Shown here in pieces: positions 1 through 64,000 of a stretch of DNA of 64,000 nt (positions within the stretch are counted from its first letter, which is position 1; every line of letters starts with the position of its first letter). The notes under the pieces were generated by a model. It was not told the origin of the DNA. It ran no database searches and saw nothing but the letters and a program-made list of their open reading frames with translations. Both the position numbers and the translations under genes were made by a program. This stretch comes from Saprospiraceae bacterium (GTDB lineage: Bacteria; Bacteroidota; Bacteroidia; Chitinophagales; Saprospiraceae), in contig JAIYAV010000233.1 in assembly GCA_027488855.1 (NCBI GenBank), positions 34,375 to 98,374 of the forward strand, in the 5' to 3' direction.

Positions 1-1686
1 ACTTTCAATTGGTTTGGCATCAAAACGTTTGTGTACTGCGATACATTCTTTGAGGGTAAACAAGAAGATTTCCGCTTGTTCCTCAAAAATCATTTCCTGC
101 AAGCGAAAGTACATGGCTCGGCGTTTTTTGACATCAAAGGTAACTGGAATTTGATCGATCAGGGCATCCGTTTCCGCGTTGCCAAAGCCACTGCGGTTAT
201 CGGAATCGGTACGCCAATTTTGTTCTGGAGACCAGATAGGGGACAGGCCTCTCCCTACACTCAGCAACTCAAAGTCTTGTTTTGCCCAACGCCCCATGAC
301 TTCAGGTCCAGACAATGCTTGGGGTTTGATTTCGATTCCAGCTTTTTTGGCATTGTCCTGAAAGAGCAGCGCCATTTGTTGAGCAGTCTCTCGGCCCGCC
401 GTAAAAAAATAGGATAAACTCAACTCCGTATTTTTGCCATTAATTATTTTATCAACAATGCCATTGTTGTTGCTGTCTTTCCAGCCTGCTTCAGCCAAAA
501 GAGCCTTAGCCTTGTTGATGTCAAATGGGATTGGTTTTAAATTTTTGTTATAGTCAGGTGAAGCCAATGGCACAGGGCTATTAACCCTTTCTCCAAATCC
601 CAGATACAATTCGCGAATCAATTCATCCACATCCAGTACATGCGCGATCGCTTTGCGTACCCGTTTATCCGCTAATTTGGGGTTGCGCATATTGACCGGA
701 ATACAAAAATAAGTCATCGTAGTAGGATTGAGGAAATTATAGCGCTCACTGACTGCCTCGTTTTTTTGCAAGTCCAAAAAATCCTCGGGTGTAAGCCGGT
801 TGGTGGCATCTATTTCCTCGTTTTTGAGCGCAGCCGTTGTTGCGGCGGGGTCAACGATAATTTTGAAGATGATTTCGTCAGGGAATGCCGTAAATAGGGG
901 ATTGGTTTTGGCGAATTTGTCACCCCACCAGTCTTTTTTCTTTTTGATTACAATCTTTTCACCCGCAGTCCAGGATTCGATGCGGTATGGGCCACAACCA
1001 ACCAGGTATTTGGGGTCATTGGAATAGGCGGGAGAGCTGAATAGCTCGGCAAATTCGATCACTTTGGGGTTTGCGGCCAGTGCCTCGGCCTTATCTGGAT
1101 TGATTAAGTCCTTAAAGGGAATGGCTTTCATTAGGCCTTTGGGGTCTAGGATGTGCTCAGGGATGACCGAAAAAGAATTGGTCGCGTAATCCAGTGAATA
1201 GATGGTCTTGGGACTCATCACCACGGTAAAACGCTTTGGGTTTTTAGGATCGATTTGTACATCTTTGATCTCCTCCACAAAAGGCCCGAGTACACCTTCA
1301 ATTTTGGGGTTGAGAACAGTTTTTAGTGTGAACAAATAATCATTCCCAGTTACGGGTTTACCGTCATCCCAGACTGCTTCGTCTAACATTTCAAAAGTGT
1401 AACTTACTGCACCATTCGGCAAATCTTTAATGATCGGTTGGGATTTTACCAGATACGGCACCAAATCAAGGGAGTCATTAAAGGTCATCAAATTCAAATG
1501 GCATTGGTTGGCAGGGAAATTTCCATATTGGGTTTGGGCCAAAATGGTATTCAAACGGTCTGCATCACTTTCCATGCGCACGACTACCGAATTCCCAGTG
1601 CGCTTAAATTTTACAGAATTTATGCAAGAACACGCACTGCAAAGCACAATGACCAGGCAAAAAAGAACGGTTTTGGAGATGTTCAT
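1..1686 (-). CDS. ABC transporter substrate-binding lipoprotein, peptide type (SBP family 5), 3' end outside window
   Basis: I translated this reading frame by hand. It stays open from an ATG at 1686 to base 1 (562 codons) and is missing from the ORF track because its stop lies outside the window. It starts with a lipoprotein signal (MNISKTVLFCLVIVLCSACS) whose lipobox Cys is near residue 19. The body reads like an extracellular solute-binding protein of the DppA/OppA class: a 'YTFEMLDEAVWDDGKPVTG' type segment near residue 95, a 'GCGPYRIESW' type segment, and later 'RVRKAIAHVLDVDELI', the family's 'R.A...A.D' region. It would bind oligopeptides or a similar solute outside the inner membrane and pass them to a permease. 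No permease is visible here, so partners would lie to the left or elsewhere. An in-frame ATG at 1695 is an alternative start. Confidence 0.85.
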   Translation of the reverse strand, partial: MNISKTVLFCLVIVLCSACSCINSVKFKRTGNSVVVRMESDADRLNTILAQTQYGNFPANQCHLNLMTFNDSLDLVPYLVKSQPIIKDLPNGAVSYTFEMLDEAVWDDGKPVTGNDYLFTLKTVLNPKIEGVLGPFVEEIKDVQIDPKNPKRFTVVMSPKTIYSLDYATNSFSVIPEHILDPKGLMKAIPFKDLINPDKAEALAANPKVIEFAELFSSPAYSNDPKYLVGCGPYRIESWTAGEKIVIKKKKDWWGDKFAKTNPLFTAFPDEIIFKIIVDPAATTAALKNEEIDATNRLTPEDFLDLQKNEAVSERYNFLNPTTMTYFCIPVNMRNPKLADKRVRKAIAHVLDVDELIRELYLGFGERVNSPVPLASPDYNKNLKPIPFDINKAKALLAEAGWKDSNNNGIVDKIINGKNTELSLSYFFTAGRETAQQMALLFQDNAKKAGIEIKPQALSGPEVMGRWAKQDFELLSVGRGLSPIWSPEQNWRTDSDNRSGFGNAETDALIDQIPVTFDVKKRRAMYFRLQEMIFEEQAEIFLFTLKECIAVHKRFDAKPIES

Positions 1687-1876
1687 GTAACGCATTACTT
1701 TGGATTAAAGGTTTCAAAATTTCACTACACCAATGAACGAGTGATTAAATCTGGTGTTACACACAAGCTTGGTTAACTTTGTGAGCTTATTTGCTCAAAA
1801 TTAAACAATATGCAACGGAAAAAAAAATATCCCGAAATTAGCTGTTCATAAAGTCTTTCATTGACAAAAAATAAAC
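1687..1876. promoter_or_regulatory. Divergent intergenic region between the SBP lipoprotein and the epimerase
   Basis: This 190-bp AT-rich gap separates two genes pointing away from each other, so it must hold both promoters. I see no clear full TTTG/TAnnTTTG promoter and no Shine-Dalgarno sequence before either start. The short ORFs called over it are shadows. Confidence 0.4.
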
Positions 1877-2788
1877 ATGATGCGGAGTGTATTAATTGCA
1901 GGAGGAACAGGTTTAATTGGCACCCAGTTGAGCAAATTGTTGAGTGAGCAGGGTTTTGAGGTTAGGCAGCTCAGTCGAAATCCTTCCCCCGATGCGCTTT
2001 ACCCAACCTACGCCTGGGATGTGGACAAAGGCACCATTGATGCCAAAGCCCTGGAGAATATCGATTACATCATCAACCTCGCCGGAGCAGGTGTAGCCGA
2101 CAAACCCTGGACGCAAGTGCGCAAACGCCTCATCATCGATAGCCGGGTAAAAAGCAATCAACTGCTCAAACGCCAGATTCTGGCCATGCCTCAGAAACCC
2201 AAGTCCTTTGTATCCAGCGCAGCAGTGGGCTATTATGGGGATAACCCCTCTGAGCAATGGGTCAACGAAGAGGCTGCTCCCGGCAAAGGTTTTTTGCCCG
2301 AAAGTTGCATCGCTTGGGAAGCCTCCATTCGCAGCTTGAACGAAACGGGCCTGCGGGTAGTTGGACTACGCGTTGGCATTGTGCTTTCGACCAAAGGTGG
2401 TGCCTTGCCCAAACTGCTCGAACCCATGAAATTTGGCACTGCCCCTTATTTTGGGAGCGGAAAAACCTGGTATCCCTGGATCCACATTGACGACTTGTGC
2501 CGCATGTTCATGTTTGCCCTGCAAGATGAGGACATGCAAGGCTTTTTCAACGCCGTAGCACCCAATCCGACCCGTAACCGAGAATTGATCAAAACGGCGT
2601 CAAAAATATTTGCCCCCAGGGCCATCAATATTCCTGCCCCTACTTTTGCCTTGCGCTTGGTATTGGGCGAATTGGCCGATGCCATCCTCACCGGGGTAAG
2701 GGCCTCATCCGCCAAGATTCAAAAAGAAGGCTTTGATTTTGACTATCCGCACCTTGAGGTGGCTTTAGTGGATTTAAAAAAACCTTAG
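1877..2788 (+). CDS. TIGR01777-type NAD(P)-dependent epimerase/dehydratase (SDR39U1/YfcH-like)
   Basis: A 303-aa cytoplasmic protein of the extended short-chain dehydrogenase fold. It opens with the Rossmann nucleotide-binding motif GGTGLIG near residues 9-15. It carries the family's 'INLAGAGVADKPW' segment near residue 68, 'SSAAVGYYGD' near 114, and 'PWIHIDDL' near 198. The C-terminal ~50 residues fit the DUF1731 tail of this family. Length matches the family (~300 aa). The substrate of this widespread family is not established. The start is ATG 1877; an adjacent ATG at 1880 is equally possible. The next gene begins 18 bp downstream on the same strand, so co-transcription is likely. Confidence 0.9.
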   Translation: MMRSVLIAGGTGLIGTQLSKLLSEQGFEVRQLSRNPSPDALYPTYAWDVDKGTIDAKALENIDYIINLAGAGVADKPWTQVRKRLIIDSRVKSNQLLKRQILAMPQKPKSFVSSAAVGYYGDNPSEQWVNEEAAPGKGFLPESCIAWEASIRSLNETGLRVVGLRVGIVLSTKGGALPKLLEPMKFGTAPYFGSGKTWYPWIHIDDLCRMFMFALQDEDMQGFFNAVAPNPTRNRELIKTASKIFAPRAINIPAPTFALRLVLGELADAILTGVRASSAKIQKEGFDFDYPHLEVALVDLKKP

Positions 2789-2806
2789 GGGCAATCTACA
2801 ATCATT

Positions 2807-5311
2807 ATGGAAAAACTGCTAAAAATCAAACTGCTGTTCTTTTGTTTGCTCTATCTCACTTTGAGCTACGGCCAAAACAAACCCAATCCCATTCGCCTCG
2901 ATTCGGCCTTAACTGCCTTACACCAACTCCAGTTGTTCAATGGGGTAGTGCTCGTGGCACAGGAAGGTCAGGTGCTGTACAAAAAAGCTTTTGGGCAAAA
3001 TGATGCAGGGGGCAAAACCCTTTTGAGTACTCAATCCTCCTTCAATCTCGCTTCGGTGTCCAAGCAATTTGTGGCCATGAGTGCGATGCTCCTTAAAGAA
3101 GAGAACAAGCTCCAGTACGATGACCCGGTGCAAAAATACCTGCCAAACTTTCCTTATCCCAACATCAAAGTCCGGCAGCTGTTGACCCATACCTCGGGTT
3201 TGCCCGAGTATTTTGATCTAGCCCAACGCCAACTCACCTTGCTGGATACCCTGACCAACGATGACCTTTTGCAATTGTTGGCTCGACACAAACCCGCCCT
3301 GGAGTTTGAGCCCGGCAGCCAATGGTCCTATTGCAATACGGGCTATGTGCTCCTGGCTTCAGTGGTGGAAAAGGCCGCAGGAAAACCCTTCGCCCAGTTT
3401 TTTGCCGAACGGATTGCCCGCCCCCTGGGCCTCAGCCACACTTTTGTTTACCACTTCAAAGGCCCTGCCGCTCCGGCTCAACGGGTAATGGGCATGCGCC
3501 GCGAAGGAGGAAAATGGCTACCGGATGACCTCATTAGTATTGATGGGGTAGTGGGTGATGGCAACGTTTACAGCTCTGCCGAAGATTTGCTGCGCTGGGA
3601 ACAAGCCTTGTACACGGAAAAACTGGTGAAAAAAAGTACGCTGGATGAAGCTTTTAGCCCCGTCAAATTGAACGATGGCAGCACTTATCCTTATGGATTC
3701 GGTTGGTTCCTTGGCAAAGAAGGCCGGGAACTGAGCCATACGGGTAGTTGGGTTGGGTTTCGTACCGTGATTGTGCGGGATCTTGACCTGAAAACGACTT
3801 TGATTGCACTGGACAATTCTGGACAGGGTTATGGGCTACCAATCCTCCGAGCCTGGTCAGAAGGCAAAGCTTTTGCTTTTCCCGCCTCCACCTTGATCCG
3901 CAATGTGCAAATCGTGGATGGCACGGGGAGTACCGCACGTTTTGGCGCAGTACGCATCCTCAACAACCGCATTCAGGATATGGGGGCACTCAGCCCTCTG
4001 CCTGGTGAAAAAGTAATCGATGGCCAGGGGAAAGTACTGGCCCCTGGTTTTATCGATACCCACAGCCACCACGCTGGGGCGATGGAGGAAAAACCGGACA
4101 TGTTGGCCGTAGTCAGTCAAGGCATTACCACCATAGTTTCAGGCCAAGATGGGGAATCGGAACCGATGGACAGTTTGGCTTTATGGCTCCAACGCCGCCC
4201 AATCGCGGTGAATCTGGCTTCTTACGCTGGGCACAGCACTCTGCGTTTGCGGGCGATGGGTTTGAGCAGTTTTCGGCGGCCAGCGACTGCGGCGGAGGTA
4301 GAAAAAATGCGGGAGTTGCTGGCAGCGGAGTTGAAAGCGGGTGCCCTTGGCTTGTGCTCCGGTCTGGAATACGAGGAGGGTTTTTATTCCAATCGCGATG
4401 AAGTGATCACCCTGGCCAAAGTGGCCGCTGCCGCTGGCGGGCGCTACATGAGCCATATCCGCAGCGAAGACATTCATTTGGACGATGCCCTGGATGAGAT
4501 CATTCAGATTGGACGGGAGGCCAAGTTACCCGTACAAATTTCCCATTTCAAAATTGCGCTCAAAAGCAAATGGGGGCAGGCACCTCAATTGTTGGCTCGC
4601 CTGCAAGCTGCCCGCGCCGAAGGCATTGACATCACGGCGGATGTTTACCCTTACGAACATTGGCAATCCACCTTGCGGGTTTTGTTTCCCAAAAAAGACT
4701 TTGACAATCTGGCTAGTGCTGAATTTGCGGTGACCCAATTGATCGACCCTACCCGCAGCATAGTCTCCCGTTTTGGCGCCCAACCAGCCTATGCGGGCAA
4801 AACCCTGAGTGCCATCGCCCAAATGCGCGGCGAAGCAGTAGCCAAAACCTTGATGTACCTGGTTGCCGAGGCGGAACGTACCGACCAAACGGAATCCATC
4901 ATCGGTGCCTCCATGGCCGATCAGGACGTGATCAACTTATTGCGCTGGCCACATACCAATGTGTGTTCGGATGGCACCCACCGCAGCCACCCACGGGGGC
5001 ACGGGGCGTTTACACGGGTATTGGCGCGTTATGTGCGGGAGAAAAAAGCCTTGGGTTTGGAAGAAGCCGTTCATAAAATGACGGGCCTTTCGGCAGAGCA
5101 TCTGGGTTTGCAAGGGCGCGGTTTGATCGCTCCTGGCTATTTCGCCGACTTGGTATTGTTTGACCCCAAAACGGTGCAAGACAATGCTACTTTTCAAAAC
5201 CCTACTGCCTTGTCTACGGGTATCGAGCGGGTATGGGTGAATGGGAAGGTGGTTTTTGCGGTTGGAAAGAGTACCAAGGAGTTCCCGGGGCAGTTGCTGA
5301 AGCGAGAATAA
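2807..5311 (+). CDS. Fusion of serine beta-lactamase-like hydrolase and D-aminoacylase/amidohydrolase, secreted
   Basis: 834 aa with an N-terminal signal peptide (cleavage near YGQ, residue 23). Residues ~30-355 form a class C beta-lactamase/penicillin-binding-protein-like domain: the nucleophile motif SVSK at 83-86, the YCN motif at 175-177 and an HTG motif near 310. Residues ~360-830 form an amidohydrolase of the N-acyl-D-amino-acid deacylase type: metal-binding 'DTHSHH' near 417, 'GLEYEEG', 'SHIRSED', 'ISHFK', 'DVYPYE', a 'CSDGTH' aspartate segment and 'HPRGHGAF'. Both active sites look intact. The two halves are normally separate enzymes; together they could cut and deacylate D-amino-acid amides or peptides in the periplasm. 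The substrate is an inference. It probably shares a transcript with the epimerase 18 bp upstream. Confidence 0.88.
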   Translation: MEKLLKIKLLFFCLLYLTLSYGQNKPNPIRLDSALTALHQLQLFNGVVLVAQEGQVLYKKAFGQNDAGGKTLLSTQSSFNLASVSKQFVAMSAMLLKEENKLQYDDPVQKYLPNFPYPNIKVRQLLTHTSGLPEYFDLAQRQLTLLDTLTNDDLLQLLARHKPALEFEPGSQWSYCNTGYVLLASVVEKAAGKPFAQFFAERIARPLGLSHTFVYHFKGPAAPAQRVMGMRREGGKWLPDDLISIDGVVGDGNVYSSAEDLLRWEQALYTEKLVKKSTLDEAFSPVKLNDGSTYPYGFGWFLGKEGRELSHTGSWVGFRTVIVRDLDLKTTLIALDNSGQGYGLPILRAWSEGKAFAFPASTLIRNVQIVDGTGSTARFGAVRILNNRIQDMGALSPLPGEKVIDGQGKVLAPGFIDTHSHHAGAMEEKPDMLAVVSQGITTIVSGQDGESEPMDSLALWLQRRPIAVNLASYAGHSTLRLRAMGLSSFRRPATAAEVEKMRELLAAELKAGALGLCSGLEYEEGFYSNRDEVITLAKVAAAAGGRYMSHIRSEDIHLDDALDEIIQIGREAKLPVQISHFKIALKSKWGQAPQLLARLQAARAEGIDITADVYPYEHWQSTLRVLFPKKDFDNLASAEFAVTQLIDPTRSIVSRFGAQPAYAGKTLSAIAQMRGEAVAKTLMYLVAEAERTDQTESIIGASMADQDVINLLRWPHTNVCSDGTHRSHPRGHGAFTRVLARYVREKKALGLEEAVHKMTGLSAEHLGLQGRGLIAPGYFADLVLFDPKTVQDNATFQNPTALSTGIERVWVNGKVVFAVGKSTKEFPGQLLKRE

Positions 5312-5334
5312 AGTAAGTCACATCACGCAGTAAT

Positions 5335-5480
5335 CAGACCACCGAGCGCCTAAAACAAAAGGGATACATTCCCCTGACGGAACTGTACACCCGACGTCGA
5401 CAAACGCTAATGAACCGCTGTGATACGCGACCCATACGTCCGGTGGTGCGAGAGGACGAAAGTTAATCGCATCACCTTCA
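5335..5480 (+). mobile_element. Probable remnant of a group II intron (3' end of RT gene plus following RNA segment)
   Basis: The stretch contains 'aatgaaccgctgtgatacgc' and 'cggtggtgcgagaggacg'. This resembles the conserved sequence just downstream of many bacterial group II intron reverse transcriptase genes. No RT domain, domain V or intron ends are recognisable, so at most a 3' scrap survives between two unrelated genes. I could not test it by alignment; the resemblance is from memory of the consensus. Confidence 0.45.
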
Positions 5481-5493
5481 ACTGTCCCCAGCC

Positions 5494-6204
5494 CTAAGGA
5501 ACGGGTTCAGAATAATGTAACAAAATTGAGTCGACTATTTTTTTATCGCCCCTAAGCGCCAAAGCCGACAATAAATTGACCTCTGGTACCCCCTGATTCA
5601 ACACCACCAGATCCCCGACATCTCCCAAAATTTCATCCACTATGCCAAAATCCTTAGCTTCCTGGGCGTTCAGGTATTTGTCGCGCAGGAAAAATTCCTC
5701 TACTTCTTGGCCGCTGCGCCCACAATGTTTACCCAGGAGGTGAAAAATCTGGGCCTGGATGCGATCCTGCTCGCGGGTGGCAATGCGCACATCTTCGGTA
5801 TAGCCACGCGAACCGCCACTGGTAGGGTGGTTGTGGATGGTGGCATGGGCCAACGCATAACGTTTACCTGGGGTACCTGCGCTGAGCAAAAAGGTGGCCA
5901 TACTGCCCGTAAAACCCACCGCAACCGTAGACACTGGCGTGCCAATCATACGAATGGTGTCATAAATGGCCATTCCCGAATACACAATCCCACCCGGACT
6001 TTGGATGTAGAGGTTGATCTGCTGTTTGGGGTCGCGGCTGCTGAGGTAGAGCAGTTGCGCGACCACGATATTGGCCATCGTGTCGTTGATTTCGCCCGCT
6101 AAAAAGACAATACGTTCCTTGAGCAGTAGACTGTAAATGTCATACGCTCGCTCTCCGCCACCGTCATTGTCAATGACCATGGGGACAAGGCTTGCTCGAA
6201 CCAT
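5494..6204 (-). CDS. ClpP-like serine protease
   Basis: 236 aa from ATG 6204 (MVRASLVPMVID). The longer 318-aa ORF begins inside the upstream gene in another frame. Fold landmarks of ClpP are clear: 'LLKERIVFLAGEI' near residue 27, 'INLYIQSPGG' near 67, the catalytic Ser in 'GFTGSMATFLLSAG', the catalytic His in 'HATIHNHPTSGG', and the Asp in the 'RDKYLNAQEAKDFGIVDEIL' segment. The nucleophile and histidine contexts differ from the usual 'ASMGA' and 'MIHQP', so this is a divergent paralogue rather than the housekeeping ClpP. It is the third gene of a minus-strand operon with an ECF sigma factor and an anti-sigma-like protein, 23 bp after the latter. That context suggests a role in regulated proteolysis, which is inference. 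Confidence 0.85.
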   Translation of the reverse strand: MVRASLVPMVIDNDGGGERAYDIYSLLLKERIVFLAGEINDTMANIVVAQLLYLSSRDPKQQINLYIQSPGGIVYSGMAIYDTIRMIGTPVSTVAVGFTGSMATFLLSAGTPGKRYALAHATIHNHPTSGGSRGYTEDVRIATREQDRIQAQIFHLLGKHCGRSGQEVEEFFLRDKYLNAQEAKDFGIVDEILGDVGDLVVLNQGVPEVNLLSALALRGDKKIVDSILLHYSEPVP

Positions 6205-6227
6205 ACTATTATTTTTGGAAAATGTTG

Positions 6228-6482
6228 TTATTGGAAAATGTGGTGAATATTTTCCCGAAACTGGCTTTTCTCCGGGTTGCTGAACAATTCCTCGTGTAGC
6301 AGTTCCAGTTCTGCTTTCAGCTTTTTGCGGTGGTACAATTTGACCAAAAGGTGTACCTTTTTTTGGAAATACACCCTGAGGCGCAGGCGCGGGCTTTGCA
6401 ACAACCGCGCCTTGAAATTTTGTTTTTCCAGCGGCAGCAATTCTCCCCACAGGTAGCGTTCGATCAAGATGGTTTCACTCAT
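6228..6482 (-). CDS. Small anti-sigma-factor-like protein
   Basis: 84 aa from ATG 6482, which overlaps the stop of the sigma factor gene by 8 bp (ATGAGTGA). The ORF track shows it only as the tail of a longer false ORF (6228..6740). It begins 'MSETILIERYLWGELLPLEK', which resembles the N-terminus of many Bacteroidota anti-sigma factors ('IE.YL.GEL...E...F...L'). It has no membrane segment and no zinc-binding HxxxCxxC, and its C-terminal half is rich in Lys, Leu and His. The overlap with the sigma gene argues for translational coupling. Its role as an anti-sigma or adaptor is an inference from position and the N-terminal motif. Confidence 0.7.
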   Translation of the reverse strand: MSETILIERYLWGELLPLEKQNFKARLLQSPRLRLRVYFQKKVHLLVKLYHRKKLKAELELLHEELFSNPEKSQFRENIHHIFQ

Positions 6483-7014
6483 GGAAGTCTTCATAACGCA
6501 GGGATTTTTGCTGAATGCTGTGGCGCACCTTTTCGAGGCACTTGTATTTCTGGACGCTGACGGAATGTTCGTTGGCGTAGCCGAGGGTTTCGGCCAGTTG
6601 CTTGACTGGTGTTTTTTGGTAGTAAAAAGCGCGGAGCAGGTTGAGGCATTTTTGGCCTGCTTTTTCCAAAAACTGGAGTAGGCGCTGGGTGTGCAGGTTG
6701 GGGAAAAAATCTTCGGGGAGGCTGATTTCTTTTTCAGCATCAGTCAGGGGCACTAGCTTGCGTTGACGGTGGTGTTTGCGCAGCCACAAGTGTTTGGCCA
6801 CACCCAGCAAATAAGCAGTTGCGCTTTGTTGAAGTTGAAAGCTGGGCTGGGTTTGGAGTTCTTGAAAGATGACCAAGGCATCGTGGAAGATGTCTTTAGC
6901 GTCTTCTAAGTTGCCGCCCATTTTTTGTACGAAGCGGGCTACGTTTGGAAACGCCGCTTCGTATAGAGTTTCGATGGAGGAGTCGGTCTTTATTTTTGCT
7001 GGTGCTGCTACCAT
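6475..7014 (-). CDS. RNA polymerase ECF sigma-70 family sigma factor
   Basis: 179 aa. Region 2 is seen near residues 20-85 ('NLEDAKDIFHDALVIFQE' and 'YLLGVAKHLWLRKHHRQRK'). Region 4 is near 110-165, with 'LRAFYYQKTPVKQLAETLGY' then a helix-turn-helix continuing 'SVSVQKYKCLEKVR'. This is the typical size and layout of a Bacteroidota ECF sigma factor, which directs RNA polymerase to a small regulon. It heads an operon with the 84-aa protein (8-bp overlap) and the ClpP-like protease. No SusC/FecR partner is adjacent, which sets it apart from the usual nutrient-uptake ECF systems. Confidence 0.9.
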   Translation of the reverse strand: MVAAPAKIKTDSSIETLYEAAFPNVARFVQKMGGNLEDAKDIFHDALVIFQELQTQPSFQLQQSATAYLLGVAKHLWLRKHHRQRKLVPLTDAEKEISLPEDFFPNLHTQRLLQFLEKAGQKCLNLLRAFYYQKTPVKQLAETLGYANEHSVSVQKYKCLEKVRHSIQQKSLRYEDFHE

Positions 7015-7148
7015 GATTGTTGCATGTTTAATGGTAAGTGCAAGTTAGGGGGGAAATATCACCGGGAGCAAGTGTTTTTTTTCAAAAAAAATCATTTTCA
7101 TTTATGCAATTCTGCTGTTGGATGCATCCTGGGTAAAAACTCAGGATT

Positions 7149-7790
7149 ATGAAAAAAATGTACTTTTTAGCGATCGCTTCAATTTGTGGACTCACTCTTT
7201 TGGGGCAAGAATCCATTACCTTACAATGGCAGATTACCAATGAACAAAATGAACCTTTAATAGGGGTTAGTGTATGGAAAAAACAAACTACGGAAGGAAC
7301 GGTAACGGATCAAAACGGCATGTTCGCGATTGATGTGGTCACAGGAAGGGATGAACTTGAAATTTCCTATTTGGGGTACCTAACATCTATACTTGTAATA
7401 CGAAAAGGGATGAAATTAAAGAACACTGAGGTGCTTTTCTCTGCCGAATACGACTTACCTGAAGTGAAGATTACTGCTTATGGTGGTTGCTGTTGTTTGC
7501 GCTCTTATGGGACTAGAATAACGACAGAGTTGGACAGCCTGCCGGAATTTATTATTGCCAAACCCAATATTCGAATTTTCCCAATCCCAACGAGTGCTTC
7601 CGTTTTTTTACAGCAAGAAACTCCACTTGGTGCCCTGGACTTGTACAACCTCAGCGGCCAAAAGCTAAAAAGTTTCAACTTCAATGAGCAGTTGAATGCC
7701 TCAATTGACTTGAGTGACTGGCCAGCAGGGACTTATCTTTTGCGCAGCAGTAAGGGCTGGGTGGAAAAGGTGATTTTGCAGAAGCAATAA
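7149..7790 (+). CDS. Secreted protein: carboxypeptidase-regulatory-like domain plus T9SS type A sorting domain
   Basis: 213 aa with a signal peptide (cleavage near residue 19). Residues ~25-105 read as a CarboxypepD_reg-like beta-sandwich ('NEQNEPLIGVSVWKK', 'GTVTDQNGMFAI', 'EISYLGYLT'). The last ~75 residues look like a type A sorting domain ('IRIFPIPTSASVF', 'LYNLSGQKL', 'DLSDWPAGTYLLRSS'), which targets proteins for type IX secretion and surface attachment. Between them is a short segment with three consecutive Cys (YGGCCCLRSYG), of unknown meaning. No neighbour partner is obvious. Confidence 0.8.
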   Translation: MKKMYFLAIASICGLTLLGQESITLQWQITNEQNEPLIGVSVWKKQTTEGTVTDQNGMFAIDVVTGRDELEISYLGYLTSILVIRKGMKLKNTEVLFSAEYDLPEVKITAYGGCCCLRSYGTRITTELDSLPEFIIAKPNIRIFPIPTSASVFLQQETPLGALDLYNLSGQKLKSFNFNEQLNASIDLSDWPAGTYLLRSSKGWVEKVILQKQ

Positions 7791-7882
7791 GGGGGGTATC
7801 ATTTTTGCTACAGAATTATGAGTTGTCGTCTTGAAGTTTTAATACAAAAACGACACAAAAAAAATTAGCACAAAGGAAAAAA

Positions 7883-7943
7883 AAGAGGACACAGAGGACA
7901 CAAAGTTAGACGTTGACGGTCTTTGTGTTCGCTGTGTCCTCTT
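7883..7943. terminator. Long hairpin between convergent genes
   Basis: Arms 7883-7905 and 7921-7943 (23 nt each, 2 mismatches) flank a 15-nt loop. An A-run precedes and another follows the hairpin, so it could end transcription from both strands, serving the T9SS-sorted gene (+) and the TonB-dependent barrel gene (-). Confidence 0.65.
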
Positions 7944-8008
7944 TTGTGAAAAAATAGGTCGCTTTGGTAGTGTTTTGAAAAATTTGAGCACTTCATCTCC
8001 ATACAATC

Positions 8009-10429
8009 TCAATTCCCCACCCGCTCCATCTCATCACTCGCCGCACCACCATTCCGCCGCGCCGATTTCAGTGGCTTCCCAAAGCGATACGAAAAAGCCA
8101 GGTTGACCACCCGCGTATCCCAGTGAATGATAAAATACTCCTCCGCGTCCGGGAAATCGGTCAACCCTTCCATGATCCGGGTATGCAAAAGATCCCTGAC
8201 GCTGAGTTTGAGTGTCCCCTGTTTTTTTAGTACTGGTCGGGCTATCCCCAGGGCCAATTGCCCAGAATCGTAAACGAGTTCCTGAATGTCGTTGCGCGAG
8301 CGGGTGGTGTAGCTGCCCGAAATTTCGCCACTGTACACCTTACCCAATTGAAACTGGTTGTTGATGCTAAAATTCATCTGGGCGATGGATGAGCGATAGT
8401 CATTGCCCTGAAAACCGTTGAACGTTTTTTGGTTAAAAATCGCCTGACCGTTGAAAGACCACCATTTGGTTGGGGAAAAATTGGCGGCGACGGACAGGCC
8501 CAGGTTGTACATTTTACCCACATTGCCCCGCGTATAAATCAGGATGTCTTCGCCTTCCGACAAGAAGAGCTGTGAAAAATAATTCCTGATGATGCCATAC
8601 GATACCGCCGTGCTGAGGAAGTCCTTGTACTGGTGGCTCAATTCCAGGTTCCAGGTGTATTGGGGTTGGAAAAAAGGATTGCCCCGTTCATAGGTGTACT
8701 TGTTGAGGATGTTGACAAAGGGATTGAGGTGTTGGAAGGCCGGGCGATCCAGGCGGCGGCCTGCCGTGAGGGTCAGCACATTGGAGGAGTCCAGTTGATA
8801 GGACAGGTAGCCAGAGGGAAAAAATCCGGCGTATTTGCGCGAAAAAGCCGAGTCGGGGCGCTCCACATTGCCTAACTGGTTCGCGTCGAAATTGGTGCGT
8901 TCGTAGCGCAAGCCGACCTGGAAGGACAAACGATCCAACTTTTGCTCATAACTGCTGTACAGGGCGTGGATGTTTTCTTGGTACAGGAAGCGATTGGTTT
9001 TGCCGTAATCCTGGTACCAGGCCGTGCCATTTCCAATCTCGTAATCGGCGGTATTGTCCGTGTCGATGTTGGAGTTTTTATATCCCACTTCCCACTTCCC
9101 GTTGTCGTTGATTTGCCAGCTGTAATCCACTTTTAAGGAGGCGATTTCCAGGAGGGAGGGCAAGTACCCACGTGCGCCTTCATTGTAGCCACCTGCGGCC
9201 AGCAGGGAATTGAGGAACAACTGACTGTTGTCGATGTCGTACTTGAGCCAGTCAAAATCTACGGACAACTGTTGGGTTTTGCTGAAATTGTGTTTGCCGT
9301 ATACGTTGAATCCCCCCGATTTGAACCAACCTGAACTGCTGCTTTTGGTGGCGATGCTGGAGTCGATTTGTCCGAGTGGAGTTTCCCAGGCCACCCGGGC
9401 ATTGCCAATGCCTTTGCGGCGGTTGGTGATGCCGGTCAGACCCAGACCCAGGGTTGTTTTGTCCGAAAGATAATAATCGAAGCCGGTTTTGAGGGTGTTG
9501 TTGAAACTTTGGTTGACCAGCAGCGTAGGTTGATCCAGGCGGGATTCCAATTGGTCGTTTTGGTTGAAGTATTCCCGCAGGGCATACAAACGCATGTAGT
9601 TCCGATTGTAATTGCTGCTGTAAGTCAGGTAGCTATTGAAGCGTCCGTTGCGGTAGTTGAAGGCCAGGCTGTTGTTGCTTTTGGGGTAATAACCTTGGCC
9701 GTAAGCCGTGGTCAGGTTGCCGTTGAAGCCCTTTTGTTTGTTCTTTTTGGTCTTGATGTTGATGATGCCCGCGTTGCCACTGGCGTCGTATTTGGCGGAG
9801 GGGTTGGTGATCAGTTCGATTTGATCGACCTGGGTGGAACTCATGCCACTCAGGAGATTGGTCAATTCCGCCCCGCTCAGGTAAGTGGGTTTATCGTCGA
9901 TGAGCACCAATACGCCTGTTTTGCCCATCAGGCTGAGACCGCCGTTGCGGTCAACCATCACTCCGGGTGATTTTTCTAGTACTTCGAGTACGGTGGTTCC
10001 GGCGTTGGTCACTGAAGCGTCTACATTGACGATGGTTTTGCCTTGCACTCTTTGGATGAGGGCTTTGCGAGCGGATACGGTGACGCCCTCCAAGGTTTTG
10101 CTGTCGGGTTGTAGGTTGAGACTGAGTTTTTGGGCCGCCAGGGTTTCGGGCTTGAGCTCGGTAATGAGTTCGGTGTACCCAACGTAGCGGATTTTGAGGG
10201 TATATGAGGTATTGGTTTTGAGCACAAAATTGATCAGGCCACGTTCGTCACTCACCGCCATTTGTAGTGGGGTAGGGGAGTTGTTGTTGAGCAATTCCAC
10301 AGTGGCTCCTATCAAGGGCGCTTGGGTTTCATCCAGTAGCTTCAATTCAATGGGAAGATCGGTGCTCACTTGGGCCCAAGCAGCGGCTACTAAAAGACTC
10401 AACAAAATGGCAATTCCGTACCCGCGCAT
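8009..10429 (-). CDS. TonB-dependent-receptor-like outer membrane beta-barrel protein with carboxypeptidase-like N-domain
   Basis: 806 aa from ATG 10429. The ORF reaches 10492, but the signal peptide starts at 'MRGYGIAILLSLLVAAAWAQ'. Residues ~25-110 form a CarboxypepD_reg-like domain ('ETQAPLIGATVELL', 'RYVGYTELI'). Residues ~115-230 resemble a plug ('VLEKSPGVMVDRNGGLSLMG', 'DQIELITNPSAKYDASGNAG'). The rest is a 22-strand-type barrel of the OMP_b-brl_3 class. No TonB box is evident. It probably transports or binds an unknown ligand at the outer membrane. It stands alone on its strand between convergent and divergent neighbours. Confidence 0.88.
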   Translation of the reverse strand: MRGYGIAILLSLLVAAAWAQVSTDLPIELKLLDETQAPLIGATVELLNNNSPTPLQMAVSDERGLINFVLKTNTSYTLKIRYVGYTELITELKPETLAAQKLSLNLQPDSKTLEGVTVSARKALIQRVQGKTIVNVDASVTNAGTTVLEVLEKSPGVMVDRNGGLSLMGKTGVLVLIDDKPTYLSGAELTNLLSGMSSTQVDQIELITNPSAKYDASGNAGIINIKTKKNKQKGFNGNLTTAYGQGYYPKSNNSLAFNYRNGRFNSYLTYSSNYNRNYMRLYALREYFNQNDQLESRLDQPTLLVNQSFNNTLKTGFDYYLSDKTTLGLGLTGITNRRKGIGNARVAWETPLGQIDSSIATKSSSSGWFKSGGFNVYGKHNFSKTQQLSVDFDWLKYDIDNSQLFLNSLLAAGGYNEGARGYLPSLLEIASLKVDYSWQINDNGKWEVGYKNSNIDTDNTADYEIGNGTAWYQDYGKTNRFLYQENIHALYSSYEQKLDRLSFQVGLRYERTNFDANQLGNVERPDSAFSRKYAGFFPSGYLSYQLDSSNVLTLTAGRRLDRPAFQHLNPFVNILNKYTYERGNPFFQPQYTWNLELSHQYKDFLSTAVSYGIIRNYFSQLFLSEGEDILIYTRGNVGKMYNLGLSVAANFSPTKWWSFNGQAIFNQKTFNGFQGNDYRSSIAQMNFSINNQFQLGKVYSGEISGSYTTRSRNDIQELVYDSGQLALGIARPVLKKQGTLKLSVRDLLHTRIMEGLTDFPDAEEYFIIHWDTRVVNLAFSYRFGKPLKSARRNGGAASDEMERVGN

Positions 10430-10658
10430 GTGTTTAGATTTTCGTGAGTGTTTATGCAACTTCTGAGGTGAAATTAAGAAACTTAAAAGCACAAAAGCTA
10501 ATTTAAGTTTTTGTCGAAATCTTTATTTCAGTGTGTAAGGAGTATCCAAACGGATTTTTGTAAAATACCTACGAATTCTCGAACAGTGCGCACGAATACC
10601 AGCTCCCTAAATCTTATTAGGCTCAATACCTGGATATTTGAATCATAAATCAAACAGT

Positions 10659-12281
10659 ATGAAAAGGCATCGAAACTTAAAATTGTCATTGGAGCTAATC
10701 CTCGTTTTTCTTTTATTGCATTCCACTGCAATACCGGGGCATACCGGTACCCCTTCTGTGGATTCTACCCGGCAGCAAAGCATCCAGCTTTTTAAACCTT
10801 ACTTAAGTAGTTTGGGCTGGATCAAGGATTTGGTCAAAACGGCGCCGGAGTCTACACGTGCACGGAATCTCTCAGGCCTGGCCCAATTGGATACCTCTTG
10901 GCTGGATCAAGCTAAATTTTCCAATAAAATTCCCACTGAATGGTGCGGCTTCTGGGACGATATCATCGGCCATACCATCGATCTTTTTCCGTACAATGTG
11001 TTTAGAAAAAGAGACCTGCTTCGGGTTAAGGCCACCGCCGTGCATCAGGACAAAATTTTGATTGCCCTGAAAAATTTATTCGAAACCGAAGTGATAATGT
11101 TTCAAAAACTTCCCGGCATTAATGGTCCCCGATTCCAACTCATTGAACTCACGACTGAGCCTTACCAGGATCCTGAATTTGATTACCTCGAGCAACGCAA
11201 AAGCTCCATCCCTCAAATTATTCCTCAACACTTGTATGGCCATTATACGAAAAATGTTAGCTGGTTGAGTTTTAAGAGGCAAAAACCCACAATCACAGAA
11301 GATAAAATCTTTGCACTCAATCGTACCTGGATCATCAAATCGAAAGGAGCTATATTTCACGAGAGCCGTCGGGCTTACCGACTCTATGCATGGGATGAAA
11401 AGACCAACATGCCAGGATATTTTTTGCTGGAAAAATATGGGATATACACTGATACCTGGAATTTGTCGCTTACTGTCGAACCCAGCAATATTGCAGGGGC
11501 AACCAGTCTTTTTTGGCTGGGCGCCAAATACGGTAGTTCCTTCTTGATTAGTAAAAGCCTGTTCCCTTTACTTTTACTGGCATTCATTTCGGTATTCATT
11601 TATTGGATGTATCGCCGCCGACTTGAGGTAATGAAGCGTGAACGCTCGCGTACCGAATTAGCCCTCAATGGACTGCGCGCTCAACTCAATCCCCACTTCC
11701 TGTTCAACTCCCTGGCTTCTATCCAGGACCTCGTCAATGAGGACAACAAACCAGCGGCCAATCGCTACTTCGACGAAATTGCCCGCTTGCTTCGCTACGT
11801 GGTGGATAGCTCCAAATATGCTTACATGCCCTTGGCCCAGGAGCTTGAAGCTTTGGAAAAATACTGCTCACTTGAGGCCTTGCGCACTCCCTTTGAATAC
11901 AGCTTTGAACTGGAGCCTGGCATCGACCAAAACAACACCGAAATCCCCACCATGCTGCTCCAACCCTTTGTGGAAAATGCCATCTTGCATGGCCTGCGCC
12001 CTGGTACGGACCCCAAAGAGCTTAAGATCAGCATTTGGGCCGAGAGTGGCAACCGGATAGGTATTTCCATCCAGGACAATGGCATCGGCATCGAGGAGGC
12101 ACAGCACCGGGGGCGAAAACTCCAGGATATCCGCGACCACCAAGGCTTGGCCACCACCCAACAGCGTATCCAGCTGCTCAATGAGGGTAAAAAAGAAAAA
12201 ATCACCCTCCAAATTGCCGATCGAAGTCACCTCAAACCCGGCCAAACCGGCACCCTGGTCCGGCTATCAATTCCCATTTAA
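10659..12281 (+). CDS. LytS-type sensor histidine kinase (His_kinase/HATPase_c)
   Basis: 540 aa from ATG 10659 (MKRHRNLKLSLELILVFLLL); the ORF track starts 21 bp earlier. A signal-anchor helix is followed by a ~270-residue extracytoplasmic sensor region with no recognised domain, then a membrane helix ('SLFPLLLLAFISVFIYWMY'). The cytoplasmic part has the phospho-acceptor motif 'LNPHFLFNSLASIQDLV' and an ATPase domain with 'MLLQPFVENAILHGLRPG' (N box) and 'IQDNGIGI' (G box). This is the LytS/YehU class, which signals through LytTR regulators. A paralogue follows 57 bp downstream, and a LytTR regulator lies beyond it. Confidence 0.9.
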   Translation: MKRHRNLKLSLELILVFLLLHSTAIPGHTGTPSVDSTRQQSIQLFKPYLSSLGWIKDLVKTAPESTRARNLSGLAQLDTSWLDQAKFSNKIPTEWCGFWDDIIGHTIDLFPYNVFRKRDLLRVKATAVHQDKILIALKNLFETEVIMFQKLPGINGPRFQLIELTTEPYQDPEFDYLEQRKSSIPQIIPQHLYGHYTKNVSWLSFKRQKPTITEDKIFALNRTWIIKSKGAIFHESRRAYRLYAWDEKTNMPGYFLLEKYGIYTDTWNLSLTVEPSNIAGATSLFWLGAKYGSSFLISKSLFPLLLLAFISVFIYWMYRRRLEVMKRERSRTELALNGLRAQLNPHFLFNSLASIQDLVNEDNKPAANRYFDEIARLLRYVVDSSKYAYMPLAQELEALEKYCSLEALRTPFEYSFELEPGIDQNNTEIPTMLLQPFVENAILHGLRPGTDPKELKISIWAESGNRIGISIQDNGIGIEEAQHRGRKLQDIRDHQGLATTQQRIQLLNEGKKEKITLQIADRSHLKPGQTGTLVRLSIPI

Positions 12282-12338
12282 ACTGCCTGCTTTTTTTCCC
12301 ATTTCCTCAATTTTATGCTCGACTTAAATACGTCATCA

Positions 12339-13973
12339 ATGAACACTTTTCAAAAGCAATTTCAACTTGGTTTACTCGCATTGTTTGTGCTTTGCATGAT
12401 GCTTTCCAACAATGTTGCGGCAAAAACCAACCTCGATTCACTGCGCAAGGCTTCGATCCAATCTATTCTGCCTTACCTCGAGCAAATCGAACCTTTGCGC
12501 GAAGCAGTTCGCAAAGACAGTATGACTTTTATCGGCATGCGGTTTATGCTGCGAATGAACAAAAACTGGTTGCAAAACGCCCAGTTCGCTACCTCAGTTG
12601 CGCCAGAATGGCGAGGCTTCCGCAAAGACGCTACACAAAAGGATCCGCTGGATCTTTTTGCGGATTATGCCCTCTTTGATGGTAAACTCGGCAAAGTGAC
12701 TTCCTTTTTTCATCAGGGTGATGTAGCTGTGGTGCTGCTGAATATCCCTGGCAGTTTTACCATGATTATTCTCAATCGTGGTTCTGAGCAGTTTAACCCA
12801 GATGGCGCCAGTGTCAATATGTCTATGTATGCTTTGCGGGAGGATCGTCCAATCGAGGTGAAGAAGCCCAAGTCTTTCTACCAGCCTACGCAACAAAAAA
12901 TGCCTAAAGAGGCTCATGGTGAATACGTCCCTGCTGAATACAATTCGCTTAAGGAAATTCTGCGCAATCCTCCTGCGCTCATCGTGAAAGACAGTACCAT
13001 CAAGGCCCTGGGCCGCAAATGGAAAATCCACACCGCTGGAATCATTGACGCCCCTGATGGGGAAAACCAAAAGGTTTACCGCGCCATGGCCTTTGACCAA
13101 TCCGGCAAGGCCGGGTATTTTACCATTGAACTGGGTTCTCTGGTTCAGATCAATCTGTTGTTGGAACAAAGTGATAAACTTGGACGTAATGCGTACCAGT
13201 TCAAGGTCAAACTCAAATCCAAGATGTTGAACCAGGAATACTTGTTCCTGTTCTTTAAAGGCCTTTTCGTATTACTGCTCGGTTTTAGTGGTTTTTCTTT
13301 TTTCCAAAACCGCAAGCTCAGCTTGCAGCGCGATCGTGCGAGCTTGGCCCTCACTGGTCTGCGCTCTCGGCTTAATCCACATTTTTTGTTCAACACCTTG
13401 GGCTCCATCCAAGACCTGATCCACGAAAAACAGTTTGACGCAGTCAATCGCTATTTTTCCGAGATGGCACAACTCATGCGTTATGTAGTGGATAGTGCCG
13501 CCCATGAGTTTTTGTTGCTTAAAGATGAACTTGAGGCCCTGCGCAAGTATTGCTGCCTGGAGGCTTTGCGCAGCCCTTTTGATTTTTCCATTCAAGTAGA
13601 TCCGCTGGTAGACCTGGAAAACGTCGAAATCCCCACGATGCTCTTGCAGCCTTTTGTCGAAAATGCGATCTTGCACGGCCTTCGCCCCAGCCATGGTCCC
13701 AAAAACTTAAGCGTAAAGGTGGAACAGCGATCACCTGAATTGCTCTACATTGCCATCGAAGATTCGGGCATCGGTATTGATGAAGCCCAACGCCGCCAAC
13801 AAAACCGCGACCCCGACCCCAATCGTGGCCACCAGGGCATGGCCATGACCAACCAACGCATCGACTGGCTGAATGTGGGCAAATCGAATAAAATTGCGCT
13901 CCACATCCAGGATCGCAATCAGATTTCGCCCAGCCATACCGGCACCCTCGTTCAGCTATCGATCCCCCTGTAG
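12339..13973 (+). CDS. LytS-type sensor histidine kinase, paralogue of the upstream gene
   Basis: 544 aa from ATG 12339 (MNTFQKQFQLGLLALFVLCM). It has the same layout as the gene before it: signal-anchor helix, ~280-residue extracytoplasmic region, one membrane helix ('LFLFFKGLFVLLLGFSGFSF'), histidine motif 'LNPHFLFNTLGSIQDLI', N box 'MLLQPFVENAILHGLRPS' and G box 'IEDSGIGI'. Kinase halves are clearly similar between the two; sensor halves align only loosely, with shared starts such as 'DSLRKASIQSILPYL' versus 'DSTRQQSIQLFKPYL'. A tandem duplication with sensor divergence is the simplest reading. Possible heterodimers would be an inference. Confidence 0.9.
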   Translation: MNTFQKQFQLGLLALFVLCMMLSNNVAAKTNLDSLRKASIQSILPYLEQIEPLREAVRKDSMTFIGMRFMLRMNKNWLQNAQFATSVAPEWRGFRKDATQKDPLDLFADYALFDGKLGKVTSFFHQGDVAVVLLNIPGSFTMIILNRGSEQFNPDGASVNMSMYALREDRPIEVKKPKSFYQPTQQKMPKEAHGEYVPAEYNSLKEILRNPPALIVKDSTIKALGRKWKIHTAGIIDAPDGENQKVYRAMAFDQSGKAGYFTIELGSLVQINLLLEQSDKLGRNAYQFKVKLKSKMLNQEYLFLFFKGLFVLLLGFSGFSFFQNRKLSLQRDRASLALTGLRSRLNPHFLFNTLGSIQDLIHEKQFDAVNRYFSEMAQLMRYVVDSAAHEFLLLKDELEALRKYCCLEALRSPFDFSIQVDPLVDLENVEIPTMLLQPFVENAILHGLRPSHGPKNLSVKVEQRSPELLYIAIEDSGIGIDEAQRRQQNRDPDPNRGHQGMAMTNQRIDWLNVGKSNKIALHIQDRNQISPSHTGTLVQLSIPL

Positions 13974-13999
13974 CGGCAATCCTATGTGGTTGCCCTCCC

Positions 14000-14113
14000 G
14001 CCAACCCACGGTTTAACCCACGATTTAAATCGTGGGTTAAACCGTGGGAGGCTACCATATATACCCACCCCATGACTTTAGTCGTGGGAAAACCATGGCT
14101 TTAGTCGTGGGAA
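14000..14113. repeat. REP-like palindromic repeat unit, copy 1
   Basis: A perfect 44-nt palindrome at 14005-14048 (arm cccacggtttaacccacgat plus tt) is followed by 'gaggctaccatatataccca', then two tandem copies of a 'ttagtcgtgggaaaa' unit. The same arrangement (ccaacccacgg, palindrome, gaggcYaccataYat, cccaccccaYga, tcgtgggaa) recurs at 38.37-38.52 kb. It lies between the second kinase and the LytTR regulator and could form a hairpin lowering read-through. Confidence 0.75.
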
Positions 14114-14125
14114 AAAAAACAAACA

Positions 14126-14866
14126 ATGATCCGAGCCATTCACATCGACGACGAACCCCACAACCACCGCAGCCTCGCCCGCATCCTGGCCGAAACCTGT
14201 CCGCAGGTCCAAATCCTCGGCCAAGCCGTGAACGCCGCCGAAGGCCGCACCCTCTACCTCCAAACCCAGCCCGACCTGGTTTTTCTCGATATTGAGATGC
14301 CAGACCAAAGCGGCTTCCAGTTTCTGGAGTCCATCACCCCAGTGCGTGCCGAAGTCATCTTCGTCACTGCCTACGACCAATACGCCCTGCGCGCCATTAA
14401 GTTCGCTGCTCTCGACTACCTACTAAAACCCATCAACGCTACTGAGGTGCAAGCCGCCGTGGCCAAGGTGCAGGAAAAACTCCTGGCTCGCTGGGGCAAC
14501 CTACAGCTACAGCAACTCCTCGAAAACCTGCGCAACCCACAGCAGCAACCCAAAATTGCGCTGCCTTCAGCCGAGCGTGTCGACTTCGTAGAACCCGATC
14601 AGATTCTCCGTTGCCAATCCGAAAACGCCTACACCTATGTGTACCTGAGCGATGGCACCAAAATCCTGATTACCAAATCCCTGCGCGACTTTGAGAATCT
14701 ACTAACGGATCATGGTTTTCTGCGCACCCACCAGTCGCACCTGGTCAACCGCAAGTACGTCCGCTCCCTCCTCAAAAGAGACGGCGATAGCCTCTTGCTA
14801 ACGGATGGAACCATCATTCCCATTTCTACTCGCCAAAAATCCGAAGTACTGGCGGGATTTAAGTGA
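14126..14866 (+). CDS. LytTR-family response regulator
   Basis: 246 aa. The receiver domain (residues 1-~120) has the acidic pocket 'IHIDDE', the phospho-acceptor Asp in 'PDLVFLDIEMPDQSG' (near residue 54), Thr/Ser in 'IFVTAYD' and Lys in 'YLLKPI'. The C-terminal ~100 residues are a LytTR DNA-binding domain ('RVDFVEPDQILRCQSENAYT', 'RTHQSHLVNRKYV'). It is the natural partner of the two LytS kinases upstream. The gap to the second kinase (152 bp) holds the REP-like hairpins, so expression may be partly uncoupled. Confidence 0.93.
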   Translation: MIRAIHIDDEPHNHRSLARILAETCPQVQILGQAVNAAEGRTLYLQTQPDLVFLDIEMPDQSGFQFLESITPVRAEVIFVTAYDQYALRAIKFAALDYLLKPINATEVQAAVAKVQEKLLARWGNLQLQQLLENLRNPQQQPKIALPSAERVDFVEPDQILRCQSENAYTYVYLSDGTKILITKSLRDFENLLTDHGFLRTHQSHLVNRKYVRSLLKRDGDSLLLTDGTIIPISTRQKSEVLAGFK

Positions 14867-14996
14867 GCGCAAATGAATTTGTTCATCGATCAGCTCCCAG
14901 ATTGCCTTTTTTGATCCGTTCCAACCATTAACACAAAGTGTGTGGTGGTCGGGGTGATTTGGGTTCACCTTAGAAACTATGCGCCTGCGGCGCTGA

Positions 14997-16004
14997 TTAG
15001 TTGCTGATCAATTTTCCGATCCGCCCACCGCCGCCAGCAAAATAAATCGCGCTTCCATTTTTGGCTTTGCGGCAAACGTGGAAACTTTCTTTGCTGATCC
15101 AAGACCAGTTCTTGCCCTCATCAGTTGTGAAATCTACGCCATTTAAGCCGCAGGCGATCCAGTTTTTTTGCCCCAAATACTCCACGCAACTGCGGTAGCC
15201 GTGTGGGCCGTTTTTGGGCGCAGTAAAGGTTTTGCCCCCGTTTAGGGAAATGAAGCAATTGAGCGTCGTCGAATCCTTGGTCATAAAATCTCCACCGACT
15301 ACAATGAGCGTTTTTTTGCCTTTGAGCGCGATGGAGTTGGAACCCGTGGTTTCTTTTCCCTGGATCAAGGGGAGATTGATTTTTTTACCCGACAAAAACA
15401 GGTTGGCTTGTTTTCCCCCGCTAGCCAAAGCATATTGTCCTGGACTGTACAATCGAATATTGGTGCCACTGCTGGCAAAAAAAGCTTCCCCCGTGGCTAC
15501 TGCTGGTCGCTCATTCAGGGGGACTTCTTGCCAGCTATTGCCGCCATCGGCAGTTCTGGCCATAAATACCCGGCCTTGGAGCGGGTCACCGATGACGATG
15601 CCGTGTTGTGCATCCACAAAATCCATGGCGTCGAGAAACATGGAAGTATCGCGGTTTTCGTAAACTTTGGTCCAGCTTTGGCCCGCGTCAGTGGTTTTGA
15701 GGATGTAGGCTGGTAAAGCAATGCCCATGATGACGGCGGTTTGGGCATCAAAAGCTTCAATATCGCGGAAGTCGGTTTTTTCGTACCCTTTGACGCTCAG
15801 CCATTGCCAGCTTTGGCCCCCATCAATGGAGCGGCCTACGGTACCCGAGCTACCACTTACCCAAAGCGTTTGGTCGTCGACTACACTTAAGCCTCGGAAA
15901 GAACTTTTGGTGCCGGCACTGAGTACTTGCACACTTTGCGCAGCGCTGAAGATGGAAAGGATACAGCCAAGGAGCAGCAGATAATGTTTGGTTTTGACAT
16001 ACAT
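14997..16004 (-). CDS. YCF48/BNR-repeat secreted beta-propeller protein
   Basis: 335 aa from ATG 16004 (MYVKTKHYLLLLGCILSIFS), which begins a proper signal peptide; the ORF track start at 16082 lies upstream of it. The body contains repeated 'DGGQSW', 'DAGQSWTKVY', 'DGGNSWQEV' and 'DEGKNWSWIS' motifs, the Asp-box (BNR) signature of a six- or seven-bladed propeller as in YCF48/HCF136-like and oxidoreductase-like proteins. Its function is not known; the protein is probably periplasmic or surface exposed. It is flanked by a convergent LytTR gene and lies downstream of a CRTAC1 gene on the same strand. Confidence 0.82.
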   Translation of the reverse strand: MYVKTKHYLLLLGCILSIFSAAQSVQVLSAGTKSSFRGLSVVDDQTLWVSGSSGTVGRSIDGGQSWQWLSVKGYEKTDFRDIEAFDAQTAVIMGIALPAYILKTTDAGQSWTKVYENRDTSMFLDAMDFVDAQHGIVIGDPLQGRVFMARTADGGNSWQEVPLNERPAVATGEAFFASSGTNIRLYSPGQYALASGGKQANLFLSGKKINLPLIQGKETTGSNSIALKGKKTLIVVGGDFMTKDSTTLNCFISLNGGKTFTAPKNGPHGYRSCVEYLGQKNWIACGLNGVDFTTDEGKNWSWISKESFHVCRKAKNGSAIYFAGGGGRIGKLISN

Positions 16005-16170
16005 GGTTAACGCAATTGAATGCTGCTCGTATCGGTGGTGATCGGCAGCAATATTAGGACAATATTTTTGGATAAAATTCACCCTTTTGGGGGTAAAAAG
16101 GATATATGCAGAGAGAGGTTTTTCACCACCTACGAAACCTAAGACACTTAAGAAGCACCCTAGGGTAAAT

Positions 16171-19100
16171 TTACTTGTTCGTTTTCCGCCAGGCCATTAC
16201 CCCCAGGTTATTCCGTGCAATCAACACCGTCCCATCCTTGAGTGTAGCCAGTTTCCGTCCCTGGCCATTCACCCAAAATCCACTTTGAGCCGGGCTCATG
16301 GCCGTCCAGTATTTCCCTTTGCGGGTGAGCACGCAACCATAATCCGCATCATAACGCCCCAAGCCGGGCCGGATGCCGTACCAGTTGCCTACGCTCAGGA
16401 TTTCGTTTTGGCCATCGCCATTGAGGTCCATTTGGGCGAAGTTGAAAATCGGGGCCAATTGGGATTCGATCGGCAGAGCGGCCAGTGTGTATTGCCCCTT
16501 GCCCTGGTATTTGCCCCAGGAGGAGGCAAAATTGACCGCCCGATGATGGGTCGCCCCCTTCAACATTTCAGCGGTAAACACCTGTTCAAAACCACATTCG
16601 GCAAAAGGACGGTATTCCAGGAACTGTTTTTTCAGGATGTTCAACTGACTGGTCAGTTCATCCTTGCTGACGTAGGTATACCTGCGCCCTTGTTTGTAAT
16701 AGGTGAGTATGGGGTCGGTTTGGTAGTTTTGGTCAAAATCTTTGACGTACAATTCCACGGGTAGCTCGGGCGAGGCTTTTAATTCGGCGTTTAAGCCCAG
16801 GTTGCCCAGCAGCAGGTCTTTTTTTCCATCCTGATCATAATCCACTGTAGTCACTGTATTCCACCAACCTTCGGAGTTGGGGATTTTGCTCAGGCTAAAT
16901 TGGCTGTTCCGGATGGAAAATATACACACTGGCATCCATTCTCCTACGATCACCAATTGTAAGCCTTCCGCTTGTTCCACGATACATGCGTCGCTGACCA
17001 TGCCGATATTTTGCAGCTCCGGGGCCACCTGAGCAGTCACTTCCTTGAAGTGTCCTTTGCCATCATTTTGGTACAAATGGCTGGCTGGAACCAGCCCGTA
17101 AGCAGGATAAATCGAACGACTGCCCACGAATAAATCGAGGGCTCCATCCCCGTTGAAATCAAAAGGCACAACACAAGAGCCTTCAGCATAATCCAAAGGT
17201 AAGTTGTAGAGGTCTTGGGAAAACTTACCTTTGCCATCGTTGACCAACAATACATCCAAAAGCGCTGGATTTTTCCCCGTATACTGGTGCCCAGCGGTAA
17301 CCAGGTAGGCATCTAAATCGCGATCCTGATCCGCATCAAAAAAAACAGCATCCACAATTTCCAGCATGGAATCAATCAACAAATCCTCAGCAACAAATTT
17401 GTTTGGGCTCATTTGTTTGTACAAAAACACCTTGCGACCGCCGAATAATACATCTTCCAGCCCATTGCCATCTACATCACCTATCGCCAAAGCAGGTCCC
17501 TGGGTGGAAAGCATATGTGGCATCAGTTGTTCGCTATCGAAGTCAATGTGCTCATTTTCAGCGTGTAGATAATCCAATCCCAACTTTAAAGCAGACTCTT
17601 GTAAAAATGGAGGCGCAGCAAAGGCGATTTTGGGGCTTTTGACTCCTTGGTATTGAATGTTCAGCGATTGATCGACCTTTACATTTTTGAGTTGTTGTAT
17701 TTTTCCATCAGGCCATTGTACCTCAAGGGTTTCTATCTTTTTAGCTTTTCCTAAACCAAAATGCAGGACTGGCTCCACGGCAGATTGAAAACCCCGGGTG
17801 CTGTACAATTCCTGGATTTGTTCTTTGCCATCCGCGACAATGCGGACGCGAGTACCAAATCCAAAGGGATTTTTCCCCGGCATTTGTAAACGGATGCTCA
17901 ACCAGTGTTGGTCGGGTTTGCTCTGGGCGGTGTTTTCGTACAAACTGGCGGTTTCATTCAAGTTGTTCAGCACCAAATCCAGGTCGCCATCCTGATCGAA
18001 GTCGGCATAAGCTGCACCGTTGGAACAACCCGTAAAATTGAGCCCCCAGGCGGCGGAAACATCGTCAAATTGCAGATCGCCTAGGTTGCGGTAAGCGAAA
18101 TTGGCAACTTTGCCAAAAGGCATTTTTTCTACTAAAGCCAGGTCAGGTGCCGATTGTTGAACGCTGCTGTTGGAGCTGAACTTGAGGTAATCCAAATCGT
18201 TGGGCCGCCGCCAGATGCCGTTGCCAATGAAGAGGTCTTTCCAGCCATCGTTGTCAAAATCGGCCAGTAAGGGTGCCCAACTCCAATCGCTGGCGTTGAT
18301 GCCTGCCAGTTGGCCGATTTCTGAAAATCCTGGATGTTGCTGCCCCGGGACTGCCCCTCGATTGAGTTGCAACATGTTGCGGGGGTATTGGAAATGATAG
18401 CCGTAGTTGAGTTTGGCCTGAAAGATGTTGTAAGGATCGGCACCTACGGAGCTTTTGTTGATGCGCTCATCGTTGGCTTTCATGTCCATCGTGACCAGGT
18501 CCATCCAGCCATCGTTGTTGATATCGGCCAGGTCATTGCCCATCGAAAAGGTGCTGGTATGGCCCATGGATTGTGCCACGGCTTCCTGAAAAGTGCCGTC
18601 GCCCTGGTTGAAATAGAGGTAGTCGTTTTCATGAAAATCGTTGGACACGTAAATGTCGGGCCAGCCGTCGTTGTTGAGGTCGCCAATGGCGATGCCCAAG
18701 CCAAAACCAATTTTACTGCCATAAATGCCCGCACTGGCGCTGACGTCTTCAAAACGATCGCCATTGTTGCGGTACAAACGATCGCCGGATAGCTCGTCGC
18801 GCTTGGTACGAATGGTTGCACGGTTGTAGTTTTCGGCGTCGTGGATGGAATGGTTGAGCAGGTAGCAGTCGAGATCACCATCGCGGTCGTAGTCAAAAAA
18901 AGCAGCCTGGGTGGAGAAGCCGATAAAGTCGAGGCCGTATTGGGCGGCTTGTTCGCTGAATTTCCCCTTGCCGTCGTTGATGTACAATTGGTTGCGGCCA
19001 CGCAGGGTTTTGTACTGCCCCACCTGGCAAACGTAAATGTCCAGCGCTCCGTCACCGTTGACGTCGGCCATGGTGACGCCCGTTGACCAGCCTCCATTTT

Positions 19101-19443
19101 GCTGAATGCCAGCTTCCTTGGTAACGTCTTTAAATTTTAGCCCACCAAGGTTGAAGTACAATTTATTTTCGCCCTGATTGGCGGTAAAAAACAAATCGGG
19201 GAGCTGATCGCCATTGAGGTCACCGGTGGCTACTCCGCCACCATTGTAGTAGTAGAGGTATTCGATGATGTTGAAATCTTCGGTTTCATGCAGGGTATTG
19301 GCAAAGTCAATGCTGGACTGAGCGGCAGGAACAGGTTTAAAAAGTGTATGATTAGTCGATTTTTGACACGAAAAAACTACACAGCAGAGGCACATGTACA
19401 GCAATAAATGGCCTTTTGGTTGCACAAACAGCATAATGGTCAA
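16171..19443 (-). CDS. CRTAC1-type FG-GAP/VCBS repeat lipoprotein with ASPIC/UnbV domain
   Basis: 1090 aa. The N-terminus has a lipoprotein signal ('CLCCVVFSCQKS', lipobox Cys near residue 26). It carries many FG-GAP/VCBS calcium-binding blades with 'D.NGDG..D' motifs ('DLNGDQLPDLFF', 'DVNGDGALDIYV', 'DYDRDGDLDCYL', 'DFNGDGALDLFV'). Near residues 505-600 there is an ASPIC/UnbV-type module ('FGFGTRVRIVADGKEQIQEL', 'LHFGLG', 'VQWPDGKIQQL'). Such proteins are surface lipoproteins in Bacteroidota, often beside SusC-like receptors. The gene starts 38 bp after the SusC-like gene, so the two form an operon, and it may take the place of SusD as the surface partner. That last point is inference. Confidence 0.9.
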   Translation of the reverse strand: MTIMLFVQPKGHLLLYMCLCCVVFSCQKSTNHTLFKPVPAAQSSIDFANTLHETEDFNIIEYLYYYNGGGVATGDLNGDQLPDLFFTANQGENKLYFNLGGLKFKDVTKEAGIQQNGGWSTGVTMADVNGDGALDIYVCQVGQYKTLRGRNQLYINDGKGKFSEQAAQYGLDFIGFSTQAAFFDYDRDGDLDCYLLNHSIHDAENYNRATIRTKRDELSGDRLYRNNGDRFEDVSASAGIYGSKIGFGLGIAIGDLNNDGWPDIYVSNDFHENDYLYFNQGDGTFQEAVAQSMGHTSTFSMGNDLADINNDGWMDLVTMDMKANDERINKSSVGADPYNIFQAKLNYGYHFQYPRNMLQLNRGAVPGQQHPGFSEIGQLAGINASDWSWAPLLADFDNDGWKDLFIGNGIWRRPNDLDYLKFSSNSSVQQSAPDLALVEKMPFGKVANFAYRNLGDLQFDDVSAAWGLNFTGCSNGAAYADFDQDGDLDLVLNNLNETASLYENTAQSKPDQHWLSIRLQMPGKNPFGFGTRVRIVADGKEQIQELYSTRGFQSAVEPVLHFGLGKAKKIETLEVQWPDGKIQQLKNVKVDQSLNIQYQGVKSPKIAFAAPPFLQESALKLGLDYLHAENEHIDFDSEQLMPHMLSTQGPALAIGDVDGNGLEDVLFGGRKVFLYKQMSPNKFVAEDLLIDSMLEIVDAVFFDADQDRDLDAYLVTAGHQYTGKNPALLDVLLVNDGKGKFSQDLYNLPLDYAEGSCVVPFDFNGDGALDLFVGSRSIYPAYGLVPASHLYQNDGKGHFKEVTAQVAPELQNIGMVSDACIVEQAEGLQLVIVGEWMPVCIFSIRNSQFSLSKIPNSEGWWNTVTTVDYDQDGKKDLLLGNLGLNAELKASPELPVELYVKDFDQNYQTDPILTYYKQGRRYTYVSKDELTSQLNILKKQFLEYRPFAECGFEQVFTAEMLKGATHHRAVNFASSWGKYQGKGQYTLAALPIESQLAPIFNFAQMDLNGDGQNEILSVGNWYGIRPGLGRYDADYGCVLTRKGKYWTAMSPAQSGFWVNGQGRKLATLKDGTVLIARNNLGVMAWRKTNK

Positions 19444-19481
19444 TCCTTTTGAACTACAAAGATAAAAGGTTTAGTCGCTGG

Positions 19482-22400
19482 TTATAATTTTAGCACCGCG
19501 CCGAGCACTAAAGTTTGGGTAATGGGGTAACGACCGCGGTCAAAAATGCTCAAATCCCGATTTGATCCGTAATAATTGGGGTTGACAATGCCGGGCAACA
19601 AGGGCGTGCCCACATTTGACAACCGCACTTCGGGGTCGTTGCCGGTAAATGAACTGATGGTCAATAAATTTTGGGCGCTGAGGTACAGCCTCAAGTGCTG
19701 TTTTTTCTGAACGCTCTGGGGGAAATCATAAGCAATACTCAGGTTGTCGAGGCGCAAAAAGGAGGCATTTTCGATAAAATAGTCTGAAATAGGAGTGCTG
19801 TTACTTCTCAATTTGGCGAAGCTTGGACTTAGTGCTACCTCGGGAATGCTGTAGCCTGGGTTGTCCTTTAAACGTTGTGGATTGGCGTAAAATAGGTTAA
19901 AGACATTGAGCATATCATGCCCAATGGCACCACGCCAAAAAACATTGATCGTAAACTGTTTCCATTGCAAGGTATTGTCCCACCCGAAAGTCAGATCGGG
20001 TTGAGCATTGCCCGTGACTTGACGATCACCAACTTCGTCAATTTGCCCATTTCCGTTTACATCGACGGTTTTCCATTGCCCGTTCGCGTCAATGCCATCA
20101 CTGCGGTAGGTAGTAAACTGTCCGATTGGCTTTTGGTTCTCCAGCAATTGCAAAGCAGCACAACAAAAGCCGGGGCTACCCGGCGAACCCGCTGGCAAAC
20201 GATCGACCGTCGTGCCAGGAATAGTCGCAGGGAAGGGACTTGCTAATATTGTGCGGTTGTGTGCTAGATTGAGGTCGCTTTGCCACTTGAGATCACCATT
20301 GTCGATGGCAGTTAGGTGGAGCTGGATTTCCACTCCTTGGTTGACCAATTCCATCCGGTTTTCAAAATAGGTATTGGAAAAAGCATTCTCGACAGAGCTT
20401 GAATATTGCCACAACAAATTGGAAGAGTGACTTCGATAAAGCTCCACCTGTACTTGCAGTCGCTGGTTCAATAATTCTGCCTCCAGACCGACATTCAGCT
20501 CCTTGCGCTGCTCGGCTTGTAGGTTCGGGTTGGGCACAAAAGGATAATAAATGCCGGGTTTAAATTCCCCGTTGATGTAGGCTGGAACGCCACCGGGCAA
20601 TACCACCAGTTCCGTAGCATAAGTTTTTGGAGGAATATTGCCCGTGACCCCATAACCTACCCGCAAGCGCAAATGGTTGATGACCTGGCCTTGGGGAATG
20701 ATTACTCCACCCAATGTCAAAGCTGGATAAACCACCCATTTTTCAGCCCCCAAACGGGTGAAACCTTCGCGGCGCAAGCTACCCTGAGCAAACCAGCGCT
20801 CTTTGAAAGTATACAAGGTTTGTAAATAGGCTGCGGGCATTTCGTCACTTTCCCGATAAGGGTCTTCCCGATCCAAAAAATCAGGTTTCCCTTGTACATT
20901 GATCAAAGGGCGATAGGAAATCAGGCTTTCGGAAGTAGAAATACCGTCGCGGCGGATACCGCGGCCATCCCAGCGTTGGTAAGTGTAGCCCAATTGAGTC
21001 TGAATTTGGTGCTTGTTTATCACCCAGGTTTTGGCCACTTGTGCATCGACGTACCAATGGCTGAGTTTGCGCTCTTCCCAGGAACTAAAGCCGCCGTAGC
21101 CTCCGAAAGTCCGTTCGGAGTCAGCCCAGCCATACGTATCTCGGTTGTGTTGAAAGGCGGTGTGTACTTTTCCTTTAAAGCCGGCCAGTAGCTCAAACTC
21201 GGCTTTTAAACCCGCAGTCGCGGTTTGAAAGCTGTTTTCAAAAGTTTGCCAGTTCAAAATGGCCAATGGGTTGCTTAACCCAAAAACATTCGGCTTGTAA
21301 TACGTACCACTCAGCGCGGAGGTGTCGGAAAAAATTGGTGCCGTCGGATTCATTAAAGCCGCACTGCGAAAAATGTCCGGATTGACCTCAGTATTACTGC
21401 GTTTATTGACCGAAAATAGGCCTTCAATCTTGCCTTTTCCTTTTTGAATGGTTTTGTTAAAATTGAACAAAGCGTTGACCTGATCGAAATTGGATTTTTG
21501 GGCAATGCCATTGACATTGCGGAAATTAACGGCCAGGCGGTAGCTGGAGCCCAAGGCCGTCCCGTTTAAAGCCAGGTTGTGCGCCTGACTAAAACCAGTA
21601 CGAGAAATGAGTTGGTACCAATCATTGTTTGCGCCCAAGTCCCGATTTACCCCCTGAAAGGTTCCATTGTTGCCAATAAGACGGCGGTAAGTGGCGACAT
21701 CAATGCCTCGGTCGGGATTGCTTGCGCGATCCATGGCCAGGTAGGTAGAATACACGAGACCACGGCTGTTCAGCGCCCCGGTTTTAGTCTGGATTTTGAT
21801 CACCCCATTGGCACCTCGCATGCCGTAAATGGCCAGCGATGCAGCGTCTTTGATGACTTCGATGCTGGCGATGTCCTGAGGGTCGATGGTTTGTAAAGTT
21901 AGTCCGGGTATGCCATCTACCACGACCAGTGGCTGGGTATGATTGAATTGCTGGTTGTAGCCGTTGGCAGTGGGGAAGTAGGCAAAGCCGGAATAAATCG
22001 CGGAATGTAGACCCCGCATTTGCACCTGATAATCGTAATTGGGATCACCCCCTGGGCGGGAAATGACTACGCCGGGGATTTTGCCCTGGATGAGTTGGTA
22101 GGGGTTGTAGCGGTTGCCGGGTGAGAAGGACTGAGCTGTAATTTTATTTGCTTGCAAGTGTTTGCGAACAGGAACCCAACAAACAAACATGATTTCTTTG
22201 GCCGGAATATTAATAATGCTTTGTATCCCATCCCAAATAAAGGAGGTGTCACCTGGGGAAAACAACATGTCGGGTGAACCCAAATGAATGGAAATGCTGT
22301 CCCCTGTTTTAGCATTCAGCTCAAAAAAACCTTGATAATCAGTGTTGACCGTTATTTTCCTTGATTGATTTTTTAATTGAATAGGACTGTATATCGAGTC

Positions 22401-22508
22401 ACCTAAATGCTTTACAATCACACGCCCTTTCCAATTTTGTGCCTGGAGCAAACCCGAGCACAACAAACACCAAAAAAGGATAAACAGAGAAGGAATTAGT
22501 TTCTGCAT
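19482..22508 (-). CDS. SusC/RagA-family TonB-linked outer membrane receptor (no SusD partner)
   Basis: 1008 aa from ATG 22508 (MQKLIPSLFILFWCLLC), the start of the signal peptide; the ORF track begins 42 bp earlier. The N-terminal carboxypeptidase-like domain is degenerate. The plug carries the SusC signatures 'GNRYNPYQLIQGKIPGVVIS', 'LVVVDGIPG' and 'ASIEVIKDAASLAIYGMRGA'. The barrel ends in a typical aromatic/leucine C-terminus ('LVLGAVLKL'). It would import a TonB-dependent ligand, probably a glycan or peptide. Its operon partner is the CRTAC1 lipoprotein 38 bp downstream instead of a SusD protein. Confidence 0.93.
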   Translation of the reverse strand: MQKLIPSLFILFWCLLCSGLLQAQNWKGRVIVKHLGDSIYSPIQLKNQSRKITVNTDYQGFFELNAKTGDSISIHLGSPDMLFSPGDTSFIWDGIQSIINIPAKEIMFVCWVPVRKHLQANKITAQSFSPGNRYNPYQLIQGKIPGVVISRPGGDPNYDYQVQMRGLHSAIYSGFAYFPTANGYNQQFNHTQPLVVVDGIPGLTLQTIDPQDIASIEVIKDAASLAIYGMRGANGVIKIQTKTGALNSRGLVYSTYLAMDRASNPDRGIDVATYRRLIGNNGTFQGVNRDLGANNDWYQLISRTGFSQAHNLALNGTALGSSYRLAVNFRNVNGIAQKSNFDQVNALFNFNKTIQKGKGKIEGLFSVNKRSNTEVNPDIFRSAALMNPTAPIFSDTSALSGTYYKPNVFGLSNPLAILNWQTFENSFQTATAGLKAEFELLAGFKGKVHTAFQHNRDTYGWADSERTFGGYGGFSSWEERKLSHWYVDAQVAKTWVINKHQIQTQLGYTYQRWDGRGIRRDGISTSESLISYRPLINVQGKPDFLDREDPYRESDEMPAAYLQTLYTFKERWFAQGSLRREGFTRLGAEKWVVYPALTLGGVIIPQGQVINHLRLRVGYGVTGNIPPKTYATELVVLPGGVPAYINGEFKPGIYYPFVPNPNLQAEQRKELNVGLEAELLNQRLQVQVELYRSHSSNLLWQYSSSVENAFSNTYFENRMELVNQGVEIQLHLTAIDNGDLKWQSDLNLAHNRTILASPFPATIPGTTVDRLPAGSPGSPGFCCAALQLLENQKPIGQFTTYRSDGIDANGQWKTVDVNGNGQIDEVGDRQVTGNAQPDLTFGWDNTLQWKQFTINVFWRGAIGHDMLNVFNLFYANPQRLKDNPGYSIPEVALSPSFAKLRSNSTPISDYFIENASFLRLDNLSIAYDFPQSVQKKQHLRLYLSAQNLLTISSFTGNDPEVRLSNVGTPLLPGIVNPNYYGSNRDLSIFDRGRYPITQTLVLGAVLKL

Positions 22509-22873
22509 AAGTGTAAGCGTTCTGATGAAGAATAGGCGACTGATTACCAAACTACTTCAATGCTAAGTTATACAATTTAAATGTTTTAGGAAGAATTTTG
22601 TTTAATCGTGCCTCGAATTGGCTTTTTCGTCTGAGAAAGCTATGCCAAAAAATGGAGTTCCAACGATTTTTTGCTTCGACCAATCGTTTTTCCCTGTATC
22701 CTCAGCGACAATCTTTGCTTTCCCTTCCGAATTTCGATTATATTTGTTGACATCAAGGGAAGCTGCAACAAAACTAAATGGAACAAAACAGCAACCTTGA
22801 AACACAAAAAACCGAATGAAAAGCAGGTGGACTATTTCCTCCAGCACCAAATCCGGAAAACCCTTATCTCATT
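22509..22873. promoter_or_regulatory. Divergent intergenic region with a promoter for the SBP-OmpA ABC operon
   Basis: A 365-bp gap between divergent genes. On the plus strand there is TTTG at 22714-22717 and TATATTTG at 22739-22746, a Bacteroidota-type promoter with a 21-nt spacer. It predicts transcription from about 22752 with a ~120-nt leader before the ATG at 22874. The small ORFs called across the gap in both directions have no recognisable protein features. No promoter for the SusC-like gene could be pinned down. Confidence 0.5.
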
Positions 22874-24661
22874 ATGGCACGATTAACCACTTTAGGCAAA
22901 CTCGCCGTGCTCCTGGTCATCGGGGGCGTAATCTTCGCTGGTGTAAAAATTTTGGGCAACATGGGCTACTTGGGTCAGCGAACGACTCAGGAGTCAACCG
23001 TAATCGAAAAAGTAGACTTACCGGATGCCCCCAAAAACGCTGCTACCAGCGTGCTACCACTCGAACTCCCCAGTTCAACCCCTGCCAATGTTGGCACTCC
23101 AGAAATCCGTTGGCTGCTTTGGGCCTGGAATGCACAAATGGGTGCTCTCCTCGCCAATGGTGGCGCAGAAACCACCAAAGGAAGCATCATGGCTTCTAAA
23201 AAAGTCAACCTGAAAATCACCCGTCAGGATGATGTGCCCCAAATGCAGGCCTCTCTGGTCAAATTTGCAGAAAGTTACAAAAGTGATCCCGAAACTAAGG
23301 AAGGCGCTCACTTCGTAACCATCATGGGCGACGGCGCTGCGGCATTCTTGGCCGGGCTGAACCCGCAACTCGAAAAACTGGGTGCCGATTACCGCGCTCA
23401 GATCGTCTTTACCTGCGGTCGTTCTTTGGGCGAAGACAAATTTATGGGCCCGCCAGCCTGGAAAGAAAATCCACAGGCAGCCCGGGGTGGGGTCACCACC
23501 GCCGTATTGCGGGACGGTGACTGGAACATCGTGATCAAATGGTGCTCTGACAACGGAATCCCCGTCAATGCGGACGAAACCACCTACGACCCCGAAGCCA
23601 TGAACTTTATCGCTGCCGACACCTACATCGATGCTTCTGAAAAATACATCAATGGCTACACCGAAGAGCGCGACGAAGTCAAAAAAGGCCAACGTACGGG
23701 TAAAAAAGTAACCGTTGGTGTAACTGGGGTAACCACCTGGACGCCCGGTGACGTAATGGTAGCCAAAAAGAAAGGTGGCTTGATCTCCATCGTTTCCACC
23801 AAGGAATACCGCAGCCAGATGCCTTGTGTATTGATTGGCATCAAAAAGTGGATGGAAGACAATCCTCGCTTGGTAGAAAACCTGATTGAAGGGATTGCTG
23901 CTGGTGGCGACCAGGTAAAATCTTTCTCCCCAGCCCTTAAAAAAGCTGCGGCAATCAGCGCAGAGGTCTACAACGAAGAAACCGCTGAGTACTGGGAGAA
24001 ATACTACAAAGGGGTCACCGAAACCGACCGCAAGGGCCTGCCCGTTGAACTCGGTGGCTCACGGGTCAACAACCTGGCCGACAACGCCGAAATTTTTGGG
24101 GTCAACCCTGGTAGTACGAACATCATCAAGATCGTATACACCACTTTCGGAGACATCGTGAAAAAGTTGTATCCTGATCTGGTGCCTACTTATCCTGCGG
24201 CAGAGCAGGTGATCAACACCCGGTTCCTTCAGAGTGTACTCGCTCGTGCTGGTAGCGGCATTGCCAGTGCGGATGAAAATGAGTTCAATGCCGATGACAA
24301 CATCCGCGAAACGGTGAGTAAAAAATCTTGGGCCATCGAATTTGCTTCCGGTAGCGCAGAGTTTACTCCCGCCACAAAGGTAGTGATGGAGCAACTGTTC
24401 AACGACTTGGTGATTGCCAGCAACCTGAAAGTAGAAGTACATGGCCATACTGACAACATTGGTGATCCATCTACCAACCTGAAACTGTCGGAGCGTCGCG
24501 CTTTTGCCATCAAAACCTGGTTGGAAAACAAATCCGCCAACAACTTCCCTGAGGGGCGGGTAACGGTATTTGCACATGGTGCCAGCAACCCGGTTGTATC
24601 CAATGATACACCAGCTGGTCGGGCGAAAAACCGCCGGGTGGAAATTATTATGGGTAAATAA
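22874..24661 (+). CDS. ABC substrate-binding-like protein fused to C-terminal OmpA domain
   Basis: 595 aa. One N-terminal membrane helix ('LAVLLVIGGVIFAGVKIL', residues ~9-26) anchors it to the inner membrane. Residues ~70-450 read like a periplasmic binding domain of the nitrate/taurine (NMT1/SsuA-like) class, containing 'FVTIMGDGAAAFLAG', 'RDGDWNIVIKWC' and 'FIAADTYIDASEKYI'. Residues ~475-590 are an OmpA-like peptidoglycan-binding domain ('VEVHGHTDNIGD', 'LSERRAFAIKTWL', 'GRAKNRRVEI'). It starts an operon with a permease (75 bp on) and an ATPase. It would be an importer component tied to both membrane and cell wall. The substrate is unknown; names such as phosphate or nitrate in similar proteins are not supported by anything seen here. 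Confidence 0.85.
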   Translation: MARLTTLGKLAVLLVIGGVIFAGVKILGNMGYLGQRTTQESTVIEKVDLPDAPKNAATSVLPLELPSSTPANVGTPEIRWLLWAWNAQMGALLANGGAETTKGSIMASKKVNLKITRQDDVPQMQASLVKFAESYKSDPETKEGAHFVTIMGDGAAAFLAGLNPQLEKLGADYRAQIVFTCGRSLGEDKFMGPPAWKENPQAARGGVTTAVLRDGDWNIVIKWCSDNGIPVNADETTYDPEAMNFIAADTYIDASEKYINGYTEERDEVKKGQRTGKKVTVGVTGVTTWTPGDVMVAKKKGGLISIVSTKEYRSQMPCVLIGIKKWMEDNPRLVENLIEGIAAGGDQVKSFSPALKKAAAISAEVYNEETAEYWEKYYKGVTETDRKGLPVELGGSRVNNLADNAEIFGVNPGSTNIIKIVYTTFGDIVKKLYPDLVPTYPAAEQVINTRFLQSVLARAGSGIASADENEFNADDNIRETVSKKSWAIEFASGSAEFTPATKVVMEQLFNDLVIASNLKVEVHGHTDNIGDPSTNLKLSERRAFAIKTWLENKSANNFPEGRVTVFAHGASNPVVSNDTPAGRAKNRRVEIIMGK

Positions 24662-24670
24662 TAACCGTAC

Positions 24671-24723
24671 GGGCGGCCCTGTGTGGCCGCCCCAATTATA
24701 GGACGACCACGTAGGGTCGCCCC
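24671..24723. repeat. Intercistronic hairpins in the ABC operon
   Basis: A GC-rich hairpin with 8-nt arms (gggcggcc 24671-24678, ggccgccc 24685-24692) is followed by a second, related element 'ggacgaccacgtagggtcgc'. They sit between the SBP-OmpA and permease genes. They may stabilise the upstream mRNA or reduce expression of the downstream genes relative to the binding protein. Confidence 0.6.
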
Positions 24724-24735
24724 AACGAACCAACC

Positions 24736-25533
24736 ATGTCCAACTACCTTCAAGACCTTATTCGGGCATTCAAACCCAATACCAGCGTCAGTAAAATGAC
24801 CATGGCGTTGATCATCGTGGTGCAAGTCATCATTGCTATGGTCGCCTGGTATTCTTCTTCCGAAATTTTGCCCCGACCGCCCGAAATTCTCGGGGCCTTC
24901 AGCCGATTGTTGAAGGGGGGGGATTTGATCCGGGAATTGTTCACCAGCATGGGGCTCTGTTTGCAGGCCATGGGTTTAGCCATTTTGATTTCCCTGGCTT
25001 TGTCTTACCTGACCGTCCTGCCTTTTTTTCGCCCCACGGCCTTTCTTGTTTCCAAAGGGCGCTTTTTAACCCTCGTAGGTTTGAGCTTCGTTTTTACCCT
25101 GCTCACCTCTGGCGGCCACAATCTCAAAGTGTCTTTGATGGTGTTTGGCATCACGGTATTTTTTGTCACTTCTGCGATCGCGATGATTCAGGCAATTCCC
25201 AAAACGGAGTTCAACCATGCGCGTACCCTGGGCATGAGTGAGTGGCAAACCGTGTGGGAGGTCATCATTCTGGGGCGATTGCATGAAGTGTTCGAAATCA
25301 TTCGCCAAAACTTTGCCATCAGTTGGATGATGCTGACCATGGTGGAGGGGATTTCCCGTGCTGAAGGGGGAGTTGGCGCCATGTTGCTCAACCAGAACAA
25401 ACACTTGCACTTGGATGCGGTTTTTGCCATCCAAATTTTGATTCTCCTGGTGGGGATCGGTATGGATTACCTCATTGGCGTCATCAAAAACATCATTTGT
25501 CCCTATGCTTCTTTGAGTTTGGAAAGAAGATAA
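24736..25533 (+). CDS. ABC transporter permease (TauC/SsuC-like)
   Basis: 265 aa with about six membrane segments (for example 'MALIIVVQVIIAMVAWY' near residue 22, 'MGLAILISLALSYLTVL' near 75, 'FAIQILILLVGIGMDYLI' near 235). The cytoplasmic coupling segment 'EFNHARTLGMSEWQTVWEVIILGRLHEVF' shape matches the EAA loop of binding-protein-dependent permeases. Length and topology fit the nitrate/sulfonate/taurine class. It works with the SBP-OmpA protein upstream and the ATPase 12 bp downstream. Confidence 0.88.
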   Translation: MSNYLQDLIRAFKPNTSVSKMTMALIIVVQVIIAMVAWYSSSEILPRPPEILGAFSRLLKGGDLIRELFTSMGLCLQAMGLAILISLALSYLTVLPFFRPTAFLVSKGRFLTLVGLSFVFTLLTSGGHNLKVSLMVFGITVFFVTSAIAMIQAIPKTEFNHARTLGMSEWQTVWEVIILGRLHEVFEIIRQNFAISWMMLTMVEGISRAEGGVGAMLLNQNKHLHLDAVFAIQILILLVGIGMDYLIGVIKNIICPYASLSLERR

Positions 25534-25545
25534 GCCCGCTTTAAC

Positions 25546-26370
25546 ATGACACAGACACACGAGTTTAAAAATACCATTCTCAAGGTTGAAAATGTTTCGC
25601 TTAACCTGGGCGGAAACCAGATTCTACGCGATGTCAACGTCGACATTCGCGATGTGGTACGGCCAGGGATGAGCCAGGGACAAATCGTAGGGTTTTTGGG
25701 CCCTTCGGGGATCGGCAAAACCAAACTTTTTGAAATCCTGGCTGGTCTGTTGAAACCGGACACTGGTCAGGTATTATTGGGAGAACCACTCACTCCGGTA
25801 AAAGTGGGCAGGGTAGGGGTCGTTCAACAAAGTTACCCCCTCTTCAGCCACCGCACCGTGATGGGCAACTTGATGGTGGCTGCTGCACGCAAAGGGATGC
25901 CTGCCAATGAACAAAAAGCCAAATGTGAGGAAATGTTGGCTCACTTTGGCCTACAAGGTCACGCCAATAAATTCCCGGCGGAACTTTCCGGTGGGCAACG
26001 CCAACGGGTAGCCATTGCGCAGCAATTGCTTTGCTCGGATCACTTCCTTTTGCTCGATGAGCCTTTTAGTGGTTTGGACGTCATCATGATTGAAAAAGTA
26101 TGCGAATTGCTGCGCAGCATCGCCGCTTTGCACGAACACAACACGATCATCGTGGTGTCGCACGATATTGAATCGACCGCTTCCATCGCGGATACGCTGT
26201 GGGTGATGGGGCGAGATCGTGACGAGAAAGGCGAGATTATCCCGGGTTCACGCATCAAATACACCTATAATTTGATTGAACGTGGCCTGGCCTGGCAAGA
26301 AAACGTGATGGGACGGCGGGATTTCCACGAATTGGTGGATGAGGTACGGGGGCTGTTTAAAACGCTGTAG
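25546..26370 (+). CDS. ABC transporter ATP-binding protein
   Basis: 274 aa. Walker A 'GFLGPSGIGKTKLFEIL' (residues ~49-65), signature 'LSGGQRQRVAIAQQLL' (~147), Walker B 'FLLLDEPFSGLD' (~166) and switch His in 'IIVVSHDIEST'. It belongs to the SsuB/TauB/NrtD-like class and would energise the permease 12 bp upstream. A small insertion ('RDVVRPGMSQGQ') lies before Walker A. The C-terminal ~60 residues ('YNLIERGLAWQENVMGRRDF') are outside the core ATPase and are of unknown role. A 30-bp-arm hairpin follows the stop. Confidence 0.92.
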   Translation: MTQTHEFKNTILKVENVSLNLGGNQILRDVNVDIRDVVRPGMSQGQIVGFLGPSGIGKTKLFEILAGLLKPDTGQVLLGEPLTPVKVGRVGVVQQSYPLFSHRTVMGNLMVAAARKGMPANEQKAKCEEMLAHFGLQGHANKFPAELSGGQRQRVAIAQQLLCSDHFLLLDEPFSGLDVIMIEKVCELLRSIAALHEHNTIIVVSHDIESTASIADTLWVMGRDRDEKGEIIPGSRIKYTYNLIERGLAWQENVMGRRDFHELVDEVRGLFKTL

Positions 26371-26455
26371 TGTTGAAGTGTGTTAAGCCTCAATCGAATC
26401 TGCACCTCGGCTCCGCTCGGTGATCGATTCGACTGAGGCTTAACACACTTCAACA
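26371..26455. terminator. Long hairpin between convergent genes, with shared loop core
   Basis: Arms 26371-26400 and 26426-26455 (30 nt, one mismatch) flank a 25-nt loop containing 'cacctcggctccgctcggtg'. It lies directly between the ABC ATPase stop and the stop of the convergent OM protein. A very similar loop core occurs in the hairpin at 40982-41045. Probable bidirectional terminator, though there are no T-runs. Confidence 0.7.
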
Positions 26456-27823
26456 TCAATTGAATTTCCGCTTAAAGAACCAACTACTGTCGTTCAGCGT
26501 GAATCCAAAATGGAACTGCACATAATTTTCTTTCAGCCCATCCGCTGCGCCAAAACGACCTGCTTCAAGTGCCAAGTTGACAAAAGAAAGGGTTTGGCGA
26601 GGCAAAATGATGGGAATCCCAACGCCCAGTGTTACGCCGAAGTTGGTCAATTGTTCTCCATTGGTGCTGCGGGAGTCCTGGGCGTGAAAAACACCCAGAC
26701 GGTATCTTGAGCGACTCCAGTTGTTGTTGTACGACTGGACATCTGGAATGAATTCGAGGCCAAAAGCCATGCGACGTGCGTCAGAAAGTGGTTCCGATTT
26801 GGCCTCATTTTGGTACTCACTCCAGCGGGTTTGCAAATACTCGGCACTGATCCGCAATTTACCCAAAGATTCATAAGTTAAACCAAAACCCATTCCACCA
26901 GGTAAAGTCCCACCGCGCTCAATATCCGCTTCGTAGGTAATGGTATCTGCCACCGAAGTATTAGGCGACAAGCGACGGTACAAACGACTGCTCACGGATT
27001 TGAGGTTACTATTTGGGGTGTAAGTGAAACCAAGAATTAATGAACGATCACCAATTTCCCGAACACCTTGGTCATTGGGTTTATCCAAATTGATGACGTA
27101 TTGTGCACCCAGTTTAAAAATACTGCTCCGGTAGCTGATGTCATCCTGTAAATCGGTGGAGTAGGCCAGCGCTACACTGTCCAGGGAAACACTCCGACTA
27201 TTGGCTACTTTGCCAAAAAGAGACTGCAATTCGGCACCAAGTGATAAATTACCAATGCGTACACCATTGCCAAATCCCAATTTGTAGGTTCCGCCCGAGC
27301 CCTTCAGGTCAGTGGTAATCCGATCGAGGGTTTCGCCTTGAATTTCTACATTTTGGATGTTGTACCCCACTTCGGAGTAGGGAGTCAAGTGAAAACCCAT
27401 CCCCCAGTTGAAATTGCGCTTTTTGCGTTCTTGCGCCCGGTTGATAGAGTTGTTTAGCGGGAATGCCAGGGAAAGTTGGCGCAGGTTGCCACTATATGCC
27501 ACATCTTTTTGATCTCCATCCGACAGGGCGGAATATTTGGCTGAGACGCCCAATTCAAAAGCGGCAACTTCCAGTGAGCTCAATGCAGCTGGATTCAACC
27601 AATTGGTATGGGAACCATCGCGTATCGCAATCCCCATGCCAGCCATCCCGGTTTGTGATACCAGGGCTGGTGAGAACAAATCACCCAAGCCGAAGCGAGA
27701 ATAGGGCGAATTTTGCTTGGGTAAAATTTGTGCGGTGGTCGTTTGTGCCGAGGCCATCCAAGGCATCCACAGTACCAGCACGGCTGCACTCAGCGCCGTT
27801 TTTATCGTCCAACTACTCGACAT
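26456..27823 (-). CDS. Outer membrane beta-barrel protein of unknown function
   Basis: 455 aa with a signal peptide (cleavage near 'ASAQ', residue 26). The mature start 'NSPYSRFGLGDLFSPALVSQ' followed by 'GMGIAIRDGSHTNWLNPAAL' resembles the N-terminus of FadL/PorV-like barrels in Bacteroidota ('N.P.YSRFG.G' and 'NPA'). The rest shows alternating beta-strand patterns. No ligand can be proposed. Its ATG overlaps the end of coaX by 11 bp, so the two are probably transcribed together, coaX first. Confidence 0.75.
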   Translation of the reverse strand: MSSSWTIKTALSAAVLVLWMPWMASAQTTTAQILPKQNSPYSRFGLGDLFSPALVSQTGMAGMGIAIRDGSHTNWLNPAALSSLEVAAFELGVSAKYSALSDGDQKDVAYSGNLRQLSLAFPLNNSINRAQERKKRNFNWGMGFHLTPYSEVGYNIQNVEIQGETLDRITTDLKGSGGTYKLGFGNGVRIGNLSLGAELQSLFGKVANSRSVSLDSVALAYSTDLQDDISYRSSIFKLGAQYVINLDKPNDQGVREIGDRSLILGFTYTPNSNLKSVSSRLYRRLSPNTSVADTITYEADIERGGTLPGGMGFGLTYESLGKLRISAEYLQTRWSEYQNEAKSEPLSDARRMAFGLEFIPDVQSYNNNWSRSRYRLGVFHAQDSRSTNGEQLTNFGVTLGVGIPIILPRQTLSFVNLALEAGRFGAADGLKENYVQFHFGFTLNDSSWFFKRKFN

Positions 27824-28538
27824 TATGTTTCAATATTTTGTTCAATCCAATGAATACTAAATCGGGTTCGTGTATCGCGCTGATGCTCAGGGTTTGTTGC
27901 AGTAGGGCGGCATCTCCTCCGGTAAGGATGGTTTTGCTGTGGCCTTCTGAAGTTGCCCATTTTTGACTATAACCTTCAATTTCGAGTGCGGTACCCAACA
28001 GCGCACCATTGTTCATTGCGCTTGGGGTAGAATCTCCAATCCATTCATGCAGTTTGTCCAACTCCACTTCTGGAAGCCGCGCAGTAAATTCATGCATGGC
28101 CCGCAGCCGCATTTTTAAACCTGGAGCAATGTTTCCTCCCAGGTAAACGCCCGCAGCACTCAAAAACTCGTAAGTAATACAACTGCCAGCATCCACCACC
28201 AGGCAATGCTCGCCAGGAAAAATGGCAAAAGCGCCTACCACTGCGGCAAGGCGATCTTTCCCCAGAGTTTGTGGGGTCTTGTACGCATTGCGGATGGGTA
28301 GTGGTGTATCCGCTTCCAGCTGTATGAGGCGACATTGGCTTTCCAAGCGCGTCAATTCGGTCTGTTCCATTCGCCGACCTACCGAACATAAGATCACATT
28401 CTGTACCTTATGGTTGGTTAGTAGCTGTAATAAATCCTCGATCGTCCATTCCACCCAGAGTTGGCGCAATACCAATGTGTCCCCCTCAAAGAGGGCGAGT
28501 TTGGTGCGGGAATTGCCAATGTCGATCGTTAAATTCAT
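27813..28538 (-). CDS. coaX: Type III pantothenate kinase
   Basis: 241 aa. It has the ASKHA-fold phosphate-1 motif at the N-terminus ('LTIDIGNSRTKLALF'), the conserved 'GKDRLAAVVGA' segment near residue 93 and the 'VVDAGSCITYEF' motif near 118, followed by 'GGNIAPGLKMRLRAMHEFTA'. These are hallmarks of CoaX, which phosphorylates pantothenate as the first step of coenzyme A synthesis. It precedes and overlaps the OM barrel gene by 11 bp. A long hairpin separates it from purH upstream. Confidence 0.95.
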   Translation of the reverse strand: MNLTIDIGNSRTKLALFEGDTLVLRQLWVEWTIEDLLQLLTNHKVQNVILCSVGRRMEQTELTRLESQCRLIQLEADTPLPIRNAYKTPQTLGKDRLAAVVGAFAIFPGEHCLVVDAGSCITYEFLSAAGVYLGGNIAPGLKMRLRAMHEFTARLPEVELDKLHEWIGDSTPSAMNNGALLGTALEIEGYSQKWATSEGHSKTILTGGDAALLQQTLSISAIHEPDLVFIGLNKILKHNVE

Positions 28539-28561
28539 GCGTTAAGTAGTGGGGCAAAAAT

Positions 28562-28658
28562 AAGTGCTCATTTTTTCTGAGCCAGAGGATTAGATAAAAA
28601 ACTTAAAATGAAGCGTTTATTTATCTAATCCTCTGGCAAAATGAGCACTTGTTTTTTT
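28562..28658. terminator. Long hairpin with T-run between purH and coaX
   Basis: Arms 28562-28598 and 28620-28650 pair over ~31 bp with a 6-nt bulge, with T-rich stretches outside both arms (gttttttt on the plus side; attttt on the minus side). It lies 16 bp beyond the purH stop and so most likely ends purH transcription ahead of coaX. Confidence 0.7.
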
Positions 28659-28665
28659 ATTGCCC

Positions 28666-30192
28666 TTAATGCTTAAAATGCCGTACCCCCGTCATCACCA
28701 TCGCCAGCCCGTGCGCATCCGCATAATCCACACTGTCCTGATCGCGGATAGAACCTCCTGGTTGTACTACCGCCGTTACACCGGCTTCGTGGGCCAATTG
28801 TACACTATCGGCGAAAGGGAAAAATGCATCCGAAGCCATCACTGCACCATGGATGTCCAAACCAAAACGATTGGCTTTTTCAATGGCGTGGCGCATAGAA
28901 TCCACCCGAGAAGTTTGTCCACAGCCCATGCCAATCAGTTGGGCATTTTTGGCCAAGGCAATTGCGTTTGACTTGAGGTGTTTGACGCATTTATTGGCAA
29001 AAATCATGTCTTTGATCTCTGGCGTAGTCGGTGCTTTTTTAGAAACGACTTTAAAATCGCTCTCCGTTTCGATTGCTAAGTCGGTGTCTTGCTCGATCAC
29101 TCCATTGAGCAAACTGCGGAAATTGCGCGCTTGTACATCAAAGTGTTTGATTTTGAGCAAAATCCGGTTTTTCTTTTTCACCAAAAGCTCCGCTGCTGCT
29201 GGATCAAAATCGGGTGCCAACAAGACCTCGTAAAATATTTCGTCTACTGCCTGAGCCGTAGCCAGGTCAACTTTTGTATTGGAAATCAAAATTCCGCCGA
29301 AGGCCGATACATTGTCCGCCTGAAGCGCAGCCTGCCAGGCTTCCAACACCGTAGGACGGGTGGCTACCCCACAAGCGTTGGTGTGCTTGAGGATGGCAAA
29401 GGTGGGCTCATCGTCCAAAAACTCTCGCATCAAAGCGACAGCTGCGTCAATGTCGACCATGTTGTTGAAGGAAATCGCTTTTCCCCCAAGTTTTTCAAAC
29501 AACTGTTCCAAGTCGCCATGGAATACCGCTTTTTGGTGCGGGTTCTCCCCATAACGCAGGGCTTCGTGTTGAATCAGGCTATGTTTGAACAAGGGTTCTT
29601 GTACTCCTCGGTTGAAATAATTAAAAATGGCAGTATCGTAATGGCTGGACACCAAAAAGCCCCGGCGAGCCAGTTCCTTGCGGTCTTCCAGTTCAGTAGC
29701 GCCTTGTTTGGTTTGGATCAGTTCCAGGAAAAAAGGATAATCACTGCGTGAAGCCACAATGGCTACATCCTGACAATTTTTGGCCGCTGCCCGAATCAGG
29801 GAAATACCCCCAATGTCAATTTTTTCGATGATGGTTTTTTCATCGCTGGTGCTGGCTACGGTTTCCTCAAAAGGATAGAGGTCGACGATCACCAGGTCAA
29901 TTTCGGGGATCTCGTATTGCGCCAACTGGGCTTGGTGTTTTTCTTCCCGCCGCGCCAGAATGCCGCCAAAAATTTTGGGGTGCAGCGTTTTTACCCGCCC
30001 ATCCAGAATAGAAGGGTAGGAGGTCAGGTCTTCAACCGGGATAACCGGAATCCCCAGTTCCTCAATAAATTGTTGAGTTCCGCCCGTTGAATAGAGCGTT
30101 ACGCCATGCTGGTGCAATTCGCGAATAATCGGTTCTAGTCCATCCTTATAGTACACAGAAATAAGGGCCGACTGAATTTTCTTATGTGCCAT
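28666..30192 (-). CDS. purH: Bifunctional AICAR transformylase/IMP cyclohydrolase
   Basis: 508 aa, the usual PurH length. The N-terminal IMP cyclohydrolase domain has 'LYSTGGTQQFIEELGIPVIP', 'GRVKTLHPKIFGGIL' and 'IGGISLIRAAAKN'. The C-terminal transformylase domain has 'LRYGENPHQKAVFHG', 'KHTNACGVA' and 'AMASDAFFPF'-like 'VMASDAFFPFADSV'. It carries out the last two steps of IMP synthesis. A minus-strand TACCTTTG (-7 type) element lies at 30233-30240, about 40 bp before the start. Confidence 0.97.
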   Translation of the reverse strand: MAHKKIQSALISVYYKDGLEPIIRELHQHGVTLYSTGGTQQFIEELGIPVIPVEDLTSYPSILDGRVKTLHPKIFGGILARREEKHQAQLAQYEIPEIDLVIVDLYPFEETVASTSDEKTIIEKIDIGGISLIRAAAKNCQDVAIVASRSDYPFFLELIQTKQGATELEDRKELARRGFLVSSHYDTAIFNYFNRGVQEPLFKHSLIQHEALRYGENPHQKAVFHGDLEQLFEKLGGKAISFNNMVDIDAAVALMREFLDDEPTFAILKHTNACGVATRPTVLEAWQAALQADNVSAFGGILISNTKVDLATAQAVDEIFYEVLLAPDFDPAAAELLVKKKNRILLKIKHFDVQARNFRSLLNGVIEQDTDLAIETESDFKVVSKKAPTTPEIKDMIFANKCVKHLKSNAIALAKNAQLIGMGCGQTSRVDSMRHAIEKANRFGLDIHGAVMASDAFFPFADSVQLAHEAGVTAVVQPGGSIRDQDSVDYADAHGLAMVMTGVRHFKH

Positions 30193-30232
30193 TGTTTGGT
30201 AGATAATAAAGTCTAGTTTGAAAAAAGATGCG

Positions 30233-30240
30233 CAAAGGTA
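30233..30240 (-). promoter_or_regulatory. Putative -7 promoter element of purH
   Basis: TACCTTTG on the minus strand matches the Bacteroidota TAnnTTTG element. No matching TTTG is seen at the expected upstream distance. It would give a ~35-nt leader before the purH ATG at 30192. Confidence 0.45.
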
Positions 30241-30292
30241 AATAGTTTTTGCGATTGTGGGAAGTTAGAAGAAGGGATTACCAAAGTGCAGA

Positions 30293-30481
30293 AATAAAAA
30301 GAGGCAAGGCGATGAACGCCCTGCCCCCAAAATGTAATAAGTTCCCCCTATAAACAATCTTTATACATATGGACGAAGTCCAGAGTAAGCATTTGAAAAA
30401 AGGTCTTTTAAATTTTACGCAGTTTTGTGATTCACCGGTTGGTGAACACACTAAATTGATTGGGACGGAAATTTAAGGTTT
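30293..30481 (-). ncRNA. Candidate structured non-coding RNA (~190 nt)
   Basis: On the minus strand a complete promoter (TTTG at 30515-30518, 19-nt spacer, TACCTTTG at 30488-30495) predicts a start near 30481. A terminator hairpin (30303-30325, 9-bp arms with one G-U) followed by a T-run ends the transcript near 30293. There is no credible ORF inside. Internal hairpins include ttcacc-aacc-ggtgaa and ggac-ttc-gtcc, and cccaatc can pair with gattg...ggg nearer the 3' end. The size and closed-ends shape would suit a 6S-like RNA, but I do not see enough to name it. Confidence 0.5.
30303..30325 (-). terminator. Rho-independent terminator of the candidate ncRNA
   Basis: On the minus strand the hairpin ggcagggcg-ttcat-cgccttgcc is followed by TCTTTTTATTT. 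It is positioned to end transcription about 190 nt after the promoter at 30488-30518. Confidence 0.65.
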
Positions 30482-30487
30482 AGACTA

Positions 30488-30518
30488 CAAAGGTAAAGGG
30501 TTTAGTTCGTTTTGCAAA
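30488..30518 (-). promoter_or_regulatory. Bacteroidota-type promoter upstream of the candidate ncRNA
   Basis: TTTG (30515-30518), a 19-nt spacer and TACCTTTG (30488-30495), read on the minus strand. It matches the TTTG-N19-TAnnTTTG consensus exactly. The next protein start on this strand (purH) is almost 300 bp away and has its own -7 element, and a terminator lies between. Confidence 0.65.
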
Positions 30519-30620
30519 TTTTATCTTAAGACGAGAGATTAAAGCGAAGTCACCTATTTGCTGGTTTTTTTTTTTAGTTTTTTAAAAGTTGTCATACCGT
30601 ATTGATTTACAATATTTTTT

Positions 30621-30664
30621 AAAAAACCCGCTGAAAGGTTCATTCACCTTTCGAGCGGGTTTGA
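30621..30664 (-). terminator. Rho-independent terminator of the aspartate kinase gene
   Basis: On the minus strand a hairpin with arms aaacccgct(c)gaaaggt and acctttcagcgggttt is followed by TTTTTTAAAAAA. It begins about 55 bp after the aspartate kinase stop codon. Confidence 0.8.
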
Positions 30665-30719
30665 TTATGCATTCAGTATGCCCTAACCAGAAAAAAAATC
30701 ACTGAATGCGTTTCTTAGC

Positions 30720-32069
30720 CTAAAAATTTACTGACAGCGTAGTATTTGTGTTTTGAAATAAGTGCTTGTGCAGGCTGCGCAGGGCAGCGTTTTTGGCATC
30801 CCGACTCACCAGAATTGAGATGTTGTTGCTACTCCCACCGTAAGAAACCATGCGCAGTGGAATACTTTCCAGCGCCGAAAAAATATGTTTGGTTACTTCG
30901 GTATGCGCACTCAGTGCATCTCCCACGATACAGATGATCGACTGATTCTTGTCTACACTCACTTCTCCAAAGAGCTCCAGCGAGCGAATGATGTCTGGCA
31001 AGTGTTTGTCGGAATCGATGGTCAAAGAAACCGATACTTCGGAAGTGGTGATCATGTCAATCGGTGTCCGGTACTGCTCGAATACTTCAAATACCCGGCG
31101 CAAAAAGCCGTAAGCATGCAACATTCGCCCGCTTTGAATTTTGATGGCCGTGATGTCGTCTTTTGCTGCAATGGCGGTGATGGTCCGGTTGGAAGATGCA
31201 TTTGAAATCAGGGTTCCTGGCGATTTTGGCTCAAAAGTGTTTTTGAGTACAATCGGCACCTGACGGTCTTCCGCTGGGATGACACAGGTGGGGTGCAAAA
31301 TTTTGGCCCCGAAGTAAGCCAGCTCGGCAGCTTCCCGGTACGATACTTGGCGGATCGGCCAGGTGTTTTCCACGATGCGCGGATCGTTGTTGTGGATACC
31401 ATCAATGTCAGTCCAAATTTGAATTTCTTCAGCTTGGATAGCGGCACCGATCAAGGTTGCACTGTAATCACTACCACCGCGTTGCAGGTTGTCGACTTCA
31501 TCGGCGGCATTGCGACAAATGTAGCCTTGGGTGATGAAATAAGTGGCCAATGGGTGCTGTTGTGACAACAAGAGCTCCAAACGTTTTTGGATCCACTCCA
31601 TATCCGGTTCTTCGTGCTCGTCGATGCGCATAAAATCCAGCGCGGACAAGAGCACCGAAGGCCGCTCGATGTATTCGAGGTAGATTTGGAACAGATTGGT
31701 GGAAATCACTTCGCCCTGGGCCAAAATCCATTTTTCATGGCTGGCTTCAAAACGATTGACCCACAACAATTGCTCCATGCCATCAAAAATCGCCCTTACT
31801 ACCGCGTGACCTCTCTCCTGAAAGGGTTCAACTGGCAGCAGCTCATTCACAAATACCCGGTATTCTTCACGCAAGGCGGCCAGCTTGATGGAAGCTACCT
31901 CAATCTGCTGTTTGCGAATGAGTTCACTCAATTCCACCAACTTATTGGTCGTGCCAGACACCGCCGACAGTACTACAATTTTGGGCAACCCATCATCGAT
32001 CAATTCTCCTACCCGACGCATCCTTTCCGGACTTCCTACCGATGTGCCACCAAATTTCAGAACTTGCAT
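30720..32069 (-). CDS. lysC: Aspartate kinase (monofunctional)
   Basis: 449 aa. The N-terminal kinase domain opens 'MQVLKFGGTSVGSPERM' (KFGGTSV signature), then 'NLQRGGSDYSATLIGAAI' and 'IWTDIDGIHNNDPR'. The C-terminal ~140 residues hold two ACT-type regulatory modules ('FEQYRTPIDMITTSEVSVSL', 'IPLRMVSYGGSSNNISILVS'). It makes aspartyl phosphate for lysine, threonine and methionine synthesis and is probably feedback-inhibited through the ACT domains. A minus-strand TACATTTG (32137-32144) could be its -7 element. It faces a divergent gene for a free-standing ACT-like protein. The symbol lysC is by function; paralogues could exist elsewhere. Confidence 0.93.
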   Translation of the reverse strand: MQVLKFGGTSVGSPERMRRVGELIDDGLPKIVVLSAVSGTTNKLVELSELIRKQQIEVASIKLAALREEYRVFVNELLPVEPFQERGHAVVRAIFDGMEQLLWVNRFEASHEKWILAQGEVISTNLFQIYLEYIERPSVLLSALDFMRIDEHEEPDMEWIQKRLELLLSQQHPLATYFITQGYICRNAADEVDNLQRGGSDYSATLIGAAIQAEEIQIWTDIDGIHNNDPRIVENTWPIRQVSYREAAELAYFGAKILHPTCVIPAEDRQVPIVLKNTFEPKSPGTLISNASSNRTITAIAAKDDITAIKIQSGRMLHAYGFLRRVFEVFEQYRTPIDMITTSEVSVSLTIDSDKHLPDIIRSLELFGEVSVDKNQSIICIVGDALSAHTEVTKHIFSALESIPLRMVSYGGSSNNISILVSRDAKNAALRSLHKHLFQNTNTTLSVNF

Positions 32070-32220
32070 GATTGTTTACTTGATACTGTGAATAACCAAT
32101 GGACAACTACCAGCGAGTCATCTTTGATTGATGAAACAAATGTAGAGGGTGAAAATAAAAACTGGAATTTTTAACTTGTAATTGTACGAAAAAATATATT
32201 TTCGTTAAAATTTAAACAAA

Positions 32221-32880
32221 GTGATAAAAATTTCTGAACACGTCAATCAAATCATCAGCAGTTCCCCATTTATGCTGGAGGCATTGGCAGATGGATTGGT
32301 CAATGTATCGTCCCTGGCACGCAAAATTCAGCCAGACGTGGAAAAAGCAGCGGGTAAAGAGGTCAACAGCAGTGCCATTGTCATGGCCATCAACCGCATG
32401 CCCTTGGGCGATTTGTTGCATTTGGACAAAAACCTGCGCCTCTTTTTTCGGAAAATGACCGACATCAGTGTGCGTTCCGGCCTCTTGGACTATACCTTCC
32501 TCAACTCCGAGACCCTGCTAACCAGACAAGTGGAACTGCTCAATGCCATCAGTGAAGCAGCCAAGGTTTTTTACTCTTTTTCCCAAGGGGTATCGGAAAC
32601 CACCATCGTTATTTCGGAAAGTATGGGCGAAAAACTGGAGGAAATTTTTCACAGCGAAAAAATGCTAATCAAGGAAAAAGACCTCTGCTCGATCAGTTTG
32701 ATGCTCCCCGAAGGCAACCAGGCCATTTACGGGGTGTACTACTACATCCTCAAAGAATTGGCCCTCAATGGGATCAACCTCGTGGAAATGATCTCTACTT
32801 CGAATGAATATACGATCGTGTTGTCGAATCGAGATTTGGATAAGGCATTTTCGTTGTTGATGGGGTTGAGGCATCGGTAG
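32221..32880 (+). CDS. ACT-domain-containing regulatory protein, divergent from aspartate kinase
   Basis: 219 aa from a GTG start at 32221. The N-terminal ~80 residues are helical with an HTH-like look ('LADGLVNVSSLARKIQPDVE'). The C-terminal part ('LCSISLMLPEGNQAIYGVYY' then 'ILKELALNGINLVEMISTSN') matches the ACT-like module seen at the C-terminus of aspartate kinases. It has no kinase domain. It lies back to back with the aspartate kinase gene across a 151-bp region, suggesting amino-acid-responsive regulation of that pathway. The function is an inference; the family is common in Bacteroidota but poorly described. Confidence 0.7.
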   Translation: MIKISEHVNQIISSSPFMLEALADGLVNVSSLARKIQPDVEKAAGKEVNSSAIVMAINRMPLGDLLHLDKNLRLFFRKMTDISVRSGLLDYTFLNSETLLTRQVELLNAISEAAKVFYSFSQGVSETTIVISESMGEKLEEIFHSEKMLIKEKDLCSISLMLPEGNQAIYGVYYYILKELALNGINLVEMISTSNEYTIVLSNRDLDKAFSLLMGLRHR

Positions 32881-32938
32881 TAATGGCAATAAATTTGTAA
32901 TATTGTATTGCCCTCGCTTCATACACATATTCTGACCC

Positions 32939-33628
32939 ATGCAACACCTAGACACTCTCCTTCAAAAAATGATCCAGCAAGCCGATACCTGGGAAAAATC
33001 CGCTGATCGGCGCTACATCTTTCTGCGTTGTTACAGCATGATGAGTACCAATATGGTTGCGGCCATTCGGGAGGGGCAATTTGAAGACCCGGATTGGGTA
33101 AGTATTCTCATGCAACGTTTTGCTGAGTATTATTTTGTGGCCCTGGAGGCCTACGAACACCGGGCTGAGCATACCTCCAGCGTATGGAAGCAAGCACATG
33201 AGGCGGCCCAACATCAAGAGCTACATGTGTTGCAAAACCTACTGCTCGGAGTCAATGCCCACATCAATTACGATTTACCGCTGTCCTTATACGATTGTTT
33301 GTGCCAGGAATGGACTACCCTCGACGATGCCCAGCGTCGCTCCCGCCAAAACGACCACGAAACCGTGAATGCCATCATCAGCAGTACCATTGATGCAGTG
33401 CAGGATACCGTGGTAGAACCAGCTTCGCCAATCATGGCCGTAGTTGATCGGGTTTTGGGGCGTATGGATGAATGGCTACTTTCACAACTCATCAGCAGTT
33501 GGCGACAGGAGGTCTGGAATGTGGCCATACGCATGTTGGAAGCAACCGATGCAGCATCGCTGGAAAGCATCCGGCAAGAGCAGGAACGGAGGGTATTGGA
33601 AAAAGGGGCGGGGTTGTTGGGTGGATAA
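32939..33628 (+). CDS. DUF5995-family protein
   Basis: 229 aa, all-helical, with no signal peptide or membrane helix. The conserved segment 'LLLGVNAHINYDLPLSLYD' near residues 100-118 is the mark of DUF5995, along with the preceding 'YYFVALEAYEHR'. Function is unknown; the His/Asn-rich motif might bind a metal, but that is speculation. It starts 58 bp after the ACT-domain gene and may be co-transcribed. A small hairpin (33728-33746) lies downstream. Confidence 0.75.
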   Translation: MQHLDTLLQKMIQQADTWEKSADRRYIFLRCYSMMSTNMVAAIREGQFEDPDWVSILMQRFAEYYFVALEAYEHRAEHTSSVWKQAHEAAQHQELHVLQNLLLGVNAHINYDLPLSLYDCLCQEWTTLDDAQRRSRQNDHETVNAIISSTIDAVQDTVVEPASPIMAVVDRVLGRMDEWLLSQLISSWRQEVWNVAIRMLEATDAASLESIRQEQERRVLEKGAGLLGG

Positions 33629-33905
33629 GGATTGGGTTACCTATTTCCTGATTTATTGAATAATCAGACTTTGAGGTACAGATGGTAAACGTGATAGGGT
33701 GGGGCGGATTGTGTGATTTTGAAAATCGGAAGGGCGCTACCCTTCCTTGATAGATATCGCCCTTTCATGGCTGGTGTAGCGTGTTGTGATTTGCCAGAGA
33801 TTGGGGACACCAAATCCCGGCTTTCGCCACCGCACCCGCACATTCACACCCACACAACACACACTTTTTCCTACCTTTGCCGTTCAATATCCAAAAAAAG
33901 TCCGC
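33629..33905. promoter_or_regulatory. Intergenic region with hairpin and -7 element before the beta-helix lipoprotein
   Basis: A weak terminator-like hairpin (ggaaggg-cgcta-cccttcc, 33728-33746) follows the DUF5995 gene. A TACCTTTG element lies at 33872-33879, 26 bp before the ATG at 33906, without a clear upstream TTTG. The ORF track's extension of the next gene into this stretch is low-complexity (CCCACA-rich) and unlikely to be translated. Confidence 0.45.
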
Positions 33906-35402
33906 ATGACGCGTTTATACCTTTACGTTCTCATCCTCTTCAGCATCGCTATTGCCCTTGGTTCCTGCAACGACGACGAAAGCTTCACCACCGATGCCAA
34001 TGCCAAGCTGGCTTTTTCTACGGATACCCTGCGTTTTGATACCGTTTTTACCCGGCGCGGATCGGCGGTGCGCTACATCAAAATCATCAACAACAACGAC
34101 CAACCCATTCGGGTCTCCAAAATATTTTTGCTCAACCGCGACAAATCGAAGTTTACGTTGAACGTGGATGGCATTCCCGGGCGCGAGTTTCAGGACGTAG
34201 AAATTTACGCCAACGACAGCATCTACCTCTTTGCCACGGTGACCATTGACCCCAACGCCCCCCTGTCGGTGAGCCCCTTTATTGTGGATGAAAAAGTGAT
34301 TTTTGAAACCAATGGTAATGTACAAGAAGTAACCCTGGAAGCCTGGGGGCAAAACGCCAATTATTTCCCCAGCCGCTTCAATGGCGGGAAGCCGGTGGTG
34401 TTGTCCTGCCGCAATAGCGAAATTACGTTTAATGACCCCAAGCCGTACGTATTTTACGGCGCCGTTTTTATCGACAGCTGCACGCTGAACATTCCCGCCG
34501 GTACACGCATCTATGTGCATGGGGGGGTGGCCAAAAACGACCTGTTCGACATTTACAACGACGGCCTAATCTACGTGCTGCGCAATGGGCGTTTGAATGT
34601 AAAAGGCAGCAAAGAAAAACCCGTGATCATTCAGGGTGACCGCCTCGAAGAATCCTTTCAGGACGATGCTGGGCAGTGGAATGGCATCTTCATCGGGCGT
34701 GGCAGCCGGGGCAATGTGATCGAATATACCACCATCAAGAACTCCAATATTGGGGTGTATGTGGATTCTTCGGCGCAGTTGACCATTCGAAATTCCCGCT
34801 TTTACAATACTGCTGGCAGTGGACTGCTGGCCATCCACAGTACGGTGACGGCTGAAAATTGCCTGTTTTACAACAATCAGGTAACTTCCGTGACCCTGCG
34901 CCACGGGGGTGATTACAACTTTACCTACTGTACCATGGTGAGTTATGGCATTCGGGCCTCGGCTTTGGGCATGAACAATTTCCGCTGTTACAAAGAAGAT
35001 TGTAGTGTAGCCAATGTGTACCGCCTCAACGCCAATTTCCGCAACTGTGTCATCTACGGCTCAGACCGCGACGAAATGGAATTGAGCGACGCCTCCCAAG
35101 GTCAAACCGCAGGGATCTTCAATGTGAAATTTGAAAATTGTGTCGTAAAGGTTCAAGACTTAATCGCCCGTGGTCAATTTGTCAATTTTTTGGGCGAAAT
35201 ATGTGATCCATGTATCAATGGCAAGTCGACGGATAAGGTCTTTAAGGATCCGAACAAAGATGATTATCGACTGGATAGTTTGTCAATTGCACTCGACTAC
35301 GGCAAGCCGATCAAGACTCCACGCGCCATTACTACCGACATTGAGAATGCCACACGCAATGCGCAAAAGCCCGACCCTGGTTGCTTTGAACGTCAGCAGT
35401 GA
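33906..35402 (+). CDS. Right-handed parallel beta-helix lipoprotein
   Basis: 498 aa from ATG 33906 ('MTRLYLYVLILFSIAIALGS' then Cys), a lipoprotein signal; the ORF track start at 33786 is 40 codons too early. Residues ~30-140 look like an Ig-like/DUF1573-like domain ('DTLRFDTVFTRRGSAVRYIK'). Residues ~160-480 form a beta-helix with parallel coils: 'GRLNVKGSKEKPVIIQGDRL', 'NVIEYTTIKNSNIGVYVDSS', 'SRFYNTAGSGLLAIHSTVTA' and 'NCLFYNNQ'. This fold is found in polysaccharide-binding or -cleaving surface proteins. No catalytic residues can be assigned. It converges on rof with a 10-bp overlap. Confidence 0.82.
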   Translation: MTRLYLYVLILFSIAIALGSCNDDESFTTDANAKLAFSTDTLRFDTVFTRRGSAVRYIKIINNNDQPIRVSKIFLLNRDKSKFTLNVDGIPGREFQDVEIYANDSIYLFATVTIDPNAPLSVSPFIVDEKVIFETNGNVQEVTLEAWGQNANYFPSRFNGGKPVVLSCRNSEITFNDPKPYVFYGAVFIDSCTLNIPAGTRIYVHGGVAKNDLFDIYNDGLIYVLRNGRLNVKGSKEKPVIIQGDRLEESFQDDAGQWNGIFIGRGSRGNVIEYTTIKNSNIGVYVDSSAQLTIRNSRFYNTAGSGLLAIHSTVTAENCLFYNNQVTSVTLRHGGDYNFTYCTMVSYGIRASALGMNNFRCYKEDCSVANVYRLNANFRNCVIYGSDRDEMELSDASQGQTAGIFNVKFENCVVKVQDLIARGQFVNFLGEICDPCINGKSTDKVFKDPNKDDYRLDSLSIALDYGKPIKTPRAITTDIENATRNAQKPDPGCFERQQ

Positions 35403-35644
35403 TCAGGCATTAGCCGACCATTGACGTCGTGTATGTAGTCCAGGCGGATTTCCAGGCCATTGTCCAGGGTGACAAATTCCTCTTTGTTGCGGGTTTCGAG
35501 GTTTACGATGCGTACCTCGCACTGGCGCATGTTGCCCTCAGGCGTTTCAAATTCTACCACTACAATTTTTTGTTGCGTGGCGTATGCCTCCAGTTCATCG
35601 TAAAAGTCGCAACTTATGGGCTTGTAGGGTTGCTTTGGATGCAT
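35393..35644 (-). CDS. rof: Rho-binding antiterminator (ROF family)
   Basis: 83 aa from ATG 35644; the 140-aa ORF in the track adds an untranslated upstream stretch. It begins 'MHPKQPYKPISCDFYDELEA', the Rof/YaeO signature ('Y.PI.CD.YD.LE.A'), followed by a small beta-barrel ('VVVEFETPEGN', 'VTLDNGLEIRLDYI'). In E. coli, Rof binds the Rho hexamer and inhibits termination. Its 3' end overlaps the end of the beta-helix gene by 10 bp, so the two genes are convergent without a terminator between them. Confidence 0.85.
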   Translation of the reverse strand: MHPKQPYKPISCDFYDELEAYATQQKIVVVEFETPEGNMRQCEVRIVNLETRNKEEFVTLDNGLEIRLDYIHDVNGRLMPDHC

Positions 35645-35912
35645 AAGCGTTTCTTTTTGTGTTGTTGACTGATGCCCCACAATTGAGATGGTGGGTGGTA
35701 AGGAACGATTAAAAAATAATTTAGCGTTTTGCCTTGCTCTTTTGAGTTTACTCTTCCCATCTTTTTCGTTAAATAGGCATGCTATTCGCCTCAAAAGATA
35801 CTCGATTAAACTCAAAATAGCGGCGGCAAAATCACTAACTTATTTTTCACTCGTTCCTTTGAGATTTCTAAGTTAAGAATTTTGAATTGAATTGTCAAAT
35901 CAAATATTTGTC

Positions 35913-36746
35913 ATGGCTTCAAATGCAGTAGAAAAGATATCAGTTTTGGGTGCAGGCTGGTTGGGCTGGCCGTTGGCCAAACACTTGCTGAAGCTGGGTT
36001 ACACGGTAAAAACCTCCACAACCACACCCGAAAAGCTCGATTTGTTGCATGCTGAAGGGCTAAATCCCACTTTGCTGCAGGTAGATCAAGGCAAGGTCGA
36101 GCTCAGCGATCCTGCATTTTTTGACACAGATTTGATAATTCTCAATATTCCTCCTTCGCGGCGCAGGCCCGATGTAGAACTTTGGTATCCTACCCAAATT
36201 CAGGCGATTGTGGAGTTGGCTAAAGCGCGTGGGGTGGCAAAAATTTTGTTTGTAGGTTCCACCAGTGTTTATGGCGATGTAAATGCCGAGGTGACTGAAG
36301 ATTCGGAATTAAAGCCTGATACCGCCTCCGCGCGAGCCTTGATTCAGGCTGAAAAAATCGTAAAAACCAATTATCCCAGTGAAAATTCCACGATCCTGCG
36401 CATGTCCGGTTTGGTAGGTGGGGATCGCAAAGCGGGCCGCTTTTTTGCTGGCAAACGCGATGTACCCGAAGGCAATGCCCCGGTCAATTTAGTCCACCTC
36501 GATGATTGTATTGGCGTAATTGAAGCGCTGATTCAGCAGGCGGCTTGGGGCAAACTGTACAATGTATGCGCCGATGATCATCCGCGCAAAGCTGATTATT
36601 ACACTGCGCAAGCTGTGGCCGAAGGTTTTGACCCACCCACTTTTTTGCCAGATGAGGCACCTCGGTATAAGGTGGTGAGCAATGAGAAGGTGAGAAGGGA
36701 GTTGGGGTATGTTTTTAAGCGAAAAGTGAAAAGCTATCAGGTATGA
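35913..36746 (+). CDS. NAD(P)-dependent epimerase/SDR (YeeZ-like)
   Basis: 277 aa from ATG 35913 (MASNAVEKISVLGAGWLGWP); the ORF track uses an upstream TTG. It has the Rossmann motif 'GAGWLGWPLAKHLL', then 'LIILNIPPSRRR', 'KILFVGSTSVYGD' and 'VNLVHLDDCIGVIEALIQ', as in extended SDRs close to YeeZ/SDR_a proteins. It lacks a clear YxxxK active site, so catalysis is uncertain. Its last codons lie inside a long inverted repeat (36732-36818). Confidence 0.85.
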   Translation: MASNAVEKISVLGAGWLGWPLAKHLLKLGYTVKTSTTTPEKLDLLHAEGLNPTLLQVDQGKVELSDPAFFDTDLIILNIPPSRRRPDVELWYPTQIQAIVELAKARGVAKILFVGSTSVYGDVNAEVTEDSELKPDTASARALIQAEKIVKTNYPSENSTILRMSGLVGGDRKAGRFFAGKRDVPEGNAPVNLVHLDDCIGVIEALIQQAAWGKLYNVCADDHPRKADYYTAQAVAEGFDPPTFLPDEAPRYKVVSNEKVRRELGYVFKRKVKSYQV

Positions 36747-36818
36747 GCCATCAGCAGTCAGCTATGAGCGGTCAGCAAAAGCTGATAGCTCATAGCTGAT
36801 GGCTCATAGCTGATAGCT
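36732..36818. terminator. Long hairpin between convergent genes, overlapping a CDS end
   Basis: Arms 36732-36776 and 36781-36818 are built from AGCTATGAG/AGCTGATAG-type units and pair over ~38 bp with a 7-nt bulge. The left arm includes the last five codons of the SDR gene. It probably ends both the SDR (+) and DUF2911 (-) transcripts. Confidence 0.65.
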
Positions 36819-36824
36819 ATTCGC

Positions 36825-37679
36825 TTATTTCTTCCACTCCGCAATCGAAGCTTCGTTCATGCGCACGTAATCCTGGTTGTTTTCTTTTTTAGCTGCAGCC
36901 AGAGACTTCATAGCCACATCGATGGCTTCTTTTTTGCGACCCAGGTCGGCCAGGATCAAAGACTCTTTGCGCAAAGTCCAGAACTGTGGAGACATGGCGT
37001 TAGCCTTTTGAACCCATTCCAAAGCCTTGTTCAGGTCTTTTTTGGTATCGTGGTAGTAGGAACCAGCGGTGTAATAATCGTTGGCAGAAGCACCAGCCAA
37101 TACACGGTCGATGTTGGCTTTTACCTTAGCATCTACGTCTACACTCAGGGGCATGCTCACCTTGGTGTTTTCCCAGATGATGTTGATGCTGGCCTTGTCC
37201 ATCGTTTGATCGTTGATGTCGATGGTGAAGGTTTCTACTTTTTCAGCCAATTTTTGTGGCTTCAAAGTCCAGGTTGCAGCGGCAGTTTTGTCGCCATAAC
37301 CACCTGAGTTAGGCGTGTCGTAGGTGAAGAACATCACTTTCCACTCGCTGGCACCAGGAGTAGTGAAAATGGCATAATCGCCTTTTTTTACTGCTGTTCC
37401 ACCAATGGTTACATCATCGCTGAAGGAAATTTTGGTAGCCGAGTTGGCACCAGTTCTCCACATGGCACCGAAAGGCACGACGGCTGTTTTGTCAGCACTA
37501 AAAATCGTACGACCTTTGATGCTAGGGCGAGAGTAAAGCAGGGTTACATCGGTAAGGCCTACTCTGGTTTTTAGCTCAACCGTAGGGCTGGCTGCAGGTG
37601 TTTGAATTTGGGCACTCAGTGGCATAGCAAATGCTAAAGCCATGGAAAGGGCTGCAATAATCGAGCAGAACTTTTTCAT
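36825..37679 (-). CDS. DUF2911-domain secreted protein with TPR-like C-terminus
   Basis: 284 aa from ATG 37679 (MKKFCSIIAALSMALAFAMP), a signal peptide ending near 'LSAQ'. Residues ~35-170 are the DUF2911 domain: 'VTLLYSRPSIKGRTIFSADK', 'PFGAMWRTGANSATKISFSD' and 'KKGDYAIFTTPGASEWKVMF'. Residues ~200-284 form two or three TPR-like helices ('DLNKALEWVQKANAMSPQFW'). These proteins are common in Bacteroidota; their role is unknown. It is a single-gene unit. Confidence 0.88.
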   Translation of the reverse strand: MKKFCSIIAALSMALAFAMPLSAQIQTPAASPTVELKTRVGLTDVTLLYSRPSIKGRTIFSADKTAVVPFGAMWRTGANSATKISFSDDVTIGGTAVKKGDYAIFTTPGASEWKVMFFTYDTPNSGGYGDKTAAATWTLKPQKLAEKVETFTIDINDQTMDKASINIIWENTKVSMPLSVDVDAKVKANIDRVLAGASANDYYTAGSYYHDTKKDLNKALEWVQKANAMSPQFWTLRKESLILADLGRKKEAIDVAMKSLAAAKKENNQDYVRMNEASIAEWKK

Positions 37680-37919
37680 AGTTACGTTTGATTTATGAAA
37701 TAAAGATGGTAAAACAAAGTTGTGGCTTGCAAACGTTATATTCATCCATTTATTTTCAGGTAAAGGTAGTAGTTGTACACCCTTTGTGGTGTATCAATGT
37801 TATTGTTTGTGCAAACCAAACATGCCAGACAAGTTTTCTGGTATCTCTTACAATTTAAGGTGTCAAAAAGTTTACGCCACAGATTACTTAATCTATTTTA
37901 GCCCCAAAAACTGTAAAAA

Positions 37920-38306
37920 ATGACCATTGCACTGATCGCACACGATAGCAAAAAGGTAGATATGGTAGGTTTTGTTCGCGACCACATCGATTTTTTTAAA
38001 GAACACGACATTCACCTCATCGCTACGGGCACCACCGGATCTTACTTAGAAAAAGCTGGCTTGGAAATTGAACGGATGCTCAGCGGCCCTCTCGGTGGCG
38101 ACGCTCAGATCGCCAGTCGCATGGTGGAAGGGAAAGTTGACATGATCATCTTCTTTCGCGACCCCCTCGGCAAACACCCCCACGAAGTGGATGTCAGCAT
38201 GCTGATGCGCTTGTGCGATGTGCACAATGTTCCGCTGGCTACCAATCCCGCCGCTGGCCTGCGCTTTGTACAATCCCTGCAACTCGAAATGGACAAAGGA
38301 ATTTAG
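37920..38306 (+). CDS. mgsA: Methylglyoxal synthase
   Basis: 128 aa. It has the conserved 'IALIAHDSKKVDMVGFV' start, phosphate-binding 'LIATGTTGSYLE', catalytic-region 'SGPLGGDAQIASRM', then 'IIFFRDPLGKHPHEVDVSML' and 'VPLATNPAAG'. Catalytic Asp (GGDAQ) and His (HPHEVD) are present. It converts dihydroxyacetone phosphate to methylglyoxal as an overflow route past lower glycolysis. The start ATG has no Shine-Dalgarno sequence, and an A-rich leader precedes it. Confidence 0.97.
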   Translation: MTIALIAHDSKKVDMVGFVRDHIDFFKEHDIHLIATGTTGSYLEKAGLEIERMLSGPLGGDAQIASRMVEGKVDMIIFFRDPLGKHPHEVDVSMLMRLCDVHNVPLATNPAAGLRFVQSLQLEMDKGI

Positions 38307-38314
38307 GAATCTTG

Positions 38315-38335
38315 GGCAGCCTACCTAGGGCTGCC
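38315..38335 (+). terminator. Hairpin after mgsA
   Basis: ggcagcc-tacctag-ggctgcc follows the mgsA stop by 8 bp, without a T-run. It may stabilise or end the mRNA. Confidence 0.5.
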
Positions 38336-38365
38336 TCAACATGGCCTTCCATTCCTGGAGGACAC

Positions 38366-38522
38366 CGCCAACCCACGGATTTATCCGCAAGAAAGGGTGT
38401 GTGTGTGAAGTGTGATGGTGTGGGTGTGTTGGCTTTCCATTCCTCCAAGAATTTACGCCAACCCACGGATTTATCCGTGGGAGGCCACCATACATCCCAC
38501 CCCACGAATTTATTCGTGGGAA
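38366..38522. repeat. REP-like palindromic repeat region, copy 2
   Basis: Two direct copies of 'gccaacccacggatttatcc' (38367 and 38457) occur, each preceded by ttccattcct. The second copy completes a palindrome (acccacggatttatccgtggg) and is followed by 'gaggccaccatacatcccac' and a second palindrome cccacgaatttattcgtggg. The order and spacing match the region at 14.0 kb. With the flanking hairpins it fills the 339-bp gap between mgsA and rpmA; ORFs called here (38213..38740, 38239..38736) are artefacts of the repeats. Confidence 0.75.
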
Positions 38523-38562
38523 GAAGGGAAGGGAGCCGTGGGATTCTGTGCCGCAGGCACAG

Positions 38563-38596
38563 AAAAAGCCCTGCTCCTAGAAAGAAGAAGCAGGGC
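38563..38596 (-). terminator. Terminator of the rplU-rpmA operon
   Basis: On the minus strand gccctgct...agcagggc is followed by TTTTT. It lies 50 bp beyond the rpmA stop. A further small hairpin (tctgtgc-cgca-ggcacaga form) follows. Confidence 0.7.
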
Positions 38597-38645
38597 CCAA
38601 AATATAAAGCTATGAAAACTAAACTTGTAGGGTGGAAGATTAAGA

Positions 38646-39272
38646 CTACTCTTCCCGGCCACCTTTCAGCTCGTCCTGATAGGTTTCCAGTTCTGCCCAC
38701 TGACCAGCATCCGCCATTGCGGCTTGTTTGCCCCAAGTAGCAGGATCGTGGATTCTGAAACGAGGACCAGCCTCATCCAGAATTTCTTCCAATTTTTCGA
38801 TAGGAGCAGCTGCCAATTCCGCCCAGGTCGTAATTCCTGCTGCGTGCATCAACTCTTCGATTTTTGGACCAATGCCTTCAACCAGTTTCAGGTCATCCTG
38901 CTTCACCTTTTTGCCGCTAGGCAAGGTGATGGAAGCTGATTTTTTAGCAACTGGTGTGGTGACTACATCCGCCACTTCCTCCACAACTACTGGTGCAGCT
39001 TTGGCTACAAGTGCAGTTTCCAGTGGAAGGATGTTGACGTAAGTACGGTCTTTCTTAGACCTGGAAAAGGATACTGTACCCGTAATTTGTGCATGCAGGG
39101 TAAAGTCTTTGCCCATGTATACATTTTCGCCTGGGTGGAATTTGGTGCCACGCTGACGAACGAGGATGTTTCCTGCCTTAGCATACTGGCCGCCGAACAA
39201 TTTTACGCCGAGGCGTTTACTGTTACTGTCCCGGCCGTTGTCGGAACTACCGACGCCTTTCTTATGTGCCAT
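38646..39272 (-). CDS. rpmA: Ribosomal protein L27 with a C-terminal helix-hairpin-helix-like extension
   Basis: 208 aa; ordinary L27 is about 85 aa. Residues 1-86 are standard L27 ('[20 protein letters not shown]', '[20 protein letters not shown]', '[14 protein letters not shown]'). A Val/Ala-rich linker (~87-120) leads to residues ~121-208, which hold an HhH-like module '[20 protein letters not shown]' and '[20 protein letters not shown]', as in DUF4332/RuvA-like or SAM-like helices. The extension is in frame with no stop, frameshift or sign of misassembly. It is downstream of rplU by 22 bp (usual rplU-rpmA operon). Confidence 0.92.
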
Positions 39273-39294
39273 GACTAATTTCTTTTAGTTTGGT

Positions 39295-39606
39295 TTAACC
39301 AGCGATGCTGTCAATTTTGATTTTGGTGAAAGACTGACGGTGACCGTTTTTCACGCGGTAGCCTTTGCGTCTTTTCTTTTTGAACACGACCACTTTGTCA
39401 CCTTTCTGGTGGCCGATTACCGTTGCACTGACCGAGGCACTGCCAACGAAAGGCTTGCCAATTTGCACGGCGCCGTCTTTTTCAATCAATTGAACCTGAT
39501 CGAAAGAAACTCCGTCGCCTGCATTTGCGTCGAGCTGGTGGACGAAGAGCTCCTGCCCTTCCTCAACTTTGAATTGTTGACCAGCTATCGTTACGATTGC
39601 AAACAT
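39295..39606 (-). CDS. rplU: Ribosomal protein L21
   Basis: 103 aa, the normal length. It has 'MFAIVTIAGQQFKVEEGQEL' at the start, 'GDGVSFDQVQLI' and the C-terminal signature 'KKRRKGYRVKNGHRQSFTKI'. It is a 50S subunit protein binding 23S rRNA. It is first in the rplU-rpmA operon and has a well-formed promoter upstream (39647-39676). Confidence 0.98.
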   Translation of the reverse strand: MFAIVTIAGQQFKVEEGQELFVHQLDANAGDGVSFDQVQLIEKDGAVQIGKPFVGSASVSATVIGHQKGDKVVVFKKKRRKGYRVKNGHRQSFTKIKIDSIAG

Positions 39607-39646
39607 GATGAATTAAATTTTAATTGCTTTTTGAAGAAATTGGGTG

Positions 39647-39676
39647 CAAAGATAAAGCTTTGTATGACACTACAAA
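39647..39676 (-). promoter_or_regulatory. Promoter of the rplU-rpmA operon
   Basis: On the minus strand TTTG (39673-39676), an 18-nt spacer and TATCTTTG (39647-39654) match the Bacteroidota sigma-A consensus. It predicts a ~35-nt leader before the rplU ATG. Confidence 0.75.
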
Positions 39677-39712
39677 ATAAAAAGTTGAAGAGTTTAAACT
39701 TAAACTTTTCAA

Positions 39713-40948
39713 CTAGATCAGGTCTTCCAATTTCAGCTCCGTTTTTATCCGCTCTCCGTTGCGCAGGATGATCATGTTGATCCTTTTTCCCACTTTTCCC
39801 CTGAATTTGGACATCAAATCCTGGAGTTTAAAAAAAGAAGCAGGTACCCCATTGACGGATTTAATTTCGTCTCCGGAAATGATCCCAGCCTTGGCCGCCG
39901 GGCTAAGTGGAACGATGTCGAAGACAATAAATTTGGAAAGCGCCGCACCGGAGGCAGTGACAAACAGCCCACTGCGGTCGAATTCAAATTTTTTCTTGAA
40001 ATAGGGGTTGGGCTGTACAAAGACCCTATTTTGGACGTAATCGATGATGAGCGTGAAACGGTCCAGTAGTTGATTTCCAATGATGCCATTGCGTTTGTTC
40101 ATGTAAGTACTGTCCTCAACCACGGGTATTTCTTGAAAATTGGTGAGTACCTCATTGAACTGATGCTCAGAAAATTTCAAACTTTTGACCCGGCCTAAGT
40201 AACCGTAGATGACGCCACCCAGGCCTCGCCCTAAAACGCTCCGGATCACTTTTTCAGGTATTTTAAGCCCGTCGTGGGTATCCGTATAGAGCAACAAGGC
40301 AATGCTGGCCCCCGTGTCCATCAATAATTTGGTTTGTATGGTGGTATCATTGCCCAATTTGACCGGAGCAATCAAATAAGGCTTACTGCGGTGCATCTCC
40401 AGGGGGAATTCAGTAAAATGCCCTTTGGGGAGCTGAAAAACAGCCGGATCGTAGAGGGTAATGATCTGTTTGTAATAATTGATTTTGACAATAAAGCGTC
40501 GAAAAAAATCAGCACCGAGAATGCCATGGATATCAATCCCCGAAAACTCGTCGAACTGAAAATAGTCCTCTTCTAGCACCAAAATAGAACGCTGGCTGGC
40601 CCGCATGTCGCCGATGCGAAAAGAGATTCCCCTGACCAGGTAGGCGTAGAGGGTTTGGCTCAAATCGGAGCCGTAAATGGTAAAACGTTTTTGATAATCG
40701 ATTTGAAACAAATCCGTGATCTCGCGCTTGGTTAAAATGGTGTTTTCTGCGCCGGTATCAAAAATGAATTTAAGGGGGAAGATGTCGTTAAACATCAGTT
40801 TGATGATGATGAAATTGTTTTCATAATCAAAAGGAATGTCTACATGGGTTTGGCCATTGAGAAAAGTCAAGTCGTTTCCCTGTGCTTTAACATTGACGAA
40901 ACATCCAAGGTACAATAGTCCAAAAAGAACAAAGGCAATAGGTTTCAT
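39713..40948 (-). CDS. Retropepsin-like aspartyl protease with C-terminal PDZ domain
   Basis: 411 aa from ATG 40948 (MKPIAFVLFGLLYLGCFVNV), a signal peptide; the ORF track start (41005) lies in a hairpin. Two aspartyl-protease half-sites are seen: 'LKFIFDTGAENTILTKREI' near residue 57 and 'TKLLMDTGASIALLLYTD' near 206, each with the D-T-G triad. Residues ~320-400 are a PDZ domain ('IVFDIVPLSPAAKAGIISGD', 'IKSVNGVPA'). It probably cleaves periplasmic or surface substrates. It is a single-gene unit, 106 bp from rplU. Confidence 0.88.
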   Translation of the reverse strand: MKPIAFVLFGLLYLGCFVNVKAQGNDLTFLNGQTHVDIPFDYENNFIIIKLMFNDIFPLKFIFDTGAENTILTKREITDLFQIDYQKRFTIYGSDLSQTLYAYLVRGISFRIGDMRASQRSILVLEEDYFQFDEFSGIDIHGILGADFFRRFIVKINYYKQIITLYDPAVFQLPKGHFTEFPLEMHRSKPYLIAPVKLGNDTTIQTKLLMDTGASIALLLYTDTHDGLKIPEKVIRSVLGRGLGGVIYGYLGRVKSLKFSEHQFNEVLTNFQEIPVVEDSTYMNKRNGIIGNQLLDRFTLIIDYVQNRVFVQPNPYFKKKFEFDRSGLFVTASGAALSKFIVFDIVPLSPAAKAGIISGDEIKSVNGVPASFFKLQDLMSKFRGKVGKRINMIILRNGERIKTELKLEDLI

Positions 40949-40981
40949 ACAGTCAGGTTTTAAAAGAGGTTCCGTGTTTCG

Positions 40982-41045
40982 GGGTTCCAAAGTTCCAGGC
41001 CGCACCTCGACTCTGCTTGGTGACCGCCCTGGAACTTTGGAACCC
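40982..41045. repeat. Inverted repeat with shared loop core, between divergent genes
   Basis: Perfect 18-nt arms (40982-40999, 41028-41045; gggttccaaagttccagg) enclose a loop with 'cacctcgactctgcttggtg', nearly the same as the loop of the hairpin at 26371-26455. It lies upstream of two divergent genes, where a terminator has no obvious use, which argues that it is a mobile or dispersed element. Confidence 0.7.
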
Positions 41046-41370
41046 TAGAGCTTTGGAAGCTTGCTTTTCGATTCACAATATAATTTGGTAAAACAAAATA
41101 TCCCGAAAATCTTTTTACCTATTCTTGGTTATTTCAGACTTATTTTAGACTTTTACGCCCGGTCAATTAGTGTAATGCACACACCAAGTTTGGGAAAAAA
41201 CCTATCCCAGCAAATAAGCGCAGTTAAAATACGAAAGAGAGACAATGGTTCAAAATCATTTGCAGTGAAAGATTCCCTACTGTGAAGTGGGTTTCCTATA
41301 CACACGCTTTCTGAAAGGAAGGCAATTTTTTGATGTAAGCACAATTTTTTTAACAAAACACTAATAATGT
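41046..41370. promoter_or_regulatory. Upstream region of the SusC/SusD operon
   Basis: A 325-bp AT-rich stretch with no credible gene; the ORFs at 41061..41285 (+) and 41153..41356 (-) have no recognisable features. It must hold the susCD promoter, but I see no exact TAnnTTTG element close to the start. There is no ECF sigma/anti-sigma pair or hybrid sensor next to this locus. Confidence 0.35.
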
Positions 41371-44367
41371 ATGAAACTTAAAGTCGGCTATTGCTCGAGG
41401 TGGCTTCTCGCGGCAGTTGCAATTCTTTTGTGCAACTTCGCTTTCGCCCAACGTTCGCTTTCTGGTAAAATTACCGACAAAAGCAACGGCGAAGCACTCA
41501 TCGGTGCCAACATCCTCGTAGTGGGTACTGGTTCAGGCACAGTTACCGATTTCGATGGGTCTTATACCTTGGAGGTTCCAGCGGGTGCAACCGAACTGGA
41601 AATCTCTTACACGGGTTATACGACACAGCGACTTCCGATAGGTACCGCAACTACACTGGACATTCAACTGGAAGCAGGCCAATTGCTGGACGAAGTGGTG
41701 GTAACTGGTTACGGTAGCTCTAAATCCAGAGAAGTGTCTAGTTCCATTGTCCAGGTCAAAGCTAAAGATTTCAACGGGGGGAACATCACTAGTGCTGCGC
41801 AATTGCTGCAGGGTAAAGTAGCAGGCTTGTCCATTACGCGCGCTGGGGGTAACCCCAACGAAGGCTTCCAACTGCGCTTGCGTGGTTTGTCAACCTTGGG
41901 TGCCAACGCCTCTCCACTGATCGTAATCGATGGAGCAGTAGGTGGTTCTTTGAATAACGTTGACCCCAACGATATCGAGACCATGACTGTTCTAAAGGAT
42001 GCTTCCGCAGCGGCCATCTATGGCTCACGGGGTGCATCAGGGGTAATTCTGATCACAACCAAACGTGGCCAAAATGGTCGCTTTACGGTTGACTACAACG
42101 GTATGGTCACCACAGAGAGCAGAATGCGTGACTTGCCAATCATGACCGCTGAAGAATGGCGTCAAATTCCAAGTTTCAACTTGCCCGCTGCTGTTAAAGC
42201 GACTTATGCAGATCGTGGAGCCAGCACCGACTGGGTAGATGAAGTAACCCAAAGCGCGCTTTCACACATCCACAACTTGTCATTTTCTGGGGGTACCAAA
42301 CAAGGCAACTATCGGGTAGCTTTCAACTTCCGTGATCTAGAAGGAATTCAGAGAAATACTGGTCGTGAGACACTCAATGGCCGCTTCTCTTTGACTCAAA
42401 AGGCCTTGAACGACAAATTGACGCTCACTGCTGATTTGTCGATCACTACCATCAAAGCAAGTTTTGGAAACCAAGCTGCACTACGGTATGCGCAGTTATA
42501 CAACCCGACAGCACCAGTGCGTTCAGACAAACCTGAATTTGCCAAGTATGGTGGCTATTATGAGGAGTTGTTGTTTGATTATTTCAACCCGGTAGCGATC
42601 AATGAGCTGACCACGAACGAAGGTGAAAATGCTGAAATTTTGGGCAACTTCAAGTTAGACTATGAACTGGCCAAAGGTTTGACGGTTTCGGGTTTCTACT
42701 CTCGTCAGCGCAACAATGACTTTTTTGGCTCTTACACTAGCCGGCAGTCTTTGTTTGGTGGTGGGGTTGACCGCAGAGGTCAAGCTAGCCGTCGCAACGA
42801 CCAAACGAATATCCAACAAGCTACATTTACAGCTACTTATGCCAAGAATTTTGGTAAGTTAGACTTCCGCCTGTTGGGGGGGTATGAATACATCAAAAAC
42901 GATTTTCAGGGTACTGGTGCAAGTGCGTTCAATTTCCTGAGTGATGTATTTGGCTACGATAACTTGAGTACTGCATTCTCTTGGCGTTTGGGAGAAAGTA
43001 GTGCTTTCTCCTACCGCAATGATTTTGAAAGCGTATCACAATTCGGACGTTTGAATTTGAGCTATGATGACACCTATCACATGGCTGTAACGGTGCGCCG
43101 CGAGGGCAACTCTCGTTTTGGTGACGGCAACAAGTACGGTATTTTTCCAGGGGTATCCTTCGGTGCTGACTTGGTAAAGGCGATGGGCCTGGATTTTGCT
43201 GATGCGTTCAAATTCCGCGTCAGCTATGGCCAGGCAGGTAACATTCCTGGAAGCAGCTATATTGCACTTGAGCGCTTTGGCTTAGGGGCCAACTTCTTTT
43301 ACAATGGTGCTTATGTACCCTCCGTACAGCCAGTATCCAACCCTAACCCGGGGTTGAAGTGGGAGCGCCAGACGGACATCAACGTTGGGGTCGACTTCTC
43401 CTTTATGAACTACCGCCTGAATGGTTCGATAGAATACTATGTGCGTGACGTTAATGACTTACTCTTTAATGTACAGGTACCCGTTCCACCAAACCTCGTA
43501 CCCACAACCGATATAAACCTGGGCCAAATCCGCAACACTGGTTTGGAAATTGCCCTGAACTACAATGTGATCAAGAAGGAGAAATTTAGCTATGATTTGT
43601 CCTTGACACCTACGTTTTACTTGTCCAATAAACTGGTATCCCTGTCGAATGAAGAATTTGACTTCGGTACGGAGCGATTCATTGCCAACGTTGGTTCTCC
43701 AGGTTTGAACGGTACAGATATGGTCCGCGTCAAAGAGGGTGAGCCGATTGGTAACTTCTACGGCTTCATTTACAAAGGTGTGAAAGAGGACGGCAAATGG
43801 CAATTCGAAGACCTGGATGGTGATGGCAAACAAGAGGAAAGAATTGACGATGAAACAGTAATCGGCAATGGTATCCAAAACTGGGAACTAGGCTGGGGCA
43901 ACTCTTTCAAAATGGGTAATTTCGATGTGAACTTGTTCTTCCGTGGGGTATTTGGCCACGACCTGGTTAACACTTACCGGACCTTCTACGAAACCCTGAA
44001 TACCTTGACCTGGAACCGCGTCAAAGCTGATGGGTACTTCAATGAAAAGTTGACAGATGGGGCCAAGTTTTCCAGCTACCAGGTAGAGAAAGCATCTTTC
44101 TTGAAATTGGACAATGCCTCATTGGGGTATACCTTCAATCTTAAACCTGGTAGTAGCTTCAATAAGGTCAGAGTATTCGCACAAGGTCAAAACTTGTTCG
44201 TCATCACCAAGTATACCGGTTCTGACCCAGAAGCACGTCCAAGTGACAGAGACCAACTAGTTGATGGTCGTGCCACTGCTAATGCTATCTTGTCTCCTGG
44301 TATTGACCGTCGTGGTACCTACTTCATGGTGAGAGGTATCTCCTTTGGTTTGAACCTGGGCTTCTAA
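41371..44367 (+). CDS. SusC/RagA-family TonB-linked outer membrane receptor
   Basis: 998 aa with a signal peptide (cleavage near 'AFAQ', residue 26). A carboxypeptidase-like domain follows ('LSGKITDKSNGEALIGANIL', 'YTGYTTQRL'). The plug carries 'LDEVVVTGYG' near residue 107, 'AAQLLQGKVAGLSITRAGGN', 'LIVIDGAVGG' and 'TVLKDASAAAIYGSRGASG'. A C-terminal barrel of the RagA type ends 'GISFGLNLGF'. It forms the transport half of a SusCD nutrient uptake complex, TonB-dependent, with the SusD gene 183 bp downstream. Substrate unknown; no glycoside hydrolase or peptidase is linked. Confidence 0.97.
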   Translation: MKLKVGYCSRWLLAAVAILLCNFAFAQRSLSGKITDKSNGEALIGANILVVGTGSGTVTDFDGSYTLEVPAGATELEISYTGYTTQRLPIGTATTLDIQLEAGQLLDEVVVTGYGSSKSREVSSSIVQVKAKDFNGGNITSAAQLLQGKVAGLSITRAGGNPNEGFQLRLRGLSTLGANASPLIVIDGAVGGSLNNVDPNDIETMTVLKDASAAAIYGSRGASGVILITTKRGQNGRFTVDYNGMVTTESRMRDLPIMTAEEWRQIPSFNLPAAVKATYADRGASTDWVDEVTQSALSHIHNLSFSGGTKQGNYRVAFNFRDLEGIQRNTGRETLNGRFSLTQKALNDKLTLTADLSITTIKASFGNQAALRYAQLYNPTAPVRSDKPEFAKYGGYYEELLFDYFNPVAINELTTNEGENAEILGNFKLDYELAKGLTVSGFYSRQRNNDFFGSYTSRQSLFGGGVDRRGQASRRNDQTNIQQATFTATYAKNFGKLDFRLLGGYEYIKNDFQGTGASAFNFLSDVFGYDNLSTAFSWRLGESSAFSYRNDFESVSQFGRLNLSYDDTYHMAVTVRREGNSRFGDGNKYGIFPGVSFGADLVKAMGLDFADAFKFRVSYGQAGNIPGSSYIALERFGLGANFFYNGAYVPSVQPVSNPNPGLKWERQTDINVGVDFSFMNYRLNGSIEYYVRDVNDLLFNVQVPVPPNLVPTTDINLGQIRNTGLEIALNYNVIKKEKFSYDLSLTPTFYLSNKLVSLSNEEFDFGTERFIANVGSPGLNGTDMVRVKEGEPIGNFYGFIYKGVKEDGKWQFEDLDGDGKQEERIDDETVIGNGIQNWELGWGNSFKMGNFDVNLFFRGVFGHDLVNTYRTFYETLNTLTWNRVKADGYFNEKLTDGAKFSSYQVEKASFLKLDNASLGYTFNLKPGSSFNKVRVFAQGQNLFVITKYTGSDPEARPSDRDQLVDGRATANAILSPGIDRRGTYFMVRGISFGLNLGF

Positions 44368-44380
44368 ATGTGAGTAGATT

Positions 44381-44416
44381 TGATTTTACCTATTCCCAAC
44401 AAGAAAGGTAAAATCA
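44381..44416 (+). promoter_or_regulatory. Intercistronic hairpin between susC- and susD-like genes
   Basis: Perfect 11-nt arms (tgattttacct 44381-44391, aggtaaaatca 44406-44416) with a 14-nt loop and no T-run. It may stabilise the susC message or act as a partial terminator that sets the SusC:SusD ratio. Confidence 0.55.
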
Positions 44417-44550
44417 CATCAGAGGTCTTAAAATGTATGCTATTTTTCATTTGTTCAGAAAAGCCTGATATTGGTGAAACATTTCAGGCGACTTGGGTTT
44501 TAAACGGGTGAAACTTAGTGTACTTAAATCATTTTAAATCAATTGCAATC

Positions 44551-46110
44551 ATGAAAAAATATTGGTTTAAGGCCCTATTAGCAGGCCTGTTCGTTATCGC
44601 GTTCAACCAATCTTGTTCTGATCTGGAGGAGACACTCTACGATCAGATCAAAGCGGATGAATTCTTCAAAAACGATGAAGAATTCATTGCAGCGATGGGC
44701 GCGGCGTATACCAACCTTTACGGTTTTCAAAGCCACGGTAGCTACATGGCGCTACAAGAGGTTTCTTCCGATGAGATCATGATCCCACAGCGAGGTGGTG
44801 ACTGGTTTGACGGTGGTCAGTGGCTGAATGCTCACCGCGCACAATACAACGTTGCGGATGAGAACCTGCGCAACTCGTGGCTTTTCCTTTTCGGCGGGGT
44901 CAACACTTGTAATCGCTTGATCTTTCAGTTCAACAAACTGATCAATGAAGGGGCTGTAGACCCAGCTTTAGCTACTCCTTTTATTTCTGAGCTGAGAACC
45001 TTGCGGGCACTTTGGTACCTATGGTTGATCGACAGCTTTGGTAACGTTCCGATTGTTGATCGTTTTGATGTAGCTGCTGATTTTGCTCCAAAAAACTCTA
45101 CTCGTGCAGAGGTGTATGCCTTCATCGAAAAAGAGCTGAACGAAGCAGTACCTACCCTTTCCAAAAAGAAAGATGCCACTACTTATGCACGGATCAACTA
45201 CTATGTTGGTAAAGCTATCCAAGCTAAATTGTATCTGAACGCTCAGGTATACAAAGGTGCTCCTGAGTGGGACAAAGCAATAGCAGCAGCAGATGAGATC
45301 ATCAACTCCGGCCTTTACAGCATGGAAGGTGATTATTTCACCAACTTTAACAGCAACAACGCTGGTTCCAAGGAAAACATCTTTGTGATTCCTTACGATC
45401 AGGTAAATGCTCAGGGTTTCAACCTGCCACAGATGACTTTGCACTACGTGAGCCAGGAAACTTTCAACCTGCGCGAACAGCCCTGGAATGGTTATTGCTC
45501 ATTGGCGGAGTTTTACAACTCCTACGAGAACACCGATAAGCGCAAAGGGATACCCGGAAATCAAAAAATCCGTGGTAACTTCTTGGCTGGTCAGCAGTTC
45601 AAAGCAGACGGTACTACACCTGCTACGGATGGTTCCGCTGATGATCCAGATGGCCCGAATGTGGTTTTCACGCCTGAAATCAACGCTCACTTTCCCAACT
45701 GTTTCCGTCAAGCAGGTGCACGGGTAGGTAAGTTTGAATTCCCTGCAGGTGCTACGCCTAACCTGAACACAGACTTCCCGATCTTCCGTTATGCGGATAT
45801 CCTTTTGGTGAAGGCAGAGGCACTGTGGCGCAAAAGTGCTGGTGATGCTGCGGCCTTGGCTTTGGTTAATCAGGTACGTACTCGTGCAGGTGTAGCAGCA
45901 TATACATCACTGACTGCCGACAACATTCTGGCAGAACGTGGTCGCGAAATGTTCTTCGAAGCGTGGCGTCGTTCGGATTTGATCCGTTTGGGTAAGTACG
46001 ATGCAGCACGTCAGTGGAAGCCAGCTTCTGAGCCCTGTAAGCAGTTGTGGCCAATCCCACGTCAGCAGCTTGATGCCAACAAAAACTTGAAGCAGAACCC
46101 TTGCTATTAA
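44551..46110 (+). CDS. SusD/RagB-family nutrient-binding lipoprotein
   Basis: 519 aa from ATG 44551 (MKKYWFKALLAGLFVIAFNQ, then Ser-Cys: lipoprotein lipobox); the ORF track uses a GTG 33 bp earlier. N-terminal SusD features include 'LEETLYDQIKADEFFKNDEE' and TPR-like helices ('ELRTLRALWYLWLIDSFGNV'). The C-terminus has the family marks 'FPIFRYADILLVKAEAL', 'LVNQVRTRAGV' and 'ILAERGREMFFEAWRRSDLI'. It is the surface lid that captures ligand for the SusC partner upstream. A strong terminator follows. Confidence 0.97.
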   Translation: MKKYWFKALLAGLFVIAFNQSCSDLEETLYDQIKADEFFKNDEEFIAAMGAAYTNLYGFQSHGSYMALQEVSSDEIMIPQRGGDWFDGGQWLNAHRAQYNVADENLRNSWLFLFGGVNTCNRLIFQFNKLINEGAVDPALATPFISELRTLRALWYLWLIDSFGNVPIVDRFDVAADFAPKNSTRAEVYAFIEKELNEAVPTLSKKKDATTYARINYYVGKAIQAKLYLNAQVYKGAPEWDKAIAAADEIINSGLYSMEGDYFTNFNSNNAGSKENIFVIPYDQVNAQGFNLPQMTLHYVSQETFNLREQPWNGYCSLAEFYNSYENTDKRKGIPGNQKIRGNFLAGQQFKADGTTPATDGSADDPDGPNVVFTPEINAHFPNCFRQAGARVGKFEFPAGATPNLNTDFPIFRYADILLVKAEALWRKSAGDAAALALVNQVRTRAGVAAYTSLTADNILAERGREMFFEAWRRSDLIRLGKYDAARQWKPASEPCKQLWPIPRQQLDANKNLKQNPCY

Positions 46111-46150
46111 TGTAAATCAATCGCGTTAAGCTAGATTTATACTTATTCTA

Positions 46151-46192
46151 CAGGAGGTGCAACATTAATTTGTTGCACCTCCTGTTTTTTTT
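46151..46192 (+). terminator. Strong Rho-independent terminator of the susCD operon
   Basis: caggaggtgcaac (46151-46163) pairs with gttgcacctcctg (46172-46184), followed by eight T. It begins 40 bp after the SusD stop. Confidence 0.9.
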
Positions 46193-46545
46193 AATAGAAA
46201 CTTTATAACTTTAATATTAATATTGCAAAGATATCGTTACTTTTATGTTGTAGTTTTGAATAGGAGGGAATAAAAGCTCCTTTAAGCTATACCTCAAAGA
46301 ATACAAGATGGGATTGCCTGTTGTTTTTACTTATACTAAAGATAAAGACTATACTTTTGAAAGGGATGCGTACGCATTAAATTTTCGAATAACAGATTGA
46401 ACTATGCCTTGCATCACTTCCATCTGAATGGTTCATACAATTTTTGTAATGATTGAATGTACGACTTCCTGTAATGAGTTCAACGTATCGCGTCAAATTG
46501 TGAATGTATTGTATAACTTAAAATTTTCTTCCAAATTTCCTTATC
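46193..46545. promoter_or_regulatory. Upstream region of the first lanthipeptide precursor
   Basis: A ~350-bp AT-rich region without a credible gene. A TAGTTTTG element occurs near 46250 on the plus strand, lacking a matching TTTG. It probably carries the promoter and a long leader of the precursor gene. I see no recognisable operator. Confidence 0.35.
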
Positions 46546-46881
46546 ATGGAATCTAAAAAGTTAAAACTCAAGTTGAGTAAAAAGACCATCGCTATCCTGA
46601 ATAATCAGGATATGTTACAAATGGAAGGCGGCACATATACCCAATTGGGTGGAACTTGCACCTGTGGGTGTGGTGGGCCAGGTACTTTCGGCGGCTGTAA
46701 CGGATCAACTGATAACTGTGGTGGAGGTCCTCCAGGCTGTTTCCAGGCTTACAATACGGGTAGATGCCAAACTTCACCACCTCCTCCTACTAAGGACTGT
46801 AATATAACAAATGTCTGCCTTACTAATCCAACCACCCCTTGTCAGAATATCCCAAATTGCCAAACATTTCAAGCGTGCTAG
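46546..46881 (+). CDS. Class I lanthipeptide precursor peptide, copy 1
   Basis: 111 aa. The leader (residues 1-~29) reads 'KLKLKLSKKTIAILNNQDML' and ends in 'QMEGG', the Gly-Gly cleavage site used by C39 peptidases; the 'K.KL.KKTI..L...EM' style is typical of Bacteroidota lanthipeptides. The core of ~82 residues is very long and contains 12 Cys and about 16 Ser/Thr, with Gly- and Pro-rich parts ('CTCGCGGPGTFGGC', 'SPPPPTKDC'). The motif 'AYNTGRC' is shared with copy 2. Dehydration by LanB and cyclisation by LanC encoded nearby would create thioether rings. A hairpin follows the stop. Confidence 0.85.
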   Translation: MESKKLKLKLSKKTIAILNNQDMLQMEGGTYTQLGGTCTCGCGGPGTFGGCNGSTDNCGGGPPGCFQAYNTGRCQTSPPPPTKDCNITNVCLTNPTTPCQNIPNCQTFQAC

Positions 46882-46902
46882 AAATTGATTTATAATAATT
46901 GA

Positions 46903-46932
46903 ACAGAATGACTTTAAACTAAGTCATTCTGT
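46903..46932 (+). terminator. Hairpin after precursor copy 1
   Basis: acagaatgactt (46903-46914) pairs perfectly with aagtcattctgt (46921-46932); only a weak T-rich tail follows. It probably ends or protects the precursor mRNA. Confidence 0.6.
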
Positions 46933-46992
46933 CAATTATTTGCGGCCTTCGTTAATCTTCAGTAATTCAGTAGCTTAATCTTGGCTTGCGAT

Positions 46993-47009
46993 AATTTGAA
47001 TTATACCCC
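46993..47009 (+). mobile_element. Possible IS end sequence
   Basis: aatttgaattatacccc resembles aattcgaattacaccc at 47584-47599, which directly follows the transposase remnant. Both are in the same orientation, so this would be a second right end, or a relic of an earlier insertion, rather than the left inverted repeat. Confidence 0.35.
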
Positions 47010-47050
47010 ATAGGTAGTTGTAACTGCTGAGTAGTTCAAATGCTGACAAA

Positions 47051-47085
47051 ATGGGCTATCTCTCCAATGCGATGTAATAGCCCAT
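47051..47085. terminator. Hairpin upstream of the transposase remnant
   Basis: atgggcta (47051-47058) pairs with tagcccat (47078-47085). Its 'gggctat' stem resembles the hairpin that follows precursor copy 2 ('ggctatctcacc'), so it may be a relic of a duplicated terminator. Confidence 0.4.
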
Positions 47086-47139
47086 TCTAGTGGTAAGAAA
47101 TAGAGCTTTTCTTTATGTTTTCTTGTTTTTGTAAGTAAT

Positions 47140-47569
47140 ATGCTTGAGCAGTATCCTGATGCCTTACTTATTTTTGATTTCTTTCATGTTTGTGAAAGTT
47201 GCTATTTGGGCTGATACCCCAAATTGGTTTGAGCAGATGAAAACTCATTTGCTAGTAGGTCGCCAACTCAAAGTTCGGCAGAGTATATTGCAAATGAAGC
47301 AATTACCCGTAGAACAAAAAGATGAGTTATTGACTTATCTGGAGAATAATGAGTATCGAAAGAAGTGTGACGAGTACTGAAATAAAGGACTAATGATTGG
47401 CAGTGGCCCGATTGAATCAGCTCATCGTACTCTACTACAGATTAGAATGAAACGATGTGGGCAACGATGGTCTGATGAGTGTTGTGATAAAATGACCAAA
47501 CTTAGAGTCGCTTTACGCAGCCAGAAATTCGACCTCATCACCAATATATTTAGGAAATTCGCAGTTTAA
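47140..47569 (+). pseudogene. Decayed IS transposase, C-terminal part (ISKra4/UPF0236-like)
   Basis: Hand translation gives 'YPDALLIFDFFHVCE' in one frame from 47140. After a frameshift near 47195 it continues in the 47144 frame with 'KVAIWADTPNWFEQMKTHLL' and 'LTYLENNEYRKKCDEY'. An in-frame TGA (47378-47380) follows, then 'GLMIGSGPIESAHRTLLQIR' and 'RCGQRWSDECCDKMTKLRVAL', the C-terminal signature of DDE transposases with 'IGSG.IE...R....RMK..G..WS'. The 5' two thirds are missing. It cannot make an active enzyme. It lies between the two precursor genes. Confidence 0.75.
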
Positions 47570-47583
47570 TGATGGACTCCAAC

Positions 47584-47599
47584 AATTCGAATTACACCC
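47584..47599 (+). mobile_element. Probable right end of the decayed insertion sequence
   Basis: aattcgaattacaccc lies 15 bp beyond the transposase stop, where an IS right inverted repeat would be. No matching left end in inverted orientation was found. Confidence 0.4.
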
Positions 47600-47660
47600 T
47601 TTGGTAGACTAGTTCAAGCACCTGCCAGCGCTAATTTTCCACACTTTATAACATTGAACA

Positions 47661-47996
47661 ATGAATCAAAAACATTCTTTAAAAAAATTGTCTTTGAGTA
47701 AAAAGACTATCGCCATCCTGAATAATCAGGATATGGTAGAAATGCAAGGAGGCACCTACACTATGCTAGCTGGGACATGCACCTGCCAGTGTACGGGGAC
47801 GAACGTGAACACGAACGTTTGCCCTACTAACCTCCCCGACTGCGGCGGCGGCGGGGATTGCTACAATTCTTACAATACAGGGCGTTGTAACACGGGGGGA
47901 AATGGCAGTACTATCAAAAGCGCTACTTACGGAAGTTGCCCGACAGTTCATTCGAACACCTGTTGGGGAGCCCAACCTGTTGGATGTACTTTGTAA
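47661..47996 (+). CDS. Class I lanthipeptide precursor peptide, copy 2
   Basis: 111 aa, the same length as copy 1. The leader is nearly identical ('LSLSKKTIAILNNQDMVEMQ' then GG), including at DNA level. The core starts 'TYTMLAGTCTCQC' against 'TYTQLGGTCTCGC' in copy 1, then diverges and rejoins at 'YNTGRC'. It has 10 Cys and about 20 Ser/Thr, with a Gly-rich part and an aromatic C-terminal region ('SNTCWGAQPVGCTL'). The pair arose by duplication followed by core diversification. A strong terminator follows, so each precursor is probably its own transcript. Confidence 0.85.
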   Translation: MNQKHSLKKLSLSKKTIAILNNQDMVEMQGGTYTMLAGTCTCQCTGTNVNTNVCPTNLPDCGGGGDCYNSYNTGRCNTGGNGSTIKSATYGSCPTVHSNTCWGAQPVGCTL

Positions 47997-48013
47997 GCTA
48001 GAGGAAAAGAAAG

Positions 48014-48044
48014 GCTATCTCACCGTCGTGGTGAGATAGCTTTT
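48014..48044 (+). terminator. Rho-independent terminator of precursor copy 2
   Basis: gctatctcacc (48014-48024) pairs with ggtgagatagc (48030-48040), followed by TTTT. It begins 17 bp after the precursor stop. Confidence 0.85.
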
Positions 48045-48143
48045 CTATGTATTTAGAAATAGTACTTTTCTTTTTTTTGTTTCATAATCAACAAATAAAT
48101 AGCAATAATCTCAGTTCGCCTCTGTGCTGTTACAATCATTCTT

Positions 48144-49055
48144 ATGACAAAGTGTTCATCTATCAAAATAGTGCAAAGTTTTTGGTCAAAGCCCTTTTAT
48201 CGCGAAGAGGAGAGGCATTTTGGCGATCGAAGCATGGGCGGGTGGGCAGATCGTTCTCATTTTTACATGAGTTGGGCACTTAGCTGTTTAAGGGCATCTA
48301 CTTTGTATCAACGAGTAGAGTTAGTGACGGATACATTTGGTAAACAATTGTTTCAAGAAACATTGCAACTGCCCTATACTTCTGTATCCATTGTTTTAGA
48401 TGACATCAACCACTTTCATAAAGACCTTTGGGCGATAGGTAAAATCTATGCGTATGCTCATCAGGAGGAGCCATTTGTCCATATTGATGGAGATGTATTT
48501 TTGTGGAAAAAACTTTCAGAAGATTTACACAATGCCCCCCTTGTTGCGCAACATGAAGAATACAACTATGTTTATTACCACGACACTCTCAAAAGCCTCC
48601 AACAACAAGGAGTTATTTTACATCCTTTGATTGAAAAAGAGCTAGCCTCCGGTAATCCAGTTATCGCTTCTAATGCAGGAGTAATTGGAGGGCAAAATTT
48701 CGGATTTTTCAAATCTTTGCAACGAGAGGCACTGCTTTTTATTAACCAAAATCAACATGTTTTAACGGGAGGATTCAGCACAGGACTATTCAATAATATT
48801 TATGAACAATACCTATTTAATCGCCTTGCCAATGCAGAGAGGATACCTATTAAGCATCTATTTGAAAACATTTCCTACAACTATGAGGGGTTATGTGACT
48901 TTCATAAAGTGCCAAGCCGCAGTTCATTTATCCACGTAATTGGTATTTACAAGCGAAAATTTCGCAATGGAGAAATGGTAAGCGCTTTATTGAAGCATGA
49001 ATTCCCTGAATATCACCAGAAACTAAGTAAATTACTAGCAGATTATGTCATTTAG
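48144..49055 (+). CDS. DUF6734-like putative glycosyltransferase
   Basis: 303 aa, no signal peptide. A 'DxD' motif stands in 'EEPFVHIDGDVFLWKKL' (residues ~110-126), as in GT-A glycosyltransferases where it binds the metal and nucleotide sugar. Upstream 'LVTDTFGKQLFQ' and 'LDDINHFHKDLWAIGKIYAY', and later 'SNAGVIGGQNFGFF', agree with the DUF6734 family as I remember it. It sits directly after the precursors and overlaps the next gene by 11 bp, so the two are probably translated together. It might add sugar to the peptide; this is inference. Confidence 0.65.
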   Translation: MTKCSSIKIVQSFWSKPFYREEERHFGDRSMGGWADRSHFYMSWALSCLRASTLYQRVELVTDTFGKQLFQETLQLPYTSVSIVLDDINHFHKDLWAIGKIYAYAHQEEPFVHIDGDVFLWKKLSEDLHNAPLVAQHEEYNYVYYHDTLKSLQQQGVILHPLIEKELASGNPVIASNAGVIGGQNFGFFKSLQREALLFINQNQHVLTGGFSTGLFNNIYEQYLFNRLANAERIPIKHLFENISYNYEGLCDFHKVPSRSSFIHVIGIYKRKFRNGEMVSALLKHEFPEYHQKLSKLLADYVI

Positions 49056-50442
49056 CAAGCATACTTCACCTGTAGAAGAGGGCTATACAAATGGGGGAAC
49101 TTCTTTGTTGCAAGAAGCGCTACGCTTATGTGCCCTTTTTGAAAAAACCAAGAATGATACATTGCGGTGTCAGCTCAATCAATTAGGAGACAAGTTAACA
49201 CGCACTACACTTTTTTCTGTGCTTGATTTTAGGTTATTGTTGGGTAAATCTGCTTTGATTATTGTTTTGATTGAGTTGGCGCAAATCAATCAAAATCCTA
49301 TTTGGCTAAAAAAAGCAAAGCTCATTCTTGCAGATGTAGAGCCATTTTTATTAGGCGCATCGACAGACAATTCCATTGAACAGGGTCAACTTGGCTTGTT
49401 TTTAGCTGTACTGGCCCTTTATGAAGCTGATCCCAGTGAAAGAGAGTATCTACAAAATATCCTGGAAAAAATAATGAATTTCATTTTGCAGCAAATACAT
49501 ATTTCAACTCAAGGCAAAATACGCATTCGCGAAAAGTGGGAAAAGCAGTTGTGGTGGATCATTAATGCCCTGCGCTCAAATCAAGAAAATCCACAACAAA
49601 AAAAAATTCAAGAGTTATCAGAATTGGGCGTTTTCGGTGGGCGAAAAAGGCGGACTTTCCACTCCGAGAAATCAAGTCTAGGACATGGTATTCGAGCTCA
49701 TTTGGGAGATGACCTGGCTACTCAATTTTTTATTAAACGCCTACTCTCTTTTTCCCTTAGATCAAAAACTTTTTTTGCGCGCCTGCCCATATTTAACAGG
49801 TTTTTAACTTCTCATCTTTTCTTCAATTTTCCCACAACGCTACATGAAATAGGAAAAGAAAACCAAACTTATTTGGTTCAACTTTTCATGGAACCCTATA
49901 CTCATCAATTAAGAGTGTTGGAGTTGGACCTAAAACAGAAATTTCATGCTAAAAGCCTTGCTGTGGATGCTTTTAGGTGGGAGAAGGTTTGTTTGAAGGT
50001 AAAATATTCTCAACCGAAAATTACTTTTGAGGATCAACTAGAGGCTATTCGCAAGCTAGAGTACCTAACGCTGCAAAATGATGATGAAATCATTGCACAA
50101 GTTTATCGGCTCAATGCTCAAGCAAGGTTCAAGAGCTTTTACTACAATTGGAATGACTATGACACGATCTTAAATAAAAAGGACGCCACGCTACCTAATT
50201 CATTTCAATTTCATTATCTCTTTTTGCCCGTGTGGTACGATCAGGGCGTAGAGGTTATTCAAATATCTGGTTTGTACAGCTTACTTTATTCCTTTAAGGC
50301 ACCTAATTCAGCTATTGAAATATTTGAATCAGCTAATTTGGTTTACAAACACAAAGATCAAGGACAAATCTTCAAACAGCAGTTTGTTGACTTTTTACTT
50401 CGGGCAGTGCATCTGGGAGCGCTTCGATGCACATCAATCTAA
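49045..50442 (+). CDS. Unrecognised lanthipeptide-cluster protein with weak LanC-like N-terminal half
   Basis: 465 aa, no signal peptide, no clear membrane helix. I do not recognise the family. Residues ~55-145 contain helical repeats reminiscent of LanC barrels ('LLGKSALIIVLIELAQINQN', 'NSIEQGQLGLFLAVLALYEA'), but the zinc ligands of LanC (WCYG, CHG) are absent. The C-terminal half ('FHYLFLPVWYDQGVEVIQIS' and nearby) matches nothing I know. Its ATG overlaps the glycosyltransferase gene by 11 bp and its stop overlaps the stop of the convergent LanB gene by 4 bp. It may be a scaffold, an immunity protein or a degenerate cyclase. Confidence 0.6.
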   Translation: MSFSKHTSPVEEGYTNGGTSLLQEALRLCALFEKTKNDTLRCQLNQLGDKLTRTTLFSVLDFRLLLGKSALIIVLIELAQINQNPIWLKKAKLILADVEPFLLGASTDNSIEQGQLGLFLAVLALYEADPSEREYLQNILEKIMNFILQQIHISTQGKIRIREKWEKQLWWIINALRSNQENPQQKKIQELSELGVFGGRKRRTFHSEKSSLGHGIRAHLGDDLATQFFIKRLLSFSLRSKTFFARLPIFNRFLTSHLFFNFPTTLHEIGKENQTYLVQLFMEPYTHQLRVLELDLKQKFHAKSLAVDAFRWEKVCLKVKYSQPKITFEDQLEAIRKLEYLTLQNDDEIIAQVYRLNAQARFKSFYYNWNDYDTILNKKDATLPNSFQFHYLFLPVWYDQGVEVIQISGLYSLLYSFKAPNSAIEIFESANLVYKHKDQGQIFKQQFVDFLLRAVHLGALRCTSI

Positions 50443-53400
50443 ACCGAAGAACCTTGTTGGTGCTTTTCCTGGTAATCTTGATACAAACTATGCAGGAAAA
50501 CATATAGAATGAACTCATAGCCGCGCTGGTTGGCGGGAAACAATCGGTTAACCATCATGTGTATCAAACTGGAGCAAAGATTAGTTAAAATTGATTTATC
50601 GTTGCCCGTTTCGATGACCAGCTTGCTAATCGCCGGATAAAGAGAGTTCAGTTTTAATTTGACCTGCTTGAAAACATATTCGAAATCATCATTTTCTATA
50701 TTTTGAGGCATGAAGATGAAATTTTGGAAAACAGCCTTGTGTGTACTTAGTAACCCTAACTTGGTATTGAGCGCAGTCAATGTTGTGTTGAATTCACTTA
50801 GAAAACCATTACTTAGTGTCTCCAAAAAATTCAGTCGCTCTTTTGGCGTAAATTGAAAAGCAACCAAATATGTATTCATGGTGAGTAAACCATAGGCACA
50901 ACGCCTCATATAAGTATCCTCATCTTCATTGTGCAATAGAAAATTTAAAGCAGTTTTAGAGTCAACCCAAAAAATGTTTTCACAAAATTCTATATATTCA
51001 TTTTTATAGCGCTCAATTTCTCGATCGTAGCCATCTATCTGAATTTTCCATATTAATTTTTCTTCTTGTAAACTATGTAGCACAGGTGCCATAAATAGCA
51101 AGACTTTTGATAATTTTTCATCGCTTGTTAGTTTTATTCTTAATCTGATATGAAAATCAGGATCGTCATATCGAATGAAAAACCAGCTCTTAATGTCCTG
51201 ATTATCGGTAAGTTCTTGAAGCTTAGGGAGGAGGTTTTCGGCCAGTATAGCGTCGGCTGAATCAATACCACAATATATTTTGTAGTAAAGCCATTCTGAG
51301 CCTGTTAAGAAAGAGCGCTTAACGAGTGGAGCAGAGTCCTTCGAGTGCATGGGTAGCCGGATCTCTCTACGCTCGTTCCTGTTAAATACGATGAATAGCT
51401 CATGTGTATAGTTATTTCCTTCTACGTCTTGCACCAAAACATGTTCGGTATTATTAAATAAAAATTCGCGTAAAACTATCCTACTTTTGGTCTTGATTTC
51501 ATTGAGAAAAGTATTGAATATAATCCGGTTATTGGTGTCAATTAACAATTGATTATCCCCCTCTACCAATAAAAATCTCTCTGGGAGTTTCCATTTCTGG
51601 CGCCAAGTGGAAATACATTCGTTCAATTCTGCACCCTTTGCTTCCAAGAGCACCTTAAAATCATTAGAGGATAGATTCCAAAATGCTGTAGACAGTAATA
51701 AATTGTGATATTTAACTCTTGGAAAAAACTTAAACAGGAAAGAGCACCCCCCCCAATTGAAACCAATTGATCTTCTTATCCCTTGATATTGTAAATCACA
51801 TAGGAATTCGTAGATCGGTAAGGAATTAAATCCAAAATTATGTGCATTGGCCATTCGGGGTAATATCCTCTTATTTAGGCGTTTAGAACGAAGAGTAACT
51901 TCATTGTTCACTACCGAGACCATCAGGTCATCTAAAGGTAATTGAAATTCTTCGGGGACGCTACTTTTTGCTAAATATGGAATTTCATAGGATCGAATTA
52001 TCTTCCTCATTAACACATTACCCGTACGCGATTCAGGTAAATGCACAATTTCAGCCAGAATAATTTCTTCAGGGTATAGACTTTGTTCTTTATCTGTAAT
52101 CTCTTTTACCCAGCTCTCGATTGCTGGATTTAGGGTTGTGAATCGACCAAGCATGTTAGGTGCGCAACCGTTAATGCTTTCAATAAAAAATTGAGGATGC
52201 TTCTGATTTATATCAAGTTGGTAAACTTGACCAAAAACACCAATAGAATCAGGAATATTCTGAAAATTAGTTGGAAATTTTTTCAACTCATCGTCAAAAA
52301 GCTCTATTTCAAAAAGATCATTTTTATGAGCATCAAGTAATTTATGGGATAAAAATTTTTCAACTGCATCCAAAGATATCCTTGGATCATTGAAATTACT
52401 TTGCTTTTGATCAATGCCTGCAAGGGCGTTCACAATCAAGGGGTGAAACCCAACTTTATGTTTATCATTTTCAGAATAGCCTACACCAAGCTCCACATCC
52501 AAAGCTATATTCAGGGGAACTTCCTTGGTATCATAACGGGCACTGAATCGTTGTGCAAATTGCTTAAGTTTATAATCTTGTACCTGTGGTACCAATCGAC
52601 TTAATGCTTCTACTCCTCTACGGATTGTACCTGCAAAGCGTTTATCTAGTTGATTTTCAATGAAATTTCGATGATAATCTAATTGTAATAATTGACTCTT
52701 CTCAAAGGCTATGCCCAATGGCTTGATTAATTCTTCGATATGAATATAATCATCGGCTGAAAAAGCTCTTTGATTAGCGTCCAGAGAAAGCAAAGCATTT
52801 TTTAAATGTTCTAAAGTCCTTAAATTATCCAATACTACTGGCGATTGATTTATGGCTTCTAATTTTGAGATCAACCGATCCAGCATTTCTTCCCCCGTAG
52901 TATTGCCATCTAGCTCTGAAATCAAAACTTGTGAAGCAACCAATTCTTCTACAAAAGCTATAGCATCTTCTAAATCGATCTCATCATCGACCAATGAAAT
53001 TGCCAGTTCCTGAAGCTTACCTCCAGTTTTGGCTACATCTAATACCTTGGATAAATAAATAGAATGATCTACAGAGGTAATTTGATGAACCCTTTTTTTG
53101 CCTTTATAAAAGTATTCAATATACCTTAACTTTCCACCAATAAGGTATATGCTACTATTAGGAAAAAATAACAAATGCGGCTGGATTTCTGGATGCGAAG
53201 ACAGTTGCTGCGCCAGTTCACACAAAAAAGTCATGTCCGGCCTGGTATGTCGTTGGATATCCGTAGGTTTTTTTAGTTGTATCTGGTTACTTTTACCCCA
53301 TTTTCCCAAAGAACATCCTGCGAAAAGACCAAAAGGGGTGCATCGAGAAGACATCCGGATTAGATAACGCATCAGGGCAAAAACTAGGCTTTTTTCCTTT

Positions 53401-53624
53401 TTACTAGATAATTCGCTTCCATCCTGCCACGCTTTCATTTTCTCATAAAGGGAGGAAGATGCAATGTATAAAGCCTCTTGAATGGTCGGATTTTGGAAAA
53501 CTTCTTTTAAATAAGCAACTTGTTCATTATAGTTTTCAAACTTTCCCATCTGATTCAAGTACTTATCAAAAGGCAGCCTAGGGGTACGGATCAGGAACCG
53601 TTCATTCAAAGAATAATTTTGCAT
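50439..53624 (-). CDS. lanB: Lantibiotic dehydratase LanB, full length
   Basis: 1061 aa. The N-terminal glutamylation domain has 'RYLIRMSSRCTPFGLFAGCS' (residues ~88-107), the standard 'R.S.R.TPFGLFAG' motif, and later 'RMANAHNFGFNSLPIYEFLC'. The C-terminal ~290 residues are the SpaB_C/thiopeptide-type elimination domain ('GSEWLYYKIYCGIDSADAIL', 'WFFIRYDDPDFHIRLRIKL'). Both halves are in one chain, as in NisB. It dehydrates Ser/Thr of the precursor core using glutamyl-tRNA. It lies 29 bp after lanC on the same strand. The 3' end touches the convergent 465-aa gene. Confidence 0.95.
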   Translation of the reverse strand: MQNYSLNERFLIRTPRLPFDKYLNQMGKFENYNEQVAYLKEVFQNPTIQEALYIASSSLYEKMKAWQDGSELSSKKEKSLVFALMRYLIRMSSRCTPFGLFAGCSLGKWGKSNQIQLKKPTDIQRHTRPDMTFLCELAQQLSSHPEIQPHLLFFPNSSIYLIGGKLRYIEYFYKGKKRVHQITSVDHSIYLSKVLDVAKTGGKLQELAISLVDDEIDLEDAIAFVEELVASQVLISELDGNTTGEEMLDRLISKLEAINQSPVVLDNLRTLEHLKNALLSLDANQRAFSADDYIHIEELIKPLGIAFEKSQLLQLDYHRNFIENQLDKRFAGTIRRGVEALSRLVPQVQDYKLKQFAQRFSARYDTKEVPLNIALDVELGVGYSENDKHKVGFHPLIVNALAGIDQKQSNFNDPRISLDAVEKFLSHKLLDAHKNDLFEIELFDDELKKFPTNFQNIPDSIGVFGQVYQLDINQKHPQFFIESINGCAPNMLGRFTTLNPAIESWVKEITDKEQSLYPEEIILAEIVHLPESRTGNVLMRKIIRSYEIPYLAKSSVPEEFQLPLDDLMVSVVNNEVTLRSKRLNKRILPRMANAHNFGFNSLPIYEFLCDLQYQGIRRSIGFNWGGCSFLFKFFPRVKYHNLLLSTAFWNLSSNDFKVLLEAKGAELNECISTWRQKWKLPERFLLVEGDNQLLIDTNNRIIFNTFLNEIKTKSRIVLREFLFNNTEHVLVQDVEGNNYTHELFIVFNRNERREIRLPMHSKDSAPLVKRSFLTGSEWLYYKIYCGIDSADAILAENLLPKLQELTDNQDIKSWFFIRYDDPDFHIRLRIKLTSDEKLSKVLLFMAPVLHSLQEEKLIWKIQIDGYDREIERYKNEYIEFCENIFWVDSKTALNFLLHNEDEDTYMRRCAYGLLTMNTYLVAFQFTPKERLNFLETLSNGFLSEFNTTLTALNTKLGLLSTHKAVFQNFIFMPQNIENDDFEYVFKQVKLKLNSLYPAISKLVIETGNDKSILTNLCSSLIHMMVNRLFPANQRGYEFILYVFLHSLYQDYQEKHQQGSSV

Positions 53625-53653
53625 AAACTATTTTTTTGAAAATGGTAAACAAA

Positions 53654-54868
53654 TCATCTAACTAGGAACATTTCATCCCAGAAATTGCTCTTTAAAAGCG
53701 GAGCGGCTAAAACCAAGCCTACCCCTGCAATACCTTCAAGGGCACTGTAACTGTCCAACCATTCGTCTTTCAAAGTACCTCCATACATTTTGTATCCACC
53801 GGGGCCTTCAGGATGTCTGGCGTGATCGAATGTTTGTTGCATCCAAAATAAATCAGCGTCATTAAATTCGACTAGTCCTGTTTTTTGATACAAAAATCTA
53901 TAAACATAGGCCAGCCCTACTGAACCGTGACAAAAACCCGCATCGTATACTTGCGTATAATTAAGTGATCGTCGTTGAGTGGTGATAAGGGCTACTTCTT
54001 TGGCGATTTTCTGCCATTCATTGCGCTTGAAGTTTTCGCCAGCGATCCATAGTGAAAGACTGATACCAAGGTCTCCATAACACCAAGCTAATCGGCTTCC
54101 ATAATACTCAGGGCTTCCCTCCTTAGAGAAAGAGGGGAAACAATAGGGCAAATAAGTTTCTTCTAATCTTTGTGCAATAATGTAATTATAAATCCCATCT
54201 CCCAGTTTTTCGCATAACTCTGGGGCAATACCCGCCTGGTAAATTTTCGATATGATCACCAAAAGGCTACTTGATCCATGAGATAAACTGATATTTGAAC
54301 CTAACATAAAAGGATCAACGGATATAATCGTGTCCCATTTCAAAGAATTAGCATCACCCTTTTGAGCATTTTCGTATAAAACGCTCAAAAATTGAATCAA
54401 GGCCGGAGCAATTTTATCATATTTGTATTTGGTTCTATGGGTCAAATAGAGCGCTATCCCTGAAGCACCATGTAAGAAGTCATAATTACCAGAATGCACA
54501 TCAGAAAGCATACTGCGAATCAAAAAATCATCTAATTCATCAAGAAACTCATCGGCGTCAACATCGAGGTATCCATGCTCCACCATTTTGAGCGTACCCC
54601 AACAAATCCCCGCCAGTCCCTTACAAAAGGTAGTATAAAAATAGCCCTCATCAATCAATTTAAAAACCTGTTCCATTTTGGACAAACCAGCAGAATAAAA
54701 GTACTCGTTGTCACTATCCTTTCCATAGCATAACAACAGCATAGCCTCTCCAGTCAAGCCTGACTGTAGTCCTAAATCCTCTTCTAAGGGGCTTTCAATT
54801 AGTGATTTACAAATATTAGATAATATTTGTTTGTGAAGGCTAGCTCCTTTGATTTGACTGGCTTCCAT
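53654..54868 (-). CDS. lanC: Lanthionine synthetase C (LanC cyclase)
   Basis: 404 aa from ATG 54868 (MEASQIKGASLHKQIL); the ORF track uses a TTG 24 bp earlier. Repeated helical-barrel motifs include 'LQSGLTGEAMLLLCYG', 'FCKGLAGICWGTL' and 'FLHGASGIALYLTHR'. Zinc-site motifs are intact: 'AWCYGDLGISLSLW' near residue 276 and 'GFCHGSVGLAYVYRF' near 322. It catalyses Michael-type addition of Cys thiols to dehydrated residues to form (methyl)lanthionine rings. It is the first gene of the lanC-lanB operon, divergent from the transporter genes. Confidence 0.95.
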   Translation of the reverse strand: MEASQIKGASLHKQILSNICKSLIESPLEEDLGLQSGLTGEAMLLLCYGKDSDNEYFYSAGLSKMEQVFKLIDEGYFYTTFCKGLAGICWGTLKMVEHGYLDVDADEFLDELDDFLIRSMLSDVHSGNYDFLHGASGIALYLTHRTKYKYDKIAPALIQFLSVLYENAQKGDANSLKWDTIISVDPFMLGSNISLSHGSSSLLVIISKIYQAGIAPELCEKLGDGIYNYIIAQRLEETYLPYCFPSFSKEGSPEYYGSRLAWCYGDLGISLSLWIAGENFKRNEWQKIAKEVALITTQRRSLNYTQVYDAGFCHGSVGLAYVYRFLYQKTGLVEFNDADLFWMQQTFDHARHPEGPGGYKMYGGTLKDEWLDSYSALEGIAGVGLVLAAPLLKSNFWDEMFLVR

Positions 54869-54917
54869 CTTTTTTAATTTTAACAAGGGCAATATACTGT
54901 TTTTCTACTTGGTTTCG

Positions 54918-54925
54918 TATCTTTG
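54918..54925 (+). promoter_or_regulatory. Putative -7 promoter element of the exporter genes
   Basis: TATCTTTG on the plus strand, 45 bp before the lanT ATG, in the ~100-bp divergent region between lanC and lanT. No well-placed TTTG is seen upstream. Confidence 0.5.
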
Positions 54926-54970
54926 AAAGAAATTAATAGGCCAATTAAAGCCCAGGTAACAAAATAAAAC

Positions 54971-57211
54971 ATGCGTTATCATACCTTCCCTTTTTTCCAA
55001 CAATATGATGAGATGGATTGCGGTCCCACCTGCCTAAAAATGATCACAGCATACTATGGTAAAAATTTTAGTCTTCCTACCCTCAGACAAATCTGTTCCT
55101 TTGGGCGAAGCGGTGTTTCAATGTTAGGAATAAGCCAAGCTGCTGAAAAATTAGGTTTCCGATCCCTAGGTGTTGTTGTGCCTTATGAAGCAGAGTTGCC
55201 AGATCAAGCATCCATTATGGACATAGCTTACCCTTGCATAGCTTTCTGGAAAAAAAACCACTTTGTAATTTTACTCAAAGCCAATCACAAATACGCTTGG
55301 ATTGCTGATCCGGCAGCCGGAAAACTTAAATTGCCAAGGAAAGTATTTGAAAAAAATTGGTCTACTTATCCAGGAGGAGGAGCACTCCTATTGCTGGAGC
55401 CTACACCAGACTTTTATTCACAAGATGACCCAACTGCTGATACTAAACAGTTCATCCATGTGTTGAAATACCTAATCCCTTATCGTGCACTGCTGATTCA
55501 GGTAGGTATTGGGATGCTGGTTGGTCTTGTTTTTCAATTGATTACCCCTTTTTTAACTCAAAACATCATTGATGTAGGTATTGAAAACCGAGATTTTGGG
55601 TTCATAACATTAATGGTCTTGGGCCAGTTTATCATTTTTGTGAGCCAAGCCTTAATGTCCTTTATCCAGACTAGAATTTTTCTTCAGATTGGATCACGAC
55701 TTAATTTGGCGATTGTTACTGATTTTTTAATCAAACTGATGAAATTGCCCCTTGGCTTTTTTGATTCCAAAACTACGGGGGACATTTTACAGCGGGTCCG
55801 AGACCAGGAAAGAATTGAATCGTTTTTAAGTGGCTCCACCATAAGTATAATTCTATCTGTAGTCAATTTTATAGTGTTTAGTTTTATTTTGATTTCTTAC
55901 CAATGGAGCATTTTTTTGGTTTTTTTGATATCCGGAACCCTCTATTTTGCTTGGGTGCTCTCTTTTCTAAAAATCAGAAAACGTTTAGATTATATCTCTT
56001 TTCAAAATCATTCCGAAACGCAGAACATTTTAATCGAATTGGTACAAGGAATGCAGGAAATCAAATTGCAAGGCTCGGAACGCAAACGTCGGTGGAATTG
56101 GGTGCATCAACAATCCGCATTGTTCCGAATTAATTTGCGCAATTTGGGTGTCGACCAACTTCAATCAGCTGGTGCCATGTTCATCAATCAAGGGAAAGAT
56201 ATTCTAATCACTTTCATCTCAGCAAAAGCGGTCATTGATGGTGATATGAGCCTAGGGATGATGTCTGCAACAGTTTATATTGTTGGACAACTCAATGGCC
56301 CGCTTCAGCAATTCATTGGATTCATCACCGCGGCGCAAAGTGCTAAAATTAGCTTTGAACGCCTTCGTGAAATTCAGGACCAGCCGACCGAAGAAGAAGT
56401 ATTAACAGGAGCACAGCCTGAAAAAACTGGGACCCAAAACCTTCTTCCTTTTGAAATGTTCACAGAAATTCCGTTGAAGGATATCGTCATCCAAAACCTA
56501 TTTTTTAAGTATGATAATTTATCTAAGCATGTTTTAAAAAACATCAACATGGTTATCCCCCAGGGTAAAATAACTGCTATTGTAGGCGAAAGTGGTAGTG
56601 GAAAAACCACTTTAGTAAAAATGTTATTGGGTTTTTATTTCCCAACTCAGGGAACCATTTCAATTGGGAACACACCCTTAACTCAATACAATCCGGCTTC
56701 ATGGCGGAAAAAGTGCGGGGTAGTTTTGCAAGATGGTTTTATTTTTTCTGATACAATCGCCAACAACATTGCAGAGTCTTCAGATGCAGTAAATTTACCC
56801 TTGCTTTCGCATGCGATGCAAGTTGCAAATATTCAAGAGTTTGTCGAATCGATTCCCCAAGGTTATCATACCAAAATTGGCACGCAGGGTGTTGGTTTAA
56901 GTCAGGGCCAAAGGCAACGCATTCTGATCGCTAGAGCAGTTTATAAGGATCCAGATTACATTTTTCTTGATGAAGCCACTAATGCACTAGATGCAAACAA
57001 TGAACAGATCATTATTAACAGTTTACAGCGATTTTATGAAAACAAAACAGTTCTGGTGATTGCCCATCGCTTAAGTACAGTTAAAAACGCAGATCAAATC
57101 ATCGTATTAGATCGAGGCGAAATAGTTGAGTCAGGCAATCATGCTCAGTTAATTCGTAACCAAAGCAAGTATTATGAATTGGTAAAGAACCAATTAGAAC
57201 TAGGGAGCTAA
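54971..57211 (+). CDS. lanT: Peptidase-containing ABC exporter (C39, LanT-like)
   Basis: 746 aa. Residues ~1-135 are a C39 peptidase: catalytic Cys in 'YDEMDCGPTCLKMITAYYG' (Cys17), His in 'FWKKNHFVILLKANH' and Asp in 'WIADPAAG'. Residues ~160-460 are a six-helix exporter membrane domain ('LIQVGIGMLVGLVFQLITPF', 'FQNHSETQNILIELVQGMQE'). Residues ~500-740 are the ATPase: Walker A 'VGESGSGKTTLVKMLLG', signature 'LSQGQRQRILIARAVY', Walker B 'YIFLDEATNALD'. It removes the leader after Gly-Gly and exports the modified peptide. The HlyD gene follows 14 bp on. Confidence 0.95.
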   Translation: MRYHTFPFFQQYDEMDCGPTCLKMITAYYGKNFSLPTLRQICSFGRSGVSMLGISQAAEKLGFRSLGVVVPYEAELPDQASIMDIAYPCIAFWKKNHFVILLKANHKYAWIADPAAGKLKLPRKVFEKNWSTYPGGGALLLLEPTPDFYSQDDPTADTKQFIHVLKYLIPYRALLIQVGIGMLVGLVFQLITPFLTQNIIDVGIENRDFGFITLMVLGQFIIFVSQALMSFIQTRIFLQIGSRLNLAIVTDFLIKLMKLPLGFFDSKTTGDILQRVRDQERIESFLSGSTISIILSVVNFIVFSFILISYQWSIFLVFLISGTLYFAWVLSFLKIRKRLDYISFQNHSETQNILIELVQGMQEIKLQGSERKRRWNWVHQQSALFRINLRNLGVDQLQSAGAMFINQGKDILITFISAKAVIDGDMSLGMMSATVYIVGQLNGPLQQFIGFITAAQSAKISFERLREIQDQPTEEEVLTGAQPEKTGTQNLLPFEMFTEIPLKDIVIQNLFFKYDNLSKHVLKNINMVIPQGKITAIVGESGSGKTTLVKMLLGFYFPTQGTISIGNTPLTQYNPASWRKKCGVVLQDGFIFSDTIANNIAESSDAVNLPLLSHAMQVANIQEFVESIPQGYHTKIGTQGVGLSQGQRQRILIARAVYKDPDYIFLDEATNALDANNEQIIINSLQRFYENKTVLVIAHRLSTVKNADQIIVLDRGEIVESGNHAQLIRNQSKYYELVKNQLELGS

Positions 57212-57225
57212 AACAAAGATAAATT

Positions 57226-58509
57226 ATGTCCAAAGAAGGGTACAATATCGAAGACAACTCCTTGGAACAAATGGAAGTGAAATACTTGATGGGTAATCCG
57301 CCATCTTGGCTGCACTATTTCGGTATTTCAATCATTGCAGTATTTGTCGCACTAGTATTAATCTTGAGCGCTATTATTCGCTACCCAGATACTGTAATTG
57401 CAAAAATTTTTCTGGTCACACAAAACCCACCCACGAGACTTATTGCCCAGCGGGCGGGTAGAATTGAAAAATTGTTGGTTCAAACCAATGATACGATCGA
57501 AGCAGGGGAGATTTTGGGGGTTTACGAGCATGTCGGAAATTGGAGAGATGTGCTTGAACTGGAGCTGATTGTTCAGGGTTCAATGGAAGATGGAAAGTTC
57601 TTATTATCCCCAAAGAAATTAAATGTTGGGAGCCTCCAGAGTGCCTATTCTATCTTATCCCAAGACATTCAGTCGTATCATTTGCTATTATCGTCCATGG
57701 ATTTAAACCACAACATAAAAAAATTAAACAGCCAAATTCAGGAATTAACAAAGTTAAATGGGAGTTTACAGCAGCAACAATTTTTTTATCAGGATGAATT
57801 AGCCTTGGCAAAAAGGGATTATGAACGCCAATATCAACTCATGCAAAATAAAGTTATTGCTGAAAGAGAACTCGAAAATAGCAAGTCAAAAATTTTACAA
57901 ATGGAGCGCCAAGCTAAGTCCTTAGAAAGCCAGGTTTACACCAACGAACTACAAATTCGCCAAATTGAATATCAAATTGATAATTTAAGCCAAACAAAGG
58001 TGCTTGACTTAGAAAATCGAAGAATACAGATAAGGGAAAGTATGGCCAAATTGCTAAGCGAAATTGAAGCTTGGCGAAAGAATAATTTGATTATTGCGCC
58101 AAATTCTGGCAGAGTATCAACTCAAAAAATTTGGTCTGATGACCAAAATATTTCCGTTGGCGAAGAAATCCTTGGGATTCTCCCAATTCAAAAATCCAAG
58201 ATAATTGGCAAGGCGCTGATCTCCATTGCACTTTCTGGAAAAGTAGCCTCAGGAATGAAAGTTTTAATTAAATTAGACAATTATCCTTACCGAGAATTTG
58301 GAATGCTTGAGGGAAAAGTAAGTAAAATTGCATTATTACCTCAAAATGAATCCTATGCCCTGGATGTTGAGATTCCAAACGGCTTAGTCACAACCTATGG
58401 GAAAAAGGTTATCTTTAAACAAGAGATGCAAGGCTCCGCAAAAATAATTACAGAAAACCGGAGTATCCTTGAACGTATATTTGAGCGACTTTTGGCTCGA
58501 TTTCAATAG
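57226..58509 (+). CDS. HlyD-family periplasmic adaptor protein
   Basis: 427 aa. One N-terminal membrane helix ('ISIIAVFVALVLILSAIIRY', residues ~33-52). A biotinyl-lipoyl-like half-motif 'LIAQRAGRIEKLLVQTNDTI' is followed by 'AGEILGVYE', then a long coiled-coil hairpin (~130-270, 'LNSQIQELTKLNGSLQQQQF'). The second half-motif is 'NNLIIAPNSGRVSTQKIW', with a beta-barrel after it. It links the C39 exporter to an outer membrane channel for type I secretion of the lanthipeptide. No TolC-like gene is linked, so one from elsewhere must serve. Confidence 0.93.
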   Translation: MSKEGYNIEDNSLEQMEVKYLMGNPPSWLHYFGISIIAVFVALVLILSAIIRYPDTVIAKIFLVTQNPPTRLIAQRAGRIEKLLVQTNDTIEAGEILGVYEHVGNWRDVLELELIVQGSMEDGKFLLSPKKLNVGSLQSAYSILSQDIQSYHLLLSSMDLNHNIKKLNSQIQELTKLNGSLQQQQFFYQDELALAKRDYERQYQLMQNKVIAERELENSKSKILQMERQAKSLESQVYTNELQIRQIEYQIDNLSQTKVLDLENRRIQIRESMAKLLSEIEAWRKNNLIIAPNSGRVSTQKIWSDDQNISVGEEILGILPIQKSKIIGKALISIALSGKVASGMKVLIKLDNYPYREFGMLEGKVSKIALLPQNESYALDVEIPNGLVTTYGKKVIFKQEMQGSAKIITENRSILERIFERLLARFQ

Positions 58510-58536
58510 CCATACGGTGGTATTAAAACAAAAAAG

Positions 58537-58561
58537 CCACCTGGCGCACTCCGCCAGGTGG
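58537..58561. terminator. GC-rich terminator hairpin after the lanthipeptide cluster
   Basis: ccacctggcg (58537-58546) pairs with cgccaggtgg (58552-58561). An A6 run before it makes a good T-run on the minus strand; the plus side has only cccatttt. It lies 27 bp after the HlyD stop and probably ends both converging transcripts. Confidence 0.75.
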
Positions 58562-58611
58562 TCCCATTTTCGCACACTGATTATTGCCATGATAAATATA
58601 TCGTAGGGAAG

Positions 58612-58706
58612 TTGAGGAGTTGAGAGGTTGAGAGGTTTAGGCTACCGCGAGTTTGTCAACATCGCTCGCGGTAGCCTTAACTCCTCAACTCCTCAACCTC
58701 TTCAAC
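58612..58706. repeat. Long imperfect inverted repeat
   Basis: Arms 58612-58651 and 58665-58706 pair over about 40 bp with several mismatches, built on a GTTGAGGAG-type unit plus a perfect inner stem aggctaccgcgag. It directly abuts the end of the PorT-like gene and belongs to the class of long hairpins seen elsewhere in the window. Confidence 0.65.
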
Positions 58707-59311
58707 TAAAAGCGGATCCCCGCGCTCAAAGTCAGCACATTGTTCCGGCCAGTCGTATTCGCAAAGTAGTCGGACATACCAATTTCGTAATTCAGGTCCA
58801 CGGTTAGGATGCTGACGTCCATGCCCAAGCCGACGTTGGCACCCCAGGTAAAGGTTTTGAGATCATCCTTGCTGAAAGGGATGCCTGCTTTTTCATTCAC
58901 CGCAAGGATCATCGTTGGCGTTACCCCACCTTTCAGGTACAGGTTGAGCAATTGTTTTTTGCCCGTGATGTCGAAGCCGATGTTTACAGGGGCTTTTAAG
59001 GCCTGGATGGTCGTTTCATCCTTAAAGTTAACCTGGGTATCGGTATCAATGTCGTTCACCAAACGAGCCGTATAGTTGTTGAAATGTAAACCAGGGTTGA
59101 GGAATAATTTTTTGCCACCGACTCGAAAATCCACCCCGGCGTTCCAGCCTACTTTGGCTGCGGCCTGCAAATCGCCCAGATTGCCATCTACTGCAGATAG
59201 GTTTACACCCACTTTAGGGTTGATGATGGTTTTATTCTTTTGGGCTTGGGCGTTATAGCTTGAAAAAGTCACCAGCGTCAGGACAGCTACTATTGCTTGC
59301 AAAGTTCTCAT
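58706..59311 (-). CDS. PorT-like outer membrane beta-barrel protein
   Basis: 201 aa with a signal peptide (cleavage near 'AQAQ', residue 23). The sequence alternates hydrophobic and polar residues as in small 8-stranded barrels and has the typical pattern 'INPKVGVNLSAVDG', 'VGWNAGVDFRVGGKKLFLNP', 'LKGGVTPTMILAV' and a C-terminal 'VLTLSAGIRF' ending in Phe, the signal for BAM-dependent insertion. Function unknown. It is a single-gene unit. Confidence 0.82.
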   Translation of the reverse strand: MRTLQAIVAVLTLVTFSSYNAQAQKNKTIINPKVGVNLSAVDGNLGDLQAAAKVGWNAGVDFRVGGKKLFLNPGLHFNNYTARLVNDIDTDTQVNFKDETTIQALKAPVNIGFDITGKKQLLNLYLKGGVTPTMILAVNEKAGIPFSKDDLKTFTWGANVGLGMDVSILTVDLNYEIGMSDYFANTTGRNNVLTLSAGIRF

Positions 59312-59433
59312 TGTTTTCGTTGTTTTTTGGTTTTGAAATCGAATATGCTCCTAGAACGTTTGAGGGATTTTATTTTAGCATTCCCGCATGCCACTTAAAC
59401 ATAATTTTAATGTTTCCTTCAGAAAACCTTAAC

Positions 59434-59518
59434 GAATGACGAGTTATTCGAATGACGAATGACGAATTTTTGGAGCGTTGCCCTTATCGTCATTCGTCAT
59501 TCGAAAAATTCGTCATTC
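59434..59518. terminator. Long hairpin of GAATGAC repeats
   Basis: Arms 59434-59465 and 59487-59518 (32 nt, 2 mismatches) are built from gaatgacga units. It begins directly beyond the metalloprotease stop codon and is probably its terminator, though it lacks a T-run. Confidence 0.6.
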
Positions 59519-59519
59519 A

Positions 59520-60362
59520 CTAAGGGCAAGTTGTCAGCCGTGGTCCTTTGAAAGGATACATCCTGCTGATGAAACTCTTGTCTTCAGGGGAAAGCAGGTA
59601 ATTCCAGCGTACTTCAAATCCATCCAAGGTCAATTGTTTGGGGACAGAATAATGCATAATGGAAAGCGGATCATAACGACAGAACTGGGTTTGTGTGCTG
59701 CTGTATTTGCGGAACAAATTCTGATCCACATCCTGCCGACTCCAATCCTGGGTTTGGGCATAATAGGCATAAACCTTCTCTACATCCCACTGGATATTTT
59801 GCAGCGGGTTCTGGTGCTCGTGAATCAAACCCAGGGCATGGCCAAACTCGTGGAGCGTAGTGCGCCGGATTTCATAATCAGGCGTCCGGTCGGTAAACCA
59901 GCCAAAATTCATCGTTTTGGACAAAGAATCCAGGTACAAGGCATCCCGTCCCATGTACGACCAGGAACCTTCGCGGGGGCTCAGGCCGATGCGGATTTCC
60001 GCTTTGCCCTGGCGTACAAATTGCAGGCGAACATTGGCGTACAATTCCCATTCCCGTGCTGCTTTTTCGATGCGCAGGCGGAGCGTATTGCTCAAACTAT
60101 CCATGAATTTTACGCGAATCACTTGCCCTACGTTCCACAATTTAGTGCGGAGAGCTGCCGTGCGCAGGTGGGCATCACCTTCCAGGTTTTTTTCAACACA
60201 GCTATGAACGATGGAAGGATCGACATTGTCTTCCGCTAGTGTTTGTTCCAGCAAATCGCTGATGTCCTGATCAGGGTCGGGCATGATTTCACAACTTAAG
60301 GCTCCCAATCCAAGAAGCAGGGTACATATCCAGAGGTAGTGCGCAGCAATTTGCTTTTTCAT
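59520..60362 (-). CDS. Astacin-like (M12A) zinc metalloprotease lipoprotein
   Basis: 280 aa. The lipoprotein signal 'LLLGLGALSCEIMPDPDQ' puts the lipobox Cys near residue 24. The catalytic zinc motif 'TTLHEFGHALGLIHEHQNP' (HExxHxxGxxHE, near residue 167) is complete, and the Met-turn is seen in 'DPLSIMHYSVPKQL' (S-x-MHY), as in astacins. The N-terminal domain has 'IRVKFMDSLSNTLRLRIEKA' and 'RLQFVRQGKAEIRIGLSP'. It would cut proteins at the cell surface or in the periplasm. It is a single-gene unit flanked by a divergent T9SS-sorted protein gene. Confidence 0.9.
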   Translation of the reverse strand: MKKQIAAHYLWICTLLLGLGALSCEIMPDPDQDISDLLEQTLAEDNVDPSIVHSCVEKNLEGDAHLRTAALRTKLWNVGQVIRVKFMDSLSNTLRLRIEKAAREWELYANVRLQFVRQGKAEIRIGLSPREGSWSYMGRDALYLDSLSKTMNFGWFTDRTPDYEIRRTTLHEFGHALGLIHEHQNPLQNIQWDVEKVYAYYAQTQDWSRQDVDQNLFRKYSSTQTQFCRYDPLSIMHYSVPKQLTLDGFEVRWNYLLSPEDKSFISRMYPFKGPRLTTCP

Positions 60363-60550
60363 GGTGATGGTATTGATGGATGAACGAACTCGATTGATTG
60401 ATGCATCAAAGTTCGATCAATCCAGTGCGCCAAACATCACCGCAAAACGGGAGGGGGGAAATATCCTCAGAAATGAGGAGGAAATAACATGAGTACAAAA
60501 CCCCAAAAACTGACTTATACCCATACCATTAACCCTCAAAACAAAAACCT

Positions 60551-61795
60551 ATGCGCCAAATCCTTACACTCTTGATCGCCCTATTCTCCCTCAGCCTCCA
60601 GGCCCAAAAAGACTGCTCCATCCAGCCTTCCAGCCACACGCCTCTCATCGATTTACAAGGCCAAAACTATCGAGGTTACCTCGGCGGCCTGTACGCCAAT
60701 GGCAAAAACGAACGCCCTGCTGCCCAACTCCGCACGATCCAGCAGCAAATCGCCCAGGTAAAACCCCTGAATCTCCTGGGACAAAGTGATGTCAAGGGAA
60801 AAATCGTGATGATCGGAGTAGGTGCCTCCAACCCCCGCACTGAATTTGAACGCTTCAAACAAAAAGCGCTGGCTTTTGCGGGCCTCAATCCCAATTTGGT
60901 GCTGATCAACACCTGCATCGGCGGCCAGGGGGTACAAAAAATGAACGATGCCGCCGACAATTATTGGCAAAGTGCTACCAATACCCTAAAAAGCAGCGGC
61001 CTGAGCGACAAGCAGGTACAACTCGCCTGGGTGGAAACCGACAATACCCAAACTGGTGACACCCTTTTCCCCTGCGCACCCCTGCAACTGATGGAGGATT
61101 ACCGCCTACTCCTGGAAGTCCTGCACGACAAATACCCCAATCTGAAAGTGGTGTATTTTTCAGCTCGGGCTTTTTCCGGCTATGCCACTCCAGTGCCGGG
61201 TGGGGTAGGGAAGGGGCTACTTTTTCCCCGGGATTATTACTCGGGTTGGGCGATCAAATGGTTGATCGACAATGCGGATCAACAAAAGCCAGGCTACATT
61301 ACCACGGGCACACAATCCAATATTCCCCACGTCACCTGGGGTTCTTACCACTGGAGCAATGCCAGTTTGCCGCGCAGTGATGGCTTTAAACTGGATTGCC
61401 AGAGCGATGTGGGTGAGGATGGCCTGCACCTGACCAGCCTGGGAGAAGATAAAATTGGGCAGTTGATGTTTGACTATTTTCAAAAAGACCCCACGGCGCA
61501 GGCCTGGTTTTTGAAATCAACTACCACGCCGACCTTTTCGATTACAAGTGCATTGCCCTACATTCAGATTTACCCCAATCCTGTTGCGGAATCCTTACAC
61601 TTGCGCTTGGCGCAGCCACTATCGGAAGTCACTCTGACCTTGCGCAACTTGCAAGGCATCAGCGTATGGCAAAAACAGGGAGACTTGAGCACTGAAAATG
61701 AAATCAGTGATTTGCCGAACCTGCCTGCTGGGATTTACCTGCTGGAATGCCGTTGGGAGCAGGAGCGGCGGGTGCTTAAGGTGGTGAAAGGCTAA
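60551..61795 (+). CDS. Secreted protein with T9SS type A sorting domain, possibly SGNH-hydrolase-like
   Basis: 414 aa with a signal peptide (cleavage near 'LQAQ', residue 19). The body has 'GKIVMIGVGASNPRTEFERF', 'PNLVLINTCIGGQGVQKMND' and 'DGLHLTSLGEDKIGQLMFDY'. Gly-rich 'CIGGQG' and 'D..H....G' are loosely like blocks of SGNH hydrolases, but the nucleophile GDS is absent, so enzymatic function is unsure. The C-terminal ~75 residues are a type A sorting domain ('PYIQIYPNPVAESLHLRLAQ', 'LPAGIYLLECRW'). It is surface-delivered by T9SS. It converges with the small GldM-like gene with a 4-bp overlap. Confidence 0.8.
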   Translation: MRQILTLLIALFSLSLQAQKDCSIQPSSHTPLIDLQGQNYRGYLGGLYANGKNERPAAQLRTIQQQIAQVKPLNLLGQSDVKGKIVMIGVGASNPRTEFERFKQKALAFAGLNPNLVLINTCIGGQGVQKMNDAADNYWQSATNTLKSSGLSDKQVQLAWVETDNTQTGDTLFPCAPLQLMEDYRLLLEVLHDKYPNLKVVYFSARAFSGYATPVPGGVGKGLLFPRDYYSGWAIKWLIDNADQQKPGYITTGTQSNIPHVTWGSYHWSNASLPRSDGFKLDCQSDVGEDGLHLTSLGEDKIGQLMFDYFQKDPTAQAWFLKSTTTPTFSITSALPYIQIYPNPVAESLHLRLAQPLSEVTLTLRNLQGISVWQKQGDLSTENEISDLPNLPAGIYLLECRWEQERRVLKVVKG

Positions 61796-62202
61796 TCCGC
61801 TACCACCGTCAAGCCTAAAGATCCCCACTTGACTCCCTGAGCACCCCCTTCACAATCCAGGCGGATGTTGTCAAAAATCAGGCGGTCGCCTACTTTGGCC
61901 ATACTGATCAGCTGTTGAGTACCCGCGTTTATTTGCGCGCCAGGATTATTGTAGCCTATCGAATCCTGTTTTTTTCGTAGCAAAAAAAAATTAAAACCCC
62001 GCACCTGACAGCCTGTTTGGTATTTGAAGCCTGGTGCGGACTGGTCCAATACTTTTAACTTTTGTAAGGCGGAAAAAGTGATGTCCGCTTCGACGGTAGC
62101 GACAGGCAAGGTGAGTCTGCTGTAATTCACGGCTGGGAATATCAGGAAAATGAAGCCCAGGCAAAGCATGGAATGACGGAGTAGTTGGAGTGGGTTGAGC
62201 AT
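61792..62202 (-). CDS. Small GldM C-terminal-like domain protein
   Basis: 136 aa with an N-terminal hydrophobic signal ('LLRHSMLCLGFIFLIFPAVN'). The body aligns by eye with the last ~90 residues of the M56 protein upstream: 'GCQVRGFNFFLLRKKQDSIG' against 'KCEILGFNCILIPREKDPIQ', and 'VGDRLIFDNIRLDCEGG' against 'VNDQIIFDNIRAKCPGD'. This is the fourth-domain type found at the C-terminus of GldM, the T9SS/gliding motor protein. It lies 93 bp after the M56 gene, in the same direction, with a 13-bp hairpin between them. Probably a duplicated, free-standing partner domain. Confidence 0.7.
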   Translation of the reverse strand: MLNPLQLLRHSMLCLGFIFLIFPAVNYSRLTLPVATVEADITFSALQKLKVLDQSAPGFKYQTGCQVRGFNFFLLRKKQDSIGYNNPGAQINAGTQQLISMAKVGDRLIFDNIRLDCEGGAQGVKWGSLGLTVVAD

Positions 62203-62242
62203 TGTTGTGGGTTTTTCCAGGATAATGCGGAAAGTGGAGATT

Positions 62243-62280
62243 GGTTACAGCAGCTGCCTTTTGTTGGAGCTGCTGTAACC
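62243..62280. terminator. Hairpin between M56 gene and GldM-like gene
   Basis: ggttacagcagct (62243-62255) pairs perfectly with agctgctgtaacc (62268-62280); loop 12 nt, no T-run. It may act as a partial terminator or mRNA-end stabiliser. Confidence 0.6.
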
Positions 62281-62295
62281 ATCTGTATAAAGCGG

Positions 62296-64000
62296 CTATT
62301 CCTTTTTCTCTGGGTCGGCGACGACTTTGAAAGTCATGTTATTGATTTTGCGGCCTTTTTCATCTCCCGGGCATTTGGCCCGAATGTTGTCAAAAATGAT
62401 CTGGTCATTTACATTAATGGCCTGAATCAAATCAAGCGCCTTAGGAAGAAAGGCTCCGCCTGGGTTTGACAACTGTATTGGATCTTTTTCTCGGGGAATT
62501 AAGATACAGTTGAATCCCAAGATTTCACACTTGACATTAGCATAATCGTTGGAATATGCTGGGGGAAGCTTAGGTTCAATTCCTTTGCTCGACCGAATTG
62601 TGGATACGGGGATACTTCCACCAATGTAATCCACGCCACTCAAGGTAGCCACAGGATCAGGGAGTATTGCCAGAAACTCAACATCCCAATAGTAATCAGG
62701 CGTTGTAACCCTAATGACCATCTTGCCCGTTTGCTTGGCGTAAGTTTTGAACTGCCCCTTGCCCAAGTTTTCAAAAAAGAGATTTGCACTGCTTAGTTTG
62801 ATTTGTTCTGCTAGAACTCCTGAAACGGTGACGCTGATGGTGTTCTCACCCAAAAAAAGAGTTTTGTCGCGCAGCGTGATTATTTTTAACTCGGGTTGGC
62901 TGGGTTGCGCAGGTGGGGTGTCCACTGCAGCGGGATCAGGAATCGGCTTCACCCTAAACTCCACCTCCTGCCGATAATTCGGCGCCTCCACCAGGATTGT
63001 AGCCCTACCTGGCCTAACTGCTCTGACAATGTACTTCCCCTTTCCGGTTGCCGTCAACCGAACATCCCGGCTACTCACCTGCATCTGATCGGCAGGGACA
63101 CCTGAAATAGCCACACTAATGGGATTGTCCACGCCCATGTACAACACATTCATGCGGTCGGCAGCTACGCTGAGCACGGCATCGTTGTTGCTTTGGGGCA
63201 GGCTGTCAATAGTGCTGGTAGTTTTGCTTGGAGGAGGATTTTCTACAACTGTTATAGGGGAAATTGTTTCTGAATCTTTCACCAAGGGTTTGGTCGTCGT
63301 CTTTGTCGCTGCGGTTTTGGGTTTTTCTGGCAATACAAAAGTGGGCTTAACTTTGGATGCAGGTGTTTTCTTTTCAGCTTGCGCGACCGGAGCGAAAAGC
63401 CCCAAGGCAAGAAGCAACAAGGGCATCAACAAAACAGCACTGCTCCAGTGCTGGGTAAAAAGCTGAGGCTTGGTAGCAGTGGGGCCAGCTAGAATCTGGC
63501 GTACCCGCGTTGCAAAATGAGAAGCATGATTTTGAGCTTGCATAACCAAGGGGATATTTTGATGGTGATGTAATCGTTGTAAGTGCAGGAGCGCCTCGGC
63601 GTACACGAGTTGGTTGCAACCAGAAAGCAGAACCGCTTCGTCACAAGCTTCTTCGCGCAGTTCCTGGATGCGGCGGCTGAGTACCCAAATCAAAGGGTGA
63701 TAAAAAAAGAAGATTTGTAAAAGGGCCAGCAAAAGATTGACCAAAAAGTCGGCCCGCCGAATGTGGATCAACTCGTGGCGGATCAAAGCCTCCAACAAGG
63801 CAGGCGGCGTTTGGCAAAGCAAGGCCGCAGGCAGGATGACTACCGGGAAAAGATGTCCAAAAGTAAGCGGTGAATTCAGGGTGGAACTGCTGTAAAAGCC
63901 GATTTTTTGGCGCAAACCCAGACTCGTTTTCACTTGTTCAATCAGTTGCAAAACACGGGGGTCAACTATGCTGCTGCTTTTTCGCCGCAGCACAGTCAAG
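62296..64000 (-). CDS. M56/BlaR1-type membrane metallopeptidase with GldM-like C-terminal domains, 5' end outside window
   Basis: At least 567 codons; the true start is to the right of the window. The peptidase part has the zinc motif 'LIRHELIHIRRADFLVNLLL' (HExxH) near residue 90 of the visible part and 'RIQELREEACDEAVL', both typical of BlaR1/MecR1, then a membrane helix ('SAVLLMPLLLLALGLFAPVA', ~190-210). A Pro/Thr/Lys-rich linker follows. The periplasmic C-terminus holds two similar beta modules ('MNVLYMGVDNPISVAISGVP' and 'KTLFLGENTISVTVSGVLAE') and a final module with 'IIFDNIRAKCPG'. These match the layout of GldM periplasmic domains. It may sense something at the envelope and cleave a repressor; a BlaI-like gene would be expected just upstream, outside the window. 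Confidence 0.88.
   Translation of the reverse strand, partial: LTVLRRKSSSIVDPRVLQLIEQVKTSLGLRQKIGFYSSSTLNSPLTFGHLFPVVILPAALLCQTPPALLEALIRHELIHIRRADFLVNLLLALLQIFFFYHPLIWVLSRRIQELREEACDEAVLLSGCNQLVYAEALLHLQRLHHHQNIPLVMQAQNHASHFATRVRQILAGPTATKPQLFTQHWSSAVLLMPLLLLALGLFAPVAQAEKKTPASKVKPTFVLPEKPKTAATKTTTKPLVKDSETISPITVVENPPPSKTTSTIDSLPQSNNDAVLSVAADRMNVLYMGVDNPISVAISGVPADQMQVSSRDVRLTATGKGKYIVRAVRPGRATILVEAPNYRQEVEFRVKPIPDPAAVDTPPAQPSQPELKIITLRDKTLFLGENTISVTVSGVLAEQIKLSSANLFFENLGKGQFKTYAKQTGKMVIRVTTPDYYWDVEFLAILPDPVATLSGVDYIGGSIPVSTIRSSKGIEPKLPPAYSNDYANVKCEILGFNCILIPREKDPIQLSNPGGAFLPKALDLIQAINVNDQIIFDNIRAKCPGDEKGRKINNMTFKVVADPEKKE

Follow-up and report, generated by a model that had tools for sequence, protein, structure and literature searches.

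The locus at the very end of the window (the whole 64,000-nucleotide stretch of Saprospiraceae DNA that was analysed) raises the question of what kind of protein is made when an M56/BlaR1-type peptidase, a signalling protease, appears to be joined to pieces of GldM, the shaft of the T9SS and gliding machinery. A first-pass annotation had proposed such a fusion. We asked whether the fusion is real, whether a repressor gene and an operator accompany it, and what it could sense.

Domain content and recurrence of the fusion

The fusion gene (M56-D3-D3-D4) lies on the minus strand at 62296..63999, where 567 amino acids are present. Contig C242 (98374 bases) of the window genome, G000, ends at the window end with the frame still open. 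The window frame is therefore without about 140 N-terminal residues, and the TTG listed as its start is an artefact of this truncation. An intact orthologue in G199 has 707 amino acids from its likely start and is 92% identical over the shared part. According to Pfam, Peptidase_M56, a BlaR1-type gluzincin domain, covers residues 5-166 (63502..63987; 98.1 bits, cut-off 31) and conserves HELIH at 75-79, E116, D120 and R165. It is followed, on the same strand, by the last hydrophobic segment (residues about 184-205; 63385..63450), a Pro/Lys/Thr-rich linker (residues 204-271; 63187..63390; pLDDT <50), a first GldM D3 domain (residues 273-357; 62929..63183), a second, divergent D3 domain (residues 371-450; 62650..62889) and a GldM D4 domain (residues 446-561; 62317..62664), whose cysteines C491 and C543 are invariant across all 25 fusions described below. 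GldM_3rd matched twice, the better match being at residues 276-351 (74 bits against a cut-off of 25.2), and GldM_4th matched residues 447-559 (38.9 bits, cut-off 24.6). While D3 is found twice and D4 once, D1, D2 and the GldM transmembrane helix are absent, and the region with which GldM engages its motor, GldL, is thus missing from the fusion. By analogy with the topology of BlaR1, the D3-D4 modules are probably located outside the membrane.

Comparisons with the PDB led to the same assignment. With phmmer against the PDB, residues 269-358 of the window protein matched GldM (6ey4/6ys8, E~4e-7), and residues 30-138 matched BlaR1 (8exs, E=5e-6). An AlphaFold2 model of the window protein, built from 25 related fusions, had a mean pLDDT of 74 with confident beta modules (blocks mostly 84-96), and its first seven Foldseek matches in the PDB were all PorM/GldM (best E=1.9e-12). 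For the intact G199 orthologue, PorM/GldM again led (best E=7e-11) and the BlaR1 structures 8exp/8exs/8exr came next (E about 1e-6); this model contains the long N-terminal helices of a BlaR1-like membrane and protease fold, with a TM-score of 0.58 by target length against 8exr, a BlaR1 transmembrane-plus-protease entry. Because pTM was low (0.38 and 0.47), the arrangement of the domains is unreliable in both models. The proposed fusion of an M56/BlaR1-type peptidase to GldM modules was thus borne out by Pfam, phmmer and Foldseek, and the modules, which had been said to resemble GldM, are in fact true homologues of its D3 and D4 domains, PorM/GldM and no other fold being their top match.

The fusion shares with BlaR1/MecR1 the M56 gluzincin, flanking transmembrane helices and conserved zinc and Asp/Arg residues, and by our own matching its HELxH, Glu and Asp would correspond to H201/H205/E242/D246 of BlaR1 (PMC9834060). 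In contrast, BlaR1/MecR1 carry a penicillin-binding sensor where the fusion carries GldM D3-D4. The homology to M56 and BlaI could also be read as that of an ordinary beta-lactam sensor protein into which some unrelated, beta-rich segment has been inserted. However, no transpeptidase/PBP sensor was found in the window frame even at E<=10, the BlaR1 equivalog of NCBIfam gave 90 bits where 400 are required, and D3, D3 and D4 account for the C-terminal half; with its sensor domain absent, this reading was rejected and has practically no probability. The premise that a beta-lactam sensor is the normal C-terminus of BlaR1-type proteins was itself a poor guide, as M56 C-termini are varied both in this genome and in the family: other M56 proteins of Bacteroidota share the protease chassis but end in TonB_C, Plug, ankyrin, CarboxypepD_reg or a T9SS tail. 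For instance, M56 proteins of the window genome (L013:5530-7722, L017:160-1881) have either a pair of TonB_C domains followed by a T9SS sorting tail or a pair of Plug domains of the TonB-receptor type. With GldM/PorM (TIGR03517, PF21602, PF12080), the T9SS and gliding shaft, the fusion shares homologous domains in the same order, D3 then D4, and with the GldMs of the family the IPDP hinge and the D4 cysteines, whereas it scores 59 against TIGR03517 (180 required), has D3 duplicated, and is not encoded next to gldN.

When a profile of three fusions was used, full M56-D3-D4 fusions were found 25 times in 398 family genomes, in 8 genera, a count that is a lower bound, as scoring took three candidates per genome. 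None was found outside the family in a 396-genome sample of the phylum. A further fusion, with blaI and tandem operators, occurs in a MAG placed at the level of Bacteroidota (L210). Within the genus, the second D3 is limited to the window genome and G199. The zinc-protease motif HELxH is kept in 24 of the 25 fusions, and the downstream Glu and Asp in all of them. In the M56 tree, all 25 fall in one supported clade, together with ten M56 proteins that have other C-terminal modules, some of which have the same operator, whereas the tree of the short D3-D4 region requires about 7 label changes and has long branches. A single origin of the fusion is therefore neither demonstrated nor excluded by these differing pictures.

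The repressor gene and the candidate operator

The first-pass annotation had also suggested that a BlaI-type repressor gene be looked for upstream, and one was found by synteny on another contig of the same genome. The start of contig C213 (L014:1-270) lies inside an M56 gene and overlaps window positions 63731-64000 (270 bases) at 89% DNA identity. In G199, a single contig holds the upstream genes of C213 (SusC-like and SusD-like genes, by appearance, a Phosphodiest-family gene and blaI), the intact fusion and the downstream gene of C242; the order in G247 agrees at the fusion locus, although the contig ends soon after. Since the two flanks occur together in G199 and G247, C213 and C242 were placed at one locus, the join resting on synteny because the overlap is only 89% identical; this value suggests mixed strains or recent paralogues. 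A gene cut by a contig end, with its candidate 5' part at 89% identity on another contig, invites the explanation that the fusion is an assembly artefact or a chance event in a single genome. This was refuted by the recurrence of the architecture in 25 genomes, almost all of which have it whole inside a single contig (one of them 8.37 Mb), and the very slight probability that we leave to it concerns just the exact join of C213 and C242.

On C213, M56 is preceded by a gene (L014:682-1077) for a repressor of the Penicillinase_R family (79.8 bits, Pfam), and the 3' end of this gene overlaps the likely M56 start, as it does in close relatives. blaI was found near 22 of the 25 fusions, in one case with an intervening gene; it is missing beside the fusion in G196 and G245, and the third contig is too short to tell. 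The fusion of G196 (L131:5910-7535), with tandem operators directly upstream and no adjacent blaI, is also the one in which the first zinc histidine is changed (QELAH). The BlaR1 of S. aureus forms a domain-swapped dimer and cleaves BlaI itself, at the dipeptide Asn101-Phe102 (PMC9834060). This dipeptide aligns with [Gln/His]-Ala in the BlaI proteins of these loci and is not conserved; cleavage at the same bond therefore cannot be assumed, and inactivation of BlaI may differ.

Paired palindromes, TACGACAnnTGTCGTA, precede the blaI-M56 operon, and an alignment of four species contained two perfect copies of TACGACAAATGTCGTA, 52 bp apart, ahead of blaI. An adjacent repressor gene with palindromes ahead of it is also the arrangement of BlaR1/MecR1-BlaI/MecI, although the fusion operon is without a resistance gene. 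Genome-wide, the fusion operon is the only place with exact TACGACANNTGTCGTA in G000, G125, G199 and G247, and there is no exact copy anywhere in the genome of G018, a congener without the fusion. Exact putative operator sites were found at 20 of the 25 fusion loci and, beyond the four genomes of the genus, at the fusion locus in 16 of 21 fusion genomes. In G196 and G245 the tandem sites directly before the fusion are kept despite the loss of blaI from its side, and each genome has one more exact site at another M56/blaI locus. When 18 genomes in which no fusion was detected were searched, a single one, G014, contained a site; it adjoins blaI, and the contig also carries an M56 gene of the same clade. 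Sites were also present at two M56 loci (L214 and L220) at which no GldM domain was found. The occurrence of the operator at M56 relatives in which no GldM domain was found indicates that the fusions are only part of the M56/BlaI clade that has this circuit, and the operator appears to mark this clade, with one address in most genomes checked.

A wider BlaI regulon was not detected when two mismatches were allowed, as there were fewer matches than with a reversed-pattern control, and three extra weak sites that were inspected all lay inside long open frames. A copy with one mismatch (L185; G125:C1:4950318-4950333) is located some 65 bases before a permease-like gene. Because the four genomes of this genus that carry the operon have exact sites nowhere else, the predicted direct output of the switch is the operon itself. 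Together, the adjacent blaI and the private paired palindromes give the locus the look of a BlaI-M56 switch that is complete in itself and has taken its sensor from GldM.

Fused and free-standing GldM domains

If the fused D4 docked on the GldN/GldK ring, the protease could report whether this ring is free, assembled or coupled to GldLM. PorM D4 alone suffices for PorN binding in two-hybrid assays (PMC5790014), and a crosslink between PorM S460C and PorN A241C (PMC12421860) shows that a loop of D4 provides one of the contacts. The matching loop of the window D4 reads IPREKDPIQLSNPGGAF, compared with IPRRQDPIQVSNPGGAF in the genome's own GldM. Furthermore, every fusion-bearing genome except G377 has at least one further D4 match, mostly a full GldM; in the window genome the true GldM is on C140 (L018), and the next gene was taken for gldN by position and appearance. 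However, when 25 D4 domains of GldM were compared with 25 of fusions (related proteins), G19, A23, Q24, R53 and K78, which are present in 88-96% of the former, were kept in 4-20% of the latter, whereas the core positions P2, D55, G80 and R99 are at 92-100% in fusions, and the two cysteines (C40 and C92) are invariant in both sets. R53 sits in the loop that corresponds, via the PorM alignment, to the PorN contact, where S460 of PorM would presumably fall. Such surveillance of T9SS is thus possible but rather unlikely.

In D3 of the fusions, the MNVxYxGVxNP strand and the RVKxIPDP segment, the D3-D4 hinge, are largely kept; the dimer of PorM/GldM is formed by a strand swap of D2-D3 (PMC5790014). 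Our reading is that the parts for folding and pairing may have been kept in the fusions and the GldM-specific surface changed. With D3 strands and hinge kept and GldM-invariant D4 residues lost, the comparative evidence on T9SS sensing is mixed, and such sensing is unproven. There was no sign of recent gene conversion between the fusion and gldM of the same genome, as their DNA is similar over no more than some 75 bases, at about 76% identity. Within the genus, D4 diverges far more than the remaining protein: between the window protein and that of G247, identity is 90% for M56, 88% for D3 and 55% for D4.

A small gene downstream of the fusion (61792..62202, minus strand, 136 amino acids) encodes a hydrophobic N-terminus and a lone D4-like domain, which scored 22.5 bits (E=1.8e-4), just below the Pfam cut-off of 24.6; a 97% identical copy is in the same place in G247. 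At 5 of the 25 loci (G000, G247, G016, G022 and G136), the fusion has protease-free D3-D4 or D4 genes as neighbours. In G016, G022 and G136, which represent three genera, a D3-D4 copy groups in the tree as sister to the fusion next to it, as would be expected from local partial duplication. Stand-alone short GldM_4th proteins also occur outside M56 genes in the window genome, on C48 (L020:1498-2262) and C106 (L021:1471-2142), the former carrying GldM_3rd as well. These genes raise the question of whether the GldM-like part is an effector, such that D3-D4, fused or free and made in larger amount once induced, would pair with GldM or cap the ring and damp the T9SS motor. The exact operator sites at the operon only, the extra protease-free genes with sister copies in three genera, and the kept D3 strands and hinge are in agreement with this, but most fusions have no free-standing copy alongside, the protease residues kept in 24 of 25 would not be needed by an effector alone, and hydrophobic N-termini are the only sign of export of the small proteins, which makes an effector role doubtful.

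Convergent with the lone D4 gene is a gene for a 414-amino-acid protein with a T9SS C-terminal sorting domain (60551-61795), found in the same place in G199 and G247, and an Astacin (M12A)-like metalloprotease (59520-60362) is encoded near the fusion locus. Further away is a lanthipeptide-type cluster (50439-58509), consisting of a LanB-like dehydratase (50439-53624, minus strand), a LanC-like cyclase (53654-54892, minus strand), a C39-peptidase ABC exporter (54971-57211, plus strand) and an HlyD-like gene by appearance (57226-58509, plus strand).

Predicted mechanism and meaning

Sequence comparison establishes the domain content, the protease residues, the blaI gene, the paired palindromes and the recurrence in 8 genera, and on this basis the protein is probably the membrane half of a one-step switch of the BlaI/BlaR1 type, in which D3-D4, the outer end of GldM, has taken the place of the sensor. 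The D3-D4 part would be periplasmic and would pair through D3 as GldM does; given the swapped dimer of S. aureus BlaR1 and the swapping module in GldM D3, a paired sensor is plausible by analogy. A change in binding or pairing of D3-D4 would be passed across the membrane to the M56 domain, which would inactivate BlaI. BlaI would then leave the tandem operators and the operon would be made in larger amount, yielding the protease-sensor and, in some species, also protease-free GldM-domain proteins. As to the cue, we think most likely a pairing partner of the GldM type (GldM itself or the D3-D4/D4 proteins encoded alongside) or a periplasmic ligand that has changed, ahead of the GldN ring being read through a GldM surface that has stayed as it was. 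A more specific form of the switch, in which two genes make up a surveillance protease that reads the GldKLMN core via a duplicated piece of its shaft and answers with more GldM-like domains, is quite doubtful.

In the open-access literature, no paper was found that links GldM to M56/BlaR1, or one that links M56 to TonB in Bacteroidetes. BlaI-M56 circuits and GldM domains are already known; what is new is that the two are combined, under an operator of their own. Should the circuit operate as proposed, a signalling protease of the beta-lactam type would have been re-targeted, by a swap of its sensor for a part of a secretion motor, and two genes with a defined operator would make it possible to ask whether bacteria monitor the assembly of the T9SS core. 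The results also suggest that M56 serves in Bacteroidota as a general receptor chassis, whose C-termini have been taken repeatedly from machines of the envelope such as TonB, TonB receptors and T9SS.
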